Source of the DNA: SAR116 cluster alpha proteobacterium HIMB100
GTDB lineage: Bacteria > Pseudomonadota > Alphaproteobacteria > Puniceispirillales > Puniceispirillaceae
DNA: 64,000 nt
Direction of reading: 5' to 3'
Assembly (NCBI GenBank): GCA_000238815.2
Contig: AFXB01000001.1
Coordinates: forward strand, 124,001-188,000
Translations under genes and position numbers: made by a program
Shown: in pieces, positions 1 to 64,000 of the stretch
Numbering within the stretch: the first letter of the stretch is position 1
Layout: every line of letters begins with the position of its first letter
Notes under the pieces: generated by a model
Seen by the model: the letters and a program-made list of their open reading frames with translations, nothing else
Told to the model about the DNA's origin: nothing
Database searches by the model: none

Positions 1-972
1 GGAGCAGGCGAGCAGACGGTTTGTGTTGTCCAGGCCTGGCAATATGCCCAGATTGCAGGGGAACTTCAGGTGAGTTTTGATGATAACGGGGCGGTGACAG
101 CCTGTTCAGGTACACCGCATATGATGCTGGCAGACAGTTTCAAACGCAAAAATGCAGACGGCAAGCGGGTTGAACTGGAAGGAGAGGCCAGAGCGGCGGC
201 GATTGCCGCGGTGAAGGCGCATCCGAGCCTGTCTGTTGTTTCCGAAGATGCAGAGGCGGCGGCTGTTCTGGCCAGCTTCTCTGGCCAGGTTGATGCCCTT
301 AAAGCAGAAAATATTGGCAGCATTGCATCGCCTTTGTGTCTTGAGCGGATCCCCGGACAGGGCAAATCCAAGATGTGTGATGCGTCTGATACAGCGAAAA
401 ACGGTTCCGATATTTCTAATCTTGTGGCGCATGCCTTCCGTGATATGTCCCGAACCGGGGATATTGCTATCCAGAATGGTGGAGGCGTCAGAACAGATGT
501 GAAATCAGGTGAATTTTCAATTGGTGATGCCTACACACTGCTGCCGTTTGCCAATACGCTGGTTGAACTGACCATGACCGGGGCAGAACTTCATCAGGTT
601 CTTGAAGATGCCCTTGACTATGCGCTGACCCCGGACGGGTCAACCGGGGCCTATCCTTATGCGGCAGGCCTGCGCTGGTCAATCGATACCCGCCAGCCCA
701 AGGGCAAGCGGTTTTCAGATATCCAGTTCAAAGGCCCTGCGGACGCCAGCTGGTCTGCACTTGACAAAGCTCGGTCTTATAAGGTGATCACCAACAACTA
801 TATCGCTGGTGGCCGGGATGGGTATCTGACCTTCAAGACAGTTGCTTCTGATGGCCGTCTTGTTGACACCTATCTTGATTATGCGCAGAGCTTTGTTGAT
901 TATGTGCGCGCCAAGGGCACGGTTGATAAGCTGGATATCTCTGAATATTCAACCCAGTCCTTTATGAAGTAA
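1..972 (+). CDS. UshA/NadN-type 5'-nucleotidase, C-terminal part (5' end outside window)
   Basis: The reading frame is open from base 1, so the gene begins upstream; 323 residues are visible. The family hydrolyses nucleoside monophosphates, UDP-sugars or NAD in the periplasm. The visible part is the 5'-nucleotidase C-terminal domain: a QNGGGVR motif at visible residues 158-164, a PFANTLVEL stretch after it, and the substrate-binding stretch YKVITNNYIAGGRDGY near the end. The metallophosphatase half lies outside the window, so substrate cannot be assigned. The protein ends at a TAA at 970-972, shortly before a hairpin that may end transcription. Family is clear; the choice between UshA and NadN is not. 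Confidence 0.88.
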   Translation, partial: GAGEQTVCVVQAWQYAQIAGELQVSFDDNGAVTACSGTPHMMLADSFKRKNADGKRVELEGEARAAAIAAVKAHPSLSVVSEDAEAAAVLASFSGQVDALKAENIGSIASPLCLERIPGQGKSKMCDASDTAKNGSDISNLVAHAFRDMSRTGDIAIQNGGGVRTDVKSGEFSIGDAYTLLPFANTLVELTMTGAELHQVLEDALDYALTPDGSTGAYPYAAGLRWSIDTRQPKGKRFSDIQFKGPADASWSALDKARSYKVITNNYIAGGRDGYLTFKTVASDGRLVDTYLDYAQSFVDYVRAKGTVDKLDISEYSTQSFMK

Positions 973-997
973 CAAAGGTAGATACCCTGCAAAAAAT

Positions 998-1034
998 AGG
1001 CTGTCCGGCGTAATCGCTGGGCAGCCTGTTTTGA
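998..1034. terminator. Bidirectional hairpin terminator between convergent genes
   Basis: A 9-bp stem (AGGCTGTCC with GGGCAGCCT, one G-T wobble) lies at 998-1006 and 1019-1027 and is followed by GTTTTG. On the other strand the run AAAAAATA becomes a T tract. It sits between the nucleotidase and the oppositely directed GFA gene and could serve both. Confidence 0.5.
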
Positions 1035-1058
1035 CGTCATTTCTGGTCAGAACAAACC

Positions 1059-1490
1059 CTACCACCTGCTTGAGTCATCATCAGAGGTTTGTTTGTTCTG
1101 ATGATAGAGATCATCAACATGCTGAAGCCCTTCTGGAAGCGGCGAAAATCCTGGATGAGAGACAGCATAAATCTGGCCAACGCAACTGAGGCCTGAGGCA
1201 TCATCTAGCGTGCCAGCGGTGATCGCCAAGCGTCCCGTGCCCGTTGGCCGGTAAAATAAAGAGGCCCCGCAATGACTGCAGAACCCGCGTTCGGCGATCT
1301 CAGAACTGCGATACCATTTCAGGCTGGTTTCTGTGATCTCTACCTCGGCTTCTGGGGCAGATGTCGCGGCAATGGAATTACCAATAATTTTCATACAATC
1401 GCGGCAGTGACAGATGATAATAGGCCGCAACTCAGCTGAAGTTTGATAGCGGACCTGGCCACAATGACAGCCTCCGGTATAATGTTTCAT
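1059..1490 (-). CDS. GFA-family (glutathione-dependent formaldehyde-activating-like) zinc protein
   Basis: A 143-residue protein of the GFA/CENP-V fold. The cysteine pattern is complete: CxC at 8 and 10, CxCxxC at 27, 29 and 32, and CxxC at 71 and 74, which in this family bind two zinc ions. Most members have no proven substrate, so formaldehyde activation should not be assumed. The frame stays open upstream to 1703, but the ATG at 1490 is chosen because it has a GGGAG Shine-Dalgarno about 7 bases ahead, begins the conserved domain, and avoids overlapping the divergent sulfatase gene. It faces the nucleotidase across a short hairpin region. Confidence 0.8.
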   Translation of the reverse strand: MKHYTGGCHCGQVRYQTSAELRPIIICHCRDCMKIIGNSIAATSAPEAEVEITETSLKWYRSSEIAERGFCSHCGASLFYRPTGTGRLAITAGTLDDASGLSCVGQIYAVSHPGFSPLPEGLQHVDDLYHQNKQTSDDDSSRW

Positions 1491-1668
1491 TTCTGCGTCT
1501 CCCAATCTTGTCTTGATGAAAATCACACCAGCCTGGAAGGGTTTTGTCTGGCCCAAAATGGTCATTTCGTCAGTCAGGATGTCGAGGGGCGAATATATTT
1601 CTTCCCGCCTTTTGTTTCTCTTAAAAAGATGAATCGCGGTAAGCTGTTCGAAGGAAGGCACAGCTGAT

Positions 1669-3111
1669 ATGACAAAACGCCCTTTGAATTTTCTGGTGAT
1701 CATGTCTGATGAACATCGCCGTGATGCGATGGGCTGTATGGGCCACAGACATGTGAAAACACCGCATCTTGACGCTCTGGCCCGCCGCGGGGCTGTGTTT
1801 GAGCGGGCCTATACCGCCTCGCCAATGTGTGTGCCGGCACGGGCAGCTGTCGCCACAGGTCAGCCTGTTCACCGCACCGGCCATTGGGACAGCGCCAGCC
1901 CTTATGCAGGCACACCAGACAGCTGGATGCACAGCCTGCGGGCCGCCGGTCATGAGGTGGTGTCTATCGGCAAGCTGCATTTCAGATCAGCTGAAGATGA
2001 TAACGGGTTTAGCCAGGAAATCCTGCCGATGCATGTTGTCGGCGGGGTAGGGTGGACCATAGGCCTGCTGCGTGAAACCCTGCCTGATTACAGCCCGTCA
2101 GCCGCCGAACTGGCTGCTGATGTCGGGGTCGGGTCCAGCAGCTATACAGATTATGATCTGGCGATAACAGACGCCGCAACGGACTGGCTTTGTGCAGCAG
2201 AACGGCTGAACCAGCCCTGGGCGGCGTTTGTCTCTTTGGTCAGCCCGCATTATCCGCTGACCTGTCCTGAGGCGTTTTATGATTTATATGACCCGGCGGA
2301 TATAGATCTGCCTGTGGGGGCACAGCGCCCGCCGACCCATAGTGAGGTCCAGAATATCACCGGGTTTTTCAGCTATGATCAGTTCTTTGATGAGCAGAAA
2401 ATGCGGACAGCGAAATGTGCTTATTTTGGTCTGACCAGTTTCATGGATGATTGTGTGGGCCGCGTGCTGGGCGCGCTGAACACAAGCGGGCAGGCGGAAA
2501 ACACCGTTATTTTATATGTCTCTGATCATGGGGATATGCTGGGGGATCATGGCATGTGGACAAAACAGGTAATGTATGAGGCGTCTGCCGGTGTGCCGAT
2601 GATCATGGCCGGGCCGGGCCTGCCTATGGGGCGGCGCGTGCTGACCCCGGCCAGCCTGCTGGATATTGCGCCGACCGCACATCAGGTGATGGGGGTGAAG
2701 ACCTCAAAAGGTCAGTATTTCGGGGATTCTCTTCTGCGGCTGGCAACAGGCAAAGACCAGCCGCGCCGGACCGTGTTCAGCGAATATCATGATGGCGGTT
2801 CGACTACGGCCAGCTTTATGGTGCGCTGGGGCAACTGGAAATATATTCACTATCCCGGCCATGCCCCGCAATTGTTCAATTTAAAACATGACCCGGATGA
2901 GATGTGCGACCTGGCCCCGTCTGCTCCTGACCAGCCGGCAGCAGAAGCCGCTTTGGGTGAAGGCGAAAGACGCTTGCGCAAAATCTGTGACCCGGAGGCG
3001 GTGAACGCGGCTGCCTTTGCGGACCAGAAACGCAAGATAGACGCCCTTGGTGGTGAGGAAGCCTGCCTGAAGGCGTACGTCTTCAACCATACCCCCGCCC
3101 CAGAGGCGTGA
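1669..3111 (+). CDS. Sulfatase (formylglycine-dependent, alkaline-phosphatase superfamily)
   Basis: A 480-residue type I sulfatase, predicted to hydrolyse a sulfate ester. The CxPxR motif that is converted to formylglycine is present with C54, P56 and R58. The metal-site segment IMSDEH lies at residues 11-16, and a second one, SDHGDMLGDHG, at about 285-295. The C-terminal part has the choline-sulfatase-like pattern of a YIHYPG strand followed by an LFNLKHDPDE turn. No clear signal peptide is seen, which argues for a cytoplasmic enzyme. The ATG follows a GGAAGG motif. A second, only distantly similar sulfatase lies in the island at 43.7 kb. The substrate is unknown. Confidence 0.85.
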   Translation: MTKRPLNFLVIMSDEHRRDAMGCMGHRHVKTPHLDALARRGAVFERAYTASPMCVPARAAVATGQPVHRTGHWDSASPYAGTPDSWMHSLRAAGHEVVSIGKLHFRSAEDDNGFSQEILPMHVVGGVGWTIGLLRETLPDYSPSAAELAADVGVGSSSYTDYDLAITDAATDWLCAAERLNQPWAAFVSLVSPHYPLTCPEAFYDLYDPADIDLPVGAQRPPTHSEVQNITGFFSYDQFFDEQKMRTAKCAYFGLTSFMDDCVGRVLGALNTSGQAENTVILYVSDHGDMLGDHGMWTKQVMYEASAGVPMIMAGPGLPMGRRVLTPASLLDIAPTAHQVMGVKTSKGQYFGDSLLRLATGKDQPRRTVFSEYHDGGSTTASFMVRWGNWKYIHYPGHAPQLFNLKHDPDEMCDLAPSAPDQPAAEAALGEGERRLRKICDPEAVNAAAFADQKRKIDALGGEEACLKAYVFNHTPAPEA

Positions 3112-3177
3112 AGGGGGGGGATTTCCAATGCCCCGGCATAGTCATCGCTTCGTTAACACGCTAAAGTCATACCCATC

Positions 3178-3550
3178 ATGATCTATGCGCTTTGTCTTCT
3201 TATTGGCTTGCAACTGGCCAGTACCGCCTTTGCCGGTTTGTTGGGTCTGCCTGTGCCCGGGCCCGTTTATCGGCTTACTTGTGTTGCTGGTCTGGTTACT
3301 GGCGGGCGGGCGGCGTCCGGCAGGTCTTGAGGCGGCGGCAGAGGGATTTATTCGTTATCTGCTGTTGTTGTTTGTGCCGGCGGCGGTCGGCCTGGTTCAG
3401 TATCTTGACCTGCTGAGCGAACAGGGCCTGGTGCTTATCGTGGTGATTGTGTTGTCAACGCTGGCCGGTCTGCTGGCCACAGCCCTTATGTTCACAATTG
3501 CGGCGGGCTGGCTGTCCCCGCCTGACAAGTCCGAGAAACGGCAGATCTGA
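3178..3550 (+). pseudogene. LrgA/CidA-family membrane protein with a one-base frameshift
   Basis: The gene is split over two frames. From the ATG at 3178 the frame encodes a normal LrgA/CidA N-terminus (LLIGLQLASTAFAGLLGL then PVPGPV). It then loses register in GTTTATCGG at 3265-3273. The next frame continues at once with IGLLVLLVWLLAGG and the rest of the family domain to TGA at 3548-3550. Removing one T from the TTT at 3266-3268 restores a continuous protein of about 123 residues with several membrane helices. LrgA/CidA proteins are holin-like partners of LrgB. The stop overlaps the start of the intact lrgB-like gene. Either a real inactivating mutation or a sequencing error. Confidence 0.8.
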
Positions 3551-4266
3551 TGGACCAGCTGGCTTTTATCTTTGTTTATTTGGAAGAACAGCCGCTCTTA
3601 TGGCTGTTTGTGACCTTGTCTGCCTATCTGCTGGTAGAACAGATTTATCACCTCGGCCGCAATTTTGCGCTCTTGAACCCGGTTCTGGTCAGCGCGGTTC
3701 TGATCGCTGTTATTTTGTGGCTGAGCCGGACCTCTTATGCTGACTATTTTGCCGGGGCGCAGTTTATTCATGTGATGCTGGGCTCGGCGATCATCGCACT
3801 TGCTGTGCCGGTTGCCCGCTATCAGGGGGCTTTGTGGGGGGCCCGTTATGCGGTTCTGGCCGCTTTATGTTGTGGGGCTTTGGTGGCCGCGCTCAGCGCG
3901 GTGTTTCTGGCAAAGGCGTTTGGTTTGTCTGATGCGCTGGTGGCCTCGCTTGCGCCGAAAAGTGTGACTGCGCCGATTGCTATGGGCATAGCGGAACAGA
4001 TTGGCGGGATCACCTCAATTGCGGCGGTGCTGGCGGTTGTTACCGGCATTACCGGGGCGGTGATTGTCACGCCTTTGTTCAGCAGGCTGGGCTTTACAGA
4101 CTGGCGCGCACGGGGTTTTGCTGTGGGTGTGACCTGTCATGGGATCGGCACCGCCAATGCCTTTCAGGTGCATGCCATCGCCGGTACGTTTGCGACCATC
4201 GGCATGGCCCTGAACGGAGTGTTTTCGTCTGTTGTTCTGCCTGCTCTGCTGATCGTCCTGCTCTAG
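3550..4266 (+). CDS. LrgB/CidB-family inner-membrane protein
   Basis: A 238-residue, very hydrophobic protein with many membrane helices, of normal length for LrgB. Family hallmarks are SLAPKSVTAPIAMGIAEQIGG in the middle and GVTCHGIGTANAF towards the C-terminus. LrgA/LrgB pairs are linked to murein hydrolase control and to export of small organic acids such as pyruvate or glycolate; the role here is not shown. The start ATG at 3550 overlaps the stop of the frameshifted lrgA-like gene by one base, so translation is probably coupled and could suffer from the upstream frameshift. Confidence 0.88.
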   Translation: MDQLAFIFVYLEEQPLLWLFVTLSAYLLVEQIYHLGRNFALLNPVLVSAVLIAVILWLSRTSYADYFAGAQFIHVMLGSAIIALAVPVARYQGALWGARYAVLAALCCGALVAALSAVFLAKAFGLSDALVASLAPKSVTAPIAMGIAEQIGGITSIAAVLAVVTGITGAVIVTPLFSRLGFTDWRARGFAVGVTCHGIGTANAFQVHAIAGTFATIGMALNGVFSSVVLPALLIVLL

Positions 4267-4288
4267 GCTGGTATCATTTGCACACGGG

Positions 4289-4903
4289 TTATTTGCGGCG
4301 GGGCTGTTTGGCCAGAACCGCCTCTACGACGGGGTGTTGGCGCATCGCCTCGCAAAAGGCGGCCAGTTTCGGCCGGCCGGTGCGCATCTGGTCTTTATTC
4401 GGCTCCCATCTGGTCAGCATATACAGATAAAAATCAGCTGCACAAATCTCACCTCCCAACAGATTTGGTGATAACTGGCCTTCCAGATAATCAAACAGCG
4501 TGTCATTCATCTCGCGGGCTTTGGCTTTGATGCCGTCAAAACCGTCTTCAAAGCCGTAATGGCGGGTGTGATGCTGGCGGTGATAGGCGGGATACATGGT
4601 GGTCGCCAGCAGGGTGATCAGGCTTAAATAGCGATCGCGTTCAGCGCTTGCCGGGGCAGGGGCCAGCCCGTCAAACCTCTCTGTGATATGATGAACAATG
4701 GCCAGCGATTCAAACAGGCTGTGGCCATCCGGGCAAACCAGAACAGGGATCCGGCCAGTTGGATTTTTGGCCAGAAAGTCCGGTGTCTGGCGTTCTGCCT
4801 CATCAGGAAAGCTGATGGTGTAGGCACAGTCCTTTGCGGTCAGCAGGAATTCAGCGATCAAGGACCCAGCAAACGGGCGGCCATAAATATGATACTCTGT
4901 CAT
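4289..4903 (-). CDS. Glutathione S-transferase family protein
   Basis: A protein of 204 residues. The N-terminal half has the thioredoxin-like GST fold: a YGRPFAGS segment near the start, NPTGRIPVL with the cis-proline near residues 48-56, and the glutathione gamma-glutamyl contact FESLAIVHHI. The C-terminal half is helical, with LLGGEICAADFYLYML typical of the GST C-terminal domain. The frame is open further upstream through TTG and ATG codons, but the ATG at 4903 follows an AGAGG ribosome site and begins the domain. It is the last gene of a minus-strand run after the SDR gene, separated by 28 bases. The substrate is unknown. Confidence 0.82.
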   Translation of the reverse strand: MTEYHIYGRPFAGSLIAEFLLTAKDCAYTISFPDEAERQTPDFLAKNPTGRIPVLVCPDGHSLFESLAIVHHITERFDGLAPAPASAERDRYLSLITLLATTMYPAYHRQHHTRHYGFEDGFDGIKAKAREMNDTLFDYLEGQLSPNLLGGEICAADFYLYMLTRWEPNKDQMRTGRPKLAAFCEAMRQHPVVEAVLAKQPRRK

Positions 4904-4931
4904 TATCTGATACCTCTGGTTTTTATCAGGG

Positions 4932-5744
4932 TTATTCGGGGATTGTGGCGGTGATGCCGCCATCAACAATCAGATCTGTTCCGGTAACGTAACGCGCTTC
5001 ATCAGATGCCAGATATAACGCGGCATGTGCGACATCTTCTGCCTTACCCATATGGCCTATCGGGACCTGGGCATGGCGTTTCGCTACATAGCCTTCATAA
5101 TCACCGCCTGCATATTTTTGGGCCATACGTCTGACCATGGGTGTGAACATCAGCCCGGGCAGCACACAATTCATCCTGATCCCATCTTTGGCATGAAGCA
5201 CAGCAGAGGTCTTGGTGAATTGCTGCAGCGCGGCTTTGGCGGTGTTATAGCCGATTTGCGGCTTGCCGAGGTGGCGAATGCCGGCCACTGATGAGATATT
5301 GACAATCGCGCCTTTCCCGGCAGCGATCATCGTGGGAAGGGCGGCCCTTGTGCAGAACATCACACTGTCAAGATTTAACGCCAATTGCTCCCGCCAGATT
5401 TGTGTGTCCGCATCAGCCGGTCCCAGACGTTCAGACTGGCCGACATTATTGATCAGAATGTCAATCCGGCCATGCCGGTCTAAAATGGTCTGCATCCAGT
5501 TATTGACGGCCTGTTCATCTGTCACATCACCAAAGGTGAAAAAAGCCTGTCCGCCCTCTGCCTGGATTGCTTTTATTGTTGTCTGAGCATCTTTGGCGTT
5601 TATATCCAGCCCTTCAATAACAGCCCCCTGACGGGCAAACAGCCTGGCAATGGCACTGCCGTTGCTGAGCTCATCTGCCGGGCTGCCAAACCCGGTGACA
5701 GCGGCAATTTTTCCGGCTAGTGAAAACGGCAATTTATCGGTCAT
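4932..5744 (-). CDS. Short-chain dehydrogenase/reductase (SDR)
   Basis: A 270-residue classical SDR. The cofactor loop near residue 17 is longer than usual, with a SPADELSN insertion before the second glycine region. NNVG lies at 99-102, catalytic serine at 151 or 152, and the YxxxK pair is Y166 and K170. VDGG near the C-terminus completes a FabG-like fold. It lies between a threonine-synthase-like enzyme upstream and a GST downstream on the same strand, next to sulfopyruvate decarboxylase genes. A role in reducing an aldehyde such as sulfoacetaldehyde is possible, since known sulfoacetaldehyde reductases (IsfD) are SDRs, but nothing in the sequence proves it. Confidence 0.88.
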   Translation of the reverse strand: MTDKLPFSLAGKIAAVTGFGSPADELSNGSAIARLFARQGAVIEGLDINAKDAQTTIKAIQAEGGQAFFTFGDVTDEQAVNNWMQTILDRHGRIDILINNVGQSERLGPADADTQIWREQLALNLDSVMFCTRAALPTMIAAGKGAIVNISSVAGIRHLGKPQIGYNTAKAALQQFTKTSAVLHAKDGIRMNCVLPGLMFTPMVRRMAQKYAGGDYEGYVAKRHAQVPIGHMGKAEDVAHAALYLASDEARYVTGTDLIVDGGITATIPE

Positions 5745-5780
5745 GACAGTTTTTCTTTTTCCTTTACCAACCCGCTTTTC

Positions 5781-7013
5781 TTAAGTGAACTGGCTGAAGT
5801 CGATATCGTGGTCCTTATCCAGATGCTTGCCGACCGCTGGCATCGGGTATTTCAGGCCAGTTGCGCAATTAAACAGAACAGCTGTTTCAGATTTATCAAC
5901 CCAGCCCTTTTGTAAGGCCAACTGATAGGCAGCCGCCGTTGCCGCACCTTCCGGACACAGCAGGACACCATCTTCACGGGCGATGTAGTCCCGGATGTCC
6001 ATAATATGTTCATCTTCCACGGCTACAGCCTGTCCGCCGGATTCACGCACCGCCCGCAGAATAAGGAAATCGCCAACCGCGATAGGAACGCGGATACCTG
6101 CGGCCACTGTATGGGCATCTGTCCAGAGTGGGGCATGTTCCTCACCTTCATCATAGGCCTTGACAATAGGCGCACATCCGGTCGCTTGTACAGCGATCAT
6201 GCGCGGCAGCTTACCGGTTAGCCAGCCCAGAGCCTGAAGTTCAGCAAAGGCTTTCCACATTCCAATCAGACCGGTTCCGCCGCCGGTTGGATAGAAAATC
6301 ACGTCAGGCAAGCTCCAGCCCATCTGTTCTGCCAGCTCAAGCCCCATCGTTTTCTTACCTTCTATCCGATAGGGCTCTTTCAGGGTAGATACATCAAACC
6401 AGCCCACACTCTGTTTGCCTTCACCAACAATCTTACCACAATCATTAATCAGACCGTTCACCATCCAGGTATCTGCACCCTGCAGCTGGATTTCGCGAAT
6501 ATTGATATCAGGTGTGTCAGAGGGGCAAAGAACAGTAGCTTTCATTCCCGCCTTGCGCGCATAGGCCGCCATCGCGGCCCCGGCGTTCCCGTTTGTTGGT
6601 ATAGCCAGATGATCAAGCCCGAATTCATGTGCCATAGAAACAGCCAGCGCCAGCCCGCGCGCCTTGAACGAGCCGGTTGGCAGTCGTCCTTCATCTTTGA
6701 TAATCACATTCCCGGGGGTCCCGCCAAGTCGGTCTGTGCTGTAATTCAGCGGAATCAGAGGAGTAACAACCTCGCCAAGTGAAATTCTGCTATCAGGCTT
6801 GGTGACCGGCAACAAAGCCTTATACCGCCAGAAGCCTGGCTGGCTGTCATCAATCCCTTCCTCTCGGCTAAGTGTCTGTTTAATCTGCTCAAGATCATAT
6901 CTGACCAGCAGAGGACGGCCAGCTTCTGATAGGCCATGCACCTGACCAGCAGGATATTTTTTGCCCGTGAGCGAACACTCAAGATGAGTGACGAAATTAT
7001 TTTTGATAGTCAT
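5781..7013 (-). CDS. PLP-dependent threonine-synthase-like enzyme (possible cysteate synthase)
   Basis: A 410-residue fold type II PLP enzyme. The Schiff-base lysine is K117 in PTGSFKARG; true threonine synthases usually have GSFKDRG here. The asparagine-containing PLP loop is TNGNAGAA and the phosphate-binding loop is PTGGGTGLIG. The N-terminal domain resembles threonine synthase. The ATG at 7013 is chosen over an upstream TTG. It is divergent from comD/comE, separated by about 220 bases. Methanogen cysteate synthase, which makes cysteate from phosphoserine and sulfite, is a threonine-synthase paralogue that feeds sulfopyruvate decarboxylase, so this neighbourhood makes that role attractive. 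Threonine synthase or a dehydratase remain possible. Confidence 0.75.
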   Translation of the reverse strand: MTIKNNFVTHLECSLTGKKYPAGQVHGLSEAGRPLLVRYDLEQIKQTLSREEGIDDSQPGFWRYKALLPVTKPDSRISLGEVVTPLIPLNYSTDRLGGTPGNVIIKDEGRLPTGSFKARGLALAVSMAHEFGLDHLAIPTNGNAGAAMAAYARKAGMKATVLCPSDTPDINIREIQLQGADTWMVNGLINDCGKIVGEGKQSVGWFDVSTLKEPYRIEGKKTMGLELAEQMGWSLPDVIFYPTGGGTGLIGMWKAFAELQALGWLTGKLPRMIAVQATGCAPIVKAYDEGEEHAPLWTDAHTVAAGIRVPIAVGDFLILRAVRESGGQAVAVEDEHIMDIRDYIAREDGVLLCPEGAATAAAYQLALQKGWVDKSETAVLFNCATGLKYPMPAVGKHLDKDHDIDFSQFT

Positions 7014-7181
7014 TTTTCCAACTTTGTAGGTGGGACACAATTGGAGCTTTTTTAGGGTGGATAGGCTTGACTGTAAATACTCGTGTTAAGACTAATTTTT
7101 GTGCAATTCACCATTTACAAGCAGATTTTACTTTTTAACTTCCGGTATTCATGTATTTTCCATGTGGGGAAAACTTATACG

Positions 7182-7203
7182 AAAAGCCTAGACTTAGCTT
7201 TTT
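7182..7203 (+). other. Hairpin with T tract in the comD leader
   Basis: AAAAG at 7182-7186, a bulged C, then CTA pair with TAG and CTTTT at 7195-7202 around a GACT loop, followed by more T residues. It lies just ahead of the comD ribosome site. The stem is AT-rich and weak. It could be an attenuator-like element or chance in an AT-rich leader. Confidence 0.25.
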
Positions 7204-7235
7204 TCAAGTATTTAAGCAAAAATTGGGAGTATTAG

Positions 7236-7733
7236 ATGTCAGTCAACGACGTCATCATGGATGCGCTTCGTCAAAATGATGTAAACTTCGTAACAACTGT
7301 ACCTTGTAAACAACTTGCAGGCGTCATTGAAAAGATTGATACAGCGCCGGATATCCATCACGTGCCTTCGAACCGTGAGGATGAAGGCATGGGTTTGTGT
7401 GCAGGGGCATATTTGGGGGGTAAACGCCCGGCAATTATTATGCAAAATACTGCAATCGGCGTCACCATAAACGCGCTTGCAACGCTAATACAGTTCTACC
7501 GTATGCCATTGCCGATGTTGATAAGTTACCGTGGTGAAGTGGGTGAGCCTGTAGCCTGTCAGGTGGAAATGGCTGTTCATACAAAGGCCCTGCTCAATCA
7601 GCTGAATATACCGACCTATCACTTTCACAATACTGAGGATGCCGACGAGCTGTCAGGGATTTTGTCTTATTGTTTCATGTCCAGAAAGCCTTTGGCTGTG
7701 CTGATGGATGCAACTTTCTGGAAGGGGGCCTGA
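7236..7733 (+). CDS. comD: Sulfopyruvate decarboxylase, alpha (PYR) subunit
   Basis: A 165-residue subunit of the thiamine-diphosphate enzyme that decarboxylates 3-sulfopyruvate to sulfoacetaldehyde. It corresponds to the pyrimidine-binding half: VTTVPCKQL near residues 20-28, then NREDEGMGLCAGAYLGGKRP with the activating glutamate, and MQNTAIG followed by ISYRGEVGE. This pattern closely follows archaeal ComD as I recall it. The start has a GGGAG ribosome site. The beta subunit gene follows four bases after the stop. Homologous phosphonopyruvate decarboxylases are normally one longer chain, so the split form favours ComDE, although substrate cannot be read from sequence alone. Confidence 0.85.
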   Translation: MSVNDVIMDALRQNDVNFVTTVPCKQLAGVIEKIDTAPDIHHVPSNREDEGMGLCAGAYLGGKRPAIIMQNTAIGVTINALATLIQFYRMPLPMLISYRGEVGEPVACQVEMAVHTKALLNQLNIPTYHFHNTEDADELSGILSYCFMSRKPLAVLMDATFWKGA

Positions 7734-7737
7734 GGTT

Positions 7738-8292
7738 ATGATCAGAAGCGATGTTCTTAAAACACTTCTTCCTTTGATATCCGACCAGCTGCTGGTCACC
7801 AATATCGGTCTGCCTAGTCAGGAAATGCATCTTCTGGACGACCAGCCTAGTAATTTTTATATGCTGGGGACCATGGGGCTGGCCTCATCTATCGGCCTTG
7901 GCCTTGCGCTGGCTCAGGATAAAAAAGTGATTGCCCTTGACGGCGATGGGTCTGTGCTGATGAATTTCGGGACATTGCCCACTATTGCCAATAACCCGGC
8001 GCCGAATTTTATCCTTCTCATCATTGATAACGGCAGTTATGGGTCAACTGGCGATCAGCCAACCTATACCGCCATGAAGACATCTCTTGCTGATGTTGCG
8101 CGTGCTTGCGGGTGCGAGCATGTCGTGGAATGTCAGGCAGAACAGGCTTATGAGACTGTTGAGACGGCGTTGGCAGCAGACCATATGACCATCATCATCT
8201 GTAAATGTGAATCAGGAAATATTAAGGTTCCTGTCATTGAAATGGATCCTGTGGTCATCAAAGACAGGTTTATGAAAGTCGTTCAGTCCTAA
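7738..8292 (+). CDS. comE: Sulfopyruvate decarboxylase, beta (PP) subunit
   Basis: A 184-residue thiamine-diphosphate-binding half of the enzyme. The diphosphate/magnesium motif is GDGSVLMN at residues 69-76, preceded by MLGTMGLASSIGLGLALA and followed by IIDNGSYGSTGDQPT. The ATG at 7738 is preferred to an in-frame ATG at 7708 that would overlap comD, because 7738 follows a TGAGG motif and starts at the conserved domain. With comD it should form an alpha/beta heteromer. No phosphoenolpyruvate mutase gene is nearby, which argues against a phosphonate pathway. No sulfoacetaldehyde acetyltransferase gene is visible in the window. Confidence 0.85.
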   Translation: MIRSDVLKTLLPLISDQLLVTNIGLPSQEMHLLDDQPSNFYMLGTMGLASSIGLGLALAQDKKVIALDGDGSVLMNFGTLPTIANNPAPNFILLIIDNGSYGSTGDQPTYTAMKTSLADVARACGCEHVVECQAEQAYETVETALAADHMTIIICKCESGNIKVPVIEMDPVVIKDRFMKVVQS

Positions 8293-8337
8293 CAAGACGT
8301 CTGGATATCAAATAAAAACCCTTTCTAAAGTGAGGAA

Positions 8338-8373
8338 AAGCGGCCCTTTGCATCTTGCATTTTTGGGCCGCTT
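8338..8373 (+). terminator. Hairpin after comE, ahead of the nuo operon
   Basis: A perfect 9-bp inverted repeat, AAGCGGCCC at 8338-8346 with GGGCCGCTT at 8365-8373, separated by 18 bases. It lies between comE and nuoA. There is no strong T tract after it, so it may be a weak or factor-assisted terminator, or an element of the nuo leader. Confidence 0.45.
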
Positions 8374-8435
8374 GGCTTATTCATGCGGGGTGTAGAACAG
8401 GGGTTGGTCTTTTCTGCCAAGGTGGGGATAAAACT

Positions 8436-8801
8436 ATGGATTCGTATCTAGCTGAGTATCTGCCGATAGCTGTGTTCATGGCGATTGCTGTCGGTTTGTC
8501 ATTAGCCTTTGTGATTGGCGCCTTTGTTGTTGGCTCGCAAAAACCTGACATTGAAAAACTAACTGCTTATGAATGCGGCTTTGATGCGTTTGATGATTCG
8601 CGCAAACCTTTTGATGTCCGGTTTTATCTGGTTGCTATTCTTTTTATCATTTTCGACCTTGAAATTGCCTTTTTGTTTCCCTGGGCCGTCGCCCTTGGTG
8701 ATATTGGTCTGTTCGGGTTTTGGTCGATGATGATTTTCCTTGGCGTGCTGACCATTGGTTTTGTGTATGAATGGAAAACAGGAGCTCTGGAATGGGAATA
8801 A
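8436..8801 (+). CDS. nuoA: NADH-quinone oxidoreductase subunit A
   Basis: A 121-residue membrane subunit of complex I. It has three expected helices and the conserved loop [32 protein letters not shown], whose acidic residues belong to the quinone-site loop region. The ATG at 8436 follows AAGGTGGGG and gives the normal family length; an earlier in-frame ATG at 8355 would add an unrelated 27-residue extension. It is first in a contiguous nuoA-N operon and its end overlaps nuoB by ten bases. Confidence 0.95.
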
Positions 8802-9370
8802 GTGATAAACCCCTTCTGCCTGCCGGTTCTGATGATTTATCCTTTGACAGGCCGATCCCCCCTGGCGCTGATCAAGATGCCATTTTGAATGCCGTAACAG
8901 ACGAGATTACAAATCGCGGATTTGTTATCGCTAAAGCGGACAAATTGTTTAACTGGGCGCGCTCTGGCTCACTTTGGCCGATGACGTTTGGTTTGGCCTG
9001 TTGTGCTGTTGAAATGATGCATTCTGCGGCAAGCCGATATGACATGGACCGGTATGGCATGTTGTTCCGGCCCAGCCCACGCCAGTCAGATGTGATGATT
9101 GTTGCGGGAACGCTGACCAACAAAATGGCACCAGCTCTGCGCCGTGTATATGACCAGATGCCTGAGCCGCGCTGGGTTTTGTCAATGGGTTCATGTGCAA
9201 ATGGCGGTGGCTATTATCACTATTCCTATGCGGTGGTGCGCGGATGTGACCGGATTGTGCCTGTGGATGTATATGTTCCTGGCTGTCCGCCGACTGCAGA
9301 AGCCCTGATTTATGGATTGCTGCAACTGCAGAAAAAAATCAAAAGAACCGGGACAATTGCCCGCACTTAA
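8792..9370 (+). CDS. nuoB: NADH-quinone oxidoreductase subunit B (N2 iron-sulfur subunit)
   Basis: A 192-residue subunit carrying the terminal 4Fe-4S cluster N2 that hands electrons to quinone. Ligands are the adjacent cysteines in FGLACCAVE, the cysteine in [10 protein letters not shown] and that in [11 protein letters not shown]. The ATG at 8792 has GGAG six to seven bases upstream; an in-frame ATG at 8771 lies deeper inside nuoA and lacks a comparable site. It sits at the junction of the peripheral arm and membrane arm of complex I with NuoC, D and H. Confidence 0.95.
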
Positions 9371-9392
9371 AGGGCGGGACACCATGAAATGC

Positions 9393-9420
9393 GGGGGCTG
9401 AAGTACTGTCAGGCCCCTTT
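9393..9420 (+). other. GC-rich hairpin between nuoB and nuoC
   Basis: GGGG at 9393-9396 and CTGA at 9398-9401 pair with TCAG at 9409-9412 and CCCC at 9414-9417 around a 7-base loop, leaving one G-G mismatch. TTT follows. It lies in the longest gap within the operon and could be a partial terminator or an RNA-processing/stability element. Confidence 0.4.
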
Positions 9421-9442
9421 AACTTATGTCAACAGGAATGTC

Positions 9443-10114
9443 ATGACAGAGCCATCACAGCCAGAACTGAATACCCCCTCAGATAACAACCGATCTGTTG
9501 CTGATGACAAGTTAACGTCTATTGCAGAGCGGCTGTCGTCTTTGTTTGGCGAGTCTTGCCGGTTAGAAAGAGCGGGCGGCGAGCTGCGCCTGAGGTGTGA
9601 TGTGTCTGACCTGCTTTATGTGCTGAAAACACTAAGAGATGATCCTGTTCTGCAGTTCAAGCAGCTGAGTGACTTGACAGCTGTTGATTATCCCGAACGT
9701 GCGCAGCGCTTTGACGTTGTTTATCAGATGCTGTCTTTGGCACTTAATGCGCGGATCCGCGTTCTGACTTCGGTTGAGGATGGCGATATCGTGCCGTCTG
9801 CTATTGATTTGTTTGCCTCTGCCAATTGGGCTGAGCGTGAAGTTTGGGACATGTTTGGGATTTTCTTCTCAGGTCATCCTGATCTGCGGCGTTTGCTGAC
9901 AGATTACGGTTTTGAGGGGCATCCTTTGCGTAAGGATTTCCCACTGACAGGTTATGTTGAGGTACGATATAACGATACAGAGCGCAGGGTTGTGTATGAG
10001 CCTGTGCATCTGACGCAGGAATATCGAGATTTTGACTTCCTGAGTCCTTGGGAAGGCATGCAATTATCGCCTGCAGAACAGAATGGTGCCGACACATCAG
10101 AAGGGGAGGCCTGA
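9443..10114 (+). CDS. nuoC: NADH-quinone oxidoreductase subunit C
   Basis: A 223-residue peripheral-arm subunit of complex I without cofactors, binding NuoD. The signature [24 protein letters not shown] is followed by [16 protein letters not shown], both diagnostic of the 30-kDa subunit family. The ATG at 9443 is preceded by AACAGGA; an in-frame ATG at 9389 would lie inside the hairpin region between nuoB and nuoC and is less likely. The N-terminal 25 residues are a low-conservation, Ser/Asn-rich tail. NuoC and NuoD are separate genes here, unlike the fused form in enterobacteria. Confidence 0.94.
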
Positions 10115-10117
10115 GCC

Positions 10118-11296
10118 ATGGGTGAGATGCAGATCAGACCTTTAACACTGAATTTTGGCCCCCAACATCCAGCAGCCCACGGGGTTTTGCGTCTGGTTCT
10201 TGAGATGGATGGCGAAATTATTGATCGGGCTGATCCTCATGTTGGGTTATTGCATCGCGGCACTGAAAAGCTGATTGAAAATAAAACCTACCTTCAGGCT
10301 CTGCCGTATTTTGACAGACTTGATTACGTTTCCCCAATGAATCAGGAACACGCCTGGGCATTGGCTGTTGAAAAGGCTCTGAATATTGATGTGCCGAAAC
10401 GTGCGCAACATATTCGCGTACTTTATTGCGAAATCGGCCGGATTCTGAATCATCTTTTGAATCTGACAACCTTTGCGATTGATGTTGGGGCGATGACCCC
10501 TCTGTTGTGGGGCTTCGAAGAGCGCGAAACGCTGATGGAATTTTATGAGCGGGCCTCTGGCGCGCGCCTGCATGCTGCTTATTTTCGGCCAGGTGGGGTT
10601 CACCAAGATCTGCCAGATGGGCTGACAGACGATATTCTGACTTGGGCGGATAACTTCCCCAGCTTTATTGCTGATCTTGAGACTTTGTTAACCAATAACC
10701 GTATTTTCAAACAACGCACAGTGGATATTGGTGTTCTTTCAACAGAGGAAGCTCTCGATCTGGGGATGAGCGGGCCTGTATTGCGGGCAACCGGTCATGC
10801 TTGGGATTTACGGAAGGCGCAGCCATATGATTGTTATGCTGAGATGGATTTTGATATTCCTGTCGGCACAACCGGTGATTGTTATGCCCGCTATCTGGTG
10901 CGTATCGAAGAAATGAAGCAATCATTGCGGATCATAAAGCAGTCGATAGAGACAATGCCAGGTGGGCCTGTATTGGCTGAAAATAATAAAGTCACGCCGC
11001 CGCGCCGTGGCGAAATGAAGCAATCTATGGAAGCTTTGATTCACCACTTCAAACTGTATACTGAAGGTTTTCATCTTCCTGAAGGGGACAGCTATACCGC
11101 TGTTGAAGCTCCAAAAGGTGAATTTGGTGTTTACCTTGTTGCTGATGGGACAAATAAACCTTATCGGGCTCGTCTGCGCGCGCCGGGTTATTATTTTATG
11201 GCTGCGGTTGATTATATGTCACGTGGTCATATGTTGGCCGATTCTGTGGCCATTATTGGCTCATTGGATATTGTTTTTGGTGAGATTGACAGATGA
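10118..11296 (+). CDS. nuoD: NADH-quinone oxidoreductase subunit D (49-kDa)
   Basis: A 392-residue subunit that, with NuoB, forms the quinone-reducing pocket. The N-terminus contains [14 protein letters not shown] with the conserved histidines near the quinone headgroup, then [14 protein letters not shown] and the NiFe-hydrogenase-like [22 protein letters not shown] region. The length matches the family. The start follows GGGGAGG closely after the nuoC stop, and the final ATGA overlaps nuoE by four bases, so translation is coupled. Confidence 0.96.
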
Positions 11297-11919
11297 GTAT
11301 TTCAACCCTTATTGCCGAAAATCAGCCTGATGTTTTCGCTTTTACAGCTGAAAGTGAAGCTGAAATTCAACAGCAGCTCGCTAAATATCCAGACGGGCGT
11401 CAGGCCAGTGCAGTGAAATCATTGCTGTATATTGCGCAGAGGCAGCATGATAACTGGATCCCGATGAAGGCAATTGAAGCGATTGCAGAACGGCTGGCTA
11501 TGCCAGAGATGCGGGTGCTGGAGGTAGCCAGTTTTTACACTATGTTCAACCTGAAGCCCGTTGGTAAATGGTATCTTCAGGTATGTGGGACGACACCATG
11601 CATGCTGCGCGGGTCCGACGATGTCAGCCGGTGCATTAAAGATAAGCTGAATATCACATCCGGCCAAACCTCAGAATGCGGAAAATTTTCATTGTTGGAA
11701 GTTGAATGTTTGGGTGCGTGTGTGAACGCACCTATCCTGCAGGTGAATGACGATTTTTATGAGGATATGGACTATCAGTCGACAGCTGATCTGCTGACAG
11801 CATTGGCAGCGGACAAGCCGCCGGCTGTTGGTTCAGTTATCGGGCGACAGGGGTCTGAATCAGAAGATGGGGCAACCACTCTGAAAGCTGTGAAAAAATC
11901 AGCACGCGGAGGCAAATAA
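11293..11919 (+). CDS. nuoE: NADH-quinone oxidoreductase subunit E (24-kDa, 2Fe-2S)
   Basis: A 208-residue thioredoxin-fold subunit of the NADH dehydrogenase module. The N1a 2Fe-2S ligands are the CGTTPC pair followed by the ECLGAC pair about forty residues later. The last forty residues, rich in Ser, Ala and Lys, extend past the domain and are poorly conserved. The start overlaps nuoD by four bases and the TAATG at the end overlaps nuoF by one base. Confidence 0.95.
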
Positions 11920-13205
11920 TGCTGGCAGATAAGGACAGAATTTTTACAAATCTTTATGGTTGGGGCGACCCAATGCTGGCTGGCGCAAAACAGCGTGGTG
12001 ATTGGGATAACACAGCCGCCATTTTGGCCCGTGGTCATGAAGATGTCATCGAAGAGGTGAAGGCCTCTGGCCTGCGTGGGCGTGGTGGGGCAGGATTCCC
12101 AACCGGCCTGAAATGGTCCTTTATGCCAAAAGAAGTTGGGGCAAGACCACATTATCTGGTGGTGAATGCCGATGAATCAGAGCCGGGAACCTGTAAAGAC
12201 AGAGATATTATCCGGCATGAACCTCACAAGCTTCTTGAAGGTTGTGTGGTTGCTGGTTTTGCGATGCGTGCTCATGCGGCTTATATCTATATCCGCGGTG
12301 AATTTTATAATGAATATAAGGTGCTGCAATCTGCAATAGACGAAGCCTATGATGCGGGACTGTTAGGGGTGAATGCCGCCGGTTCAGGCTGGGCGTTTGA
12401 TATTTACCTGCATCGCGGGGCAGGGGCGTATATCTGTGGTGAGGAAACCGCACTGCTGGAATCGCTGGAAGGTAAGAAGGGCCAGCCACGTCTGAAGCCG
12501 CCCTTTCCGGCTGGTGTGGGGCTTTATGGGTGTCCGACGACGGTTAATAATGTTGAATCCATTGCTGTTGCGCCGACAATTCTGCGTCGGGGTGGGGCAT
12601 GGTTTGCCGGTCTGGGCAAGGAAAATAATACCGGCACAAAGCTGTTCTGTATTTCAGGACATGTAAATAAACCGTGCAATGTTGAAGAAGAAATGGGCAT
12701 ACCGTTAAAAGAGCTCATTGAAAAACATGCAGGCGGTGTGCGCGGCGGATGGGACAATCTGTTGGCCATCATTCCGGGCGGCTCGTCAACGCCATTGATG
12801 CCAAAAGATGTGTGCGAGACCATGACAATGGATTTTGACGCGCTGCGGGCAGCTGGAACAGGTCTGGGCACAGCTGGTGTTATTGTGATGGACAAAAGCA
12901 CTGATATTGTGCGGGCGATTGCGCGTTTATCTTATTTTTATAAACATGAAAGCTGTGGGCAATGCACACCTTGTCGTGAAGGCACAGGCTGGATGTGGCG
13001 CATGATGGACCGGATGGTCCGTGGCGAAGCAGAGGTTCATGAGATTCAGACTCTGGAACAAGTCACCCGTCAGGTTGAAGGCCATACAATTTGTGCCCTT
13101 GGTGATGCTGCTGCTTGGCCTATTCAGGGTCTTATCAAACATTTCCGTCCTGAAATTGAACGTCGAATCGCGGCCCATCAGGCTGTGGTCAGTGCGGCAG
13201 AATAA
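11919..13205 (+). CDS. nuoF: NADH-quinone oxidoreductase subunit F (FMN/NADH-binding)
   Basis: A 428-residue subunit that accepts hydride from NADH onto FMN. It shows the glycine-rich nucleotide site [16 protein letters not shown] near residue 55, the FMN-site segment [21 protein letters not shown], and the N3 4Fe-4S motif [15 protein letters not shown] near residue 350. Length and motif spacing are normal. It overlaps nuoE by one base and is followed twelve bases later by nuoG, which has an AAGGGGAA ribosome site. Confidence 0.96.
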
Positions 13206-13217
13206 GGGGAACAAACA

Positions 13218-15278
13218 ATGCCAAAGCTGACTGTAGATGGTATTGAAGTAGAGGTTGAAGACGGCGCAACCGTGCTGCAGGCCTGTGAAGAAGCTGGAGC
13301 TGAAATCCCACGCTTTTGTTATCATGAGCGTCTGTCTATTGCAGGCAATTGCCGGATGTGTCTGGTGGATATGGAACGTGCCCCAAAGCCCATTGCGTCA
13401 TGTGCGATGCCCGCCGGGGACGGTATGGTCATCGATACACAGTCTGAGCGCGTAAAAAAAGCCCGCGAAGGGGTGATGGAATTCCTGTTGGTCAATCACC
13501 CTCTGGATTGTCCGATTTGTGATCAGGGCGGTGAATGTGATTTGCAAGACCAGGCGATGGGCTATGGTCATGATGCTTCTCGTTACGCTGAGAACAAGCG
13601 GGCGGTTAGCGAAAAACATATGGGTCCTCTGATCAAAACAGTAATGACCCGTTGTATTCATTGTACCCGTTGTGTGCGGTTTTCCACTGAGGTGGCCGGC
13701 GTTCCTGACTTAGGCGCGATTGGCCGTGGCGAGAATGTTGAGATCACAACTTATCTTGAACAAACGCTCGCAAGCGAATTATCCGCAAATGTGATTGATT
13801 TATGTCCAGTTGGGGCATTGACTTCCCGGCCATACGCATTTGTGGCACGGCCATGGGAGTTAAATAAGGTCGAATCTGTTGATGTTATGGATGCGATGGG
13901 CAGCAATATACGCATTGATGCCCGGGGCAGCCAGGTGATGCGTGTTCTGCCGCGCCTGAATGAAGACATCAATGAAGAATGGATTTCAGATAAAACCCGT
14001 TATGCCATTGATGGGCTGCGGCGTCAGCGACTGGACCAGCCTTATTTACGCGGTGAGGATGGTCGTCTGCATCCTGCAAGTTGGGATCAGGCCTTTGAGG
14101 CTATTGTCGCCAAGATGAAAAAGGCAAAACCTGCAGAAATGGCAGCAATTGCCGGAAATCAGGTTGACGCTGAAGCAATGTTTGCTTTGAAAAGCCTGTT
14201 TGACAAGCTGGGCAGCCCGAATATCGATTGCCGGCAAGATGGTGCAAAGCTGACAGCTAAGCCGAGATCTTCGTATCTGTTTAACACCACAATCGCCGGA
14301 ATTGACGAAGCTGACGCCATTTTGATTATCGGCAGTAACCCTCGTCTGGAAGCCGCAGTGATGAATGCGCGGATCAGACGAAATTACTTATATAACCGGA
14401 CCCCAATTGCGTTGATCGGGCCGGAAGCAGAGTTAACCTATCCTGTTGAACATTTGGGCACGGATATGTCTGTGCTTGAGGGGTTGGCAAGTGGAAAGCA
14501 CAAATTTGCCAAGACTCTGAAGAAGGCCAAACGCCCGATGGTGATCCTGGGTATGGGCGCATTATGCCGTGCTGATGGTCAGGCAGTTATGGCCCTTGCC
14601 CGCCAGATTGCAGAAGATACTGGCATGATCACGGATAGCTGGAACGGCTTTAACGTGCTTCATACAGCTGCATCACGTGTTGCTGGTCTCGATATGGGGT
14701 TTGTGCCGGGCAAAGGTGGTAAGGACGTCTCTGCAATGCTGAAATCGGCAGCAAAAGCAGAAATGAAGCTTGTCTGGCTGCTGGGCGCAGATGAAGTGGA
14801 TATGTCGGCTTTGTCTGATAGTTTTGTGATTTATCAGGGGCATCATGGGGATGCCGGGGCGGCGGCAGCTGATGTGATCCTGCCGGGTGCGGCTTATACT
14901 GAAAAAGACGGCCTGTATGTGAATTTTGAAGGCCGGGTGCAGATGGCGCGTCGGGCAACCTTCCCGCCAGGTGAGGCAAAAGAAGATTGGGCTATTATCA
15001 GGGCTTTGTCAGAACGGCTGAATAAAACTTTGCCGTTTGATACTGCAGGCGCGGTGCGTGATGCCCTGATGGCGGCGGTGCCAAGTTTCCAAACATTGGA
15101 CGAGGTTGTGCCTGCGAAATGGGCCAAATTCGGTCGGACAGGAAAATTGAGCGAAGAGGCGGTGTCTGCCGGCCTCAGCCAGTTCCATATGACCTGTGCT
15201 GTGTCACGTTCATCTGAAACCATGGCAGCGTGCCATCAGGCCGTTCAAGCTGGTGACGCTAGCTTGGCGGCGGAATAA
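13218..15278 (+). CDS. nuoG: NADH-quinone oxidoreductase subunit G (75-kDa)
   Basis: A 686-residue multi-cluster subunit. The N-terminal ferredoxin domain has cysteines in [18 protein letters not shown], followed by the His/Cys-ligated cluster region [19 protein letters not shown] and the 4Fe-4S segment [12 protein letters not shown]. The rest is a degenerate molybdopterin-oxidoreductase-like domain, as in other alphaproteobacterial NuoG. The C-terminal part is less conserved. It conducts electrons from NuoF/E to NuoI and lies in normal operon order. Confidence 0.96.
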
Positions 15279-15301
15279 CTGGTCAGGCGAGGGGAGAGGC
15301 T

Positions 15302-16312
15302 ATGGAACAAGTCTGGTATATCGAGCTGGCGTGGATGGTTGCCAAGATTATGGTCATTGTTGGCCCGCTTCTGATCGGGGTGGCCTATCTGACACTGGCT
15401 GAACGTCGTGTGATTGGGTTTATGCAACTGCGTAAAGGCCCGAATGTCGTCGGCCCGTTTGGCTTGTTCCAGCCTTTTGCGGATGCGCTAAAGCTGATGG
15501 CAAAAGAAACGATTTTGCCTGCTGGTGCAGATAAAACCGTGTTCATTATCGCGCCGATGCTCACCTTTGTGTTGGCGCTGGTGGCCTGGGCGGTCATACC
15601 GTTTGGAGAGGGGCTGGTTCTGGCTGATGTGAATGTTGGCATCCTGTATCTGTTTGCGATCAGCTCTCTTGGTGTGTATGGCGTGATCATGGCGGGCTGG
15701 GCCAGTAATTCAAAATATGCATTTTTAGGGGCGTTGCGGTCAGCAGCCCAAATGGTGTCATATGAAGTCTCTATGGGTCTGGTCATCATTAATGTGTTGA
15801 TTTGCGTGGGCTCATTGAACTTGTCCTTGATCGTTGAAGCCCAGCGGGAGATGTGGTTTGCCCTGCCGCTGTTTCCAATGTTTGTTGTGTTTTTCATCTC
15901 TACCTTAGCTGAGACAAATCGCGCTCCGTTTGATTTGCCTGAAGGCGAGTCTGAACTGGTTGCTGGTTATTTTGTTGAATATTCATCGATGAGCTTTGCG
16001 CTGTTCTTTTTGGGTGAATACGCCAATATGATTTTGATGAGCGCAATGACGACCGTGCTGTTCTTGGGGGGCTGGCTGCCGCCTGTTGATATTGCACCGT
16101 TCAATCTGATCCCGGGTCCGATTTGGTTCATTGTTAAAATCTGTCTGGTTTTGTTTGTATTCTTGTGGGTGCGGGCCACAACACCGCGTTACAGATATGA
16201 TCAGCTGATGCGTTTGGGCTGGAAGATATTCCTGCCCTTCTCCCTGATTTATGTTGTGCTGACCGCCGGTTTTCTGGTGGCGACTGACAGCCTGCCTGTG
16301 CTTGGCGGCTAA
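15302..16312 (+). CDS. nuoH: NADH-quinone oxidoreductase subunit H
   Basis: A 336-residue membrane subunit with about eight hydrophobic helices that links the quinone cavity to the proton channels. Diagnostic segments are [19 protein letters not shown] near residue 35 and [20 protein letters not shown] near residue 205, which carry the conserved charged residues of the E-channel. The ATG follows GGGGAGAGGCT. Normal length and position between nuoG and nuoI. Confidence 0.96.
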
Positions 16313-16336
16313 AAAATTGAGAAAGGAAATCTGGTC

Positions 16337-16825
16337 ATGAGTGCGATGGTCAATGCTTTACGGTCCTTTCTGCTGCTTGAGCTGGCAAGAGGTCTGTTGC
16401 TGACATTGAAATATTTCTTCAAGCCGAAAGCGACGCTGAATTACCCGTATGAAAAAGGGTATTTGTCGCCGCGCTTCAGAGGAGAGCATGCCCTGCGGCG
16501 CTATCCTAACGGCGAAGAGCGCTGTATCGCTTGTAAATTATGCGAGGCGGTTTGCCCTGCCCAGGCGATCACGATTGAGGCTGAACCGCGTGTTGACGGA
16601 TCTCGCCGGACCACACGTTACGACATTGATATGACAAAATGTATTTATTGTGGCTTCTGTCAGGAAGCCTGTCCTGTTGATGCGATTGTGGAAGGTCCGA
16701 ATTTCGAGTTCGCAACAGAGACCAGAGAAGAGCTGTTCTATGATAAAGACAAATTGCTGGCCAATGGTGACAGATGGGAAGCTGAAATCGCCCGTAATTT
16801 GGCGGCTGATGCAAAGTGGCGATAG
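16337..16825 (+). CDS. nuoI: NADH-quinone oxidoreductase subunit I (two 4Fe-4S clusters)
   Basis: A 162-residue ferredoxin-type subunit carrying clusters N6a and N6b. Two complete CxxCxxCxxxCP motifs are visible: [12 protein letters not shown] near residue 62 and [12 protein letters not shown] near residue 101. The amphipathic N-terminus lies along the membrane in known structures. The gene starts 24 bases after nuoH with an AAAGGAAA ribosome site. Confidence 0.96.
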
Positions 16826-16853
16826 CCGGACAGGTGTGGGGGACTGAATTATA

Positions 16854-17459
16854 ATGATTTCTTCTGGGTTTTTCTATCTGTTTGCGCTTGTGACCTGTTT
16901 ATCTGGTCTGATGGTCATCTCATCGCGTAATCCGGTTCATTCAGTGTTATTTTTAATTTTGGCATTTTTCAATGCTGCCGGGCTCTTCATCCTGCTTAAT
17001 GCAGAGTTTCTGGCGATGCTGCTGGTGGTGGTTTATGTAGGCGCTGTAGCGGTTCTGTTCTTGTTTGTTGTCATGATGTTGGACATCAATTTTTCTGAAC
17101 TTCGCGAAGGATTTCAGAAATATCGGCCTCTTGGTCTTGTGATCGGGGGCATTTTGATTGCTGAGCTGATTGCGACTTTCTTCGAATATTCGGACATGAC
17201 GCAAAGCCTGCCTGCACAAGATGGTGTGCATAATACGCGTGCGCTGGGCCAGGTTATTTACACAGATTACATTTATCTATTCCAGCTGGCCGGTCTGATC
17301 CTGCTGGTGGCCATGGTTGGGGCGATTACATTGACCCTGCGGCGGCGTGCAGGTGTGCGCCGGCAGGTTATTGCCGATCAGAATAGCCGCACACGCGAAG
17401 AAACAGTCAGGCTAGCAAAAGTGCGGTCTGGTGACGGGGCAGAGGAGACCGTTCAATGA
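16854..17459 (+). CDS. nuoJ: NADH-quinone oxidoreductase subunit J
   Basis: A 201-residue membrane subunit with five expected helices; [18 protein letters not shown] in the third helix is the conserved pi-bulge region of the E-channel. The C-terminal thirty residues are charged and probably cytoplasmic. The stop overlaps the nuoK start by four bases. Confidence 0.94.
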
Positions 17460-17770
17460 TGGGGGAAATCACACTCGCACATTACCTCACTGTAGCGGGT
17501 ATACTGTTTGTGTTTGGCGTGTTCGGTATTTTTATCAACCGAAAGAATGTTATCACAATTCTGATGTCGATCGAGCTGATTCTGCTCTCTGTCAGCATCA
17601 ATCTTGTAGCGTTTTCAGCTTATTCAGCTGATTTGACCGGGCAAATATTTTCGCTGTTTATTCTGACAGTTGCGGCTGCTGAAGCGGCCATTGGCTTGGC
17701 TATTCTGGTGGTTTATTTCCGCAACCGCGGCTCTATTGCGGTTGAAGATATCAATGTTATGAAAGGCTGA
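17456..17770 (+). CDS. nuoK: NADH-quinone oxidoreductase subunit K
   Basis: A 104-residue three-helix membrane subunit. The two conserved proton-path glutamates are visible in MSIELILLS (residue 40) and in [11 protein letters not shown] (near residue 75). Two ATGs lie side by side at 17456 and 17459; the first overlaps the nuoJ stop in an ATGA junction. Normal length and order. Confidence 0.95.
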
Positions 17771-17778
17771 GACAGAAG

Positions 17779-19713
17779 ATGTTTTACAAAGCAATTGTCT
17801 TTTTGCCTCTGCTCGGCGCGATTGCGGCAGGCTTGCTCTCTTTGCGCAAGCTGGATGGTGCTGCCATAACCGCAAGTGTGTCTGGTGTATGTTTATCCTT
17901 TATTTTGTCTTGTTTTGCCTTTGGCTCAGTTGCCCTTGGCGGTGAACAGGTTATCGTGGATGTGGCCAGATGGATTGGTTCTGGTGACTTTCAGGCCCAT
18001 TGGACGCTCAGGTTCGATACGCTTACGGCTGTCATGCTGATCGTGGTAACTGGTGTATCGTCTTGTGTGCATATTTATTCAATCGGATATATGCATCATG
18101 ATAAGGCGATCGCCCGCTTTATGGCTTATCTCAGCTTATTTACATTTGCCATGCTTATGCTGGTCACAGCGGATAATTTAGTGCAATTGTTCTTTGGTTG
18201 GGAAGGGGTTGGCGTTGCCTCTTATCTGCTCATTGGTTTTTGGTATCATAAGGAATCCGCTCATACAGCGGCGATGAAAGCATTTGTTGTTAACCGGGTT
18301 GGCGACTTCGGTTTTGTTCTGGGGATTTTAGCAATTTTCGCGCTTACAGGATCTGTGAGTTTTGACGCGATTTTTGCTTCTGTTGCGGATTATCAGCCTG
18401 CCAGGATTTCCATTTTTGGTGTGTCTCTGCCTGCACTCGAAGTTGTGTCTGTGCTCTTATTTGTCGGAGCAATGGGGAAATCAGCTCAATTAGGCTTGCA
18501 TACTTGGCTGCCAGACGCGATGGAAGGGCCGACACCAGTATCTGCTTTGATCCACGCCGCCACAATGGTCACGGCGGGCGTGTTTTTGGTCTGTCGTATG
18601 TCACCGGTAATTGAATATGCGCCTGTTGCATTGGATATTATTACTCTGGTTGGTGCGTTAACAGCAATTTTCGCTGCCACTGTGGGAATGACACAGTTCG
18701 ATATCAAGCGGGTTATTGCTTATTCAACATGTTCCCAGCTGGGCTATATGTTCTTTGCAGCCGGCGTGTCAGCATATCCGGCAGCGATGTTTCATCTGAC
18801 TACTCATGCCTTTTTCAAAGCGTTGCTTTTCCTAGGGGCAGGGTCAGTCATCCATGCTTTGTCTAATGAGCAGGATTTGCGGAAAATGGGCGGTATCTGG
18901 CGTCAGGTTCCGGTCACCTACACAATGATGTGGATTGGCTCATTGGCCTTGGCTGGATTTCCGTTCTTTGCCGGATTTTATTCAAAAGACATGATCCTGG
19001 AAGCCGCTTATGGCGCCCATACCGGTATAGGAATGCTTGCTTTCTGGCTTGGCTGTGCTGCTGCGCTTCTAACCGCATTTTACAGCTGGCGGTTATTAAT
19101 CCTGGCTTTTCACGGCACCCCGCGCGCCAGTGATGAGGTGATGGCTCATGTGCATGAGAGCCCGAATGTAATGACATTGCCGCTTGTGCCTCTTGCATTA
19201 GGTGCGATTTTTGCGGGATGGATGGGCTATGATCTGTTTGTTGGTCATCACTGGCAAAATTTCTGGGGAAGTTCGATTTTCATCTTGCCGTCTCATGGTG
19301 CGATGGAAGCGGCCCATCATGTCCCGACTTGGGTGAAATTGCTGCCGATTGGGCTGGCTTCTGCAGGTGTTGTAGGCGCTTATATCGCTTATGCGCGCTT
19401 GCCATGGTTGCCTATATCCATTGCTGAGCGGGCAGGCGCATTATATCGTTTCTTGTTCAATAAATGGTATTTTGATGAGTTGTATGACCGCATTTTTGTC
19501 GGACCGGCGGTGCGAATCGGACGCCTGTTATGGGTGCGCGGAGACAAGGGAGTTATTGACCATTATGGTCCAGACGGCCTGTCGTCTCTGGTTGCCCGTT
19601 TGTCTGGCCGTCTGGTGCAGATACAAACTGGTTATGTGTATCATTATGCGTTTGCCATGATGATCGGTGTTGTTGTGCTGCTGACATGGTACTTCAGCGG
19701 GTTCGGGGGATAG
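17779..19713 (+). CDS. nuoL: NADH-quinone oxidoreductase subunit L (antiporter-like)
   Basis: A 644-residue antiporter-like subunit of the membrane arm with the long C-terminal lateral helix. Landmarks are FFGWEGVGVASYLLIGFWY (glutamate near residue 144), the lysine-bearing MGKSAQLGLHTWLPDAMEGPTPVSALIHAATMV segment and KMGG after it. Length is in the usual range. It starts eight bases after nuoK and is followed four bases later by nuoM. Confidence 0.96.
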   Translation: MFYKAIVFLPLLGAIAAGLLSLRKLDGAAITASVSGVCLSFILSCFAFGSVALGGEQVIVDVARWIGSGDFQAHWTLRFDTLTAVMLIVVTGVSSCVHIYSIGYMHHDKAIARFMAYLSLFTFAMLMLVTADNLVQLFFGWEGVGVASYLLIGFWYHKESAHTAAMKAFVVNRVGDFGFVLGILAIFALTGSVSFDAIFASVADYQPARISIFGVSLPALEVVSVLLFVGAMGKSAQLGLHTWLPDAMEGPTPVSALIHAATMVTAGVFLVCRMSPVIEYAPVALDIITLVGALTAIFAATVGMTQFDIKRVIAYSTCSQLGYMFFAAGVSAYPAAMFHLTTHAFFKALLFLGAGSVIHALSNEQDLRKMGGIWRQVPVTYTMMWIGSLALAGFPFFAGFYSKDMILEAAYGAHTGIGMLAFWLGCAAALLTAFYSWRLLILAFHGTPRASDEVMAHVHESPNVMTLPLVPLALGAIFAGWMGYDLFVGHHWQNFWGSSIFILPSHGAMEAAHHVPTWVKLLPIGLASAGVVGAYIAYARLPWLPISIAERAGALYRFLFNKWYFDELYDRIFVGPAVRIGRLLWVRGDKGVIDHYGPDGLSSLVARLSGRLVQIQTGYVYHYAFAMMIGVVVLLTWYFSGFGG

Positions 19714-19717
19714 TCTG

Positions 19718-21214
19718 ATGAGCACGACTTGGCCGCTTCTTAGCGTTATAACATTCCTGCCACTTACAGGTGTTCTGTTCCTGATGTTGGTAAGGGGGTC
19801 TGAAGCAAATGTTGCCACAAATTCAAAGCTGGTAGCATTGTGGGTATCGGGCTTTACCTTCTTATTGTCTTTGTTCCTGTATTTCGGGTTTGACCCAAAT
19901 CTTTCTGGTTATCAGTTTGAAGAGCAGGTTGATTGGATCCCAGGGGCTGGCATTTCTTATCATCTTGGCATTGATGGCATTTCTATGCCATTCATCTTGC
20001 TGTCTACATTTTTGGTTCCCTTATCGATACTGGCCAGCTGGCAAAGCATCACACACCGGGTACGCGATTACATGATCGCCTTTTTGGTTCTGGAAACCAT
20101 GATGGTTGGTATGTTTGCGTCACTGGACATGTTGATGTTCTATCTGTTTTTTGAAGGTGTTTTGATCCCGATGTTCCTTATTGTCGGGGTCTGGGGCGGT
20201 GCTGAACGTGTTTATGCTGCCTTCAAGTTTTTCTTATATACGCTTCTTGGTTCTGTTTTGATGCTGGTCTGTATGTTGGTCATGTATCATCAGGCGGGGA
20301 CAACAGATATTCCGGCATTGGCTGAATTTGACTTTGCCCCTGCACTTCAGTTCTGGTTGTTCTTGGGCTTTTTTGCCTCATTTGCTGTGAAGGTACCGAT
20401 GTGGCCGGTGCATACTTGGCTTCCTGATGCGCATGTTCAGGCACCCACAGCCGGATCGATGATCTTAGCTGGTGTGCTGTTAAAAATGGGCGGCTATGGC
20501 TTTATCCGGTTCTCTCTGCCGATGTTCCCTGAGGCCTCTGATTTGTTTGCGCCGATGATTTTCGTGCTGTCTGTCATTGCGGTGATTTACACCTCGCTGG
20601 TGGCGCTGGCACAGAGTGACATGAAAAAGCTGATTGCGTATTCATCTGTTGCCCATATGGGATTTGTGACTATCGGTATTTTCAGCATGAATGAACAGGG
20701 CATTGCCGGAGCGATGTTTCAGATGATTTCGCATGGGCTGGTCTCTGCTGCTTTATTCTTTTGTGTTGGCGTGGTCTATGATCGGCTTCATACCCGCGAG
20801 ATTTCAGCTTATGGTGGCGTCGTTGATGCCATGCCGCGTTACGCTACTTTCTTTATGTTCATGATGCTGGCATCTGTTGGTTTGCCAGGCACATCAGGCT
20901 TTGTGGGCGAGATGCTGGTCTTGGTAGGAGCCTGGAACCGGGCTGACTGGGTAGCTATATTGGCTGCGACCGGACTTATCTTAGGTGCATGCTATATGTT
21001 GTGGCTGTATCGGCGGGTTGTGTTTGGACGAGCTGAAAAGCCTGAAATTCTCGAGCTTGAAGCCTTGTCAGGCCGTGAATTTATGATTTTTGTTCCGTTG
21101 ACTGTCTTTGTGCTCTGGTTTGGCGTTTATCCGTCAACCTTGCTGGACATCATGGAAGTGGCTGTAAGAGACGTATTGGGCCAGATTGGCCCTGTGCAGA
21201 CAGCATTGCGCTGA
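19718..21214 (+). CDS. nuoM: NADH-quinone oxidoreductase subunit M (antiporter-like)
   Basis: A 498-residue antiporter-like proton-pumping subunit. The conserved glutamate is in FYLFFEGVLIPMFLIVGVWGG, and the lysine and histidine path is in VKVPMWPVHTWLPDAHVQAPTAGSMILAG. About fourteen hydrophobic helices are expected. The gene begins four bases after nuoL and ends shortly before nuoN, all on one strand. Confidence 0.96.
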   Translation: MSTTWPLLSVITFLPLTGVLFLMLVRGSEANVATNSKLVALWVSGFTFLLSLFLYFGFDPNLSGYQFEEQVDWIPGAGISYHLGIDGISMPFILLSTFLVPLSILASWQSITHRVRDYMIAFLVLETMMVGMFASLDMLMFYLFFEGVLIPMFLIVGVWGGAERVYAAFKFFLYTLLGSVLMLVCMLVMYHQAGTTDIPALAEFDFAPALQFWLFLGFFASFAVKVPMWPVHTWLPDAHVQAPTAGSMILAGVLLKMGGYGFIRFSLPMFPEASDLFAPMIFVLSVIAVIYTSLVALAQSDMKKLIAYSSVAHMGFVTIGIFSMNEQGIAGAMFQMISHGLVSAALFFCVGVVYDRLHTREISAYGGVVDAMPRYATFFMFMMLASVGLPGTSGFVGEMLVLVGAWNRADWVAILAATGLILGACYMLWLYRRVVFGRAEKPEILELEALSGREFMIFVPLTVFVLWFGVYPSTLLDIMEVAVRDVLGQIGPVQTALR

Positions 21215-21230
21215 GTTGGGGGTAGGACTA

Positions 21231-22676
21231 ATGGATTTGGCACAAACGTTCTCGGCTGCTTTGCCCGAATTTATTCTTATTGCTGTGGCATTGTCACTGG
21301 TATTGGTTGCGGCATTTGACCGTTCATCAGAATCAGAAGCAGGGTCCATGAAATTGGTCCGCAGCCTGTCTCTTGGCGGGTATGGCCTTGCGTTCTTATC
21401 GCTGTTAACGCTGTCTTCTGAACAGGTGGTTTTATTTAACGGTCTGTTCGCAACGGACGGATTTTCCCTATATATGAAAGGGCTAGTTCTGCTCGGTGCG
21501 TTTTTCGCCAGCTGGCTTGTCAGTGATGGCTGGGGTGAAGGGATTGACCGGCCAGAATTTCATCTGCTTGTTCTGATGGCTGTCTTAGGCATGTTGCTGA
21601 TGATATCAGCCCATGATTTGATCGCGCTTTATATGGGGCTGGAGCTTCAGTCCCTTCCACTTTACGTAATTGCGGCGATGCGGACGAATTCCCTTAAATC
21701 TTCTGAAGCAGGTTTGAAATATTTTCTGCTTGGGGCGCTGTCTTCAGGCATGCTGTTATATGGCGCGTCTTTGGTTTACGGGTTTGCCGGCAGCACCGCT
21801 TATGCAGATATTGCCGCCAGCCTAAGCGGAGATGTGCCGGTCGGTCTTACCGTTGGTATGGTGTTTTTGCTGTCTGGTTTGGCGTTTAAAATTTCAGCGG
21901 CGCCCTTTCACATGTGGACACCTGATGTGTATGAAGGTGCACCGACACCGGTGACAGCTTTGTTTGCGATTGTCCCAAAAGTCGCAGCAATGACATTGGT
22001 TATGAATGTCACTTATTTCGCTTTCTCTGGGATCAGCGTTCAGTGGGCACAAATTTTGATTGCACTGTCAGTTGCATCAATGATTGTTGGGGCCACAGGG
22101 GCAATCATGCAGCAGAATATTAAGCGTATGCTGGCCTATTCATCTATCGCGCATATGGGTTATGCTTTGGCGGGGTTGGCAGCAGGCACTGCTGAAGGGG
22201 CCACTGGTGTGGTAATTTACATGACCACTTACGTCTTTATGGGGGCGGGTGCCTTTTCCATCATAATGAGCCTTCGCCGCGACGGAGCGCCTGTAGAACG
22301 GATTTCTGATCTGTCTGGTCTGTCTTCAAGCCATCCATTATTGGCTGCAGGTATGATGGTCGTCATGTTCTCTATGGCAGGCATTCCGCCATTAGCCGGT
22401 TTTTTTGGCAAATGGTATGTGTTCCTCGCTGCGGTGAATGCGGGTCTGGTACCTTTGGCGATTATTGGTGTTCTTACATCAGTTGTCGGCGCGTTCTATT
22501 ATCTGCGGATCATTAAGCTGATGTATTTCGAAGATGCTGATGCGCCTCTTGATGAGGGCCTCAGCCGTCAGAACAGGCTTGTTCTTCTGACCAGTTTGGC
22601 TGTAATCATTCTGTTTTTCCTTGGTATTGGCCAGCTTGCCGGCACAGCCGATACGAATGTACAGGCTTTCTTCTAG
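21231..22676 (+). CDS. nuoN: NADH-quinone oxidoreductase subunit N (antiporter-like)
   Basis: A 481-residue antiporter-like subunit and the last complex I gene. The pattern LYMGLELQSLPLYVIAAM holds the conserved glutamate, and FKISAAPFHMWTPDVYEGAPTPVTALFA the channel lysine and histidine. The ATG at 21231 gives the normal N-terminus, with a GGGGGTAGG ribosome site; an earlier in-frame start at 21186 would overlap nuoM and add an unrelated tail. birA follows after 21 bases, so the operon may continue. Confidence 0.95.
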   Translation: MDLAQTFSAALPEFILIAVALSLVLVAAFDRSSESEAGSMKLVRSLSLGGYGLAFLSLLTLSSEQVVLFNGLFATDGFSLYMKGLVLLGAFFASWLVSDGWGEGIDRPEFHLLVLMAVLGMLLMISAHDLIALYMGLELQSLPLYVIAAMRTNSLKSSEAGLKYFLLGALSSGMLLYGASLVYGFAGSTAYADIAASLSGDVPVGLTVGMVFLLSGLAFKISAAPFHMWTPDVYEGAPTPVTALFAIVPKVAAMTLVMNVTYFAFSGISVQWAQILIALSVASMIVGATGAIMQQNIKRMLAYSSIAHMGYALAGLAAGTAEGATGVVIYMTTYVFMGAGAFSIIMSLRRDGAPVERISDLSGLSSSHPLLAAGMMVVMFSMAGIPPLAGFFGKWYVFLAAVNAGLVPLAIIGVLTSVVGAFYYLRIIKLMYFEDADAPLDEGLSRQNRLVLLTSLAVIILFFLGIGQLAGTADTNVQAFF

Positions 22677-22697
22677 ACACAGGATAACGCTGAACCA

Positions 22698-23498
22698 GTG
22701 GCATCGGGTGACATAAAGACTTTCAATCAACTGCCGTCTGGCTGGCACATAGAGTATCAGGCTTCTGCTACCTCATCTAACGATTTGGCTTTTTCCTGCT
22801 TGAAGAATAATCCTGGTCAGGCTGAAGGCAGGTGCTTTCGTGTTGGCGAGCAAACAAAGGGACGCGGCAGGCGCGGCAAACATTGGGTGTCACACCCTGG
22901 GGACGGATTGTATCTGTCGGTCATATTATGTCCAAAGACGCCGCGTTACACCTGGCCCAGCTTGTCTTTTCTGGCGTCATTAGGTGTTTATAAAGCTTTG
23001 CTCCGTCATATTGACAGCCAGCACCATCACCGTTGCACCTTGAAATGGCCGAATGATGTGCTCTGCGGCAATCGGAAATTGGCAGGTATCTTGCTGGAAT
23101 CAAGTGAGGACGGTCTGGTTGTTGGTTGCGGTGTGAATCTGAATAATGCCCCTGATCTTGGCGGCATTGCCCATCCGCCAATTGCTGTGAATGAGCTTGT
23201 CTCAGAGGGTAAAATTGATGCGGGCATTCTGGCTACCTCACTTGTGGCCATAATTGCTGAACTTTATGCGATCTGGCAGTCCAGAGGGCATCAGTTTATC
23301 CTAGATGAATGGTGTCGCCATTGTGATATGAAAGGCAATCTTGTCCGTATACAGACTGTAGCTGAGATCATTGAAGGGATATGTGAGGATATTGGCAGAG
23401 ATGGCCAGCTTTATGTACGGCGTGACGATGGTCAAGTCGTTCAGATTACCGCAGGTGATGTTGAAATAATGAGAGGTCGAAATGCTTCTGGCGATTGA
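22698..23498 (+). CDS. birA: Biotin--[acetyl-CoA-carboxylase] ligase
   Basis: A 266-residue biotin protein ligase that activates biotin with ATP and attaches it to carboxylase carrier domains. The nucleotide-binding loop GRGRRGKHWVS lies near residues 55-65 and KWPNDVLCGNRKLAGIL follows near residue 115. It lacks the N-terminal helix-turn-helix domain of E. coli BirA, so it is not expected to act as a repressor. A GTG start at 22698 is used. The 3' end overlaps coaX by 17 bases, the common alphaproteobacterial arrangement after nuoN. Confidence 0.92.
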   Translation: MASGDIKTFNQLPSGWHIEYQASATSSNDLAFSCLKNNPGQAEGRCFRVGEQTKGRGRRGKHWVSHPGDGLYLSVILCPKTPRYTWPSLSFLASLGVYKALLRHIDSQHHHRCTLKWPNDVLCGNRKLAGILLESSEDGLVVGCGVNLNNAPDLGGIAHPPIAVNELVSEGKIDAGILATSLVAIIAELYAIWQSRGHQFILDEWCRHCDMKGNLVRIQTVAEIIEGICEDIGRDGQLYVRRDDGQVVQITAGDVEIMRGRNASGD

Positions 23499-24297
23499 TT
23501 GCGGGAACACAAATATTGTGTTTGCTTTGTTTGAGGCAGATAAGAAGATAGCAGAATGGCGGCTGGAGACAGTGGCCCGTCGGCCAGCAGATGAATATTT
23601 CATTGCATTATGCCATATTCTGGAGACGAAAAAGCTTTATTACACAGATATTGAAAATTGCATTTTGGCATCTGTGGTCCCAGATGTGACGCAAAATTTA
23701 GTCCGTTTCTGCGAAGAACGTCTGGCTGTTGAACCGATGGTAATAGGTGAAGACGATATCGATTTAGGGCTTGATGTGCAGACAGATGACCCTTCCCAGG
23801 TGGGAGCAGATAGGCTGGTAAATGCTGTGGCTGTCGCAAAGGCAGGTTATGTGCCTGCGATTATTCTGGATTTTGGAACCGCGACCACATTTGACATTGT
23901 TCTGCCCGCAGAGGCAGATGGCGGGGCAGAGGCTGTATATGCCGGCGGAGTGATTGCCCCTGGTGTGCATCGGTCAGTTGAAGCTCTGGTTGCGGCCGCA
24001 GCCAAATTGCCGAGCCTTGTAGTTGATAGTTTCGATGACACGTTGCCAGTAGTAGGGAAATCGACTGAAAGTGCGATGAAGTCAGGCGTGTTATGGGGCT
24101 ATGTTGGGTTGATAGATGGTATCCTAAGCCGCCTGAAAGCAGAACCTGAACTGGCGGCAGCCAAAGTGATTGGCACAGGCGGGTTGGCCTCATTATTTGC
24201 CCCTCATATCTCAGCCCTTGATCTGGTCGATGGTGAGCTGACAATGAGCGGCCTTCATGAAATTTTTAACAGAAACACCAAATATAACAGAGGATAA
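23482..24297 (+). CDS. coaX: Type III pantothenate kinase
   Basis: A 271-residue ASKHA-fold kinase catalysing the first step of coenzyme A synthesis. The phosphate loop is DCGNTN at residues 6-11, the pantothenate/acidic motif is VGADRLVNAVA near residue 110, and DFGTATTFD forms the second nucleotide-binding loop. GVIAPGVHRSVEAL is also typical. It overlaps birA and is followed closely by the RNase J gene. Confidence 0.94.
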   Translation: MLLAIDCGNTNIVFALFEADKKIAEWRLETVARRPADEYFIALCHILETKKLYYTDIENCILASVVPDVTQNLVRFCEERLAVEPMVIGEDDIDLGLDVQTDDPSQVGADRLVNAVAVAKAGYVPAIILDFGTATTFDIVLPAEADGGAEAVYAGGVIAPGVHRSVEALVAAAAKLPSLVVDSFDDTLPVVGKSTESAMKSGVLWGYVGLIDGILSRLKAEPELAAAKVIGTGGLASLFAPHISALDLVDGELTMSGLHEIFNRNTKYNRG

Positions 24298-24304
24298 GTT
24301 TCTG

Positions 24305-25984
24305 ATGGATATGAAGATAAAGTCAGATGACTTTGTATTTCTGCCTTTGGGCGGGTCTGGTGAAATCGGCATGAACGCCAACCTGTACCATTATCAAGGC
24401 CGATGGTTGATGGTGGATTTGGGAATCAGCTTTCCCGATGAAACCATGCCCGGGGTAGATGTCGTTCTGCCTGATTTACGGTTTATTGAAGCCCGGAAGG
24501 ATAAGCTGGAAGCGATTATCTTAACTCATGCTCATGAAGATCATTTTGGGGCGATTCCATATTTGTGGAAACGTCTTGGTGTGCCTGTATATGGCACAGC
24601 ATTTACCCTTGCCCTGTTACGGCGAAAGTTAGCGGAAAGCCGGCTGGATTATAAAATTCCCTTACACGAGCTAGACTTTAACATCGCTTATGATTTTGGG
24701 CCGTTTTCAGTTGAACTTGTGCAATTGACACATTCTGTTCCTGATCCGGCGGCGTTAGTTTTGCGCTCAGATAAAGGGACCATTCTTCACACCGGAGATT
24801 GGAAATTTGACGAAACCCCTATGCTGGGCGTCGATACGGACAGACAAAGATTGCGCCAGCTGGGCGATGAAGGTGTTCTGGCTCTTATAGGAGATTCAAC
24901 CAACGCCATGGTTGAGGGGCACACCCCATCAGAGGCCGTTGCCAGAGCGGGTTTAACAGAAGCAATTGCGGATGCAGACGGTCTGGTCGCGGTGACCTGC
25001 TTTGCTAGTAATGTTGCCCGGCTTGATTCCATCATTGCCGCTGCAGCGGCAAATAACCGTTCGGTATGTGTTGTTGGACGTGCCTTGAACCGGACCATTG
25101 GTGCTGCCCGGGACACAGGCTATCTGCGTGATATTCCTGATTTTGTGTCTGAAACTGAAGTCAGCCTGATTCCCCGAAACCATATGGTTGTCATCTGTAC
25201 AGGCTCACAAGGTGAAACCCGGGCGGCAATGGCCCGTATTGCTGCCGGGGCACATGAATCAATTGACCTGCAGCCAGGGGATACTGTGATTTATTCATCA
25301 CGCCAAATTCCCGGGAATGAGCCAGCAATCACAAAGGTTCAGGATATGCTGGTCAGACGCGGCATTCACCTCATCACCGATGATGATCAGCCGGTGCATG
25401 TTTCTGGCCATCCGGCACGTGATGAGCTGATCGAAATGTATGGTCTGGTTCGGCCCACAGTGGCGATTCCTGTTCATGGAACAGCCCGTCATTTGATGGC
25501 GCATGCCGGATTAGCGAAAGACTGTCAGGTAAAACAGACGCTGATACCAGACAATGGTGCCGCAATCTGTCTTTCGGAAGATAAAGCCGATATTATTGGC
25601 CATGCGCCAGTTGGCCTGTTGACCCATGAAGGCGGGAAAGTGGTTGATCTGCAATCAGATCATTTGCGCTCACGTCGCCGTATGTTATGGAACGGGACGA
25701 TGACGGCTACAGTTGTTTTGTCCGCATCTGGTGAGTTGTTGCTGGCCCCTCAGGTAAGTCAGGCCGGCCTATGCACAGATGACCAAGCGGCAGATTTTGT
25801 CGCTGGGACCAGCTTGGCGATAGAGGATGCGGTTGCGGAGCGGGTCAGGCCTGGTGATGATGACAACGTCATAGAACAAATCGTCAGAACAACGCTTCGA
25901 CAGATGGCAAAGAGCCAGTTCAGGCTGCGACCAACTGTTCATGTTCATGTAATGAGAACCGATATTACAGGGGTGCCAGCATGA
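24305..25984 (+). CDS. rnj: Ribonuclease J
   Basis: A metallo-beta-lactamase/beta-CASP RNase of about 559 residues with 5'-exo- and endonuclease activity in mRNA decay and rRNA maturation. Zinc ligands are in HAHEDH at residues 75-80, with further motifs LTHSVPD and HTGDWKFDE; the beta-CASP part contains STNAMVEGHTPSE and the C-terminal HVSGHPARDE and PVHGTARH motifs. The ATG at 24305 follows AGAGGATAAG and comes just after the coaX stop; an in-frame ATG at 24257 would overlap coaX. The mce gene overlaps its last bases. Confidence 0.94.
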   Translation: MDMKIKSDDFVFLPLGGSGEIGMNANLYHYQGRWLMVDLGISFPDETMPGVDVVLPDLRFIEARKDKLEAIILTHAHEDHFGAIPYLWKRLGVPVYGTAFTLALLRRKLAESRLDYKIPLHELDFNIAYDFGPFSVELVQLTHSVPDPAALVLRSDKGTILHTGDWKFDETPMLGVDTDRQRLRQLGDEGVLALIGDSTNAMVEGHTPSEAVARAGLTEAIADADGLVAVTCFASNVARLDSIIAAAAANNRSVCVVGRALNRTIGAARDTGYLRDIPDFVSETEVSLIPRNHMVVICTGSQGETRAAMARIAAGAHESIDLQPGDTVIYSSRQIPGNEPAITKVQDMLVRRGIHLITDDDQPVHVSGHPARDELIEMYGLVRPTVAIPVHGTARHLMAHAGLAKDCQVKQTLIPDNGAAICLSEDKADIIGHAPVGLLTHEGGKVVDLQSDHLRSRRRMLWNGTMTATVVLSASGELLLAPQVSQAGLCTDDQAADFVAGTSLAIEDAVAERVRPGDDDNVIEQIVRTTLRQMAKSQFRLRPTVHVHVMRTDITGVPA

Positions 25985-26385
25985 TAGGTACCATCAATCA
26001 TATCGCCATTGCTGTTCCTGACCTGACAGCTGCTGCAGATCAGTGGCGCGCCCGTGTTGGGGCATTGGTATCCGCGCCGCAAAGCCTGCCTGAACATGGG
26101 GTGAATGTGGTGTTTATAAAAGCAGAAAATGGTAAAATTGAGCTGCTTGAGCCGATTGGGGATACATCGCCGATAGCAAAATTTCTTGAGCGGAATCCTG
26201 ATGGCGGCTTACATCACATCTGTTTTGATGTGCCAGATATTATCGCGTCACGTGACCAGCTTTTGGCGAGTGGTGCGCGGATCTTGGGCAGCCCTGAGCC
26301 GAAAATCGGTGCGCATGGCAAGCCCGTTTTGTTCATCCACCCCAAAGATATGACCGGCAGTCTCATTGAATTGCAACAGGCGTAG
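25981..26385 (+). CDS. mce: Methylmalonyl-CoA epimerase
   Basis: A 134-residue vicinal-oxygen-chelate protein that interconverts the epimers of methylmalonyl-CoA in propionate metabolism. Metal-ligand candidates are the histidine in INHIAIAVPD at the N-terminus, the histidine in GGLHHICFDV and the glutamate in SLIELQQA near the end. The length is typical. It overlaps the RNase J stop by four bases and is followed five bases later by a DUF1467 gene, a neighbourhood widespread in Alphaproteobacteria. Confidence 0.92.
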   Translation: MIGTINHIAIAVPDLTAAADQWRARVGALVSAPQSLPEHGVNVVFIKAENGKIELLEPIGDTSPIAKFLERNPDGGLHHICFDVPDIIASRDQLLASGARILGSPEPKIGAHGKPVLFIHPKDMTGSLIELQQA

Positions 26386-26390
26386 TCATC

Positions 26391-26633
26391 ATGGATATTG
26401 TCTCAGGAGTTGTTGTTTATATTTTGTTATGGTGGTGGGTCTTGTTTATGGTTCTGCCCTTTGGGGCTAAAGCGCCTGAGCAGATAGAAACTGGTCATGC
26501 CAGTTCAGCCCCGGAACGCCCGCGAATGATGCTGAAGCTGGCGGCGACAACAATCATTTCGGCAGGGTTGTTTGTAATTGTCTATTTGATTATCTCTTCT
26601 GGACTATTTAGCTTCCGTGAGCTTGCGGGGTAA
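26391..26633 (+). CDS. DUF1467 small membrane protein
   Basis: An 80-residue protein with two hydrophobic helices, about residues 5-25 and 50-72, and a short proline-rich loop between them. The first helix ends in WWWVLFMVLPFGAKAPEQ, the characteristic start of DUF1467. These proteins regularly follow mce in Alphaproteobacteria; no function is established. It is the last gene of the nuo-birA-coaX-rnj-mce run, after which a gap of about 150 bases precedes rpiB. Confidence 0.85.
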   Translation: MDIVSGVVVYILLWWWVLFMVLPFGAKAPEQIETGHASSAPERPRMMLKLAATTIISAGLFVIVYLIISSGLFSFRELAG

Positions 26634-26780
26634 GGCGCTGTGGCGGGGGCTGTCGTTCACAACATAAAAAAGGCCGGACAAACTAAAAGACAGAAACGGC
26701 ACTCCGCGTTATACATTATGCCTATCAAGTTATAGTCTCAACCGAGGCTGATTCAGACGTAAATGACATATAGAGACAGT

Positions 26781-27233
26781 ATGAAACGCATTTATCTTGC
26801 AAGTGACCACGCCGGAGCCATTTTGAAAGGTCACATTCGCGACCATTTAGCCATATCAGGCTATGAGGTAACGGATTTGGGTGTCAATGCCACAGCATCT
26901 GTTGATTATCCGGATTATGCAGCCAGCCTGGCAGAAGCCATGCTGCAGGATAAAGAAGCAAAAGGTGTTTTGGTCTGCGGATCAGGTATAGGTATTTCAA
27001 TTGCCGCAAATAGGTTTTCTCATATTCGCGCGGCATTGGTTACAGATGTCACGACCGCACGTCTGTCCCGGCAGCATAATGATGCGAATGTGGTTGCACT
27101 GGGTGAACGTTTGACTGGCAGCGCCACCGCATTGGATTGCGTAGATGCATTTTTGACAACTGAATTTGAGGGCGGCCGGCATCAGCGGCGCGTCGATAAA
27201 TTATTATCTCCACAACCTGCTTCATCTGAATAA
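26781..27233 (+). CDS. rpiB: Ribose-5-phosphate isomerase B
   Basis: A 150-residue RpiB/LacAB-family isomerase interconverting ribose 5-phosphate and ribulose 5-phosphate. Motifs are SDHAG near residues 8-12, the anion-hole [13 protein letters not shown] with catalytic C66, and RQHNDANV. The ATG at 26781 matches the usual MKRI start; an ATG at 26763 would add six residues. glyA begins 13 bases after its stop, an rpiB-glyA pair common in Alphaproteobacteria. Confidence 0.93.
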
Positions 27234-27246
27234 AAGGGATAGAACC

Positions 27247-28521
27247 ATGAACCAAATGAATGGCTTTTTTAGCAATACATTGTCACAAACAGATCCGGAA
27301 ATCGCAGCAGCCCTTCAGGACGAGCTTGTGCGTCAGCAGGATCAGATTGAAATGATCGCGTCTGAAAATATCGTGTCAAACGCTGTGTTGGAAGCTCAGG
27401 GCTCTATTTTGACGAATAAATATGCCGAGGGCTATTCAGGTCGCCGTTATTATGGGGGCTGTGAATATGTTGATGTTGTAGAAACATTGGCCATTGATCG
27501 GGCTAAACAGTTGTTTGATTGCCAGTTTGTAAATGTTCAGCCGCATTCAGGCGCACAGGCTAATCAGGCGGTATTTCTGGCATTGCTTCAGCCGGGCGAT
27601 ACTGTTCTGGGCATGTCTCTGGCCTCTGGTGGGCATCTGACGCATGGCGCAGGTCCAAATCTGTCCGGGAAATGGTTCAATGCCGTTCAATATGGTGTGT
27701 CACGCGAAACAGGAACAATTGATTATGACGAGGTGCGTGCTTTGGCAGAAGAGCATAAGCCAAAGATGATTGTTGCTGGTGCCTCAGCTTATCCTCGGAC
27801 TCTGGATTTTGCAGCATTCCGAGAAATAGCCGATTCTGTCGGTGCTTATTTGATGGTTGATATGGCGCATATATCTGGCTTGGTGGCAGCAGGAGTGCAT
27901 CCCAGCCCGTTGCCGCATGCTCATATCGTGACATCCACGACGCATAAGACTTTGCGTGCTGCCAGAGGCGGGCTCATCCTGTCTAATGATGAAGCTTTAG
28001 GTAAAAAAATCAATTCTGCTGTCTTCCCTGGTCTGCAGGGTGGTCCGTTGATGCATGCTATTGCCGGAAAAGCAGTGGCCTTTGGTGAGGCTCTAAAACC
28101 AGAGTTCAAAACCTACATTCAAACAGTGGTTGATAATGCCCGTGTGCTTGGTGATGTGCTTTTGGATCGGGGGCTGGACCTTGTTGCAAAGGGAACAGAT
28201 ACACATTTGGTTCTGGTTGATCTGCGGCCAAAAGGATTAACCGGTGATATCACAGAAGTGTCTTTAGAAAATGCCGGTATCACCTGTAATAAAAACGGTG
28301 TTCCGTTTGACCCGGAAAAGCCGATGGTCACATCAGGTGTAAGGCTGGGCACGCCTGCGGGTACCACCAGAGGGTTTGGGCCTGATGAGTTCCGTCAGGT
28401 CGGCCATTTGATCGGTGATGTCTTGGATGGCTTGGCTTCCAACAAGAATGATAATTCGGATATTGAAGCAGAGGTCCGCGGCAAGGTTCGTGACCTGTGC
28501 CGGGCATTTCCAATCTACTAA
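27247..28521 (+). CDS. glyA: Serine hydroxymethyltransferase
   Basis: A 424-residue PLP enzyme converting serine and tetrahydrofolate to glycine and methylene-tetrahydrofolate. The PLP lysine is K234 in [30 protein letters not shown] near the N-terminus and [13 protein letters not shown] are also diagnostic. The ATG at 27247 follows AGGGATAG; the frame is open upstream into rpiB but those codons are not part of the family. nrdR starts 67 bases downstream. Confidence 0.96.
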
Positions 28522-28588
28522 TAGTGTGTTATGACAGCCACACATACTCTATTTTGTTATATGCTATATTGTGGAGGGTTGTGCGGCG

Positions 28589-29038
28589 ATGCTGTGTCCC
28601 ATTTGCAGGTCAGAAGACACACAAGTTAAGGATTCTCGTCCATCTGAAGATGGCACATCCATTCGCAGGCGCCGCCAGTGCGGGGCCTGTGAAGCACGCT
28701 TTACTACGTTTGAACGTGTTCAGTTGCGCGAAATTTCAGTATTGAAGCGCGATGGCCGTAAAGTGCCATTTAATCGCGAAAAGCTTGAACGGTCATTTAA
28801 TATTGCGCTTCGAAAGCGATCTGTTCATGAAAATGATGTTGCTCTGGCCATCAATGATATTGTGCGCAAGTTGGAATCAACTGGTGAGGCTGATGTGTCG
28901 TCAGACTATATCGGGTCACTGGTGATGAAATCCCTGCTGGGGCTCGATAAGGTAGGCTATATTCGCTATGCATCTGTGTATAAAAACTTTGGCGATGCGA
29001 GCGATTTTGAAGATTTTGTGAATGAACTGCGCCGCTGA
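28589..29038 (+). CDS. nrdR: Transcriptional repressor NrdR
   Basis: A 149-residue zinc-ribbon/ATP-cone repressor of ribonucleotide reductase genes. The zinc ligands are C3, C6, C31 and C34, within MLCPIC and RRQCGAC. The ATP-cone follows, starting at [19 protein letters not shown]. The ATG at 28589 is used, with GGAGGG about ten bases upstream; a GTG at 28571 is a weaker alternative. The stop lies inside ribD, giving a 17-base overlap. nrdR heading the rib genes is the usual order in Alphaproteobacteria. Confidence 0.95.
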
Positions 29039-30185
29039 ACACCTGGCTGAAACAGATTTTTCTTCTCATGATAAAAGATGGATGCGTCTCGCCTGTCTCT
29101 ATGCGAGCCGGGCCCAGGGACATAGCTGGCCAAATCCGGGTGTCGGCTGTGTGTTGGTGTCTGCCGACAACCGCCTGATCGCTGTTGGTTCAACGCAGCC
29201 TGGTGGCCGTCCACATGCTGAAGCTGATGCATTGCTGCACGCTGAACAAGCGGGCAGACTTGACGAGCTAAAAGGAGGTGTGGCCTATGTTACGCTGGAG
29301 CCTTGTGCACATAAAGGTCGCGGGCCAGCCTGTGCAGACCTGTTGGCACAGTCAGGTGTAAGCCGTGTTGTCTATGCAGTTGACGATCCAGATGAGCGAG
29401 TGAACGGAAAAGGCCATGGGCGGCTTATTGAGAGCGGGGTAATTGTTCACAGCGGTCTTCTTGCACAAATCAGTACACAAGGCCTGAGCGGGTTTTTATC
29501 CTCATGCCGCAGGAAACAACCCTATCTTATCAGTAAAATTGCAACCAGCGCAGATGGCTTCATATCTGCTCAAGCCGGACAACAGACATGGCTGACAAAT
29601 GAGCAGTCAAGACGATATGTTCATGACCTCAGGTCACGTGTGGATGGCCTTATCACCGGCATCCAAACTGTGCTTATTGATGATCCGGCCTTAACATGTC
29701 GTTTGCCAGGGGGCAGGGGACGGACACCTGTCCGCATTGTGTTTGACAGTTGCTTGCGTCTCCCGCTGAACAGCCAGCTCGTTAAAACGGTCAGAGACGG
29801 GCGTGTCGTTGTTTTTTGTGCGCAGTCTGCTAACAAACGCGCCGAGGCGGATTTGCAGGCGGCGGGGCTTGATGTTGTCAGGTTATCATCCATCCAAACC
29901 GGTCTGAACCTTATTGAGGGACTGCGGTGGTGTGAGCAAAATAGTCTGTCTTTATTGTTAGTAGAAGCAGGGACTACACTGAATAAAAACCTGTTTGATG
30001 CTGGGCTTCTTGATCGGCTGATTCACCTATCTGCACCGAAAAATATAAACACAGGTGTTGCTGGTCTGTTATATGACCCAAACACCGCTTCAGCTCTGGC
30101 TTTTCCATGTGACTCTGCCTATATCAGAGTGAAGTCTGGTCATCTAAGTGATGACCAGCTGACCATCTGGCAAAAAGCTGATTAA
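29022..30185 (+). CDS. ribD: Bifunctional riboflavin deaminase/reductase RibD
   Basis: A 387-residue enzyme performing the second and third steps of riboflavin synthesis. The N-terminal deaminase domain has the zinc site HAE at 65-67 and PC plus C at 95 and 104 ([11 protein letters not shown]). The C-terminal reductase domain starts at about residue 160 ([11 protein letters not shown]) and includes [16 protein letters not shown] and [10 protein letters not shown]. The length is normal. The start overlaps nrdR and ribE follows 20 bases later. Confidence 0.95.
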
Positions 30186-30205
30186 AGCAGAGGAATAGTG
30201 AGGTT

Positions 30206-30805
30206 ATGTTTACCGGGATTGTTACAGCAATTGGCACAGTTGCCTCTGTTGAAAAAGACAAGGATTGGCGGTTCACAATCAACACACCATGGGTTTGTGA
30301 TGAAATTGACCTCGGTGCCTCTATTTGCTGTTCAGGTGTGTGTCTGACGGTTACTCAACGCGATGCAAACAGCTTCACTGTTGAGGTTTCAGAGGAAACA
30401 TTGTCTTGCACGACTATTGGTCACTGGCAGGTCGGCACAACTATAAATCTGGAACGTGCGCTGAAAATGGGAGATGAGCTGGGGGGGCATGTGGTTTCTG
30501 GCCATGTTGATGGTCTGGCTGTATTGAACAAAATCACCCCGGTTGCCGGATCGTATAAATTGGATTTTTCTATTCCCTGTAGCTTGGCTGGATATATCGC
30601 AGCAAAAGGGTCGGTTGCTCTTGATGGGGTTTCATTGACAGTGAACACTGTTGAAGATAACCACTTCAGTGTGAACATTATCGACCACACCTGGAAGAAC
30701 ACCACGCTGGGTCAATGTAATGAACAAGATAATGTTAACTTAGAGATTGATATGCTGGCCCGGTATGTTTCCAGGCTGATGCAGGTGGCAGGAGAACAGA
30801 AGTGA
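30206..30805 (+). CDS. ribE: Riboflavin synthase, alpha chain
   Basis: A 199-residue enzyme that dismutates two lumazine molecules to give riboflavin. It is built of two similar lumazine-binding barrels: the first begins at MFTGIVTAIG and the second at about residue 98 with GGHVVSGHVDGLA. Cysteine in CSGVCLTV and the SLDGVSLTVN-type repeat (here ALDGVSLTVN) are family marks. The stop overlaps the next gene's GTG start in a GTGA junction. Confidence 0.95.
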   Translation: MFTGIVTAIGTVASVEKDKDWRFTINTPWVCDEIDLGASICCSGVCLTVTQRDANSFTVEVSEETLSCTTIGHWQVGTTINLERALKMGDELGGHVVSGHVDGLAVLNKITPVAGSYKLDFSIPCSLAGYIAAKGSVALDGVSLTVNTVEDNHFSVNIIDHTWKNTTLGQCNEQDNVNLEIDMLARYVSRLMQVAGEQK

Positions 30806-31923
30806 GCGCGACTAACGCTATATCCGGCTTGTCAGCTATTGAAGATGTAATTGCTGACGCCAAAGCAGGGAAGATGTTTATTCTGGTCGATGATCAGAAT
30901 AGGGAAAATGAAGGCGATTTGTGTGTCATCGGCGAATATACTGATGCAAGTGCAATTAACTTCATGGCCAAGCATGGCCGCGGGCTGATTTGTCTTGCAT
31001 TGACTCGTGAACGAACTGAAAAATTAGGGCTGGCTATGATGGACCGGCGAAATGAATCGCGCCATCAGACTGCGTTTACAGTTTCTATAGAGGCAAGAGA
31101 AGGGGTGACGACAGGCATTTCAGCTGCTGACCGTGCCCATACCATCCAGACCGCTATTCACCCGAATGCACGACAGGCTGACATCACTACGCCTGGTCAC
31201 ATATTTCCTCTGGTTGCTCGAGATGGTGGGACCTTGGTTCGGGCTGGTCATACTGAGGCTGTTGTTGATATTGCTCGGGCTGCAGGTTGTGCGCCTAGCG
31301 GTGTGATTTGTGAGATTATGAAAGATGACGGGACAATGGCAAGATTGCCTGACCTGATTGAATTTGCTGAGCAACATGACCTGAAAATTGGCGCTATTGC
31401 TGACTTGATTTCTTGGCGGCGTCATAATGAGACGCTGGTGACCCGGGTTGCTGAAACCTCTATTGAAACTGAATTTGGCGGTGATTGGCGATTGTTGATT
31501 TACCGCAATGATATTACTGATGTCGAACATCTGGTGATGTTGAAAGGTCAGATAGACCCGAACACCCCCACATATGTGCGGATGCATGGCCTTGATCTGA
31601 TGGTTGATTTGTTGGGAGAAACACACAAAAGCCGGCATCACGGTGAATTACAGCGTGCTATGAAGATGATCGCTGATAAAGGGAATGGCGTCATTGTTGT
31701 GCTTCGCGAATCCAGCGTGTCCAGCCTGTCTGAAATCCTGCAGGCGCGTCAGAGTACATCCTCTAAATCTGGTGGGCAGGAATTGAGGGATTATGGCGTT
31801 GGGGCTCAGATTTTGAATGATTTGAATGTATCTGAAATGGTTCTTCTATCCAATTCAAAACCAACGATTATTGGCCTGGATGGCTATGGGCTGACCATTA
31901 AGGACTGGAAGGCCATTCAGTAA
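30802..31923 (+). CDS. ribB: DHBP synthase with degenerate GTP cyclohydrolase II domain (RibBX-like)
   Basis: A 373-residue fusion. The N-terminal 200 residues are a good 3,4-dihydroxy-2-butanone 4-phosphate synthase: DDQNRENEGDL, FMAKHGRGLICL and GHTEAVVDIARAAG are intact. The C-terminal part aligns to GTP cyclohydrolase II in layout but lacks the zinc cysteines: where active enzymes have HSECLTGD and LRCDCG, this one has MHGLDLMVD and KSRHHGE. The RQEGRG loop is also replaced by RESSVSSL. It should therefore make only the butanone phosphate; variants of this kind (RibBX) are known in Proteobacteria. A GTG start overlaps ribE. Confidence 0.9.
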   Translation: MSATNAISGLSAIEDVIADAKAGKMFILVDDQNRENEGDLCVIGEYTDASAINFMAKHGRGLICLALTRERTEKLGLAMMDRRNESRHQTAFTVSIEAREGVTTGISAADRAHTIQTAIHPNARQADITTPGHIFPLVARDGGTLVRAGHTEAVVDIARAAGCAPSGVICEIMKDDGTMARLPDLIEFAEQHDLKIGAIADLISWRRHNETLVTRVAETSIETEFGGDWRLLIYRNDITDVEHLVMLKGQIDPNTPTYVRMHGLDLMVDLLGETHKSRHHGELQRAMKMIADKGNGVIVVLRESSVSSLSEILQARQSTSSKSGGQELRDYGVGAQILNDLNVSEMVLLSNSKPTIIGLDGYGLTIKDWKAIQ

Positions 31924-31939
31924 AGGGAAATATAAGGTT

Positions 31940-32395
31940 ATGAATGCTGAGACACAGCCGACGGGTCATTTTCTGATTGTGCAGGCAGATTTTTATACCG
32001 AGCTTGCTGCCGCACAACAGCAGGGCGCTATTGCGGCTCTGCAAGATGCTGGGGCGAGTTATGACATTATCTGTGTGCCTGGTGCGCTTGAAATACCAGC
32101 AGCAATTGCCATGGCTGCTGCACAGCAACCATGCCCATATGATGGCTATGTGGCGCTGGGATGTGTCATCAGAGGCGAGACAACGCATTATGAGACAGTC
32201 TGTACAGAGTCATCACGTGGTTTGATGGATTTGTCTGTACAACAAAAATTGGCTGTCGGTAACGGCATTCTGACAGTGGAAAACAGTGAACAGGCCTGGG
32301 CACGCGCAGATATGACCCGCAAAGACAAAGGTGGCGATGCGGCCAGAGCAGCTTTGAAAATGGCCCAATTCGCGGCCCGTTTTTTGCCAGAGTAG
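31940..32395 (+). CDS. ribH: 6,7-dimethyl-8-ribityllumazine synthase
   Basis: A 151-residue lumazine synthase condensing the RibD product with butanone phosphate. Substrate-binding motifs are PGALEIPAA near residue 50, the GCVIRGETTHYE segment with the catalytic-site histidine near residue 85, and GGDAARAALKMA at the C-terminus. It is preceded by AAGGGAAA and followed nine bases later by nusB with a GGGGGG ribosome site. Confidence 0.95.
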   Translation: MNAETQPTGHFLIVQADFYTELAAAQQQGAIAALQDAGASYDIICVPGALEIPAAIAMAAAQQPCPYDGYVALGCVIRGETTHYETVCTESSRGLMDLSVQQKLAVGNGILTVENSEQAWARADMTRKDKGGDAARAALKMAQFAARFLPE

Positions 32396-32404
32396 GGGGG
32401 GATA

Positions 32405-32941
32405 ATGACCAAACCTACAGCTGTGAAAAACGCGAACACCTCTTCTGAAACCAGCAAATCAGATAAGTTGCGCCCTATGGCCGTGCGTAGGCGGGCAGCA
32501 GCTCGTCTCGCCTCTGTCCAGCTCGGATACAGCACTGATTTGACAAGTCAGTCTTTGCTTGAGGCTGTTCCAGCATTTTTAGATGTTTACGCTGGTGATA
32601 TTGCCCGGCAATTGCGCGTTAAAAAAATGGATGAAGAGCATTTCCAGGCCTTGGTCTCAGGCGTGGATAGCCGAAAGGCTGAGCTTGATGGGTTAATCGC
32701 TGATGCTTTGTCAGATGGCTGGACAATGTCACGCCTTGCCCGGCCGGAATTGGCTATTTTGAGGGCGGGTGTGTTTGAATTGGACAGCATGCCTCATATT
32801 CCTGCACGAGCAGTTTTGTCTGAATATGCCAGCCTGGCTGATGCGTTTCAGGCAGATGTCGCCTTTGTCAACGCCGTTTTAGACCGGCTGGCACGCCAGT
32901 TCAGGGTTGTGGAGATGTCGACAACTGGCAGCAGAGCCTGA
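32405..32941 (+). CDS. nusB: Transcription antitermination factor NusB
   Basis: A 178-residue all-helical NusB that with NusE binds the boxA of rRNA transcripts. The N-terminus is extended by about 28 polar residues before the RRRAAARLASVQLGY helix. The conserved RPELAILRAGVFEL helix and the VLSEYASLADAF segment near the C-terminus are present. Its stop lies four bases from the end of the convergent BamE-like gene. ribH-nusB linkage is standard. Confidence 0.93.
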   Translation: MTKPTAVKNANTSSETSKSDKLRPMAVRRRAAARLASVQLGYSTDLTSQSLLEAVPAFLDVYAGDIARQLRVKKMDEEHFQALVSGVDSRKAELDGLIADALSDGWTMSRLARPELAILRAGVFELDSMPHIPARAVLSEYASLADAFQADVAFVNAVLDRLARQFRVVEMSTTGSRA

Positions 32942-32945
32942 GCCT

Positions 32946-33392
32946 TTACTGAGCTGTGCTTCCCCGCCTGAGGTTGGTGAAAATCTGATCAACCAGCGTA
33001 AGCGTGTCACCCGGTGTCGGCGTTTTCGCATCAAGTTTAACGATTTCTTGATCAGTATTTTTATCTCTAATTTCAATTAGTTGCAATGTGTTGCTTTGAT
33101 CAAATGTTAACACAATAAGTTGCCGGTCAATTGTTGATGTTTCGCCGGCAACCTTTTGTTCCATTTTCTGGTTGTTGTAATAGAGGCGGCCAGATTGGAA
33201 GGCACCTTCAAAGCTTGGCTTACCCAGAATTGACAAGGTTTCAGCCTGCGTTGTTTTGCCCAGCTCCAGCTTGTTCAGGTCTGCCTGTTCGACCAAACGG
33301 CCATGCGTGGTCACGGTCGACTCGCAAGCTGTCAGCAAAATCGCCAAAAATAGGATAATGACGGGTCTCATCAGAAAGCGTATCAGGCTCAT
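32946..33392 (-). CDS. BamE/SmpA/OmlA-family outer-membrane lipoprotein
   Basis: A 148-residue lipoprotein. The signal peptide ends in a lipobox, LLTAC, with the lipidated cysteine near residue 23. The body matches the SmpA/OmlA fold: KLELGKTTQAETLSILGKPS followed by strands ending in TFDQSNTLQLIEIRD. BamE is an accessory part of the outer-membrane protein assembly machine. The ATG at 33392 puts the basic residues right before the hydrophobic stretch; an earlier start at 33428 would lengthen the N-terminus by twelve residues. It converges on nusB and is divergent from the cytochrome chaperone gene. Confidence 0.82.
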   Translation of the reverse strand: MSLIRFLMRPVIILFLAILLTACESTVTTHGRLVEQADLNKLELGKTTQAETLSILGKPSFEGAFQSGRLYYNNQKMEQKVAGETSTIDRQLIVLTFDQSNTLQLIEIRDKNTDQEIVKLDAKTPTPGDTLTLVDQIFTNLRRGSTAQ

Positions 33393-33586
33393 CTTATTTC
33401 TCACGGGTTGTTGTTTGGTTTCTGGCAACTTTCAGTCTTAAGCTGAATTTTATCAATAGGACAATGACATCCTCCTGTAAAGTGAAGACAAGAATGGACG
33501 CGGCCAACAGAAATGACGTATAACAGCCTCACTTAAGCGATCTGCTTTAAATAGCAAGCAAGAGCAAGAATAGGGGGGGGCGCAAA

Positions 33587-34168
33587 GTGTCCTTAATTTC
33601 GCGTTTCATCAATATTCTCAGGGCCCCACAACGCAAACAAGAGGGCCAGCCAGCAGAGCGAATTTATCAGTCAGTTCTGGCTGCCAGCCGTCAGCCTGAA
33701 TTATATATTGAATTTGATGTCCCGGATAATCTGGATAGCCGTTTTGATATGCTGTGCCTGCATATAAGTCTTGTTATGTTGCGCTTGCGGCAGTTGCCAG
33801 ACGACATACAAAAGCCTCTAAACCAAAGTTTATTCGACCGATTTTTTGCCGATATGGACTTTACCCTGCGCGAAATGGGTGTAGGGGATTTAGGTGTTGG
33901 TAAGCGTGTGCGCAAAATGTCAGAAGCGTTTATGGGGCGGCTGACAGCGTATGATGTGGCTCTGGCTGGTGATGATAAAGAGGCGCTCAGTTTGGCGGTA
34001 GCCCGGAATTTGAGGCGTGCTGAGACCAGTTGTGCGGCTGACCAGCGAATGGCGGCTTATATGAGAAACAAGCATCAGCAGCTTGCCTGCCTGTCCGATG
34101 CCTCTCTTCAGAAGGGGGATGTGGATTTTGTGGCCGTGCTTGCGGTAAACGGACAAGCTTATGGGTGA
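33587..34168 (+). CDS. Ubiquinol-cytochrome c chaperone (CBP3-like) family protein
   Basis: A 193-residue soluble protein. YQSVLAASRQPELYIEFDVPD near the N-terminus, FDMLCLHISLVMLRLR in the middle and TLREMGVGDLGVGKRVRKM with FMGRLTAYD define the family related to mitochondrial CBP3, which assists cytochrome bc1 assembly. A GTG start at 33587 after a long G run is used. The last eight bases overlap the DUF177 gene. The order CBP3-like, DUF177, plsX, fabH, ihfA, MerR is shared by many Alphaproteobacteria. Confidence 0.85.
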   Translation: MSLISRFINILRAPQRKQEGQPAERIYQSVLAASRQPELYIEFDVPDNLDSRFDMLCLHISLVMLRLRQLPDDIQKPLNQSLFDRFFADMDFTLREMGVGDLGVGKRVRKMSEAFMGRLTAYDVALAGDDKEALSLAVARNLRRAETSCAADQRMAAYMRNKHQQLACLSDASLQKGDVDFVAVLAVNGQAYG

Positions 34169-34664
34169 ACGCGTTCATCTTGATTTGAGGGTGTCGGCGC
34201 AAACCGTTATAACCGGCCAGCCGCTTCACCTTGATGTCTGTTTTACTGAAAGTGAGCTACGCAGCTTATGTGACCGGTTTTCATTTGTTGACCTTGACGG
34301 GCTTAAAGGAAAGTTGATCCTGCGCCAGTTAGCAAATGAATGTTGGGCGTTAAAAGGGCATCTTGAGGGGCAGGTGACACAGGCTTGTGTTGTTTCTGGC
34401 AAGCCTGTTATTAGCCCTCTGGTGATAGAGTTAGAAGAGCGGTTTGTGAGAGCTTTTTCTGACCAAACCGAAATAGATGCCATGGATGTTGATGTTGATC
34501 TGTTGGTTGATGGCGATATTCCGGTTGGTGAAAGCCTGGCGCAGTGGATTGGTGTATGCGCGCCGGCTTGGCCCCGGGCAGCAGATGTGCCTGTTCTTGA
34601 AGAGCCAGAGCCCGCGGAAGCAGAAAATCATCCGTTTGCCAAGCTTTCTGAATTGAAAAAATAA
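34161..34664 (+). CDS. DUF177/YceD-family protein
   Basis: A 167-residue acidic protein of the YceD/DUF177 family, whose members are linked to 23S rRNA or ribosome assembly and often precede rpmF. Family marks are LEGQVTQACVVSGKPV in the middle, the C-terminal LDGDIPVGESLAQ-like stretch (here LVDGDIPVGESLAQWIG) and the final HPFAKLSELK. rpmF is not adjacent; plsX comes next, as in other Alphaproteobacteria. The start overlaps the preceding chaperone gene. Confidence 0.85.
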   Translation: MGERVHLDLRVSAQTVITGQPLHLDVCFTESELRSLCDRFSFVDLDGLKGKLILRQLANECWALKGHLEGQVTQACVVSGKPVISPLVIELEERFVRAFSDQTEIDAMDVDVDLLVDGDIPVGESLAQWIGVCAPAWPRAADVPVLEEPEPAEAENHPFAKLSELKK

Positions 34665-34710
34665 AATTAGGATTTATGCTCAAGCTGCTTACAGCAAGGG
34701 AGTTTTGTGG

Positions 34711-35757
34711 ATGACTAGGCCGCCACGCATATCACTGGACGCGATGGGAGGCGATAACGCCCCGGACATTGTCGTTCAAGGAGCAGATAAAGTCCTGGCT
34801 GTTCATCCGAATATTTCCTTGATTTTTGTGGGTGATGAGCGACGTGTGCGCCCGTTACTTGATCGGAGCGAGCATCTGCGCTCTGCTGAGATAGTGCATA
34901 CAGATGAAGAAGTAGCCGCTGAAGCGAAGCCCTCACAGGCGCTGCGGGCAGGTAAACAGACTTCTATGTGGAAAGCGATTGAGCTTGTCGCGAACAATGA
35001 AGCAGATGCAGTGGTTTCTGCTGGAAATACAGGGGCTTTGATGGCAATGTCAAAGCTTCAGCTAAGGATGATTGAAGGGGTGACGCGACCGGCGATTGCA
35101 GGGTTTTTCCCAAATACTCAGGGGCAATCTTGTGTTCTTGATTTAGGGGCCAATATTGAATGCGATGCTGAAAACCTGATACAGTTTGCGATTATGGGCC
35201 GGGCTTTTTATCGTGATATTCACGGTGTATCTTCACCAAGCGTCGGCCTGTTAAATGTGGGCGAAGAAGATCAGAAAGGGTTTGATTATCTGCGTGAGGC
35301 ATCTGCCGTGCTCAGCACTGACGCTCTTAATTTGAATTACCACGGTTTTGTTGAAGGGTCTGATATCGCTGCTGGTACGGTTGATGTGGTGGTTACAGAT
35401 GGCTTCACAGGTAATGTGGCCTTGAAGACGGCTGAAGGCGTTGCTGATTTGGTGCAAAGCGGGTTAAGAGGGGCGTTTTCTGCCAGCATGTTATCGAAAT
35501 TGGGGTTTATGCTGGCGCGGTCGGGTTTGCGAGGATTCAGGCAAAAGCTGGACCCCCGCCGGTATAATGGCGCGGTGTTTCTCGGTTTAAACGGCATTTC
35601 AGTAAAATCGCATGGGGGAACAGATGCGGTCGGATATGCAAATGCGATCAGGGTGAGCGTGCATATGCTGCAGCAAGGATTTATCCCTGAGGTAAAAGAG
35701 GCGATCCAAAAAGCGAAAGAGATTTTACAGACAGGAACCGATGATAAAGATGGGTAA
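34711..35757 (+). CDS. plsX: Phosphate acyltransferase PlsX
   Basis: A 348-residue enzyme making acyl-phosphate from acyl-ACP for phospholipid synthesis. The N-terminal SLDAMGGDNAP, the middle SAGNTGALMAM and the VVTDGFTGNVALKTAEG motif are all present. The ATG at 34711 has GGGAG eight bases upstream; an in-frame TTG at 34705 is less likely. The stop lies inside the fabH start region, so the two genes overlap by 17 bases. Confidence 0.96.
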   Translation: MTRPPRISLDAMGGDNAPDIVVQGADKVLAVHPNISLIFVGDERRVRPLLDRSEHLRSAEIVHTDEEVAAEAKPSQALRAGKQTSMWKAIELVANNEADAVVSAGNTGALMAMSKLQLRMIEGVTRPAIAGFFPNTQGQSCVLDLGANIECDAENLIQFAIMGRAFYRDIHGVSSPSVGLLNVGEEDQKGFDYLREASAVLSTDALNLNYHGFVEGSDIAAGTVDVVVTDGFTGNVALKTAEGVADLVQSGLRGAFSASMLSKLGFMLARSGLRGFRQKLDPRRYNGAVFLGLNGISVKSHGGTDAVGYANAIRVSVHMLQQGFIPEVKEAIQKAKEILQTGTDDKDG

Positions 35758-36745
35758 ACAATCTGTGCTCATGGTAGGGGCGGGGTCTTATCTGCCTGCG
35801 CGTGTGGTAACTAATGACGAATTGTCAGAATTTGTTGATACAGATGATGGCTGGATCAAACAGCGTACAGGAATCAGCCAACGTCATATTGTAGCTGAGA
35901 ATGAGAAGACATCTGATTTGGCCACTGAAGCTGCAAAAGCAGCGCTTGCCAATGCTGGATTATCGGCGTCAGATATTGATATCATTATCGTTGCGACAAC
36001 CACACCTGATGATACATTTCCCTCAACAGCCTCTGTTGTTCAGCATAAGCTTGAGGCTTACCAGGGATTTGCATTTGACGTGCAGGCAGTTTGTGCTGGC
36101 TTTGTATATGCGCTGGGAGTTGGTGAATCGCTTATTAGGTCTGGGCAAGGACGCCGGGCGCTGGTGATCGGCGCTGAAAGCTTCACAAAATTACTTAATT
36201 GGGAAGACAGGACGACTTGCGTGCTGTTTGGTGATGGGGCAGGGGCTGTCATACTGGAAGCTTCTGATGAGGCTCCGGAAGATTGGGGCGTGTTATCGTC
36301 GGTGTTACATACTGACGGGCGTTATCGTGATATTCTGTACGTTGATGGTGGCCCTTCAGCGACCGGAACAGTTGGTCATGTCAAAATGAAGGGGCAGGAC
36401 GTGTTCAAACATGCGGTTGAAAAGCTGGCCAGTGCCATGAATGAAGCGATGGATAAAGCCGGACATCAACCAGAGGATATCGACTGGCTAATCCCGCATC
36501 AGGCGAATATACGGATCATTGACGGCATGCAGCGCAAGCTGGGTCTGCCCGCTGATCGTGTTGTCAGATGTGTGGCAAAACATGCCAATACATCTGCTGC
36601 CTCCATCCCCCTTGCTCTTACAGAAGCGGTTCAGGATGGCCGGGTACAGGCTGGTCAGTTATTGGCGTTTGAAGCGATTGGTGGTGGATTATCGTGGGGG
36701 GCGTCTTTGGTAAGATTTGGTCGCCCACCTAAAAAGAGCAGCTAA
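35741..36745 (+). CDS. fabH: 3-oxoacyl-[ACP] synthase III
   Basis: A 334-residue condensing enzyme starting fatty-acid synthesis from acetyl-CoA and malonyl-ACP. The catalytic triad is visible: C118 in QAVCAGFVYAL, the histidine in IPHQANIRI and the asparagine in HANTSAASIPLAL. GGGLSWGASLVRFG closes the protein. The ATG at 35741 follows AGGAACCG inside the end of plsX; a second in-frame ATG lies at 35750. Confidence 0.96.
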   Translation: MIKMGKQSVLMVGAGSYLPARVVTNDELSEFVDTDDGWIKQRTGISQRHIVAENEKTSDLATEAAKAALANAGLSASDIDIIIVATTTPDDTFPSTASVVQHKLEAYQGFAFDVQAVCAGFVYALGVGESLIRSGQGRRALVIGAESFTKLLNWEDRTTCVLFGDGAGAVILEASDEAPEDWGVLSSVLHTDGRYRDILYVDGGPSATGTVGHVKMKGQDVFKHAVEKLASAMNEAMDKAGHQPEDIDWLIPHQANIRIIDGMQRKLGLPADRVVRCVAKHANTSAASIPLALTEAVQDGRVQAGQLLAFEAIGGGLSWGASLVRFGRPPKKSS

Positions 36746-36831
36746 ATCAGTGCCTTTCCCTCATCCTTTTAAGTAAATAATGGGTACGTCACGGATTGAC
36801 CCAAAAAATTACCAGTGTTAAGGTTTAGATT

Positions 36832-37122
36832 ATGGGCAAGACAATAACACGCAGCGACCTGGCGAATGCCGTACATCAACAGATTGGGCTTTCATATAAT
36901 GAATGCTCGCAACTAGTCAGTGGCGTGCTGGATGAGGTGACAGAATGCCTTGTCACCGGGGAATCTGTGAAATTGTCATCATTTGGCACATTTTCCGTGC
37001 ATGCAAAGAATGAACGTGTTGGCCGGAACCCAAAGACGGGCGTTGAAGCTGTTATTACATCGCGTCGTGTTTTGTCATTCCGTCCTTCAAATCTGATGAA
37101 GAAGAAAATTAACGCGGGCTGA
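36832..37122 (+). CDS. ihfA: Integration host factor, alpha subunit
   Basis: A 96-residue HU/IHF-family DNA-bending protein. The DNA-contacting arm with the intercalating proline is in [12 protein letters not shown], and [21 protein letters not shown] is typical. The position between fabH and a MerR regulator is the normal place for ihfA. The stop overlaps the next start (TGATGG) by one base. An IHF gene lying beside a tRNA integration site is coincidental. Confidence 0.93.
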
Positions 37123-37523
37123 TGGTTCAAAAAGCACCCGGCGCCTATCAAACGATTTCAGAGGTATCAGCTCAGCTTGACGTTCCTGCGCATGTGTTGC
37201 GTTTTTGGGAAAGTAAGTTCAGCGCCCTTAAACCTATGAAGCGCAGTGGGGGCCGCCGATATTACAGAGGTGAGGATATTGAGCTTCTGCAAACCATTAA
37301 GGCCTTGTTATATGATGAAGGTTACACCATCAAAGGCGCGCAGAATTCGCTGAAAAAGCGAAGCCCCACTCAGTCTGAGCCAGTTCAGATGAAACAAAAC
37401 GCACCTTCGCAACAGATAGCTGAACGCTCTGGTGGCAGCGCGAATCTTGAACAAGCAGAAGCACTTCTTCGGCAGGCAGAAGAGAAAATGAACAGCTTGT
37501 TCAAACAACTGGGCGGTTCGTGA
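37122..37523 (+). CDS. MerR-family transcriptional regulator
   Basis: A 133-residue regulator. The N-terminal winged helix contains [25 protein letters not shown], then [34 protein letters not shown], the standard MerR DNA-binding domain. The remaining fifty residues are polar and probably form a coiled-coil dimer helix. The ligand is unknown and no metal-binding cysteines are seen. This gene follows ihfA in many Alphaproteobacteria. The tRNA-Pro gene begins about 70 bases downstream. Confidence 0.9.
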
Positions 37524-37594
37524 AGACTTGTTAGTAATGGGGCGCAGTTGCGCTTGCACTTCTGTTTTACGTTGATGTATACTGCTGGCTGTGT

Positions 37595-37671
37595 CGGAGT
37601 GTAGCGCAGCCTGGTAGCGCACTATACTGGGGGTGTAGGGGCCGTGGGTTCAAATCCCGCCACTCCGACCA
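37595..37671 (+). tRNA. tRNA-Pro (anticodon GGG)
   Basis: A 77-base cloverleaf with encoded CCA. The acceptor stem is CGGAGTG with CACTCCG; the D arm is GCGC/GCGC; the anticodon loop is CTGGGGG, giving GGG; the T arm contains GTTCAAATC. Its 3' portion from the anticodon loop onward is one copy of the 47-base direct repeat bounding the island, so it served as attachment site and remains intact at this end. Confidence 0.96.
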
Positions 37672-37672
37672 A
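37626..37672 (+). repeat. attL-like direct repeat (tRNA-Pro 3' end)
   Basis: This 47-base segment runs from the anticodon stem/loop to one base past CCA and is identical to 46187-46233. Flanking bases differ on both sides, so the repeat is sharply bounded. This is what site-specific integration into a tRNA 3' half produces. Confidence 0.9.
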
Positions 37673-37699
37673 AGAATTCTGTAGTTAATACAGTGATTT

Positions 37700-37736
37700 A
37701 ACCCCTTCTGGTTCTTTTGACCAGGAGGGGTTTTTT
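37700..37736 (+). terminator. Strong intrinsic terminator after tRNA-Pro
   Basis: A 13-bp stem, AACCCCTTCTGGT at 37700-37712 and ACCAGGAGGGGTT at 37720-37732 (one wobble), with a 7-base loop and a T tract to 37736. It lies just inside the left island end and would stop tRNA transcription before it runs into the island. Confidence 0.85.
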
Positions 37737-37744
37737 GTGTTTTT

Positions 37745-37764
37745 GTCCACAAAGTGTCCACAAA
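37745..37764. repeat. Tandem GTCCACAAA repeat near left island end
   Basis: GTCCACAAA occurs at 37745-37753 and again at 37756-37764, an 11-base period. A related pair, GGCCACAAA and GGCCACACT, lies at 46084-46103 near the right end. The spacing and terminal location fit arm-type recombinase sites, but this is inference. Confidence 0.5.
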
Positions 37765-37787
37765 TATCTCAGATTTTAATTGGTATT

Positions 37788-39503
37788 CTATGAAAACAGC
37801 CAATTATGAATATTGGACGAATTGCTTAAAAGTCCTGACCTTGGGTGATAACCTCGGTCAAAGTCGGAGAAAGTGTCAAGCATGATCTGTAAGTTATTAT
37901 ATTCTTGAGAGAGCGTTGATAATTCATCCAGCCTCTTCAAAATAGCGTCTTCATCAAAGTTGGCTTTAGCTGGATTTGAATTTGATAGCCGGGCATTCAA
38001 AGCAAGGTTTTCTATATTTAACGGGCAGCTCATAACTGTTTCTGTTATGTTCTGCTCCCAGGGGAGCTGCATAACAATTCTGAGGTTGCTTTTAAAGTCC
38101 TGGGTATCGAGCCAATCGACCGCATCTTGCAATTCATTGTTTAAGTAACCACAGCTAACAGTGTGGGCAAATGGTTGGTTTGGATCTAGAAGGCTAGCGG
38201 AAGTGGTAATTTTACTAATCCAGGTTTCTGATATTGATGAGATAACCTTTAGCTTGTTTGAATCCAAATCACGGTGCGAATGTGTTACAATTTCAATTTC
38301 TGCGATAAGGTTTTTGTGTTTTCTGAAGCTATTTAATTCATCGTTATTTGGCATGCCAATACAGAAAACTACAAAGTTTATGCCAACGGCGTCAAAGTCT
38401 TGCATTCGCTTTCTGATAAGGGGCTCAGACAAATCACTTAGAGGAACTCGAACTTTCTTTATGCCAAGTTGCATAAGTCTTAAGAGCGGATAATCATTTC
38501 TTACAATTTTCCTGCTGAACTCTTCCATAGGCCCATTATAGGGAAGTGGTCGCGCTAGAGCCCAATCGTGTCTTAGATGCGGTATCAGAAAACTAAGATT
38601 TCTCCGAAAAACGGGCGGTTTTATTGGTTGTTCACAAGTTGTTTTCTGCCTAGCGCCATTAGTTTGAATGAACTCAATATTATGATTGTTCTGGTCTACA
38701 GTTATTATAGAGACGCCATATTTTCCTTTATCGTCACGGCCATATTCATCTTCAACTTGACCGGGAAATAAAGCGGAATAATCTTGTCTTGTAAAACTAG
38801 TTGCCGGATGACAATAAAGTTTTGTTTGTCCTAGCCTATTGAAAAAAAAGTGATGAACATGACCAGAGAAGATCGCTTCAATATTATATTTTTTTGCAAG
38901 GCCAAGTAACCATTGACGGCCAGGTTCGGCGTAATTGTCATAATGACTGTCTTCAGCTGGGTCGTTTATAAATGGAGGGTAATGCGAAAACAGAAAAATT
39001 CTGCTGTTTCTAACTTTTTCAAGAGTCGTTTCCAACCACTTCTTTTGTGAATGCTCTTCTTCTACATTATTTACAAGTGAAGAATTCATAACTATGAATT
39101 GTATGTCATAGAATTCAAATGAATAATAATCCTCACCAAAACTCTCTTTATAACTAGTTAAGGTGTCTTTATCAGCCGGACCGGCAGGAGAAACGAGAGA
39201 GGGTTTGTCACCAATATCATGGTTCCCTGGCACAAACTTCATATTAGGCATGAGAGGCGAAAATATTTTCTTCGCCTCTTTAGTGGCGAGAGAATAGGCA
39301 TCCATATGGGGCAGAGGGTGCACCATGTCTCCTAAATGAATGACGAAATCCGGGTTCTGATCTGCAATGATCTGAACCGCATATCGCGCTCTTTCATTTG
39401 CCTTTTCGTTTACAGGATAGGGTGAAGATTGATCGCCCTCTGGTGAGCGGATATGAGTGTCGGTGATTATACCAAATTTGAATGTTTCAAAGTTTTTTTT
39501 CAT
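37788..39503 (-). CDS. Metallophosphoesterase with an unrecognised C-terminal domain
   Basis: A 571-residue, two-part protein. Residues 8-250 form a calcineurin-like metallophosphoesterase with all motifs: D15 and H17 in TDTH, GD at 58-59, GNHD at 93-96, the histidine of SHYPP at 174 and GHVHH at 214-218. Residues from about 300 to 571 form a separate region with alternating strands and helices (for example LGIKKVRVPLSDL and LRIVMQLPW), perhaps a TIM-barrel; I do not recognise it. There is no signal peptide, so it is probably cytoplasmic. It is last in the minus-strand tctB-tctA-tauD-like run, five bases after the dioxygenase. Substrate unknown. Confidence 0.82.
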   Translation of the reverse strand: MKKNFETFKFGIITDTHIRSPEGDQSSPYPVNEKANERARYAVQIIADQNPDFVIHLGDMVHPLPHMDAYSLATKEAKKIFSPLMPNMKFVPGNHDIGDKPSLVSPAGPADKDTLTSYKESFGEDYYSFEFYDIQFIVMNSSLVNNVEEEHSQKKWLETTLEKVRNSRIFLFSHYPPFINDPAEDSHYDNYAEPGRQWLLGLAKKYNIEAIFSGHVHHFFFNRLGQTKLYCHPATSFTRQDYSALFPGQVEDEYGRDDKGKYGVSIITVDQNNHNIEFIQTNGARQKTTCEQPIKPPVFRRNLSFLIPHLRHDWALARPLPYNGPMEEFSRKIVRNDYPLLRLMQLGIKKVRVPLSDLSEPLIRKRMQDFDAVGINFVVFCIGMPNNDELNSFRKHKNLIAEIEIVTHSHRDLDSNKLKVISSISETWISKITTSASLLDPNQPFAHTVSCGYLNNELQDAVDWLDTQDFKSNLRIVMQLPWEQNITETVMSCPLNIENLALNARLSNSNPAKANFDEDAILKRLDELSTLSQEYNNLQIMLDTFSDFDRGYHPRSGLLSNSSNIHNWLFS

Positions 39504-39508
39504 TAAAT

Positions 39509-40564
39509 CTATACCTCAATCGGTGCATGAAGGACCGTTTCTTTTGTGATTACGCCTCCTCTATCACCGATTTCGATTGAGCCATATCTTTGTGAAAAAA
39601 CATGAGGAAGAGGGCGGTCATCTGGCACAGATAACCACAGTCTCAACAGATGCCGTCGCCTGTCTTGGTCTGGCCAGTCGATAAATGCTGTCCTGTCATG
39701 AAGCATAGTATGATTATATACAAACTGCATATCACCAGGTTTAAGTCTCATACGAAGGTTCACCTCTGGCTCATTGACAATTGTATCTAATAAATCCAGA
39801 GCTTGAATCTGCTCATCAGATAGATTTGGCGCGTCTTCAAATCTTTTCGCAGAATCAATATAATTTCTTTGGTAAATACAGGTCAAAAACCCCTCAAAGC
39901 TATTGTAGACTGGAATGGTGAAATAGGGCTTTTCGCCTTCTGGGACTTCTCCTCGTCTGTCCGTCGCTATTGGGTCAAATAGAACCGCCAGCAGGTCAGA
40001 CCGTCTGTCTAATAGCTCATTGTAGGCTGTCATGCTGGAGGCAAGCATCGAGTCGCCTCCTTCCTTTGCCTCATTGATACACAACAATCCAACTACATCA
40101 CTTGAATCCGTGTGAAAGGTCTGTCTTTCTGTGGTTTGATAAATTCTTACCTTTGGGTCATTGATGTCAGCACCTGTGTCCCGCACATGCCCAAGCAAAT
40201 GCCCTGCAGCGTTCTGAGATCTCGCTTTGCCTATATAACTTCCAATTCCACAGAAGATTTGTGCTCTGTCTAGAGGCGTACAGTCTTCAATTGGCAGACC
40301 TGAGATCAATTGGAAACCAATACCATGCTTCAGTGTATCTGCGAGTGTATCTAAAAATGGACTCAATTTCGAAAGTCTGAAACTCTCTGGTGACATTTTG
40401 CCTATAGGTATGCCGCTGTCTTTAAATTTTCGACTGGCATCGAATAACTCAGCGATTTCCGCATCATTTAAAACATAGGTCCAAATCTCTGGTTGTTTTT
40501 GCAGTTTTGAACCATACCAGGCAGCAGGCGTATTAACTCTTTCCAAACTTAATCTGGCATTCAT
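39509..40564 (-). CDS. TauD/TfdA-like Fe(II)/2-oxoglutarate dioxygenase
   Basis: A 351-residue non-haem iron dioxygenase. The iron ligands are H151 and D153 in FHTDSSDVV and a distal histidine, most likely H289 in MLHDRTAF; R304 or R308 in RRHLLRLW would bind 2-oxoglutarate. Family members hydroxylate taurine, alkyl sulfates, phenoxyacetates and other substrates. The position between TctA and a phosphoesterase, in an island with a sulfatase, suggests an organosulfur substrate, but this is inference. The start has AGGAAATAAAGC ahead of ATG. Confidence 0.87.
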   Translation of the reverse strand: MNARLSLERVNTPAAWYGSKLQKQPEIWTYVLNDAEIAELFDASRKFKDSGIPIGKMSPESFRLSKLSPFLDTLADTLKHGIGFQLISGLPIEDCTPLDRAQIFCGIGSYIGKARSQNAAGHLLGHVRDTGADINDPKVRIYQTTERQTFHTDSSDVVGLLCINEAKEGGDSMLASSMTAYNELLDRRSDLLAVLFDPIATDRRGEVPEGEKPYFTIPVYNSFEGFLTCIYQRNYIDSAKRFEDAPNLSDEQIQALDLLDTIVNEPEVNLRMRLKPGDMQFVYNHTMLHDRTAFIDWPDQDRRRHLLRLWLSVPDDRPLPHVFSQRYGSIEIGDRGGVITKETVLHAPIEV

Positions 40565-40574
40565 GCTTTATTTC

Positions 40575-42047
40575 CTAATTGTTGAATGTGATGCCCCTGC
40601 GGACAATAATGAAAACGGCGAGTGCGGTAAGGGCCCAAAATAGCCAACAAATTGGACTAGAGAAAAACACCATCAAATCCCCTCTGGACAGAAGGAGTGA
40701 CTGACGGAAGTTATCCTCAAGAAGAGGGCCTAAAATAAACGCAATCAAAAAGGGGGCTGCCGGAATTTTCAATTTCAACATAAGGAACCCGACGAGTCCC
40801 ATTAAGAACATCACCCCAACATCAAATATATTGTTGTTCACTGCGTAAGAACCAAAAACACATAAGACAAGCACGATTGGGAAGAGCACCCGATGAGGAA
40901 TGTCAGCAATTTTGCTAATTACCCGAATAGAGGCTTTGCCAATCAAAAACAAAAAAATTGAGCTAAGCATAATGCCGATAAACAAAGCATAAATGAGAGA
41001 TAGATTATCTTGAAACAATAAAGGGCCAGGGCGAAGGCCATGGATCATAAAAGCCCCCAGAATGATTGCAGTGATGATGTCGCCGGGTATCCCTAGGGCA
41101 AGAAGTGGAATAAGCGTTGCGCCGGCGACACCGTTATTTCCACTTTCTGCAGCCGCTACGCCTTCCAATGAACCTTTGCCAAATTCATCAGGGTTTTTTG
41201 CATTTCTCTTTGCTTCAGAATAGCTTAAAAACGCAGAAGGCGCGCCGCCAATTCCCGGGATAGCGCCTAGAATAACGCCTATAAAACTTCCGCGAATTAT
41301 GGATTTCAGGCATTTCTTAAGATCTTCAAAGGTGGCCCCTGTTCCGGCTAGGGGATTGTGCTCACGCTTTGGCTCTAATCGGCCGAAATAAGCTATGATT
41401 TCGGGAAGGGCAAACAAGCCAATAAGAACAGGTATAAAATTCAACCCGCTCATCAATTGCACCTCTCCAAACACAAATCTATTTGTTCCATAGATTAAAT
41501 CCAAACCAATGGTGGCGAGAATCAGGCCAAACATAGCTGAGCCCAGCCCTTTTAGAAGTTGATCGCCAGACACGCCTGCAATAATGGTAAGAGAGAACAA
41601 AATAAGCGTGAATACTTCAGGCGATCCGAAGGCTAGAGCCAGGCTTGCTAATATTCCCGCAAATAAGATGAGAGAGATATTCGAGAAGAAGTCAGCAATA
41701 CAAGAGGAATATAAAGCGATGTCTAATGCTCGTCTGGCCTCCCCTCTTTTGGCCAGAGGGTAGCCGTCAAGAACCGTGCAAGAGGCGGCTGGAGTTCCTG
41801 GTGCGTTGATCAGAATTGCGGTTATTGAGCCGCCATAGATACCCCCTTTGTAGACGCCCAATAAGAGTAGAATTCCACTTACGGGAGGCAGCGTGAATGT
41901 GAAGGGCAGTGTGAGGGCGACGGCCATTGGTGTCGTCATACCGGGAACGGCCCCCACAAAAGTGCCGATCAGAACACCAAAACCCAGAAGGAGAACATTT
42001 TGCCAAGTGGCAAAAATTAAAAATGCTTGCTGTAATACATCTAACAT
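40575..42047 (-). CDS. tctA: Tripartite tricarboxylate transporter, large membrane subunit
   Basis: A 490-residue integral membrane protein with about twelve helices. The duplicated TctA signature is seen as VGAVPGMTTPMAVALTLPFT near the N-terminus and GAIPGIGGAPSAFLSYSEAKR in the middle. TTT systems import carboxylates and some sulfonates by ion symport with a periplasmic binding protein. It follows tctB by three bases and precedes the dioxygenase by ten. The binding-protein gene is divergent. The substrate cannot be named. Confidence 0.94.
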   Translation of the reverse strand: MLDVLQQAFLIFATWQNVLLLGFGVLIGTFVGAVPGMTTPMAVALTLPFTFTLPPVSGILLLLGVYKGGIYGGSITAILINAPGTPAASCTVLDGYPLAKRGEARRALDIALYSSCIADFFSNISLILFAGILASLALAFGSPEVFTLILFSLTIIAGVSGDQLLKGLGSAMFGLILATIGLDLIYGTNRFVFGEVQLMSGLNFIPVLIGLFALPEIIAYFGRLEPKREHNPLAGTGATFEDLKKCLKSIIRGSFIGVILGAIPGIGGAPSAFLSYSEAKRNAKNPDEFGKGSLEGVAAAESGNNGVAGATLIPLLALGIPGDIITAIILGAFMIHGLRPGPLLFQDNLSLIYALFIGIMLSSIFLFLIGKASIRVISKIADIPHRVLFPIVLVLCVFGSYAVNNNIFDVGVMFLMGLVGFLMLKLKIPAAPFLIAFILGPLLEDNFRQSLLLSRGDLMVFFSSPICWLFWALTALAVFIIVRRGITFNN

Positions 42048-42050
42048 GAA

Positions 42051-42530
42051 TCAGAGCCCCTGGACTAGAAACGCCGTGACACCCAGAGGAATAGGTATGC
42101 CAGCTATCTTGTAGAAGAAAAGATAGAGAAGGATCGGGATAATCAAGGCATTGGCAATGATGATGAGAGGTCTTTTTTCTCCAGCAAGTGGTAACGCAAC
42201 CATCAGAGCTACGCTGCTGCTAAGAATAAAGCCTGCCCATTCAAGCGAAGACGCGAAAACCGCTAATAGGAAAATGAATTTCGAAAGTCGTTTAATTGCC
42301 TGAGGATGAACATTAGGCTCTGGTTGTGCAGCCTTCTCCCGCCTTGAGCGAATGATGATTACAGAACCTAAAAGAAATAAGATTGTTGAGACGATGTAGG
42401 GGTAATAGCTGGGCGCTAAAGCGGCAAACCTTACTTTCCTGGGGGCATCTATGCCTATGGGGATTAATATCGTTATCAGTGTTAACGACACTATCACCAT
42501 CAAAATTCCTGACCAGAAATTTATCCTCAT
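42051..42530 (-). CDS. tctB: Tripartite tricarboxylate transporter, small membrane subunit
   Basis: A 159-residue TctB with four hydrophobic helices, near residues 6-24, 38-58, 80-105 and 115-140. These subunits are poorly conserved; assignment rests on size, topology, the PSYYPYIV segment and position directly before tctA. The ATG at 42530 is chosen because it has a strong AGGAGGGG site; the earlier in-frame start at 42572 lacks one. Confidence 0.87.
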   Translation of the reverse strand: MRINFWSGILMVIVSLTLITILIPIGIDAPRKVRFAALAPSYYPYIVSTILFLLGSVIIIRSRREKAAQPEPNVHPQAIKRLSKFIFLLAVFASSLEWAGFILSSSVALMVALPLAGEKRPLIIIANALIIPILLYLFFYKIAGIPIPLGVTAFLVQGL

Positions 42531-42549
42531 ACTTCCCCTCCTAACCAAA

Positions 42550-42613
42550 CCTTGCAAGGACCTAATTGTCATGTCAATCTCTTAGCTAAGGTCGTAGGTC
42601 TACAAAAAAACGA
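42550..42613. promoter_or_regulatory. Divergent tctB/tctC control region with palindromes
   Basis: Two perfect 10-base palindromes lie in the 122-base gap: CCTTGCAAGG at 42550-42559 and CTTAGCTAAG at 42591-42600, centres 41 bases apart. A looser repeat, GTAGGTCTAC, is at 42604-42613. On the minus strand TTGACA (42587-42582) lies between the two palindromes and could be the tctB -35 box. These are candidate operators; no regulator gene is in the island. Confidence 0.45.
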
Positions 42614-42652
42614 CAAAAACAAGACAAAAGACCGATAATTGAGGAGGAACTT

Positions 42653-43636
42653 ATGAAAAAGATGTTAAATTATCTGGTTGCATCAATTGCTGGCTTATCA
42701 GCATTTTTGCTTCCTAACCTTGCTTTGGCTGAGTATCCAGAAAGGCCAATCACGATTGTTGTTCCCTATGGTCCGGGCGGCGCAGCTGACCTATCAGCAC
42801 GATTGATCGCTGGTTCTGCGCCTGCATATTTGGGCCAGCCTGTTCTTGCCGTGAACAAAACTGGTGCTGCAGGTGTGGTAGGATCAAACTTTGTGGTAAA
42901 CGCCCCAGCAGATGGGTATACACTTCTGTCTGCCCGCGTCGGAAGCCAAATGGGCGTTCCAGCCATGAACAAGACCATTCCTTACAACTGGGACGATTTC
43001 ACCATGCTTGGATTAATAGAAAGAAATCCATTCGTTCTGGTTGTTAGCCCTGCAAGTGGAATAAAGTCATTCGCTGACTTTGAGAAAAAAATCAAAGCAG
43101 GGGAAGAAATGTCCTACAGCACAGCAGGTGTCGGAACGCTTTTGCATACTGGCGTGGCGGTTATGGCGAATGCTATGGGTGCTGATTTTGATAAGCTTAT
43201 CCATGTACCTTATAAAGGTGGGGGGAAAGCTCGTGCCGCTGTTGTTGCTGGCCAGGTTGATTTCTCTTTCCAAAACCTCTCAGCAGCAGCAGGAGCGATT
43301 GAAGCAGGTCAGCTTATAGCACTTGTTGTCAGCACGCCAGACAGACAAAAGATTATCGCTGATGTCCCAACCGCAGCTGAGGTCGGCCACCCTAGCATCG
43401 AGATGGTGATCGGTTGGTCTGCGATCTATGGCCCTCCAGGACTGCCTGATGATGTTGTGGCGAAATGGGTTGATACGCTCGAGAAATTGAAAAAAGACCG
43501 CGGCTGGAACAAGATGACCAAAAGCTTAGGTAATATTGTTGACATCCGGTCTCCGGCAGATACGCGCTCATATGTAGAGGCGCAGTACAATGCTTATGAT
43601 GAAGCCTTGATGAAGTTAGGCATGCGGATTGAATAA
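42653..43636 (+). CDS. tctC: Tripartite tricarboxylate transporter, periplasmic binding protein
   Basis: A 327-residue Bug-family solute-binding protein. A signal peptide ends at about residue 26 (LALA before EYPERP). The ligand-binding landmarks VVPYGPGGAADLSARLIA and NKTGAAGVVGSNFV are typical, followed by ADGYTLL and VPYKGGGKARAAVVAGQVDFSF. The start has a very strong GAGGAGGAAC site and the gene is followed by a perfect terminator, consistent with the high expression expected for binding proteins. It is divergent from tctB-tctA. Confidence 0.94.
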   Translation: MKKMLNYLVASIAGLSAFLLPNLALAEYPERPITIVVPYGPGGAADLSARLIAGSAPAYLGQPVLAVNKTGAAGVVGSNFVVNAPADGYTLLSARVGSQMGVPAMNKTIPYNWDDFTMLGLIERNPFVLVVSPASGIKSFADFEKKIKAGEEMSYSTAGVGTLLHTGVAVMANAMGADFDKLIHVPYKGGGKARAAVVAGQVDFSFQNLSAAAGAIEAGQLIALVVSTPDRQKIIADVPTAAEVGHPSIEMVIGWSAIYGPPGLPDDVVAKWVDTLEKLKKDRGWNKMTKSLGNIVDIRSPADTRSYVEAQYNAYDEALMKLGMRIE

Positions 43637-43642
43637 ATCACT

Positions 43643-43672
43643 TTGGAGACGGTGTTCAGCCGTCTCCAATTT
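43643..43672 (+). terminator. Intrinsic terminator after tctC
   Basis: A perfect 10-bp stem, TTGGAGACGG at 43643-43652 and CCGTCTCCAA at 43660-43669, with a 7-base loop and TTT after it. It lies seven bases past the tctC stop and should limit readthrough into the sulfatase. Confidence 0.85.
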
Positions 43673-43730
43673 AATCCATTTGAAGATCTGAAACCAAAGC
43701 GCAAACCTCCAAAAAAGTGAAACACTTACC

Positions 43731-45257
43731 ATGAAGCCAAATTTTTTGATCATCATGGCGGATCAGCTGGCCGCCCCAGCCTTGTCAATCTATGGTGATA
43801 AAATCGTAAAGGCGCCGAATATAGATACCCTCGCTGCCAACGGCGTGGTATTTGAAAATGCTTATTGCAATCTGCCTATGTGTGGCCCTTCGAGGGCCTC
43901 CATGCATGCGGGCAAGTTACCTTTTTCCATTGGCATGTATGACAACGCGTCTGAGTTTAAGGCCTCTATTCCTACCTTTGCTCATTATTTGAGGGATTTA
44001 GGATATCAGGTTGAATTATCAGGAAAAATGCATTTTGTTGGCCCTGACCAAATGCATGGTTATCACAAACGGCATACAACTGAGATTTATCCAGCTAATT
44101 TTGCTTGGACAGTCGATTGGTCGAAGGGACGAGAGTACAGGCCGACAAATTTAACTATGGCGCCTGTAATCGAGAGTGGGTCATGCATTAGAACACTTCA
44201 GATGGATTATGATGACGAGGTTGCGTATCACGCTGTTCAGGCGATTTATGATTTAGCGCGTCATCATAAAGAAGATCCTTGGTGTCTGACAGTTTCATTT
44301 ACTCATCCTCACTCTCCTTTCGTGATAGCCGAAGAGTATTGGAAACTTTATGACCATAGTGAAATTCCATTGCCCACTACGCCGCCAATGTTGCTTGAGG
44401 ATATGGATCATCTCAGCCGAAATTTGCATTTTTGCCAGGCTAGGCATGAATTTACGGTAACTGATGAACACCGCTTGAATGCAAAACATGCCTATTATGG
44501 GATGATTTCTTACATTGACGAGAAAATCGGAAATTTAGTCACAGCCCTTGAGCGCTCAAACCTAAGTGAAAATACGATAATTATTTTTACCGCAGACCAT
44601 GGCGAGATGATGGGTGAGAGGGGTATGTGGTACAAACAGCATTTCTTTGAATGGGCGTCTCGTATACCGCTGATCATTCATGCTCCTTATAAGTTTAAAA
44701 CCGGCAGAATTACGCAGAACTGCTCTTTGGTTGATATCATGCCGACTCTTCTTGAGCTGGCTAATGAGGCACCATTTGATAAGCTGGTGGACACTTCAGA
44801 CGGTCAATCTTTAGTTCCGGCATTATTGGGCAAACCAGAGGAGTTGAGCGATATCGCCTATTCGGAATTTGCAGCAGATGGCTCAACCGGCCCGTCCAGA
44901 ATGGTGAAACACAAAAACTATAAATATATGGATTTGGAAGGAGTGGATGAACTACTTTTTGATGTAGTTAAAGACCCCAACGAATTAAACAACCTTATCG
45001 ACGATATATCATTCTCTGATTTAGCCGACGAAATGCGACGACTCTGTAAGTCAAATTGGAATATGGATGACATGCGCACCATCATTGCTAGCGATCAGAA
45101 AAGAAGGTTAAAAGTGCATCAATCAACAGCCGGAGATCCAACTTACGTTAACATTGTTCGTTCAGATGATTCTGGCAGATATATAAGAAATGCAGGGGCA
45201 GCTGACACCAAAGCAAAGGCAAGACTTCCATATGTTCCTCCGGCTAGACCAACTTAA
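43731..45257 (+). CDS. Choline-sulfatase-like sulfatase
   Basis: A 508-residue formylglycine sulfatase. The maturation motif is MCGPSR with C51, P53 and R55, the same CGPSR form as choline sulfatases. Metal-site segments are IIMADQ near the N-terminus and FTADHGEMMGERGMWYKQ in the middle. The C-terminal SDQKRRLKVHQ region resembles the choline-sulfatase C-terminal domain. No signal peptide is seen. It lies downstream of tctC and upstream of the NIPSNAP-like remnant on the same strand. A sulfate ester taken up by the neighbouring transporter is a reasonable substrate, but choline sulfate itself is not proven. Confidence 0.86.
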   Translation: MKPNFLIIMADQLAAPALSIYGDKIVKAPNIDTLAANGVVFENAYCNLPMCGPSRASMHAGKLPFSIGMYDNASEFKASIPTFAHYLRDLGYQVELSGKMHFVGPDQMHGYHKRHTTEIYPANFAWTVDWSKGREYRPTNLTMAPVIESGSCIRTLQMDYDDEVAYHAVQAIYDLARHHKEDPWCLTVSFTHPHSPFVIAEEYWKLYDHSEIPLPTTPPMLLEDMDHLSRNLHFCQARHEFTVTDEHRLNAKHAYYGMISYIDEKIGNLVTALERSNLSENTIIIFTADHGEMMGERGMWYKQHFFEWASRIPLIIHAPYKFKTGRITQNCSLVDIMPTLLELANEAPFDKLVDTSDGQSLVPALLGKPEELSDIAYSEFAADGSTGPSRMVKHKNYKYMDLEGVDELLFDVVKDPNELNNLIDDISFSDLADEMRRLCKSNWNMDDMRTIIASDQKRRLKVHQSTAGDPTYVNIVRSDDSGRYIRNAGAADTKAKARLPYVPPARPT

Positions 45258-45268
45258 TCATTAGAATA

Positions 45269-45919
45269 ATGTCTTTACTTTATTGCCACTGTCTTGTTGA
45301 TTGTGAGCCAAAATCATGGATGGAGGTCTTCAATGATATCGTTGCTCACGGTGCGGTTTCCTTTGAGACAAATGGTTTAAAACTCGATAGTATATGGCGT
45401 AGCCAAATTGGGCTGCCTCGTGACAGCCTTACCGTAATTTTTACAATTAGTACAAGACTAGAAAATCAAACCACTTATTTTGATTTCATTCGAGATATGC
45501 CAAAAGTGAGGGCGGTATTGGTTGATTTTATGCAGCCTACATTGCGCCCAAAAACTTCCCAAAAGCCCTCTACACAGGGTAATTACGCATTTCGCTGGTT
45601 TGACACTCCAAAAGACAATTTTGACGAGTTTTTGGAACTCTGAGAAGCTGCGTGGCCGTCTTTCGAGGCGCAATATGATTCCCAAGTGATTGGGTTGTGG
45701 CGAATACAACAGAAATCAGTAAATTCTGTCCGTACACTACTATTAACAAGACGCCGTGATCTTGGCATGTGGGAGCGTTCAAAAATCCCAACAACATCAG
45801 AAGAGATTGAAACTCGACAAAAGTTGAGTCGCCGATATGACTTGTGCGATTGGACGGTTGTATACACTACAACGCTTTTGACTGCGCATGATCAGCCTGA
45901 CACTGTAAGGTGGAGTTAG
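45269..45919 (+). pseudogene. NIPSNAP-like gene interrupted by an in-frame TGA
   Basis: A single frame runs 216 codons from ATG at 45269 to TAG at 45917-45919, broken only by TGA at 45641-45643 (codon 125). Residues just before it read KDNFDEFLEL and just after EAAWPSFEAQYD, which is continuous with the NIPSNAP pattern of a tryptophan-containing helix followed by VIGLWR and a long strand-helix repeat ending in DWTVVYTTT. No shift of frame is needed. The simplest reading is a nonsense mutation (for instance TCA to TGA). Readthrough or recoding cannot be excluded. It follows the sulfatase by 11 bases; the ribosome site is weak. NIPSNAP proteins have no settled function. Confidence 0.7.
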
Positions 45920-46186
45920 CGTATCGTTTGATTTATTTTAATTTTAAAACGATGAAACCATGTCAGATAAGAATTGATCAATGCAAATTGCATATGTTGC
46001 TATTTCAGCTTTAAAAAAGAAAAGCAGCAAGAAAATAGATTACAAAATAAGCTTAATGAACAAGTAATGCACGCTTAATACTTGGCCACAAACTGGCCAC
46101 ACTTTTACATGCTTATAGGAGCGTAGCAGAGCTGCTAACTTGACGGAAAACCTACTGTAAAATACTCTATACTTCCTAAGAACCAC
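45920..46186. other. AT-rich right end of the island, no gene
   Basis: No coding frame is convincing. It contains a hairpin ATCGTTT (45923-45929)/AAACGAT (45947-45953) with a very AT-rich loop, the tandem GGCCACA repeat at 46084-46103, and a stretch at 46118-46132 that matches 12 of 15 bases of the tRNA-Pro 5' end (37596-37610). Confidence 0.5.
46084..46103. repeat. Tandem GGCCACA repeat near right island end
   Basis: GGCCACAAA at 46084-46092 and GGCCACACT at 46095-46103 repeat with an 11-base period, mirroring the GTCCACAAA pair at the left end. A candidate recombinase-binding site pair. Confidence 0.45.
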
Positions 46187-46233
46187 ACTGGGGGTGTAGG
46201 GGCCGTGGGTTCAAATCCCGCCACTCCGACCAA
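46187..46233 (+). repeat. attR-like direct repeat of the tRNA-Pro 3' end
   Basis: An exact 47-base copy of 37626-37672. Upstream there is no acceptor 5' strand or proper D arm in register, so this is not a second functional tRNA gene but the distal attachment site of the island. Confidence 0.9.
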
Positions 46234-46589
46234 TTTTCTTCTTTTAAATCCATGTATATAGAAATTTATATGACTTCTGAATGCCTCTGTCCGGATGCCG
46301 TCTCTTGCTAAGCTCAGTCATAAGAAGCAGATTGGTCTATTTTCTCGCTAGCTGCCTGCAAAAAACAGAAGAGCTGCTTTTTAAAAACGCTCAATCAGGC
46401 AGAGCTGTCAGATAGGTCTCTGTCAATGTTGAAAGGTGGCAGGGAAGGAGCAGCGTCAGACATTTGCATGGCTGTGTCTGCTTTCCTTTGGTCAGATATG
46501 AACAGATCGCCGACAACAAATTTGTTACTCAAGAATTCAGCAATAATAATAATTTATTCATTGCCAAAGAGAAGAGCCACTTAATAAAG
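46234..46589. other. Intergenic region between island and pckA
   Basis: About 356 bases without a believable gene, lying downstream of pckA (which reads leftwards). No clear intrinsic terminator or repeat was found. Confidence 0.4.
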
Positions 46590-48194
46590 CTAATTTTCTA
46601 ATTTTGGTCCTGCAGATTGAAGAGCTTTACCCAAATCCCGATCGGTAAATTTATCAAAATTTTGAATGAAAAGAGCGGCCAACTCATTGGCTTGCGACCG
46701 CCACTGGGCTTCATTATCGAAGCTTGAGCGGGGATCGAGGATCGCGTCATCAATTCCGGTTATCTTATTTGGCATACTGAGGTTGAAAATGGGTAGGTTA
46801 GTTGTGTCTTCATCATCAAGTGCCCCTGAGAGAATGGCTTGAATAATCAGGCGTGTGTTTCTGAGTGAAATGCGTTCCCCTTTTCCATTCCAACCTGTGT
46901 TTACCAAATATGTTCGCGCGCCCGAATCAATCAAACGTTTGTTAAGCACATCTGCATATATTGTTGGGTGAAGACTTAAAAAAGCAGAACCAAAACAAGC
47001 AGAAAATGTTGGGGTAGGTTGTGTAATTCCCCGCTCTGTGCCTGCAAGTTTTGCGGTAAATCCTGAGAGGAAATGATATTGTGCTTCCTCATTATTTAAA
47101 ATTGACACGGCTGGCAAAACACCAAACGCGTCAGCAGTAAGAAAAATGACATGACTTGGGTGGCCTGCCTTGGAAAGAGGGCGAACAATATTTTCAATAT
47201 GGTAAATCGGATAAGATACGCGAGTATTTTCGGTTAAACTTGTATCACTAAAATCAACTTTACCATTCTCGTCCATGCTCACATTTTCAAGCAATGCGTC
47301 GCGGCGGACGGCATTATAAATTTCGGGCTCCTTTTCAGGATTTAGATCAATGGTCTTAGCATAACAACCGCCCTCAAAATTAAACACGCCATCATCATCC
47401 CATCCATGTTCATCGTCACCAATCAGGGAGCGATCAGCAGATGCTGACAGGGTGGTTTTGCCGGTACCGGAAAGTCCGAAAAACAAGGCCACATCATTGT
47501 CGCGGCCCTGATTAGCTGAACAATGCATTGATGCGATTCCGCGCTGAGGCAACAAGTAATTCATGACTGAAAACAACCCTTTTTTCATCTCTCCGCCATA
47601 CCAGGTTCCTCCGATAAGCTGAACACGTTCTTTAAAGTTGAATGCGATAAATGTCGGTGAGTTCAACCCTTGCTCTTGCCAATTTGGATTGCTTGTTTTT
47701 GAAGCATTGAATACTGTGAAGTTAGGTTCAAAATCGTCAAGCTGTTCATCAGAAGGTCGAATGAACATATTCTTCACGAAATGAGCTTGCCAAGCCACTT
47801 CCATGACGAACCGGACCTTCAGGCAGCTATTTTCATTCGCGCCGCAATAGCCATCGATGATATATAATTTTTTTTCAGAAAGCTGCGAGGCGACAAGTTC
47901 TCTGAGTTCTGTCCATACCTCTGGTGAGAGTGGCTTATTGTCATTTTTTGTGCCGTTACCATTCCACCAGAATGTTTCAGCTGTTATGTCGTCTTTAACA
48001 ATAAATTTATCTTTAGGTGAGCGGCCAGTATATTCGCCTGTAAAAACGTTTACTGCTCCAGTGTCAGTGACAAACCCTTTTTCAAAACCCGTTAAATCTG
48101 CTTGGGTTTCTTCTTCAAATAGATCTTCGTAAGAGGGGTTATGAACAATATCAAGAGGGTTGGTGATTCCGAACTGTTCCAGGAATTTGAACAT
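46590..48194 (-). CDS. pckA: Phosphoenolpyruvate carboxykinase (ATP)
   Basis: A 534-residue enzyme converting oxaloacetate and ATP to phosphoenolpyruvate in gluconeogenesis. The kinase-1a P-loop GLSGTGKTT is at residues 240-248, followed by the metal-binding [29 protein letters not shown] near residue 57 binds oxaloacetate, and [13 protein letters not shown] near 195 holds catalytic lysine and histidine neighbours. Length and motifs are normal for the ATP-dependent class. It lies just outside the island repeat. Confidence 0.96.
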
Positions 48195-48537
48195 TAACTT
48201 TTACCTCATCATAATACTAGTCCCGCAATATCATATCAAATAACGTGTCACAAGATGTATCCAACTGTGTCTATGCATTACAGATACGCAAAGAAAAATG
48301 AAAAAATAATACTGGTTTTTATCTTTAATGTTTATTCAGGCAATGAGAGGCGAAAGCGTACAGGGGAAAACCGCTCAGGCTCTGTCACACATTGACTGAG
48401 GCAAGGCGAAGATGAAAAGTGCTATATAGCTGTGCAAGACTGAGTTTCTGCTGTGTGGGCGGATAATGAGTTTCTGCGGCGGGGATAGAGATACCTTCTT
48501 TTCTTCATAACGGTTATGTTAAGAGCAGAGGTATAAG
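48195..48537. other. Divergent intergenic region between pckA and the enolase-superfamily gene
   Basis: A 343-base AT-rich gap that must hold two outward promoters. TGAGTTTCTGC is repeated directly at 48441-48451 and 48467-48477, 26 bases apart, and may mark a regulator site. No small gene is convincing. Confidence 0.4.
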
Positions 48538-49668
48538 ATGATCAAAATTTGCTCCATAAAAGTAACTGTCTACAGATTTCCGTTAGACAATCCTGTTCAA
48601 ACGTCATTTGGCCTGATGGTTGACCGGCCCATGACGATAGTTGAATTGGTTAGCTCTGACGGTCATACAGGTTGGGGAGAAATTTGGTGTAACTTTCCTC
48701 ATGTAGGCGCTGAACACAGAGCAAGACTCATTTCCAGTGTTTTTGAACCATTGTTGTTGAGTCAGGTATTCGCAAGCCCAAACGCCGCATTCGAATTCTT
48801 AACCAAAGCGACGTGGGTATTAGGTTTGCAAACAGGTGAATTTGGGCCAATAGCTCAATGTATAGCCGGAATAGACATTGCGCTTTCAGACATATACGCA
48901 AAACAAAGAAATAAGCCGTTATGGGAGCTTTTTGGCGGCCAGTCCGATGTCGTCGCTCTATATGCAAGTGGCATCAGCCCAATAGGCGCAGAACAAACGG
49001 CCAGACTCGCTGTTGACAATGGCTATGACGCCTTAAAGCTGAAAATTGGATTTGGCAGTGAAGTCGATATCAGGAATATCAAGGCTCTTCGTGAAGTAGT
49101 TGGATCTGCGAGAACTTTAATGGTTGATGCCAATCAGGCATGGACAGTTGATGATGCCTGCGAAATGATAAAGGAATTAACGTCATTCGACCTTTCTTGG
49201 CTGGAGGAACCAATCGCGAAAGATAGACCTCACAGTGAATGGAAACGATTAAGAGATGAGGCATCTGTGCCGCTTGCAGGCGGGGAAAATTTGTTGGGGA
49301 ACACTGAATTTTCTGATGCCATTAAAGATGGAATTTTATCAGTCATACAGCCAGATATAGCAAAATGGGGCGGCCTCAGCCAAACCATCCCTCTGGCAAA
49401 ATCTATACTCAATTCCGGCCGCCGTTATTGTCCTCATTACCTGGGTGGCGGAATTGGATTGGTTGCGTCAGCACATGCACTTGCTGCCGCTGGAGGGGAT
49501 GGAATGCTAGAAGTGGATTTCAATCCTAACCCGTTGCGTTCTGAGCTTGTTGGCGACTTATTGTCTGCAAAGAACGGTAAAGCAACACTCGGCAAGAAGG
49601 CTGGCTTGGGATTTACCCCTAATATGAGAGCTATAAAAAAATATGAGGTGGCCCAACATAGGTCTTGA
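48538..49668 (+). CDS. Mandelate racemase/muconate lactonizing enzyme family protein
   Basis: A 376-residue enolase-superfamily enzyme. The catalytic KxK pair is K167 and K169 in ALKLKIG. Metal ligands are D197 in VDANQAW, a glutamate at 223-224 in WLEEP and E250 in AGGEN. K276 in QPDIAKWGG and H300 in CPHYLGGG are further candidate acid/base residues. The substrate, probably a sugar acid, amino acid derivative or other carboxylate, is not predictable. The ATG follows AGAGGTATAAG. It stands alone between pckA and arsH. Confidence 0.88.
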   Translation: MIKICSIKVTVYRFPLDNPVQTSFGLMVDRPMTIVELVSSDGHTGWGEIWCNFPHVGAEHRARLISSVFEPLLLSQVFASPNAAFEFLTKATWVLGLQTGEFGPIAQCIAGIDIALSDIYAKQRNKPLWELFGGQSDVVALYASGISPIGAEQTARLAVDNGYDALKLKIGFGSEVDIRNIKALREVVGSARTLMVDANQAWTVDDACEMIKELTSFDLSWLEEPIAKDRPHSEWKRLRDEASVPLAGGENLLGNTEFSDAIKDGILSVIQPDIAKWGGLSQTIPLAKSILNSGRRYCPHYLGGGIGLVASAHALAAAGGDGMLEVDFNPNPLRSELVGDLLSAKNGKATLGKKAGLGFTPNMRAIKKYEVAQHRS

Positions 49669-49719
49669 TGTCTGCTTGAGCGTTGGGAATTTTTAAGCAC
49701 TGTAAACCCAGATAAATGT

Positions 49720-49732
49720 CGATATAATATCG
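49720..49732. promoter_or_regulatory. Palindrome over a TATAAT box ahead of arsH
   Basis: CGATATAATATCG is a 13-base inverted repeat (6+1+6) that contains TATAAT at 49723-49728. It is 48 bases upstream of the chosen arsH start. An operator overlapping a -10 box is plausible; no clear -35 match was found. Confidence 0.4.
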
Positions 49733-49779
49733 GTATGTTACTGTAAGGTTGAATTAATCCACTGATGTACAGGATCCCC

Positions 49780-50487
49780 ATGGATACGCCCCAGCTGAAC
49801 CAAAAGGCCTTTCGGCCGATTGATCATAACCAACTGAGCAATCATGAGACATCACCGCTGAAAATTGCGCTTCTGTATGGGTCTTTGCGTGAACGCTCAT
49901 ATAGCCGGTTTCTGGTTGAAGAAGCTGCCCGGATCTTGGAGGGGTTCGGTGCAGACTGCCGGATATTTAATCCCTCTGGTTTACCCCTGCCAGATGACGG
50001 TGCAGATGCAAGCCATCCAAAAGTCGCTGAATTGAGGGATTTGATTACATGGTCAGAAGGTATGGTGTGGTGTTCACCAGAACGTCATGGGGCGATGACA
50101 GGGATTATGAAAGCCCAAATTGACTGGATACCACTTTCGCTGGGCTCAGTCAGGCCGACACAAGGAAAAACCCTTGCGGTTATGCAAGTGTCTGGTGGTT
50201 CACAAAGTTTTAACACCGTTAACCAAATGCGTATTCTCGGGCGGTGGATGCGCTGTCTGACCGTTCCGAATCAATCATCTGTTCCCAAGGCCTTTCAGCA
50301 ATTTGATGATGATGGGCGCATGCTGGCTTCGTCTTTTTATAATCGTGTGGTTGATGTGATGGAAGAGCTGGCGAAATTTACCTATCTTACCCGCGGCCGG
50401 GTTGACTATCTTGTGGACAGATATAGCGAGCGTGAAGAAACGAGCGATGAGCTGAGCAAGAGAGTACGCAGCACATCGTCAAATTAA
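49780..50487 (+). CDS. arsH: ArsH-type NADPH-dependent FMN reductase / organoarsenical oxidase
   Basis: A flavodoxin-like protein of 235 residues. The FMN phosphate loop is [12 protein letters not shown], followed by [24 protein letters not shown] and [15 protein letters not shown], the unmistakable ArsH pattern. ArsH oxidises trivalent organoarsenicals or reduces quinones and metals. The ATG at 49780 follows AGGATCCCC; one at 49765 would add five residues. No arsR, arsB or arsC gene is next to it, so it is a solitary ars gene here. Confidence 0.92.
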
Positions 50488-50526
50488 CAAATGCGGTATC
50501 AGTGCGATGATAGGAAAGGCAAAGCT

Positions 50527-50694
50527 ATGAATTGGAATAAGCTGGGTACAAGCCTTGTCTCTGCGTTATTTCCTGCAGCCGGGTTATATTTCTGTTGGTG
50601 GCTGATGGGTCAGGCAGGTGAACTGGTTGCTGGCCTTGTATTTGGGGTTCTGTGTGTGAATTATTTCCTGATCATGCGCAAGCTGAAGCGCTAG
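50527..50694 (+). CDS. Small hydrophobic protein, unknown
   Basis: A 55-residue protein with two probable membrane helices (about residues 9-27 and 31-50) and a basic C-terminus RKLKR. The ATG at 50527 has AGGAAAGG eight bases upstream; an in-frame start at 50491 lacks this. It follows arsH by about 40 bases on the same strand and may be cotranscribed. I do not recognise a family. Confidence 0.6.
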   Translation: MNWNKLGTSLVSALFPAAGLYFCWWLMGQAGELVAGLVFGVLCVNYFLIMRKLKR

Positions 50695-50768
50695 GGAAGA
50701 CAAAATTCAGACCAAAGGGTGAGAAGAGAGTGAGCAGTCTGCTGGCTGGAATGAGGGCTACGATTAGT

Positions 50769-51082
50769 TCAGCGGCGTTTTCCAGGGACGCGAGAGGTGA
50801 ACTGAGGTGGGTGTTTTTGTACCCAGCGGATGAATTTCGCAAGACGCGGGTGGTCCCGCAAATCTTCCGGCGTGTTATAGTCACGGGCGAGTTCAGCTTC
50901 GCTTAAACTGGCATGAATTTCTTTGTGGCAGATATGATATAATAATACTGTGTTACCGTTTTTCCGCCTTTCAGCTTTGGGAATAGATGATGACGAGATT
51001 GAGGTGCATCCTTTGGTGTAGGACGGCTGTACAAGCTGCAGATAGGCTGATTATCGTCTGATTTCGTTGGTGTTTTATTCAT
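50769..51082 (-). pseudogene. HNH-endonuclease-like gene with one-base frameshift
   Basis: Reading leftwards from ATG at 51082, the frame gives a basic N-terminus, then SRHHLFPKLKGGK (residues 29-41). It must then shift by one base at an A5 tract (51082 side of about 50966-50970) to continue as NTVLLYHICHKEIHASLSEA and DYNTPEDLRDHPRLAKFIRW to TGA at 50769-50771. Adding one A gives exactly 104 codons plus stop. This matches small alphaproteobacterial HNH proteins. One expected zinc cysteine in the first CxxC is a tyrosine (CSLY), a second sign of decay. The ATG overlaps the stop of the DUF3291 gene in an ATGA junction. Confidence 0.72.
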
Positions 51083-51522
51083 GGCTGAAACGGTCGGGTA
51101 AATGTGAAGGCAAAGCTGCTTGGGCCGTTTTTCCGAACGGCTTCAAGCCTGTCTGCGCCTTCTTCGGGAGTAGGCAAATGGCCAGCTTTTACCCACCAGA
51201 GCGCCAGATGTGTGTCAATCGTCTCAAACCAGTCCTTTCGACGTTTCATAATAGCCGCATGACGATCATTCCGGTAGGTGAAGGCACGAAGCGCGTCCAG
51301 ATCACGCCACACAGACATATTCAATAATAAATGAGGGTCTGCAAAAAGCCGGATATCTGTTGCATTTTTCCCATCCCCGACCAGACGCCAGATAAAGCCG
51401 TCTGCTGCTTCAGCTTCAGCGTTGACCTCATCTAAAGCGGCCATAAATTCTGTATTTGCGGGGTCGTGAGGAGCCACACGAAAACGGGCAACATTAATCT
51501 GGGCAAGATAGACGTCAGCCAT
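51079..51522 (-). CDS. DUF3291 domain protein
   Basis: A 147-residue protein matching DUF3291 (dimeric alpha-beta barrel type). The features are an N-terminal YLAQINVARF strand, DGFIWRLVGD in the middle, then MSVWRDLDALRAFTYRNDRHAAIMKRRKDWFE and LALWWVKAGHLPTPEEGADRLEAVRKNGPS, a pattern seen in this family. No reaction is established. It has AGGACTT ahead of its ATG and its TGA overlaps the start of the frameshifted HNH gene, so the two form a small minus-strand operon. Confidence 0.85.
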   Translation of the reverse strand: MADVYLAQINVARFRVAPHDPANTEFMAALDEVNAEAEAADGFIWRLVGDGKNATDIRLFADPHLLLNMSVWRDLDALRAFTYRNDRHAAIMKRRKDWFETIDTHLALWWVKAGHLPTPEEGADRLEAVRKNGPSSFAFTFTRPFQP

Positions 51523-51865
51523 TTTAAGTCCTGTGTGGAGGTTTTAAAAAGGTGATGCGCACACAGACAACGCCCAGCAGTTGGCAAGGAATCGGAGATC
51601 CCGTCTGCTTTTCATCACTCTACTGGACGTTTCCGTTTTGACTTCGACATCTGGCACCCTCTTGTTCAGGAACTTTACTGTATAGTGTGGTGCCGATTTG
51701 AAGCATCTTTAAGCATGCGCGTATAAAAACGCAGAGTCAAACCCGATTGAGGGGAAAATTTTTCTCAAATTGTGCCTTTGTATCTTCGCATGTCTTTCTG
51801 GTTGGTGCTCTGGCATTTTGTTTGCATGTCTGTATCCGAGGTCTAACTTTTGACAGGAGAGGGAG
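51523..51865. other. Divergent intergenic region, no gene seen
   Basis: A 343-base gap between DUF3291 and the small gene at 51866. It must contain promoters for both directions. No strong hairpin, palindrome or coding frame was found; the part next to 51866 has a strong GGAGAGGGAG ribosome site. Confidence 0.4.
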
Positions 51866-52135
51866 ATGACCGAAAAGCTAGGTTCAGAATATATCGTTGA
51901 TATTATCGAAGCGACTATCCGCGTGTTAGTAGGAACTGGGTTGACCCGCGAACAGGCACTGCAGGTAATGTTGAGTCAGCTGGCTGTACAGGTCAGTCCT
52001 GAGGTGATGAAAATGGCTGTCTCAGTAAGCGAAAAATACGCAGATGCGTTTAATTCTGGAGAATGGGACCCGAACAGTTCCAGTCAGAAACAATCAAAAT
52101 GCGGAACAGGCGATCAGCCTTTCGCTTATCTGTGA
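51866..52135 (+). CDS. Small hypothetical protein
   Basis: An 89-residue soluble protein. The first 65 residues look helical (IVDIIEATIRVLVGTGLTREQALQVMLSQL), and the tail is polar with SSSQKQS. The ribosome site GGAGAGGGAG directly before the ATG is among the strongest in the window, which supports a real gene. No family is recognised. It precedes the haloacid dehalogenase-like gene by 77 bases on the same strand. Confidence 0.6.
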   Translation: MTEKLGSEYIVDIIEATIRVLVGTGLTREQALQVMLSQLAVQVSPEVMKMAVSVSEKYADAFNSGEWDPNSSSQKQSKCGTGDQPFAYL

Positions 52136-52212
52136 TAAAAGACCTTCAGCCGAACCGCTTGACATAGACAGCATGAAAAGGCCACCTTTGTTGCAATGAG
52201 GGGAGGCCTGAT

Positions 52213-52920
52213 ATGTCGCAAATTAAGGCGCTGCTGTTTGATGTTTTTGGCACGGTTGTTGACTGGCGCTCTTGCATTTCCGCCGAAATAGGCCGTCTTG
52301 CCCATGATCACGCATTGGTTTGCGACACAGATAAACTTGCTGATGAATGGCGGGCACAGTATCAGCCCGCTATGGAAGCCATCAGAAGTGGCCAGCGGGA
52401 ATTTACCCGTCTTGACATACTTCACGCAGAAAATTTGGAACATGTGTTGGCGACAAATGGCATCAGCTCATTTTCGGCGGCAGAAAAAGCACATTTGGTA
52501 AAAGCCTGGCACAGATTAAAAGGCTGGCCTGACACGTCATCGGGTTTGCACAGGCTGAAGCAACATTTTATTATTGCGCCGCAATCAAATGGGAATATTG
52601 CCCTTATCGTTAATATGGCGAAAGCCGCTGACCTGCCCTGGGATGTGGTGCTGGGGGCTGAGGTTGTGCACACTTATAAACCCCGGCCAGAAGCGTATGA
52701 GAGGGCTTGTGATGCGTTAGGATTGCAGTCTGAGGACTGTATGATGGTCGCGGCTCATAATGATGATCTGTTTGCGGCCAGAAATACAGGCATGAAAACC
52801 GCATTCGTCAGGCGACCAACAGAACATGGCCAGCAACAGACAAAAGATTTAGCAGCTGAATCTGATTGGGATTTTTGCGCAGACAGTTTCCTTGATTTGG
52901 CTGACCAATTGGGCTGCTGA
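52213..52920 (+). CDS. Haloacid dehalogenase type II-like hydrolase
   Basis: A 235-residue HAD protein. The nucleophile is D10 in LLFDVFGTVVDW, the second motif is the serine in APQSNGN, the lysine is in TYKPRPEAYE and the acidic motif is in VAAHNDDLFAA. This arrangement is that of L-2-haloacid dehalogenases, which invert 2-haloalkanoates; several characterised relatives act on phosphate esters instead. The start has GGGGAGGCCTG. Marine halogenated acids are a plausible but unproven substrate. Confidence 0.87.
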   Translation: MSQIKALLFDVFGTVVDWRSCISAEIGRLAHDHALVCDTDKLADEWRAQYQPAMEAIRSGQREFTRLDILHAENLEHVLATNGISSFSAAEKAHLVKAWHRLKGWPDTSSGLHRLKQHFIIAPQSNGNIALIVNMAKAADLPWDVVLGAEVVHTYKPRPEAYERACDALGLQSEDCMMVAAHNDDLFAARNTGMKTAFVRRPTEHGQQQTKDLAAESDWDFCADSFLDLADQLGC

Positions 52921-52987
52921 TGGTCATATGGGCTCTGCCTGAACGGACTGGCCAAACAATATGTGTTAGATAAAGAAGGTTAAGATT

Positions 52988-53239
52988 ATGGTTTCCGTTT
53001 TTTTGCAAAATATCGCTCTGATATTGGTCACCTTGCTTATTTTATTTAATCACAAGGCTGATTACACACTATATCTGGCCATCGCCGCGATCGTGATAGC
53101 CAGCGTCAGAATTGTCTTTATCGACAGTTCTGGTACAGCCAAAGTTACTTTGTTCCTGCTGCAGAGTTTTTTGTTTTCGCTTGCGATGTGGTACGTTTTT
53201 TTTCCAAAACATATTCACGATATTTTAAATGCCTTTTAA
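52988..53239 (+). CDS. Small membrane protein, unknown
   Basis: An 83-residue hydrophobic protein with three likely helices, about residues 5-20, 27-46 and 53-72. The ATG is preceded by GAAGGTTAAG. No family is recognised. It lies between the HAD hydrolase and a cupin gene on the same strand with short gaps, so it may belong to their transcript. Confidence 0.55.
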   Translation: MVSVFLQNIALILVTLLILFNHKADYTLYLAIAAIVIASVRIVFIDSSGTAKVTLFLLQSFLFSLAMWYVFFPKHIHDILNAF

Positions 53240-53278
53240 CCGCCAGTGCGAAGACAGCGGTCTTCATGGAGAAAAAAT

Positions 53279-53695
53279 ATGAGCAACCCACTTTGGAAAG
53301 GTCAGGCCTTCAGCATCAGCCATGCAGATGGCTCCGGCACGACAGAGAGCCATTTCGAGGGCGGGTTGCGTGCATTTTTTGAATATCGGGACCTTGGCAT
53401 CGCTGCAGCGACTGGCGGGTATTACGTAGCGCATGTTATTCGGGCGGTTCCAGGGCGTCATGCTGAACCGACCTGGCATGTTCATGATTTGGATTTTCAG
53501 ATGGTGTATATTCTGCAAGGTTGGGTGGTCTTTGAATATGAAGGTCAGGGGGAAGTCACTTTGCGGCCGGGAACATGTGTTTTGCAGCCGCCCGGTATCC
53601 GGCACCGTGAGGTGAGGCACAGCGATGATTTAGAGCTGATAGAGGTTTGTTCACCAGCGAAATTTGAAACCACGCTCACAGACGCACCAGATTAA
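53279..53695 (+). CDS. Cupin-domain protein
   Basis: A 138-residue single-domain cupin. The first metal motif includes HVHDLDFQMVYILQGWVVFEYEG, where two histidines and one glutamine/acidic position sit at ligand sites, and the second is PPGIRHREVRHSDDLELIEV. The ATG at 53279 follows TGGAGAAAA; an earlier ATG at 53246 lacks a site. Cupins include oxygenases, isomerases and sensors, so the role is open. Confidence 0.8.
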   Translation: MSNPLWKGQAFSISHADGSGTTESHFEGGLRAFFEYRDLGIAAATGGYYVAHVIRAVPGRHAEPTWHVHDLDFQMVYILQGWVVFEYEGQGEVTLRPGTCVLQPPGIRHREVRHSDDLELIEVCSPAKFETTLTDAPD

Positions 53696-53719
53696 CATTA
53701 TGGCTGTTTGTCTGAGGAG

Positions 53720-54331
53720 CTAGGTGCCCAAAAGAACCGGCATCAGGGTGAATAACAGTAATCCCGCCATAGCGAAATTAAAGCCCCTGAGGGCTCGCCT
53801 GTCCCGCAGCATATGACCAATAAGCGTCCCGCCATAAGTCCATAAAATTGTTGCCATAATCGTAACCACAGCAAAAACAGCAGTGATCACTGATGTCGAT
53901 AATATAAGATTGTCAGCCCTGCCAACATAGACGGTCACTGAAGATGTGATGACCACGAATGCTTTTGGGTTAATGAACTGAAATAGAAGGGCTGTTCCAA
54001 AACTTAATGGCGATGCTGTTGTCTCTGCGCCCTCTGGCGGGGCGGCTGTAGCGATTTTCCAGCTCAAATAGAATAGGAACAGAAAGCCAGCAAATTGCGC
54101 GATATCTAAAATGTGTGGAAAGAAGACAAACAGGCTGGACAGACCTAAACTCGCCATAATTACAAGGCTGAGAAAGCCGACAGTTACGCCGCAAATATGA
54201 GGGATTGTTCGGCGCAGACCAAAATTCGCACCTGAAGCCGCCAGCATCAGATTATTAGGGCCTGGTGTAAAGGCCGCTATCGCGGCAAAAGTAGATAGAG
54301 CAATCAGATTTACTGAATCCATTCCTGTCAT
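53720..54331 (-). CDS. LysE/RhtB-family exporter
   Basis: A 203-residue membrane protein with about six helices. AFTPGPNNLMLAASGANFGLRR near the N-terminus is the LysE/RhtB signature, and FQFINPKAFVVI lies in the middle as in amino acid exporters. The substrate, commonly an amino acid or derivative, is not predictable. It converges with the cupin gene 24 bases away and lies downstream of the SPOR-domain gene on the same strand. Confidence 0.9.
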   Translation of the reverse strand: MTGMDSVNLIALSTFAAIAAFTPGPNNLMLAASGANFGLRRTIPHICGVTVGFLSLVIMASLGLSSLFVFFPHILDIAQFAGFLFLFYLSWKIATAAPPEGAETTASPLSFGTALLFQFINPKAFVVITSSVTVYVGRADNLILSTSVITAVFAVVTIMATILWTYGGTLIGHMLRDRRALRGFNFAMAGLLLFTLMPVLLGT

Positions 54332-54383
54332 TCCGCCTGCTGCTATGTGTCTTTTCGCCTCATGATAGAGGGCGGGTGAAGAA

Positions 54384-55838
54384 TTACGGGTTTTTGGCAG
54401 ATTTTACAAGACAGGCAATGCGATGCGGCCAGAGTAAATCGCAAACTGTTTTGGTTTGCCTCTGATTTAGGTTAGAGGTGCGTATGCGGTAGAACCGTGG
54501 GCCTGCATTGGTCACTTCAGTAATTTCCAGCGGCAGCTTTTTAAAGAGAGTGGAAAATTTCAACTCTAGGCGTTGTTTTTCTGCGGTTGCATTTTCCAGC
54601 CGTGAAAACGCGCCAAGCTGGGCAAAATAGGCAGCATCTGATGCAGACTCATCGCTGCTCTGCATATGAAACGGGGAGGCCAAATTAACGTGGGCGTTTG
54701 CCTGTTGGTCAAGCAAGTCAAAAACTGGCGCAGAGGCAGTTTCTTTTATGGCCAAAGTTGAGCCAGCCATTTGGTCTTCAGCCGTCTCTGTCTTTTGTTT
54801 TGGCTGCATAGGTATCAATTCTGTACTGGTGGCCGTATCGGCTTGGGCATGCTCTCCAGTTACCGTCTCAACAGATGGGATCTTTAGTGGTTCAGGAGTA
54901 ACAGGTTGGCTTTGTGGCGGGCGATCCGGACGTGATTCCGGACCGCTGATTGCAGCCAGTTTTGGCGGTTCAGGTGCGTCTTTGGTTTGCGGCGGAACGG
55001 TTGTCTGATTTGATGGTGGTGCCGTTGGTGTTGGGACGGGTTTTTTCCCTGGAAGGGTGAGGGTAAAGCTGTTACCGCCACCTATTGACAGCTGCACTGC
55101 TTTGCTCTGTTGGTCGTCTTTTGTCTGTGAGACTGCCTGTTTCTTTTCCTTTGCCCCAACAGAATTTTCTGCCATGTCTGCTGTCTTGTTCTGTTCAGGG
55201 TTTGGCACATTGCCGGTCAGTGCGGGCGTGTCAGCTGTGCTCGCCTTGGCCGTTACACGCGGTGTTGTTTCATTTGTCAGCTTGCGACGTGGTCCTGTTT
55301 CTTCAGCAGCGGGTTGCTGATGTGTTGTGGGGGCGGTTGCGTCCTCCAGCAAATAGGCCAATTCAGGTTTTTGCTTACGGATCATTCCATCACCTTGTTC
55401 AAACAGGCTTTTGCACTGGCTGTTGACTAAGGCTTTAATTTTTTTTGCGCCCAAAGCTTCTGCGGAGGCAATTTCGCTGCTCAGGCTGTCTGTATCTTGG
55501 TCTGAGTCGATCATCAAACTGGACAGAACCCAATCTCTGTAACTGGAAATCAAATGGTTGATTTCTTGTTCTGTACTGTCACGGTTAAGCTCCAGCATTA
55601 CTGCTTTGCGAATGACGGCACCAGCAAATTTACGTCGCTCTTGCCATAAGGCGCCTAAATCCGGGTTCAAAACAGATTGTGATTCCATCAATGCAGAAAA
55701 GCTGGCGCAAATCGCGCCTTGTTCGGCCAATTGGCCATAGTTCTTCCATGACTCCAGACGTAATTCGGCTTGCGCTTTAGCGGGCACAAGCCAAGCAAGG
55801 AAGATAAAAGCGACAGAAATGGTCCGAACAAACGGCAT
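54384..55838 (-). CDS. Secreted SPOR-domain protein
   Basis: A 484-residue protein with a signal peptide (about residues 1-24, ending VPAKAQA). Residues 25-165 form a helical region with two cysteines. Residues 170-400 are a low-complexity linker rich in Pro, Thr, Gln, Lys and Ala. The C-terminal 80 residues, from YFAQLGAFSRLENATAEKQRL to the end, are a SPOR domain, which binds denuded glycan strands of septal peptidoglycan. A periplasmic cell-wall role is likely. It lies downstream of trpE, on the same strand, where trpG might have been expected. Confidence 0.82.
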   Translation of the reverse strand: MPFVRTISVAFIFLAWLVPAKAQAELRLESWKNYGQLAEQGAICASFSALMESQSVLNPDLGALWQERRKFAGAVIRKAVMLELNRDSTEQEINHLISSYRDWVLSSLMIDSDQDTDSLSSEIASAEALGAKKIKALVNSQCKSLFEQGDGMIRKQKPELAYLLEDATAPTTHQQPAAEETGPRRKLTNETTPRVTAKASTADTPALTGNVPNPEQNKTADMAENSVGAKEKKQAVSQTKDDQQSKAVQLSIGGGNSFTLTLPGKKPVPTPTAPPSNQTTVPPQTKDAPEPPKLAAISGPESRPDRPPQSQPVTPEPLKIPSVETVTGEHAQADTATSTELIPMQPKQKTETAEDQMAGSTLAIKETASAPVFDLLDQQANAHVNLASPFHMQSSDESASDAAYFAQLGAFSRLENATAEKQRLELKFSTLFKKLPLEITEVTNAGPRFYRIRTSNLNQRQTKTVCDLLWPHRIACLVKSAKNP

Positions 55839-55916
55839 TGCTTCTGGGGTACTCTCAAAAAAAAATCAGTAATCTCCACTCAGTGCCGATGCAAAATCGA
55901 TGCCGCCGATGAAGGG

Positions 55917-57440
55917 TTACCCATTCTGGTCAAATTGTATCGCATCTTGAGCTGCACGCAACAGCGCACGTGCCTTATTCTGACACTCTTCAAATTCAGA
56001 CTGTTCAACAGAATCATAGACAATGCCTGCTCCTGCCTGAACATGCATTTGGCCGTCCTTCACCACGGCCGTTCGCAGCGCGATACAGCTGTCCATTTCA
56101 CCGGCAGCGCTGATATAGCCAACCGCTCCTGCATAGATGCCGCGGCGGTCTGTTTCCAGCTCGTCAATGATTTCCATCGCTCTGATTTTTGGCGCGCCTG
56201 AGACTGTGCCAGCTGGAAAGCCCGCAACCAGAGCGTCAATCACATCACATTCTGGTCTGATTTTCCCTCTTACTTCTGAGGCGATATGCATCACATGGCT
56301 GTAGAGCTCAATTTCAAAATCTGACACCACACGAACAGATCCTGGCTGGGCAACGCGGCCAACATCATTGCGGCCTAAATCCAGCAACATCAGGTGTTCA
56401 GCACGTTCTTTGATGTCGGAGAGTAAATCTGCAGCATTCGCTTTGTCTTCATCTTCGTTGCGGCCACGTGTACGCGTCCCGGCTATCGGGCGGATGGTCA
56501 CTTCGCCATCTCTCAGCCTGACCAGAATTTCAGGGCTGGAGCCAACAATGGATACATCACCGAGGCTGAAATGAAACAGAAAAGGAGAGGGATTGAGGCG
56601 CCGGAGGCTGCGATACAATGCAATAGAGGGCAAAGAGAACGGAATTGAAAAACGTTGTGAAAGGACAACCTGAAAAATGTCCCCTGATTTGATGTAGTCT
56701 TTTGCTTTGCGCACCATTTCAAAAAAACTGTCTTTTGACATGTTGCTTTTTGGGGTGGTGATATCCGTTGCTGCTGGAACCGCGGGAATTGAGGGCAGGG
56801 GGGCCTGCAGCCGGGATTCAATCAGGTCGAGTTCATGATTGGCTGTATTCCAGGCATTATCGGCTGTTTTAAATTCAGCAGGCCTGATTTGGTAGCAAAG
56901 CGTAATTGTGTCTTTCAGCCTGTCAAAGATGGCCACAACAGATGGCCGCATCAATATCGAATCCTGTACATCAAGTCGGTCAGGATTATCATCAGGCAGA
57001 CGTTCTACATGCCTGATCATATCATATCCCAGATACCCAAACAGACCTGCAGCCATTGGCGGCAGAGGATGGGTATTATCCATCCAACTTTCGGCGATCA
57101 GCGCGCGAAGGCTGTCTAAAGGCTGCTCAGCCTGAAGCTCTTCAAACGAATCAGGAGTAGTCTGCGCAGACCTGTTAATAAAAATTTTGTTTTTTTTACT
57201 CTGCCAAATCAGGTCAGGCTTCAGCGCCACAACCGAAAACCGGCCTCTGACTTCACCGCCCTCAACTGATTCTAACAAACAATGATGTGTCTCGCCTTCT
57301 GCAAGTTTCATCATTACACCCACAGGTGTCTGGGTGTCGGCAACAAGCGTGCGGTAGATAATTTGGTTTAAACCAGCGGCAAATAACGCTGCACAATTCT
57401 GGCGATCATGATGCGCAAGGCCCAATTTCTGTTCGCTCAT
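55917..57440 (-). CDS. trpE: Anthranilate synthase component I
   Basis: A 507-residue chorismate-utilising enzyme making anthranilate with the glutaminase TrpG. The tryptophan feedback motif LLES lies near residue 55. The catalytic domain has SGDIFQVVLSQRF, PIAGTRTRGRN, LGRNDVGRVA and PAGTVSGAPKIRAMEII, all diagnostic. GAGIVYDSVEQSEFEEC is at the C-terminus. It lies 34 bases downstream of the ppiD-like gene. No trpG, trpD or trpC is adjacent; the next gene is the SPOR-domain protein. Confidence 0.95.
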   Translation of the reverse strand: MSEQKLGLAHHDRQNCAALFAAGLNQIIYRTLVADTQTPVGVMMKLAEGETHHCLLESVEGGEVRGRFSVVALKPDLIWQSKKNKIFINRSAQTTPDSFEELQAEQPLDSLRALIAESWMDNTHPLPPMAAGLFGYLGYDMIRHVERLPDDNPDRLDVQDSILMRPSVVAIFDRLKDTITLCYQIRPAEFKTADNAWNTANHELDLIESRLQAPLPSIPAVPAATDITTPKSNMSKDSFFEMVRKAKDYIKSGDIFQVVLSQRFSIPFSLPSIALYRSLRRLNPSPFLFHFSLGDVSIVGSSPEILVRLRDGEVTIRPIAGTRTRGRNEDEDKANAADLLSDIKERAEHLMLLDLGRNDVGRVAQPGSVRVVSDFEIELYSHVMHIASEVRGKIRPECDVIDALVAGFPAGTVSGAPKIRAMEIIDELETDRRGIYAGAVGYISAAGEMDSCIALRTAVVKDGQMHVQAGAGIVYDSVEQSEFEECQNKARALLRAAQDAIQFDQNG

Positions 57441-57474
57441 CTTCGGGGCTCCATGGCATATGTTTTACGCTGGT

Positions 57475-59346
57475 CTATTGTCCTGCCTGGCCGACCAGAA
57501 CTTGCTGGACCAAAGCGGGGTTCAGTTCCAAAGCGTGGGTTTCTGACAAGGCCAGAGCCAAGGCAGACGACAAATCTGAGCCAACCAGACGGTTCAGACC
57601 ATTTTGCATGGTCTCGCTCATCTCGGCCTGTTCAGACTGCTCAGCAGCAACAACAGAATCTGTGCGTACCACAATAACGCTGTCACCAGTTTCAACCAGC
57701 CTTGCCTCGCCAACAGCTTGTGAAAATGCTGCTTCAGCAATCAAGCCCGCAGCGGCATGATCAAGGCCGCTGCCTGTGCGCCGGAACATCTCACTCTGGG
57801 TCGCGTCAGCCAACGCAGTCTCAGTTGAGGCCAAAATGGTCTCTGCTCGGTTTCTGGCGGCATCCAACGCTCTTTCTTGAGTCCAATCAGCGGCGACTCT
57901 GGCTTTAACTTCATCCAGGGTTCTGCTCCGGCTGTCTGCCTCATTTGTCGGACGTACCACAAAGAAGCTGTTGCCGACTGTCTCTATAACTGTACTGATC
58001 GTGTCAATATCCAGCTCCCATGCCTGTTGCAGAAACAAGCTGTCCGTTGCCAGATCGCCAAAAGATGCTGAAATGGGAAGACCATCAATATCCAAACCAT
58101 TACGGTCAATATTTTCAATATATCCTATGGTTATTTCCAGATGGGCAGCCGCTTCTGATAGGCTTGCTCCGGTTCCCAGATTATCTTCAAGCTGATTTGC
58201 ATAGTCATAAACCGTGTCGATAGCCTGTTCAGCAATAAGGGTGCTGGAAATTTGATCTTTCACATCATCAAAGTTTGCTTCACTTCCTGGCTGAATTTCC
58301 TCAACAAGAATAACGTGATAACCAAATGAAGAGGCCACTGGTCCAGCAGGTTCATTAACGGTTGCGGAAAACACTGTGTCTGCTAATTCATCGGCCAGAT
58401 CGCTGCGTGTAACAAGTCCTAAATTTGTATCGCTTTGAGTCCAGTTCAGAGAGTCTTCCGCCACGGATGCGAAGCTTTTCCCTGCATCCAGTTCTGCTTT
58501 GGCAGCAGTGGCATCTTGTTCTGTGTCAAACACCATTTGCTGCAGTTTTCTGCGTTCTGGCGTAACAAATTCGTCACGGCGTAAATCAAAAGCTGTTCGT
58601 AACTCAGCGTCATCAATTTCGATGCGATCTTCGATTAAATCAGGAGCCAGGTAGATGATTTCAAAGCTGCGCAAAGCTGGTGCGTCATAATTTTCTTGCT
58701 CACGATCAAAAAACGCAACCAATTCCTCATCAGAAGGCATGGCGATGTTCTGATCTTTTACATCTATTTGTTTCAGAGTTGCTGTTCGCTGTTCCAACCG
58801 GAAGGCAGACAGCTGGGCCGTAATATTTTCTGGAAAAGCGCCTGCTGCAGTGATGCTTCCTTCTATTTGGTCCTGCAGGAGCGAATAGGAGAGACGGTCA
58901 AGATATTGCTGTTCTGTAAATCCTGCCTGTGCCAGGGCGGTCCTGAATCTGATGTTTGAAAACTGGCCCAATTCGTCACGGAAAGCCAGTTCACGCCCAA
59001 TAGCTGTTTTTTGCATGTCGCGTGTTGAGGTGACGCCAAGGCGGCTGGCTTCTGCCTGATATAATGTGCGGCGGGCAAGTGTGCCCATAACTTCGTTCAA
59101 CAGGCCCGCCTGCAGTGCTTCTCCTGTGGACAAGCCAGCGCCAACCGAAATGCGTGTGCGTTCGAATTCTGTTGCTGCTTCGTTTGCTGACACTGAATGG
59201 CTGCCGGCTTCTACCGCTTTATTGCCGGATGAGAGCAGCCCCCCGGACATATCACCAATACCCCATAAGGCAAACCCTGCGGCTAAAAACAGAAGAAAAA
59301 CCTTCATTACAGGCGACTTAGCGCCTTCTCTCATCGAACGTAACAT
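57475..59346 (-). CDS. PpiD/SurA-type membrane-anchored peptidyl-prolyl isomerase family protein
   Basis: A 623-residue protein. One N-terminal helix (about residues 13-32) anchors it in the inner membrane. A SurA-like chaperone region follows, then an only weakly conserved rotamase (PPIC) segment around residues 240-355 (RRKLQQMVFDTEQDATAAKAEL, GYHVILVEEIQPG). The remainder is helical and conserved only in pattern. PpiD-like proteins help folding of exported proteins near the Sec translocon. The ppiD-trpE pair divergent from tpiA is a common alphaproteobacterial arrangement. Confidence 0.88.
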   Translation of the reverse strand: MLRSMREGAKSPVMKVFLLFLAAGFALWGIGDMSGGLLSSGNKAVEAGSHSVSANEAATEFERTRISVGAGLSTGEALQAGLLNEVMGTLARRTLYQAEASRLGVTSTRDMQKTAIGRELAFRDELGQFSNIRFRTALAQAGFTEQQYLDRLSYSLLQDQIEGSITAAGAFPENITAQLSAFRLEQRTATLKQIDVKDQNIAMPSDEELVAFFDREQENYDAPALRSFEIIYLAPDLIEDRIEIDDAELRTAFDLRRDEFVTPERRKLQQMVFDTEQDATAAKAELDAGKSFASVAEDSLNWTQSDTNLGLVTRSDLADELADTVFSATVNEPAGPVASSFGYHVILVEEIQPGSEANFDDVKDQISSTLIAEQAIDTVYDYANQLEDNLGTGASLSEAAAHLEITIGYIENIDRNGLDIDGLPISASFGDLATDSLFLQQAWELDIDTISTVIETVGNSFFVVRPTNEADSRSRTLDEVKARVAADWTQERALDAARNRAETILASTETALADATQSEMFRRTGSGLDHAAAGLIAEAAFSQAVGEARLVETGDSVIVVRTDSVVAAEQSEQAEMSETMQNGLNRLVGSDLSSALALALSETHALELNPALVQQVLVGQAGQ

Positions 59347-59496
59347 CAGCTTGTCCTTAAGGGATGGCCAGACAACAGCCAGCCTGTCTATTTTGTTATG
59401 AGGTGGAACAACTTTGCGATCTCAAATTTTCCACATTATAAAGAATTTAGGCGGGAAACCGCAACGCTTAAATCAATGTCTGAGAGATGTTTCTGT

Positions 59497-60291
59497 ATGA
59501 TAATCGCTGCTAATTGGAAGATGAACCCCCAACCATCTGAGGTATCATCACTTTTTGCTGGATATTGTGGGGATGAGCGGATAACCCAAGCGAAAACGAA
59601 AGTTTTGAGTTTTGTGCCTTCCTGTTACTTGACTTTGGCCAAACAGGCGTTTGAGGCGTCATCAATTCAGTGGGGTGCACAAAACTGCCATCCTGAGCTG
59701 TCAGGAGCCTACACAGGAGAAGTGTCAGCAGAGATGATAAAAGGCCTTGGCTGTCGATGGGTTCTTGCTGGTCACTCTGAACGCCGAAGTGAATTTGGCG
59801 AAACAGATGCGTTTGTTGGCGCAAAACTTGTCTCAGCCATGACTGCTGGTCTGAATGTTGTGCTTTGTATTGGTGAGCCCAGAGACCAAAGAGACCGTGG
59901 CAGGCAAAACGACTATGTGGCCAATCAGCTGTTGGCCAGCCTTGCCGGATTTTGTGATCAGTCGTCTGACTGGCAGGCTGCTCATTTAAGCCAGCTGATT
60001 ATCGCTTATGAGCCTGTTTGGGCGATCGGCACAGGTCTTGTTGCCACAAGTGAACAGATAAAGGATATGCATACATTTATTCATGAGAGGCTTGTGCAGC
60101 TTATTTCACCTCTTAAGGCAGACCTTGCGCCGCCCATTTTATATGGTGGGTCTGTGAAAGAGGATAATGCTTATGATATATTGAGTTTGCCTCTTGTTGG
60201 CGGGGCATTGGTTGGCGGAGCATCTTTGTCAGCAGACAGTTTTGCTGCTATCGCCAGCAGTGCTGACGCGGTTATCCAACAGGCTGGGTAG
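59497..60291 (+). CDS. tpiA: Triosephosphate isomerase
   Basis: A 264-residue (beta/alpha)8 enzyme. N6 and K8 in ANWKMNP, the histidine in LAGHSERR and the glutamate in AYEPVWAIGTG form the active site; YGGSVKEDNA and GGALVGGASL bind phosphate. The ATG at 59497 begins the canonical N-terminus with GAGAG ten bases upstream; in-frame starts at 59398 and 59476 would add unrelated residues and the former lies in the divergent promoter region with ppiD. Confidence 0.95.
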   Translation: MIIAANWKMNPQPSEVSSLFAGYCGDERITQAKTKVLSFVPSCYLTLAKQAFEASSIQWGAQNCHPELSGAYTGEVSAEMIKGLGCRWVLAGHSERRSEFGETDAFVGAKLVSAMTAGLNVVLCIGEPRDQRDRGRQNDYVANQLLASLAGFCDQSSDWQAAHLSQLIIAYEPVWAIGTGLVATSEQIKDMHTFIHERLVQLISPLKADLAPPILYGGSVKEDNAYDILSLPLVGGALVGGASLSADSFAAIASSADAVIQQAG

Positions 60292-60355
60292 GCAAGGCGA
60301 GGAACGTTCCCATTTTTTCTTTGCACAACCTCTTCCAATTTGTTAGGAAAATGCC

Positions 60356-60374
60356 GGTGTAGTTCACCTACACT
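60356..60374. promoter_or_regulatory. Inverted repeat in the secG leader
   Basis: GTGTAG at 60357-60362 and CTACAC at 60368-60373 pair around TTCAC; one more G-T pair extends the stem. It is about 25 bases ahead of secG and may be an operator or leader hairpin. Weak evidence. Confidence 0.25.
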
Positions 60375-60398
60375 TTACAGTTCAAGACAGGTAATCCT

Positions 60399-62406
<2,008 letters not shown>

Positions 62407-62459
62407 CAGCTGGGCTGTTCAGTCTGGTTTGTGTTTACTACTGCGCGGAGAACATACAG

Positions 62460-64000
<1,541 letters not shown>

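Follow-up and report, generated by a model that had tools for sequence, protein, structure and literature searches.

A metabolic cargo island with apparently phage-derived ends and no integrase at a SAR116 tRNA-Pro(GGG) gene

The tRNA-Pro(GGG) gene of the SAR116 cluster bacterium HIMB100 is followed by an 8.56-kb segment that is closed by an exact 47-bp copy of the 3' half of the tRNA. We consider it somewhat likelier than even that this segment (37626-46233 of the window, the whole 64-kb stretch of DNA analysed here) is a cargo island built on a phage attachment site (attP) and moved by the integrase of an infecting phage, acting in trans. This reading is favoured because unrelated cargo lies between similar minimal attP halves, unlike what random prophage decay would be expected to leave. 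Comparable blocks in related genomes, with different cargo, suggest that a phage docking site can be borrowed by bacterial genes as a means of moving.

The target is the only tRNA gene of the window (Table 1). The exact repeats that the original prediction placed at this gene are borne out: the two copies agree at 47/47 positions, or over 52 nt with two mismatches when extended, and no third copy occurs in the 2.46-Mb genome with up to three mismatches allowed. Each repeat starts in the anticodon loop and ends past the 3' end of the tRNA, and the right copy lacks the 5' half. A predicted fall in base composition is present inside the island (43.1% G+C against 49.1% upstream) but does not stop at the right repeat, as 46234-51600 has 45.2%. 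Relatives do not share this adjoining stretch (PEPCK, MLE-type dehydratase, ArsH) at the same location, and it may represent an earlier layer of the hotspot. The perfection of the repeats had been taken to indicate recent insertion. That argument is weaker than claimed: selection acts on the tRNA side, and the same-genus genome G001 has an identical 42-bp tRNA 3' segment.

Table 1. Features of the island and its target gene, in window coordinates
Feature	Position	Strand	Evidence
tRNA-Pro(GGG), target gene, 3' part supplied by the island	37595..37671	+	ARAGORN
attL core, left 47-bp repeat	37626..37672	+	only two genome copies
Intrinsic terminator, homologous to the attP-side terminator of L153	37700..37732	+	fold z -5.35; homology 66/83
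Left tandem arm-type motif TGTCCACAAAGTGTCCACA	37744..37762	+	motif search
Metallophosphoesterase (MPE)-domain protein, 571 aa, cargo	37788..39503	-	PF00149
TauD/TfdA-family dioxygenase, cargo	39509..40564	-	PF02668
TctA, tripartite tricarboxylate transporter, cargo	40575..42047	-	PF01970
TctB, cargo	42051..42572	-	PF07331
TctC solute-binding protein, cargo	42653..43636	+	PF03401
Choline-sulfatase-type sulfatase, cargo	43731..45257	+	TIGR03417, 562 bits vs cut-off 433
orf124, 124 aa	45269..45643	+	no Pfam or NCBIfam match
3' tail of phage Lys-rich gene (ALKKKSSKKIDYKISLMNK*)	46008..46067	+	strict DNA homology to L153 from 46014
Right tandem arm-type motif TGGCCACAAACTGGCCACA	46083..46101	+	motif search
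attR core, right 47-bp repeat, tRNA 3' half only	46187..46233	+	repeat comparison

The expectation of an island without an integrase also held. No integrase was found between the repeats among the ORFs or with Pfam and NCBIfam profiles, and no remnant turned up close to the two ends when the genome's own integrases and two from relatives were used as tblastn queries. The genome contains 14 Phage_integrase matches, and for the phage integrase type described below it yields nothing above a weak Xer-like match. It had been proposed to search for a resident integrase that could act as helper. In the neighbourhood of 13 resident integrase matches, the best fit to the arm motif had 6-7 mismatches of 19, which is about chance, and none of these integrases has matching arm sites nearby. 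An integrase of genome G003 at the same tRNA was rejected as helper, its arms being different and its contig stopping. Near tRNA-Leu(GAG), the window's genome has three DUF6538-like integrase-type genes clustered within 12 kb (G000 C5:129-11720). Of the two routes originally offered, an integrase supplied in trans or one lost after entry, neither is proven; the evidence leans to supply in trans because the ends correspond to temperate phage attP halves and because integrase-less islands with different cargo have the same minimal ends in related genomes.

Just inside each repeat there is one copy of the tandem motif TGKCCACAAASTGKCCACA, and these are the only two in the genome; the string TGKCCACAAANTGKCCACA likewise has a genome count of two, at the positions given in Table 1. 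The arm letters are TGGCCACA at the right end and TGTCCACA at the left. There was no exact match to the tandem motif in 135 other genomes of the order or in 384 other genomes of the class. The sole match with one mismatch among the 135 order genomes (G121) is treated as chance, since it falls inside a UspA-like coding gene. Shuffled versions of the window never reached two motif matches, even with three mismatches; this rarity is partly post hoc, because the motif was first read off the island, which is not the case for its presence at both ends. In IMG/VR, a tyrosine integrase gene is found at or adjoining the motif in at least 7 of 17 motif-bearing contigs. Integrase-bearing elements at the same tRNA have the same arrangement in other letters, such as TGTAGACATAGTGTAGACA at both ends of a 21.7-kb element in genome G013. 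That element (L199 3068 to L200) carries an Arm-DNA-bind_3 integrase and a Zorya-type defence system (ZorABCD).

A scan of IMG/VR for the att core returned nine contigs, in three of which (L153, L156 and L157) the attP is intact and flanked on either side by phage genes. The order is fixed: a small Lys-rich gene, a tandem arm, approximately 100 bp, the core, a terminator, a second tandem arm, and then the integrase side. Genes identified in these contigs by PHROGs include integrase, terminase small subunit, Erf, tail fibre, and endolysin. The right flank of the island (46014-46186) matches the temperate phage contig L153 at 125/166 positions and spans the tail KKKSSKKIDYKISLMNK*, and the left flank matches the other side of the L153 attP at 66/83 positions, through the terminator. 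In two shuffling controls, the alignment scores were reached in 0/300 and 0/200 shuffles on each side. The homology extents come from a strict alignment setting, because a permissive one overextended the matches. On these alignments, both island ends are phage-derived, each being one half of a temperate phage attP. No known packaging site was recognised in the retained phage DNA, and no phage combining exactly this island's arm motifs with a tRNA-Pro attP was found.

The island ends gave essentially tRNA matches among annotated phages and plasmids; against annotated phages, the L156 integrase reached only ~25% identity, and one L153 protein had no match. The L156-type integrase was detected in 0/136 order genomes at E<=1e-15, in a search that does pick up the L157 integrase, which is 28% identical. 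One genome, of another family, has the neighbouring phage gene. On a further 41-kb IMG/VR contig (L154 1-300), a CC-variant tRNA-Pro core, as in the window's genus, adjoins integrase genes of another type, and a second phage type may thus use tRNA-Pro.

Upstream gene order is kept in relatives as far as the tRNA, and downstream order is back at about 50.5-51.8 kb. Everything between these conserved flanks varies, which makes tRNA-Pro an integration hotspot. The tRNA of G003 is directly followed by an integrase gene, after which the contig ends; G001 has one repeat copy at which two contigs overlap, and we interpret it as a site that holds no repeat-bounded island. The right-end signature AAACCTA-N(18-34)-CTGGGGGTGTRGGGG occurs within the order only in the window's genome, G004, G091, and G101, and its form with GTGTAGGGG occurs within IMG/VR only in L153, L156, and L157. 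Phage-ended islands with different cargo were found in four other SAR116 genomes (G004, G091, G101, and G102). The right end of G004 is identical to L153 at 122/133 positions; one end is seen, and the cargo side is short (~0.6 kb). G091 has a complete 1.8-kb island that encodes one treble-clef zinc-finger protein, with a right end matching L157 at 104/146 positions. In G101, where the ends are on two contigs and the right end matches L157 at 98/123, the cargo comprises a LacI regulator, a sugar ABC transporter, and a mannosylglycerate-hydrolase-like gene. The second element of G102 is complete at 2.0 kb, encodes a GAF-domain protein, and has ends that match L156 at 142/157 and 104/112; its right end is one base off the signature, and it is placed after a 12.9-kb integrase-bearing element. 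No integrase match was obtained in the G004, G091 or G101 islands or in this G102 element. The tandem array at tRNA-Pro of G102 (L197 2298-17157) consists of the 12.9-kb integrase-bearing element, the 2.0-kb phage-ended one, and a further phage-type left end. The segment in G103 was not counted as one element because the arms at its two repeats differ.

Between the repeats of the window's island there are seven ORFs (Table 1). All had been described as metabolic, and this is nearly so: the family matches are metabolic or transport-related, but orf124 has no family in Pfam or NCBIfam. A vertical history of all cargo genes would have spoken against an acquired island, as would relatives with the same genes here and no repeat. 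No such relative was found, and the cargo is patchy across the genus: in seven other genomes of the genus, the MPE gene was not found and nothing resembled the sulfatase above ~46% identity. From gene content, the cargo possibly serves the uptake and use of a sulfated organic compound, perhaps choline sulfate. The order MPE-TauD-TctA-TctB-TctC-sulfatase is also present in G100 (Candidatus Puniceispirillum sp. AH-135-E14, JAOEVD010000025.1), where a DUF6538-type tyrosine integrase directly follows the sulfatase at the contig end (L088 14354-15481). The cassette therefore seems to travel with different recombination systems, which is a counterpoint to our preferred reading. In G100, TctB and TctC are separated by a ROK-type regulator, and G018 has a similar ORF; this regulator is missing from the cassette of the window (42573-42652). 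Many alphaproteobacterial and some gammaproteobacterial MAGs have related clusters, in most cases lacking TauD, and MLE homologues lie close to those of the sulfatase and MPE in G091, G099, and G101.

If the segment is a cargo island on a phage attP, movement would begin when an L153-like phage infects the cell and its integrase binds the arm sites. This integrase would recombine attL with attR and release the island as a circle with a complete attP, at whose junction the right end (with the TGGCCACA arm) would be followed by the 47-bp core and by the left end (terminator and TGTCCACA arm). The circle could enter tRNA-Pro(GGG) of another cell, or a site beside a prophage. The island could pass between cells through accretion and cis-mobilisation, leaving together with a prophage that had integrated in tandem at this tRNA, or it could be packaged while a phage infects the cell. 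We infer excision, circularisation, packaging, and transfer.

The main rival, which we hold to be unlikely, is a gutted and refilled prophage, whose phage genes including the integrase were lost, whose cargo arrived by ordinary recombination, and whose att sites are fossils of an immobile segment. Phage homology at both ends and the phage gene tail left on the right are what such a history would produce, and decay to att-flanked remnants is the accepted origin of CIMEs (cis-mobilizable elements; PMC5704250). However, decay should leave phage DNA of variable lengths and some integrases. The sample consists of three viral contigs and five islands, and no contig of G004 or G101 holds a complete island. 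In every island the right-side homology ends at 123-172 bp from the core, just inside the 3' end of the phage gene, and the left-side homology stops 73-106 bp from the core where a left end is known; G091 and G101 are not fully independent here, because they have a left end in common. The arms are retained at both ends wherever both are visible, the two complete islands of other genomes measure just 1.8 and 2.0 kb, and the L156-type phage integrase was detected in none of the 136 order genomes.

An ordinary genomic island that recently lost its own integrase, with a likeness to L153 due solely to a shared integrase family, appears improbable. Its appeal lies in the G100 cassette, which directly precedes a DUF6538-type integrase, and in the integrase-bearing islands at the same tRNA in G003, G013, G094, and G102. 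The G100 integrase differs in family and position, though, no integrase remnant lies near either end, and the ends share a terminator and a coding-gene tail with the phage, which goes beyond arm layout. We give hardly any credence to an assembly artefact or a partial tRNA duplication by chance: the genome was assembled in 10 contigs, but the repeats lie well within a 307-kb contig, synteny with relatives is kept on both outer sides, and the same kind of end is found in several genomes.

On the preferred reading, islands without a recombinase could move by carrying a phage attachment site and borrowing the phage enzyme, which is a testable proposal. If this holds, infecting phages could spread metabolic genes among abundant ocean bacteria even though these genes do not belong to a phage, and other integrase-less islands could be recognised from paired arm-type motifs on the inner side of their repeats.

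Several known systems resemble the island in part. Phage satellites (PICI, PICMI, tycheposons, and VEIMEs) are also small islands thought to depend on phages, and marine examples exist. We infer a similar dependence on a helper phage here, but the only phage-like part of the island is the attP halves, and it has neither its own integrase nor the regulatory, replication, or packaging-interference genes of PICI and PICMI. Defective or 'grounded' prophages likewise have phage-derived ends at a tRNA; the island differs in its metabolic cargo and in the recurrence of the same minimal ends with unrelated cargo, and it contains no structural, replication, or lysis genes, its one phage gene being a 3' tail. 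The RAP44 island differs in having its own integrase (PMC9745183). A metabolic parallel is provided by the Dehalococcoides ssrA islands, which lack integration modules (PMC3146451).

The closest concept is the CIME. The island is flanked by attL and attR, has no integration or transfer genes, and could in principle be mobilised by a neighbour via accretion (PMC5704250). CIMEs are defined as decayed ICEs or IMEs, for example ICESt1-related elements (PMC5704250), whereas the ends of the island appear to come from a temperate tailed phage and the helper element is not resident; no conjugation or mobilisation gene was seen that would indicate ICE or IME descent. Integrase-less CALINs and transposase-less MITEs are treated as hitchers in the relevant parts of PMC11389934, which describe no phage counterpart. 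Like the island, they have recombination sites without a recombinase, and they are moved in trans, as the island would be, although their sites are integron attC sites or transposon ends and that of the island is a phage attP. We tentatively propose, at a little short of even confidence, that SAR116 bacteria harbour a class of integrase-less islands with an acquired complete attP (arm-core-arm and terminator), which would depend on the integrase of an infecting phage for excision and integration, include catabolic cassettes among their cargo, and form the phage counterpart of CALINs and MITEs.
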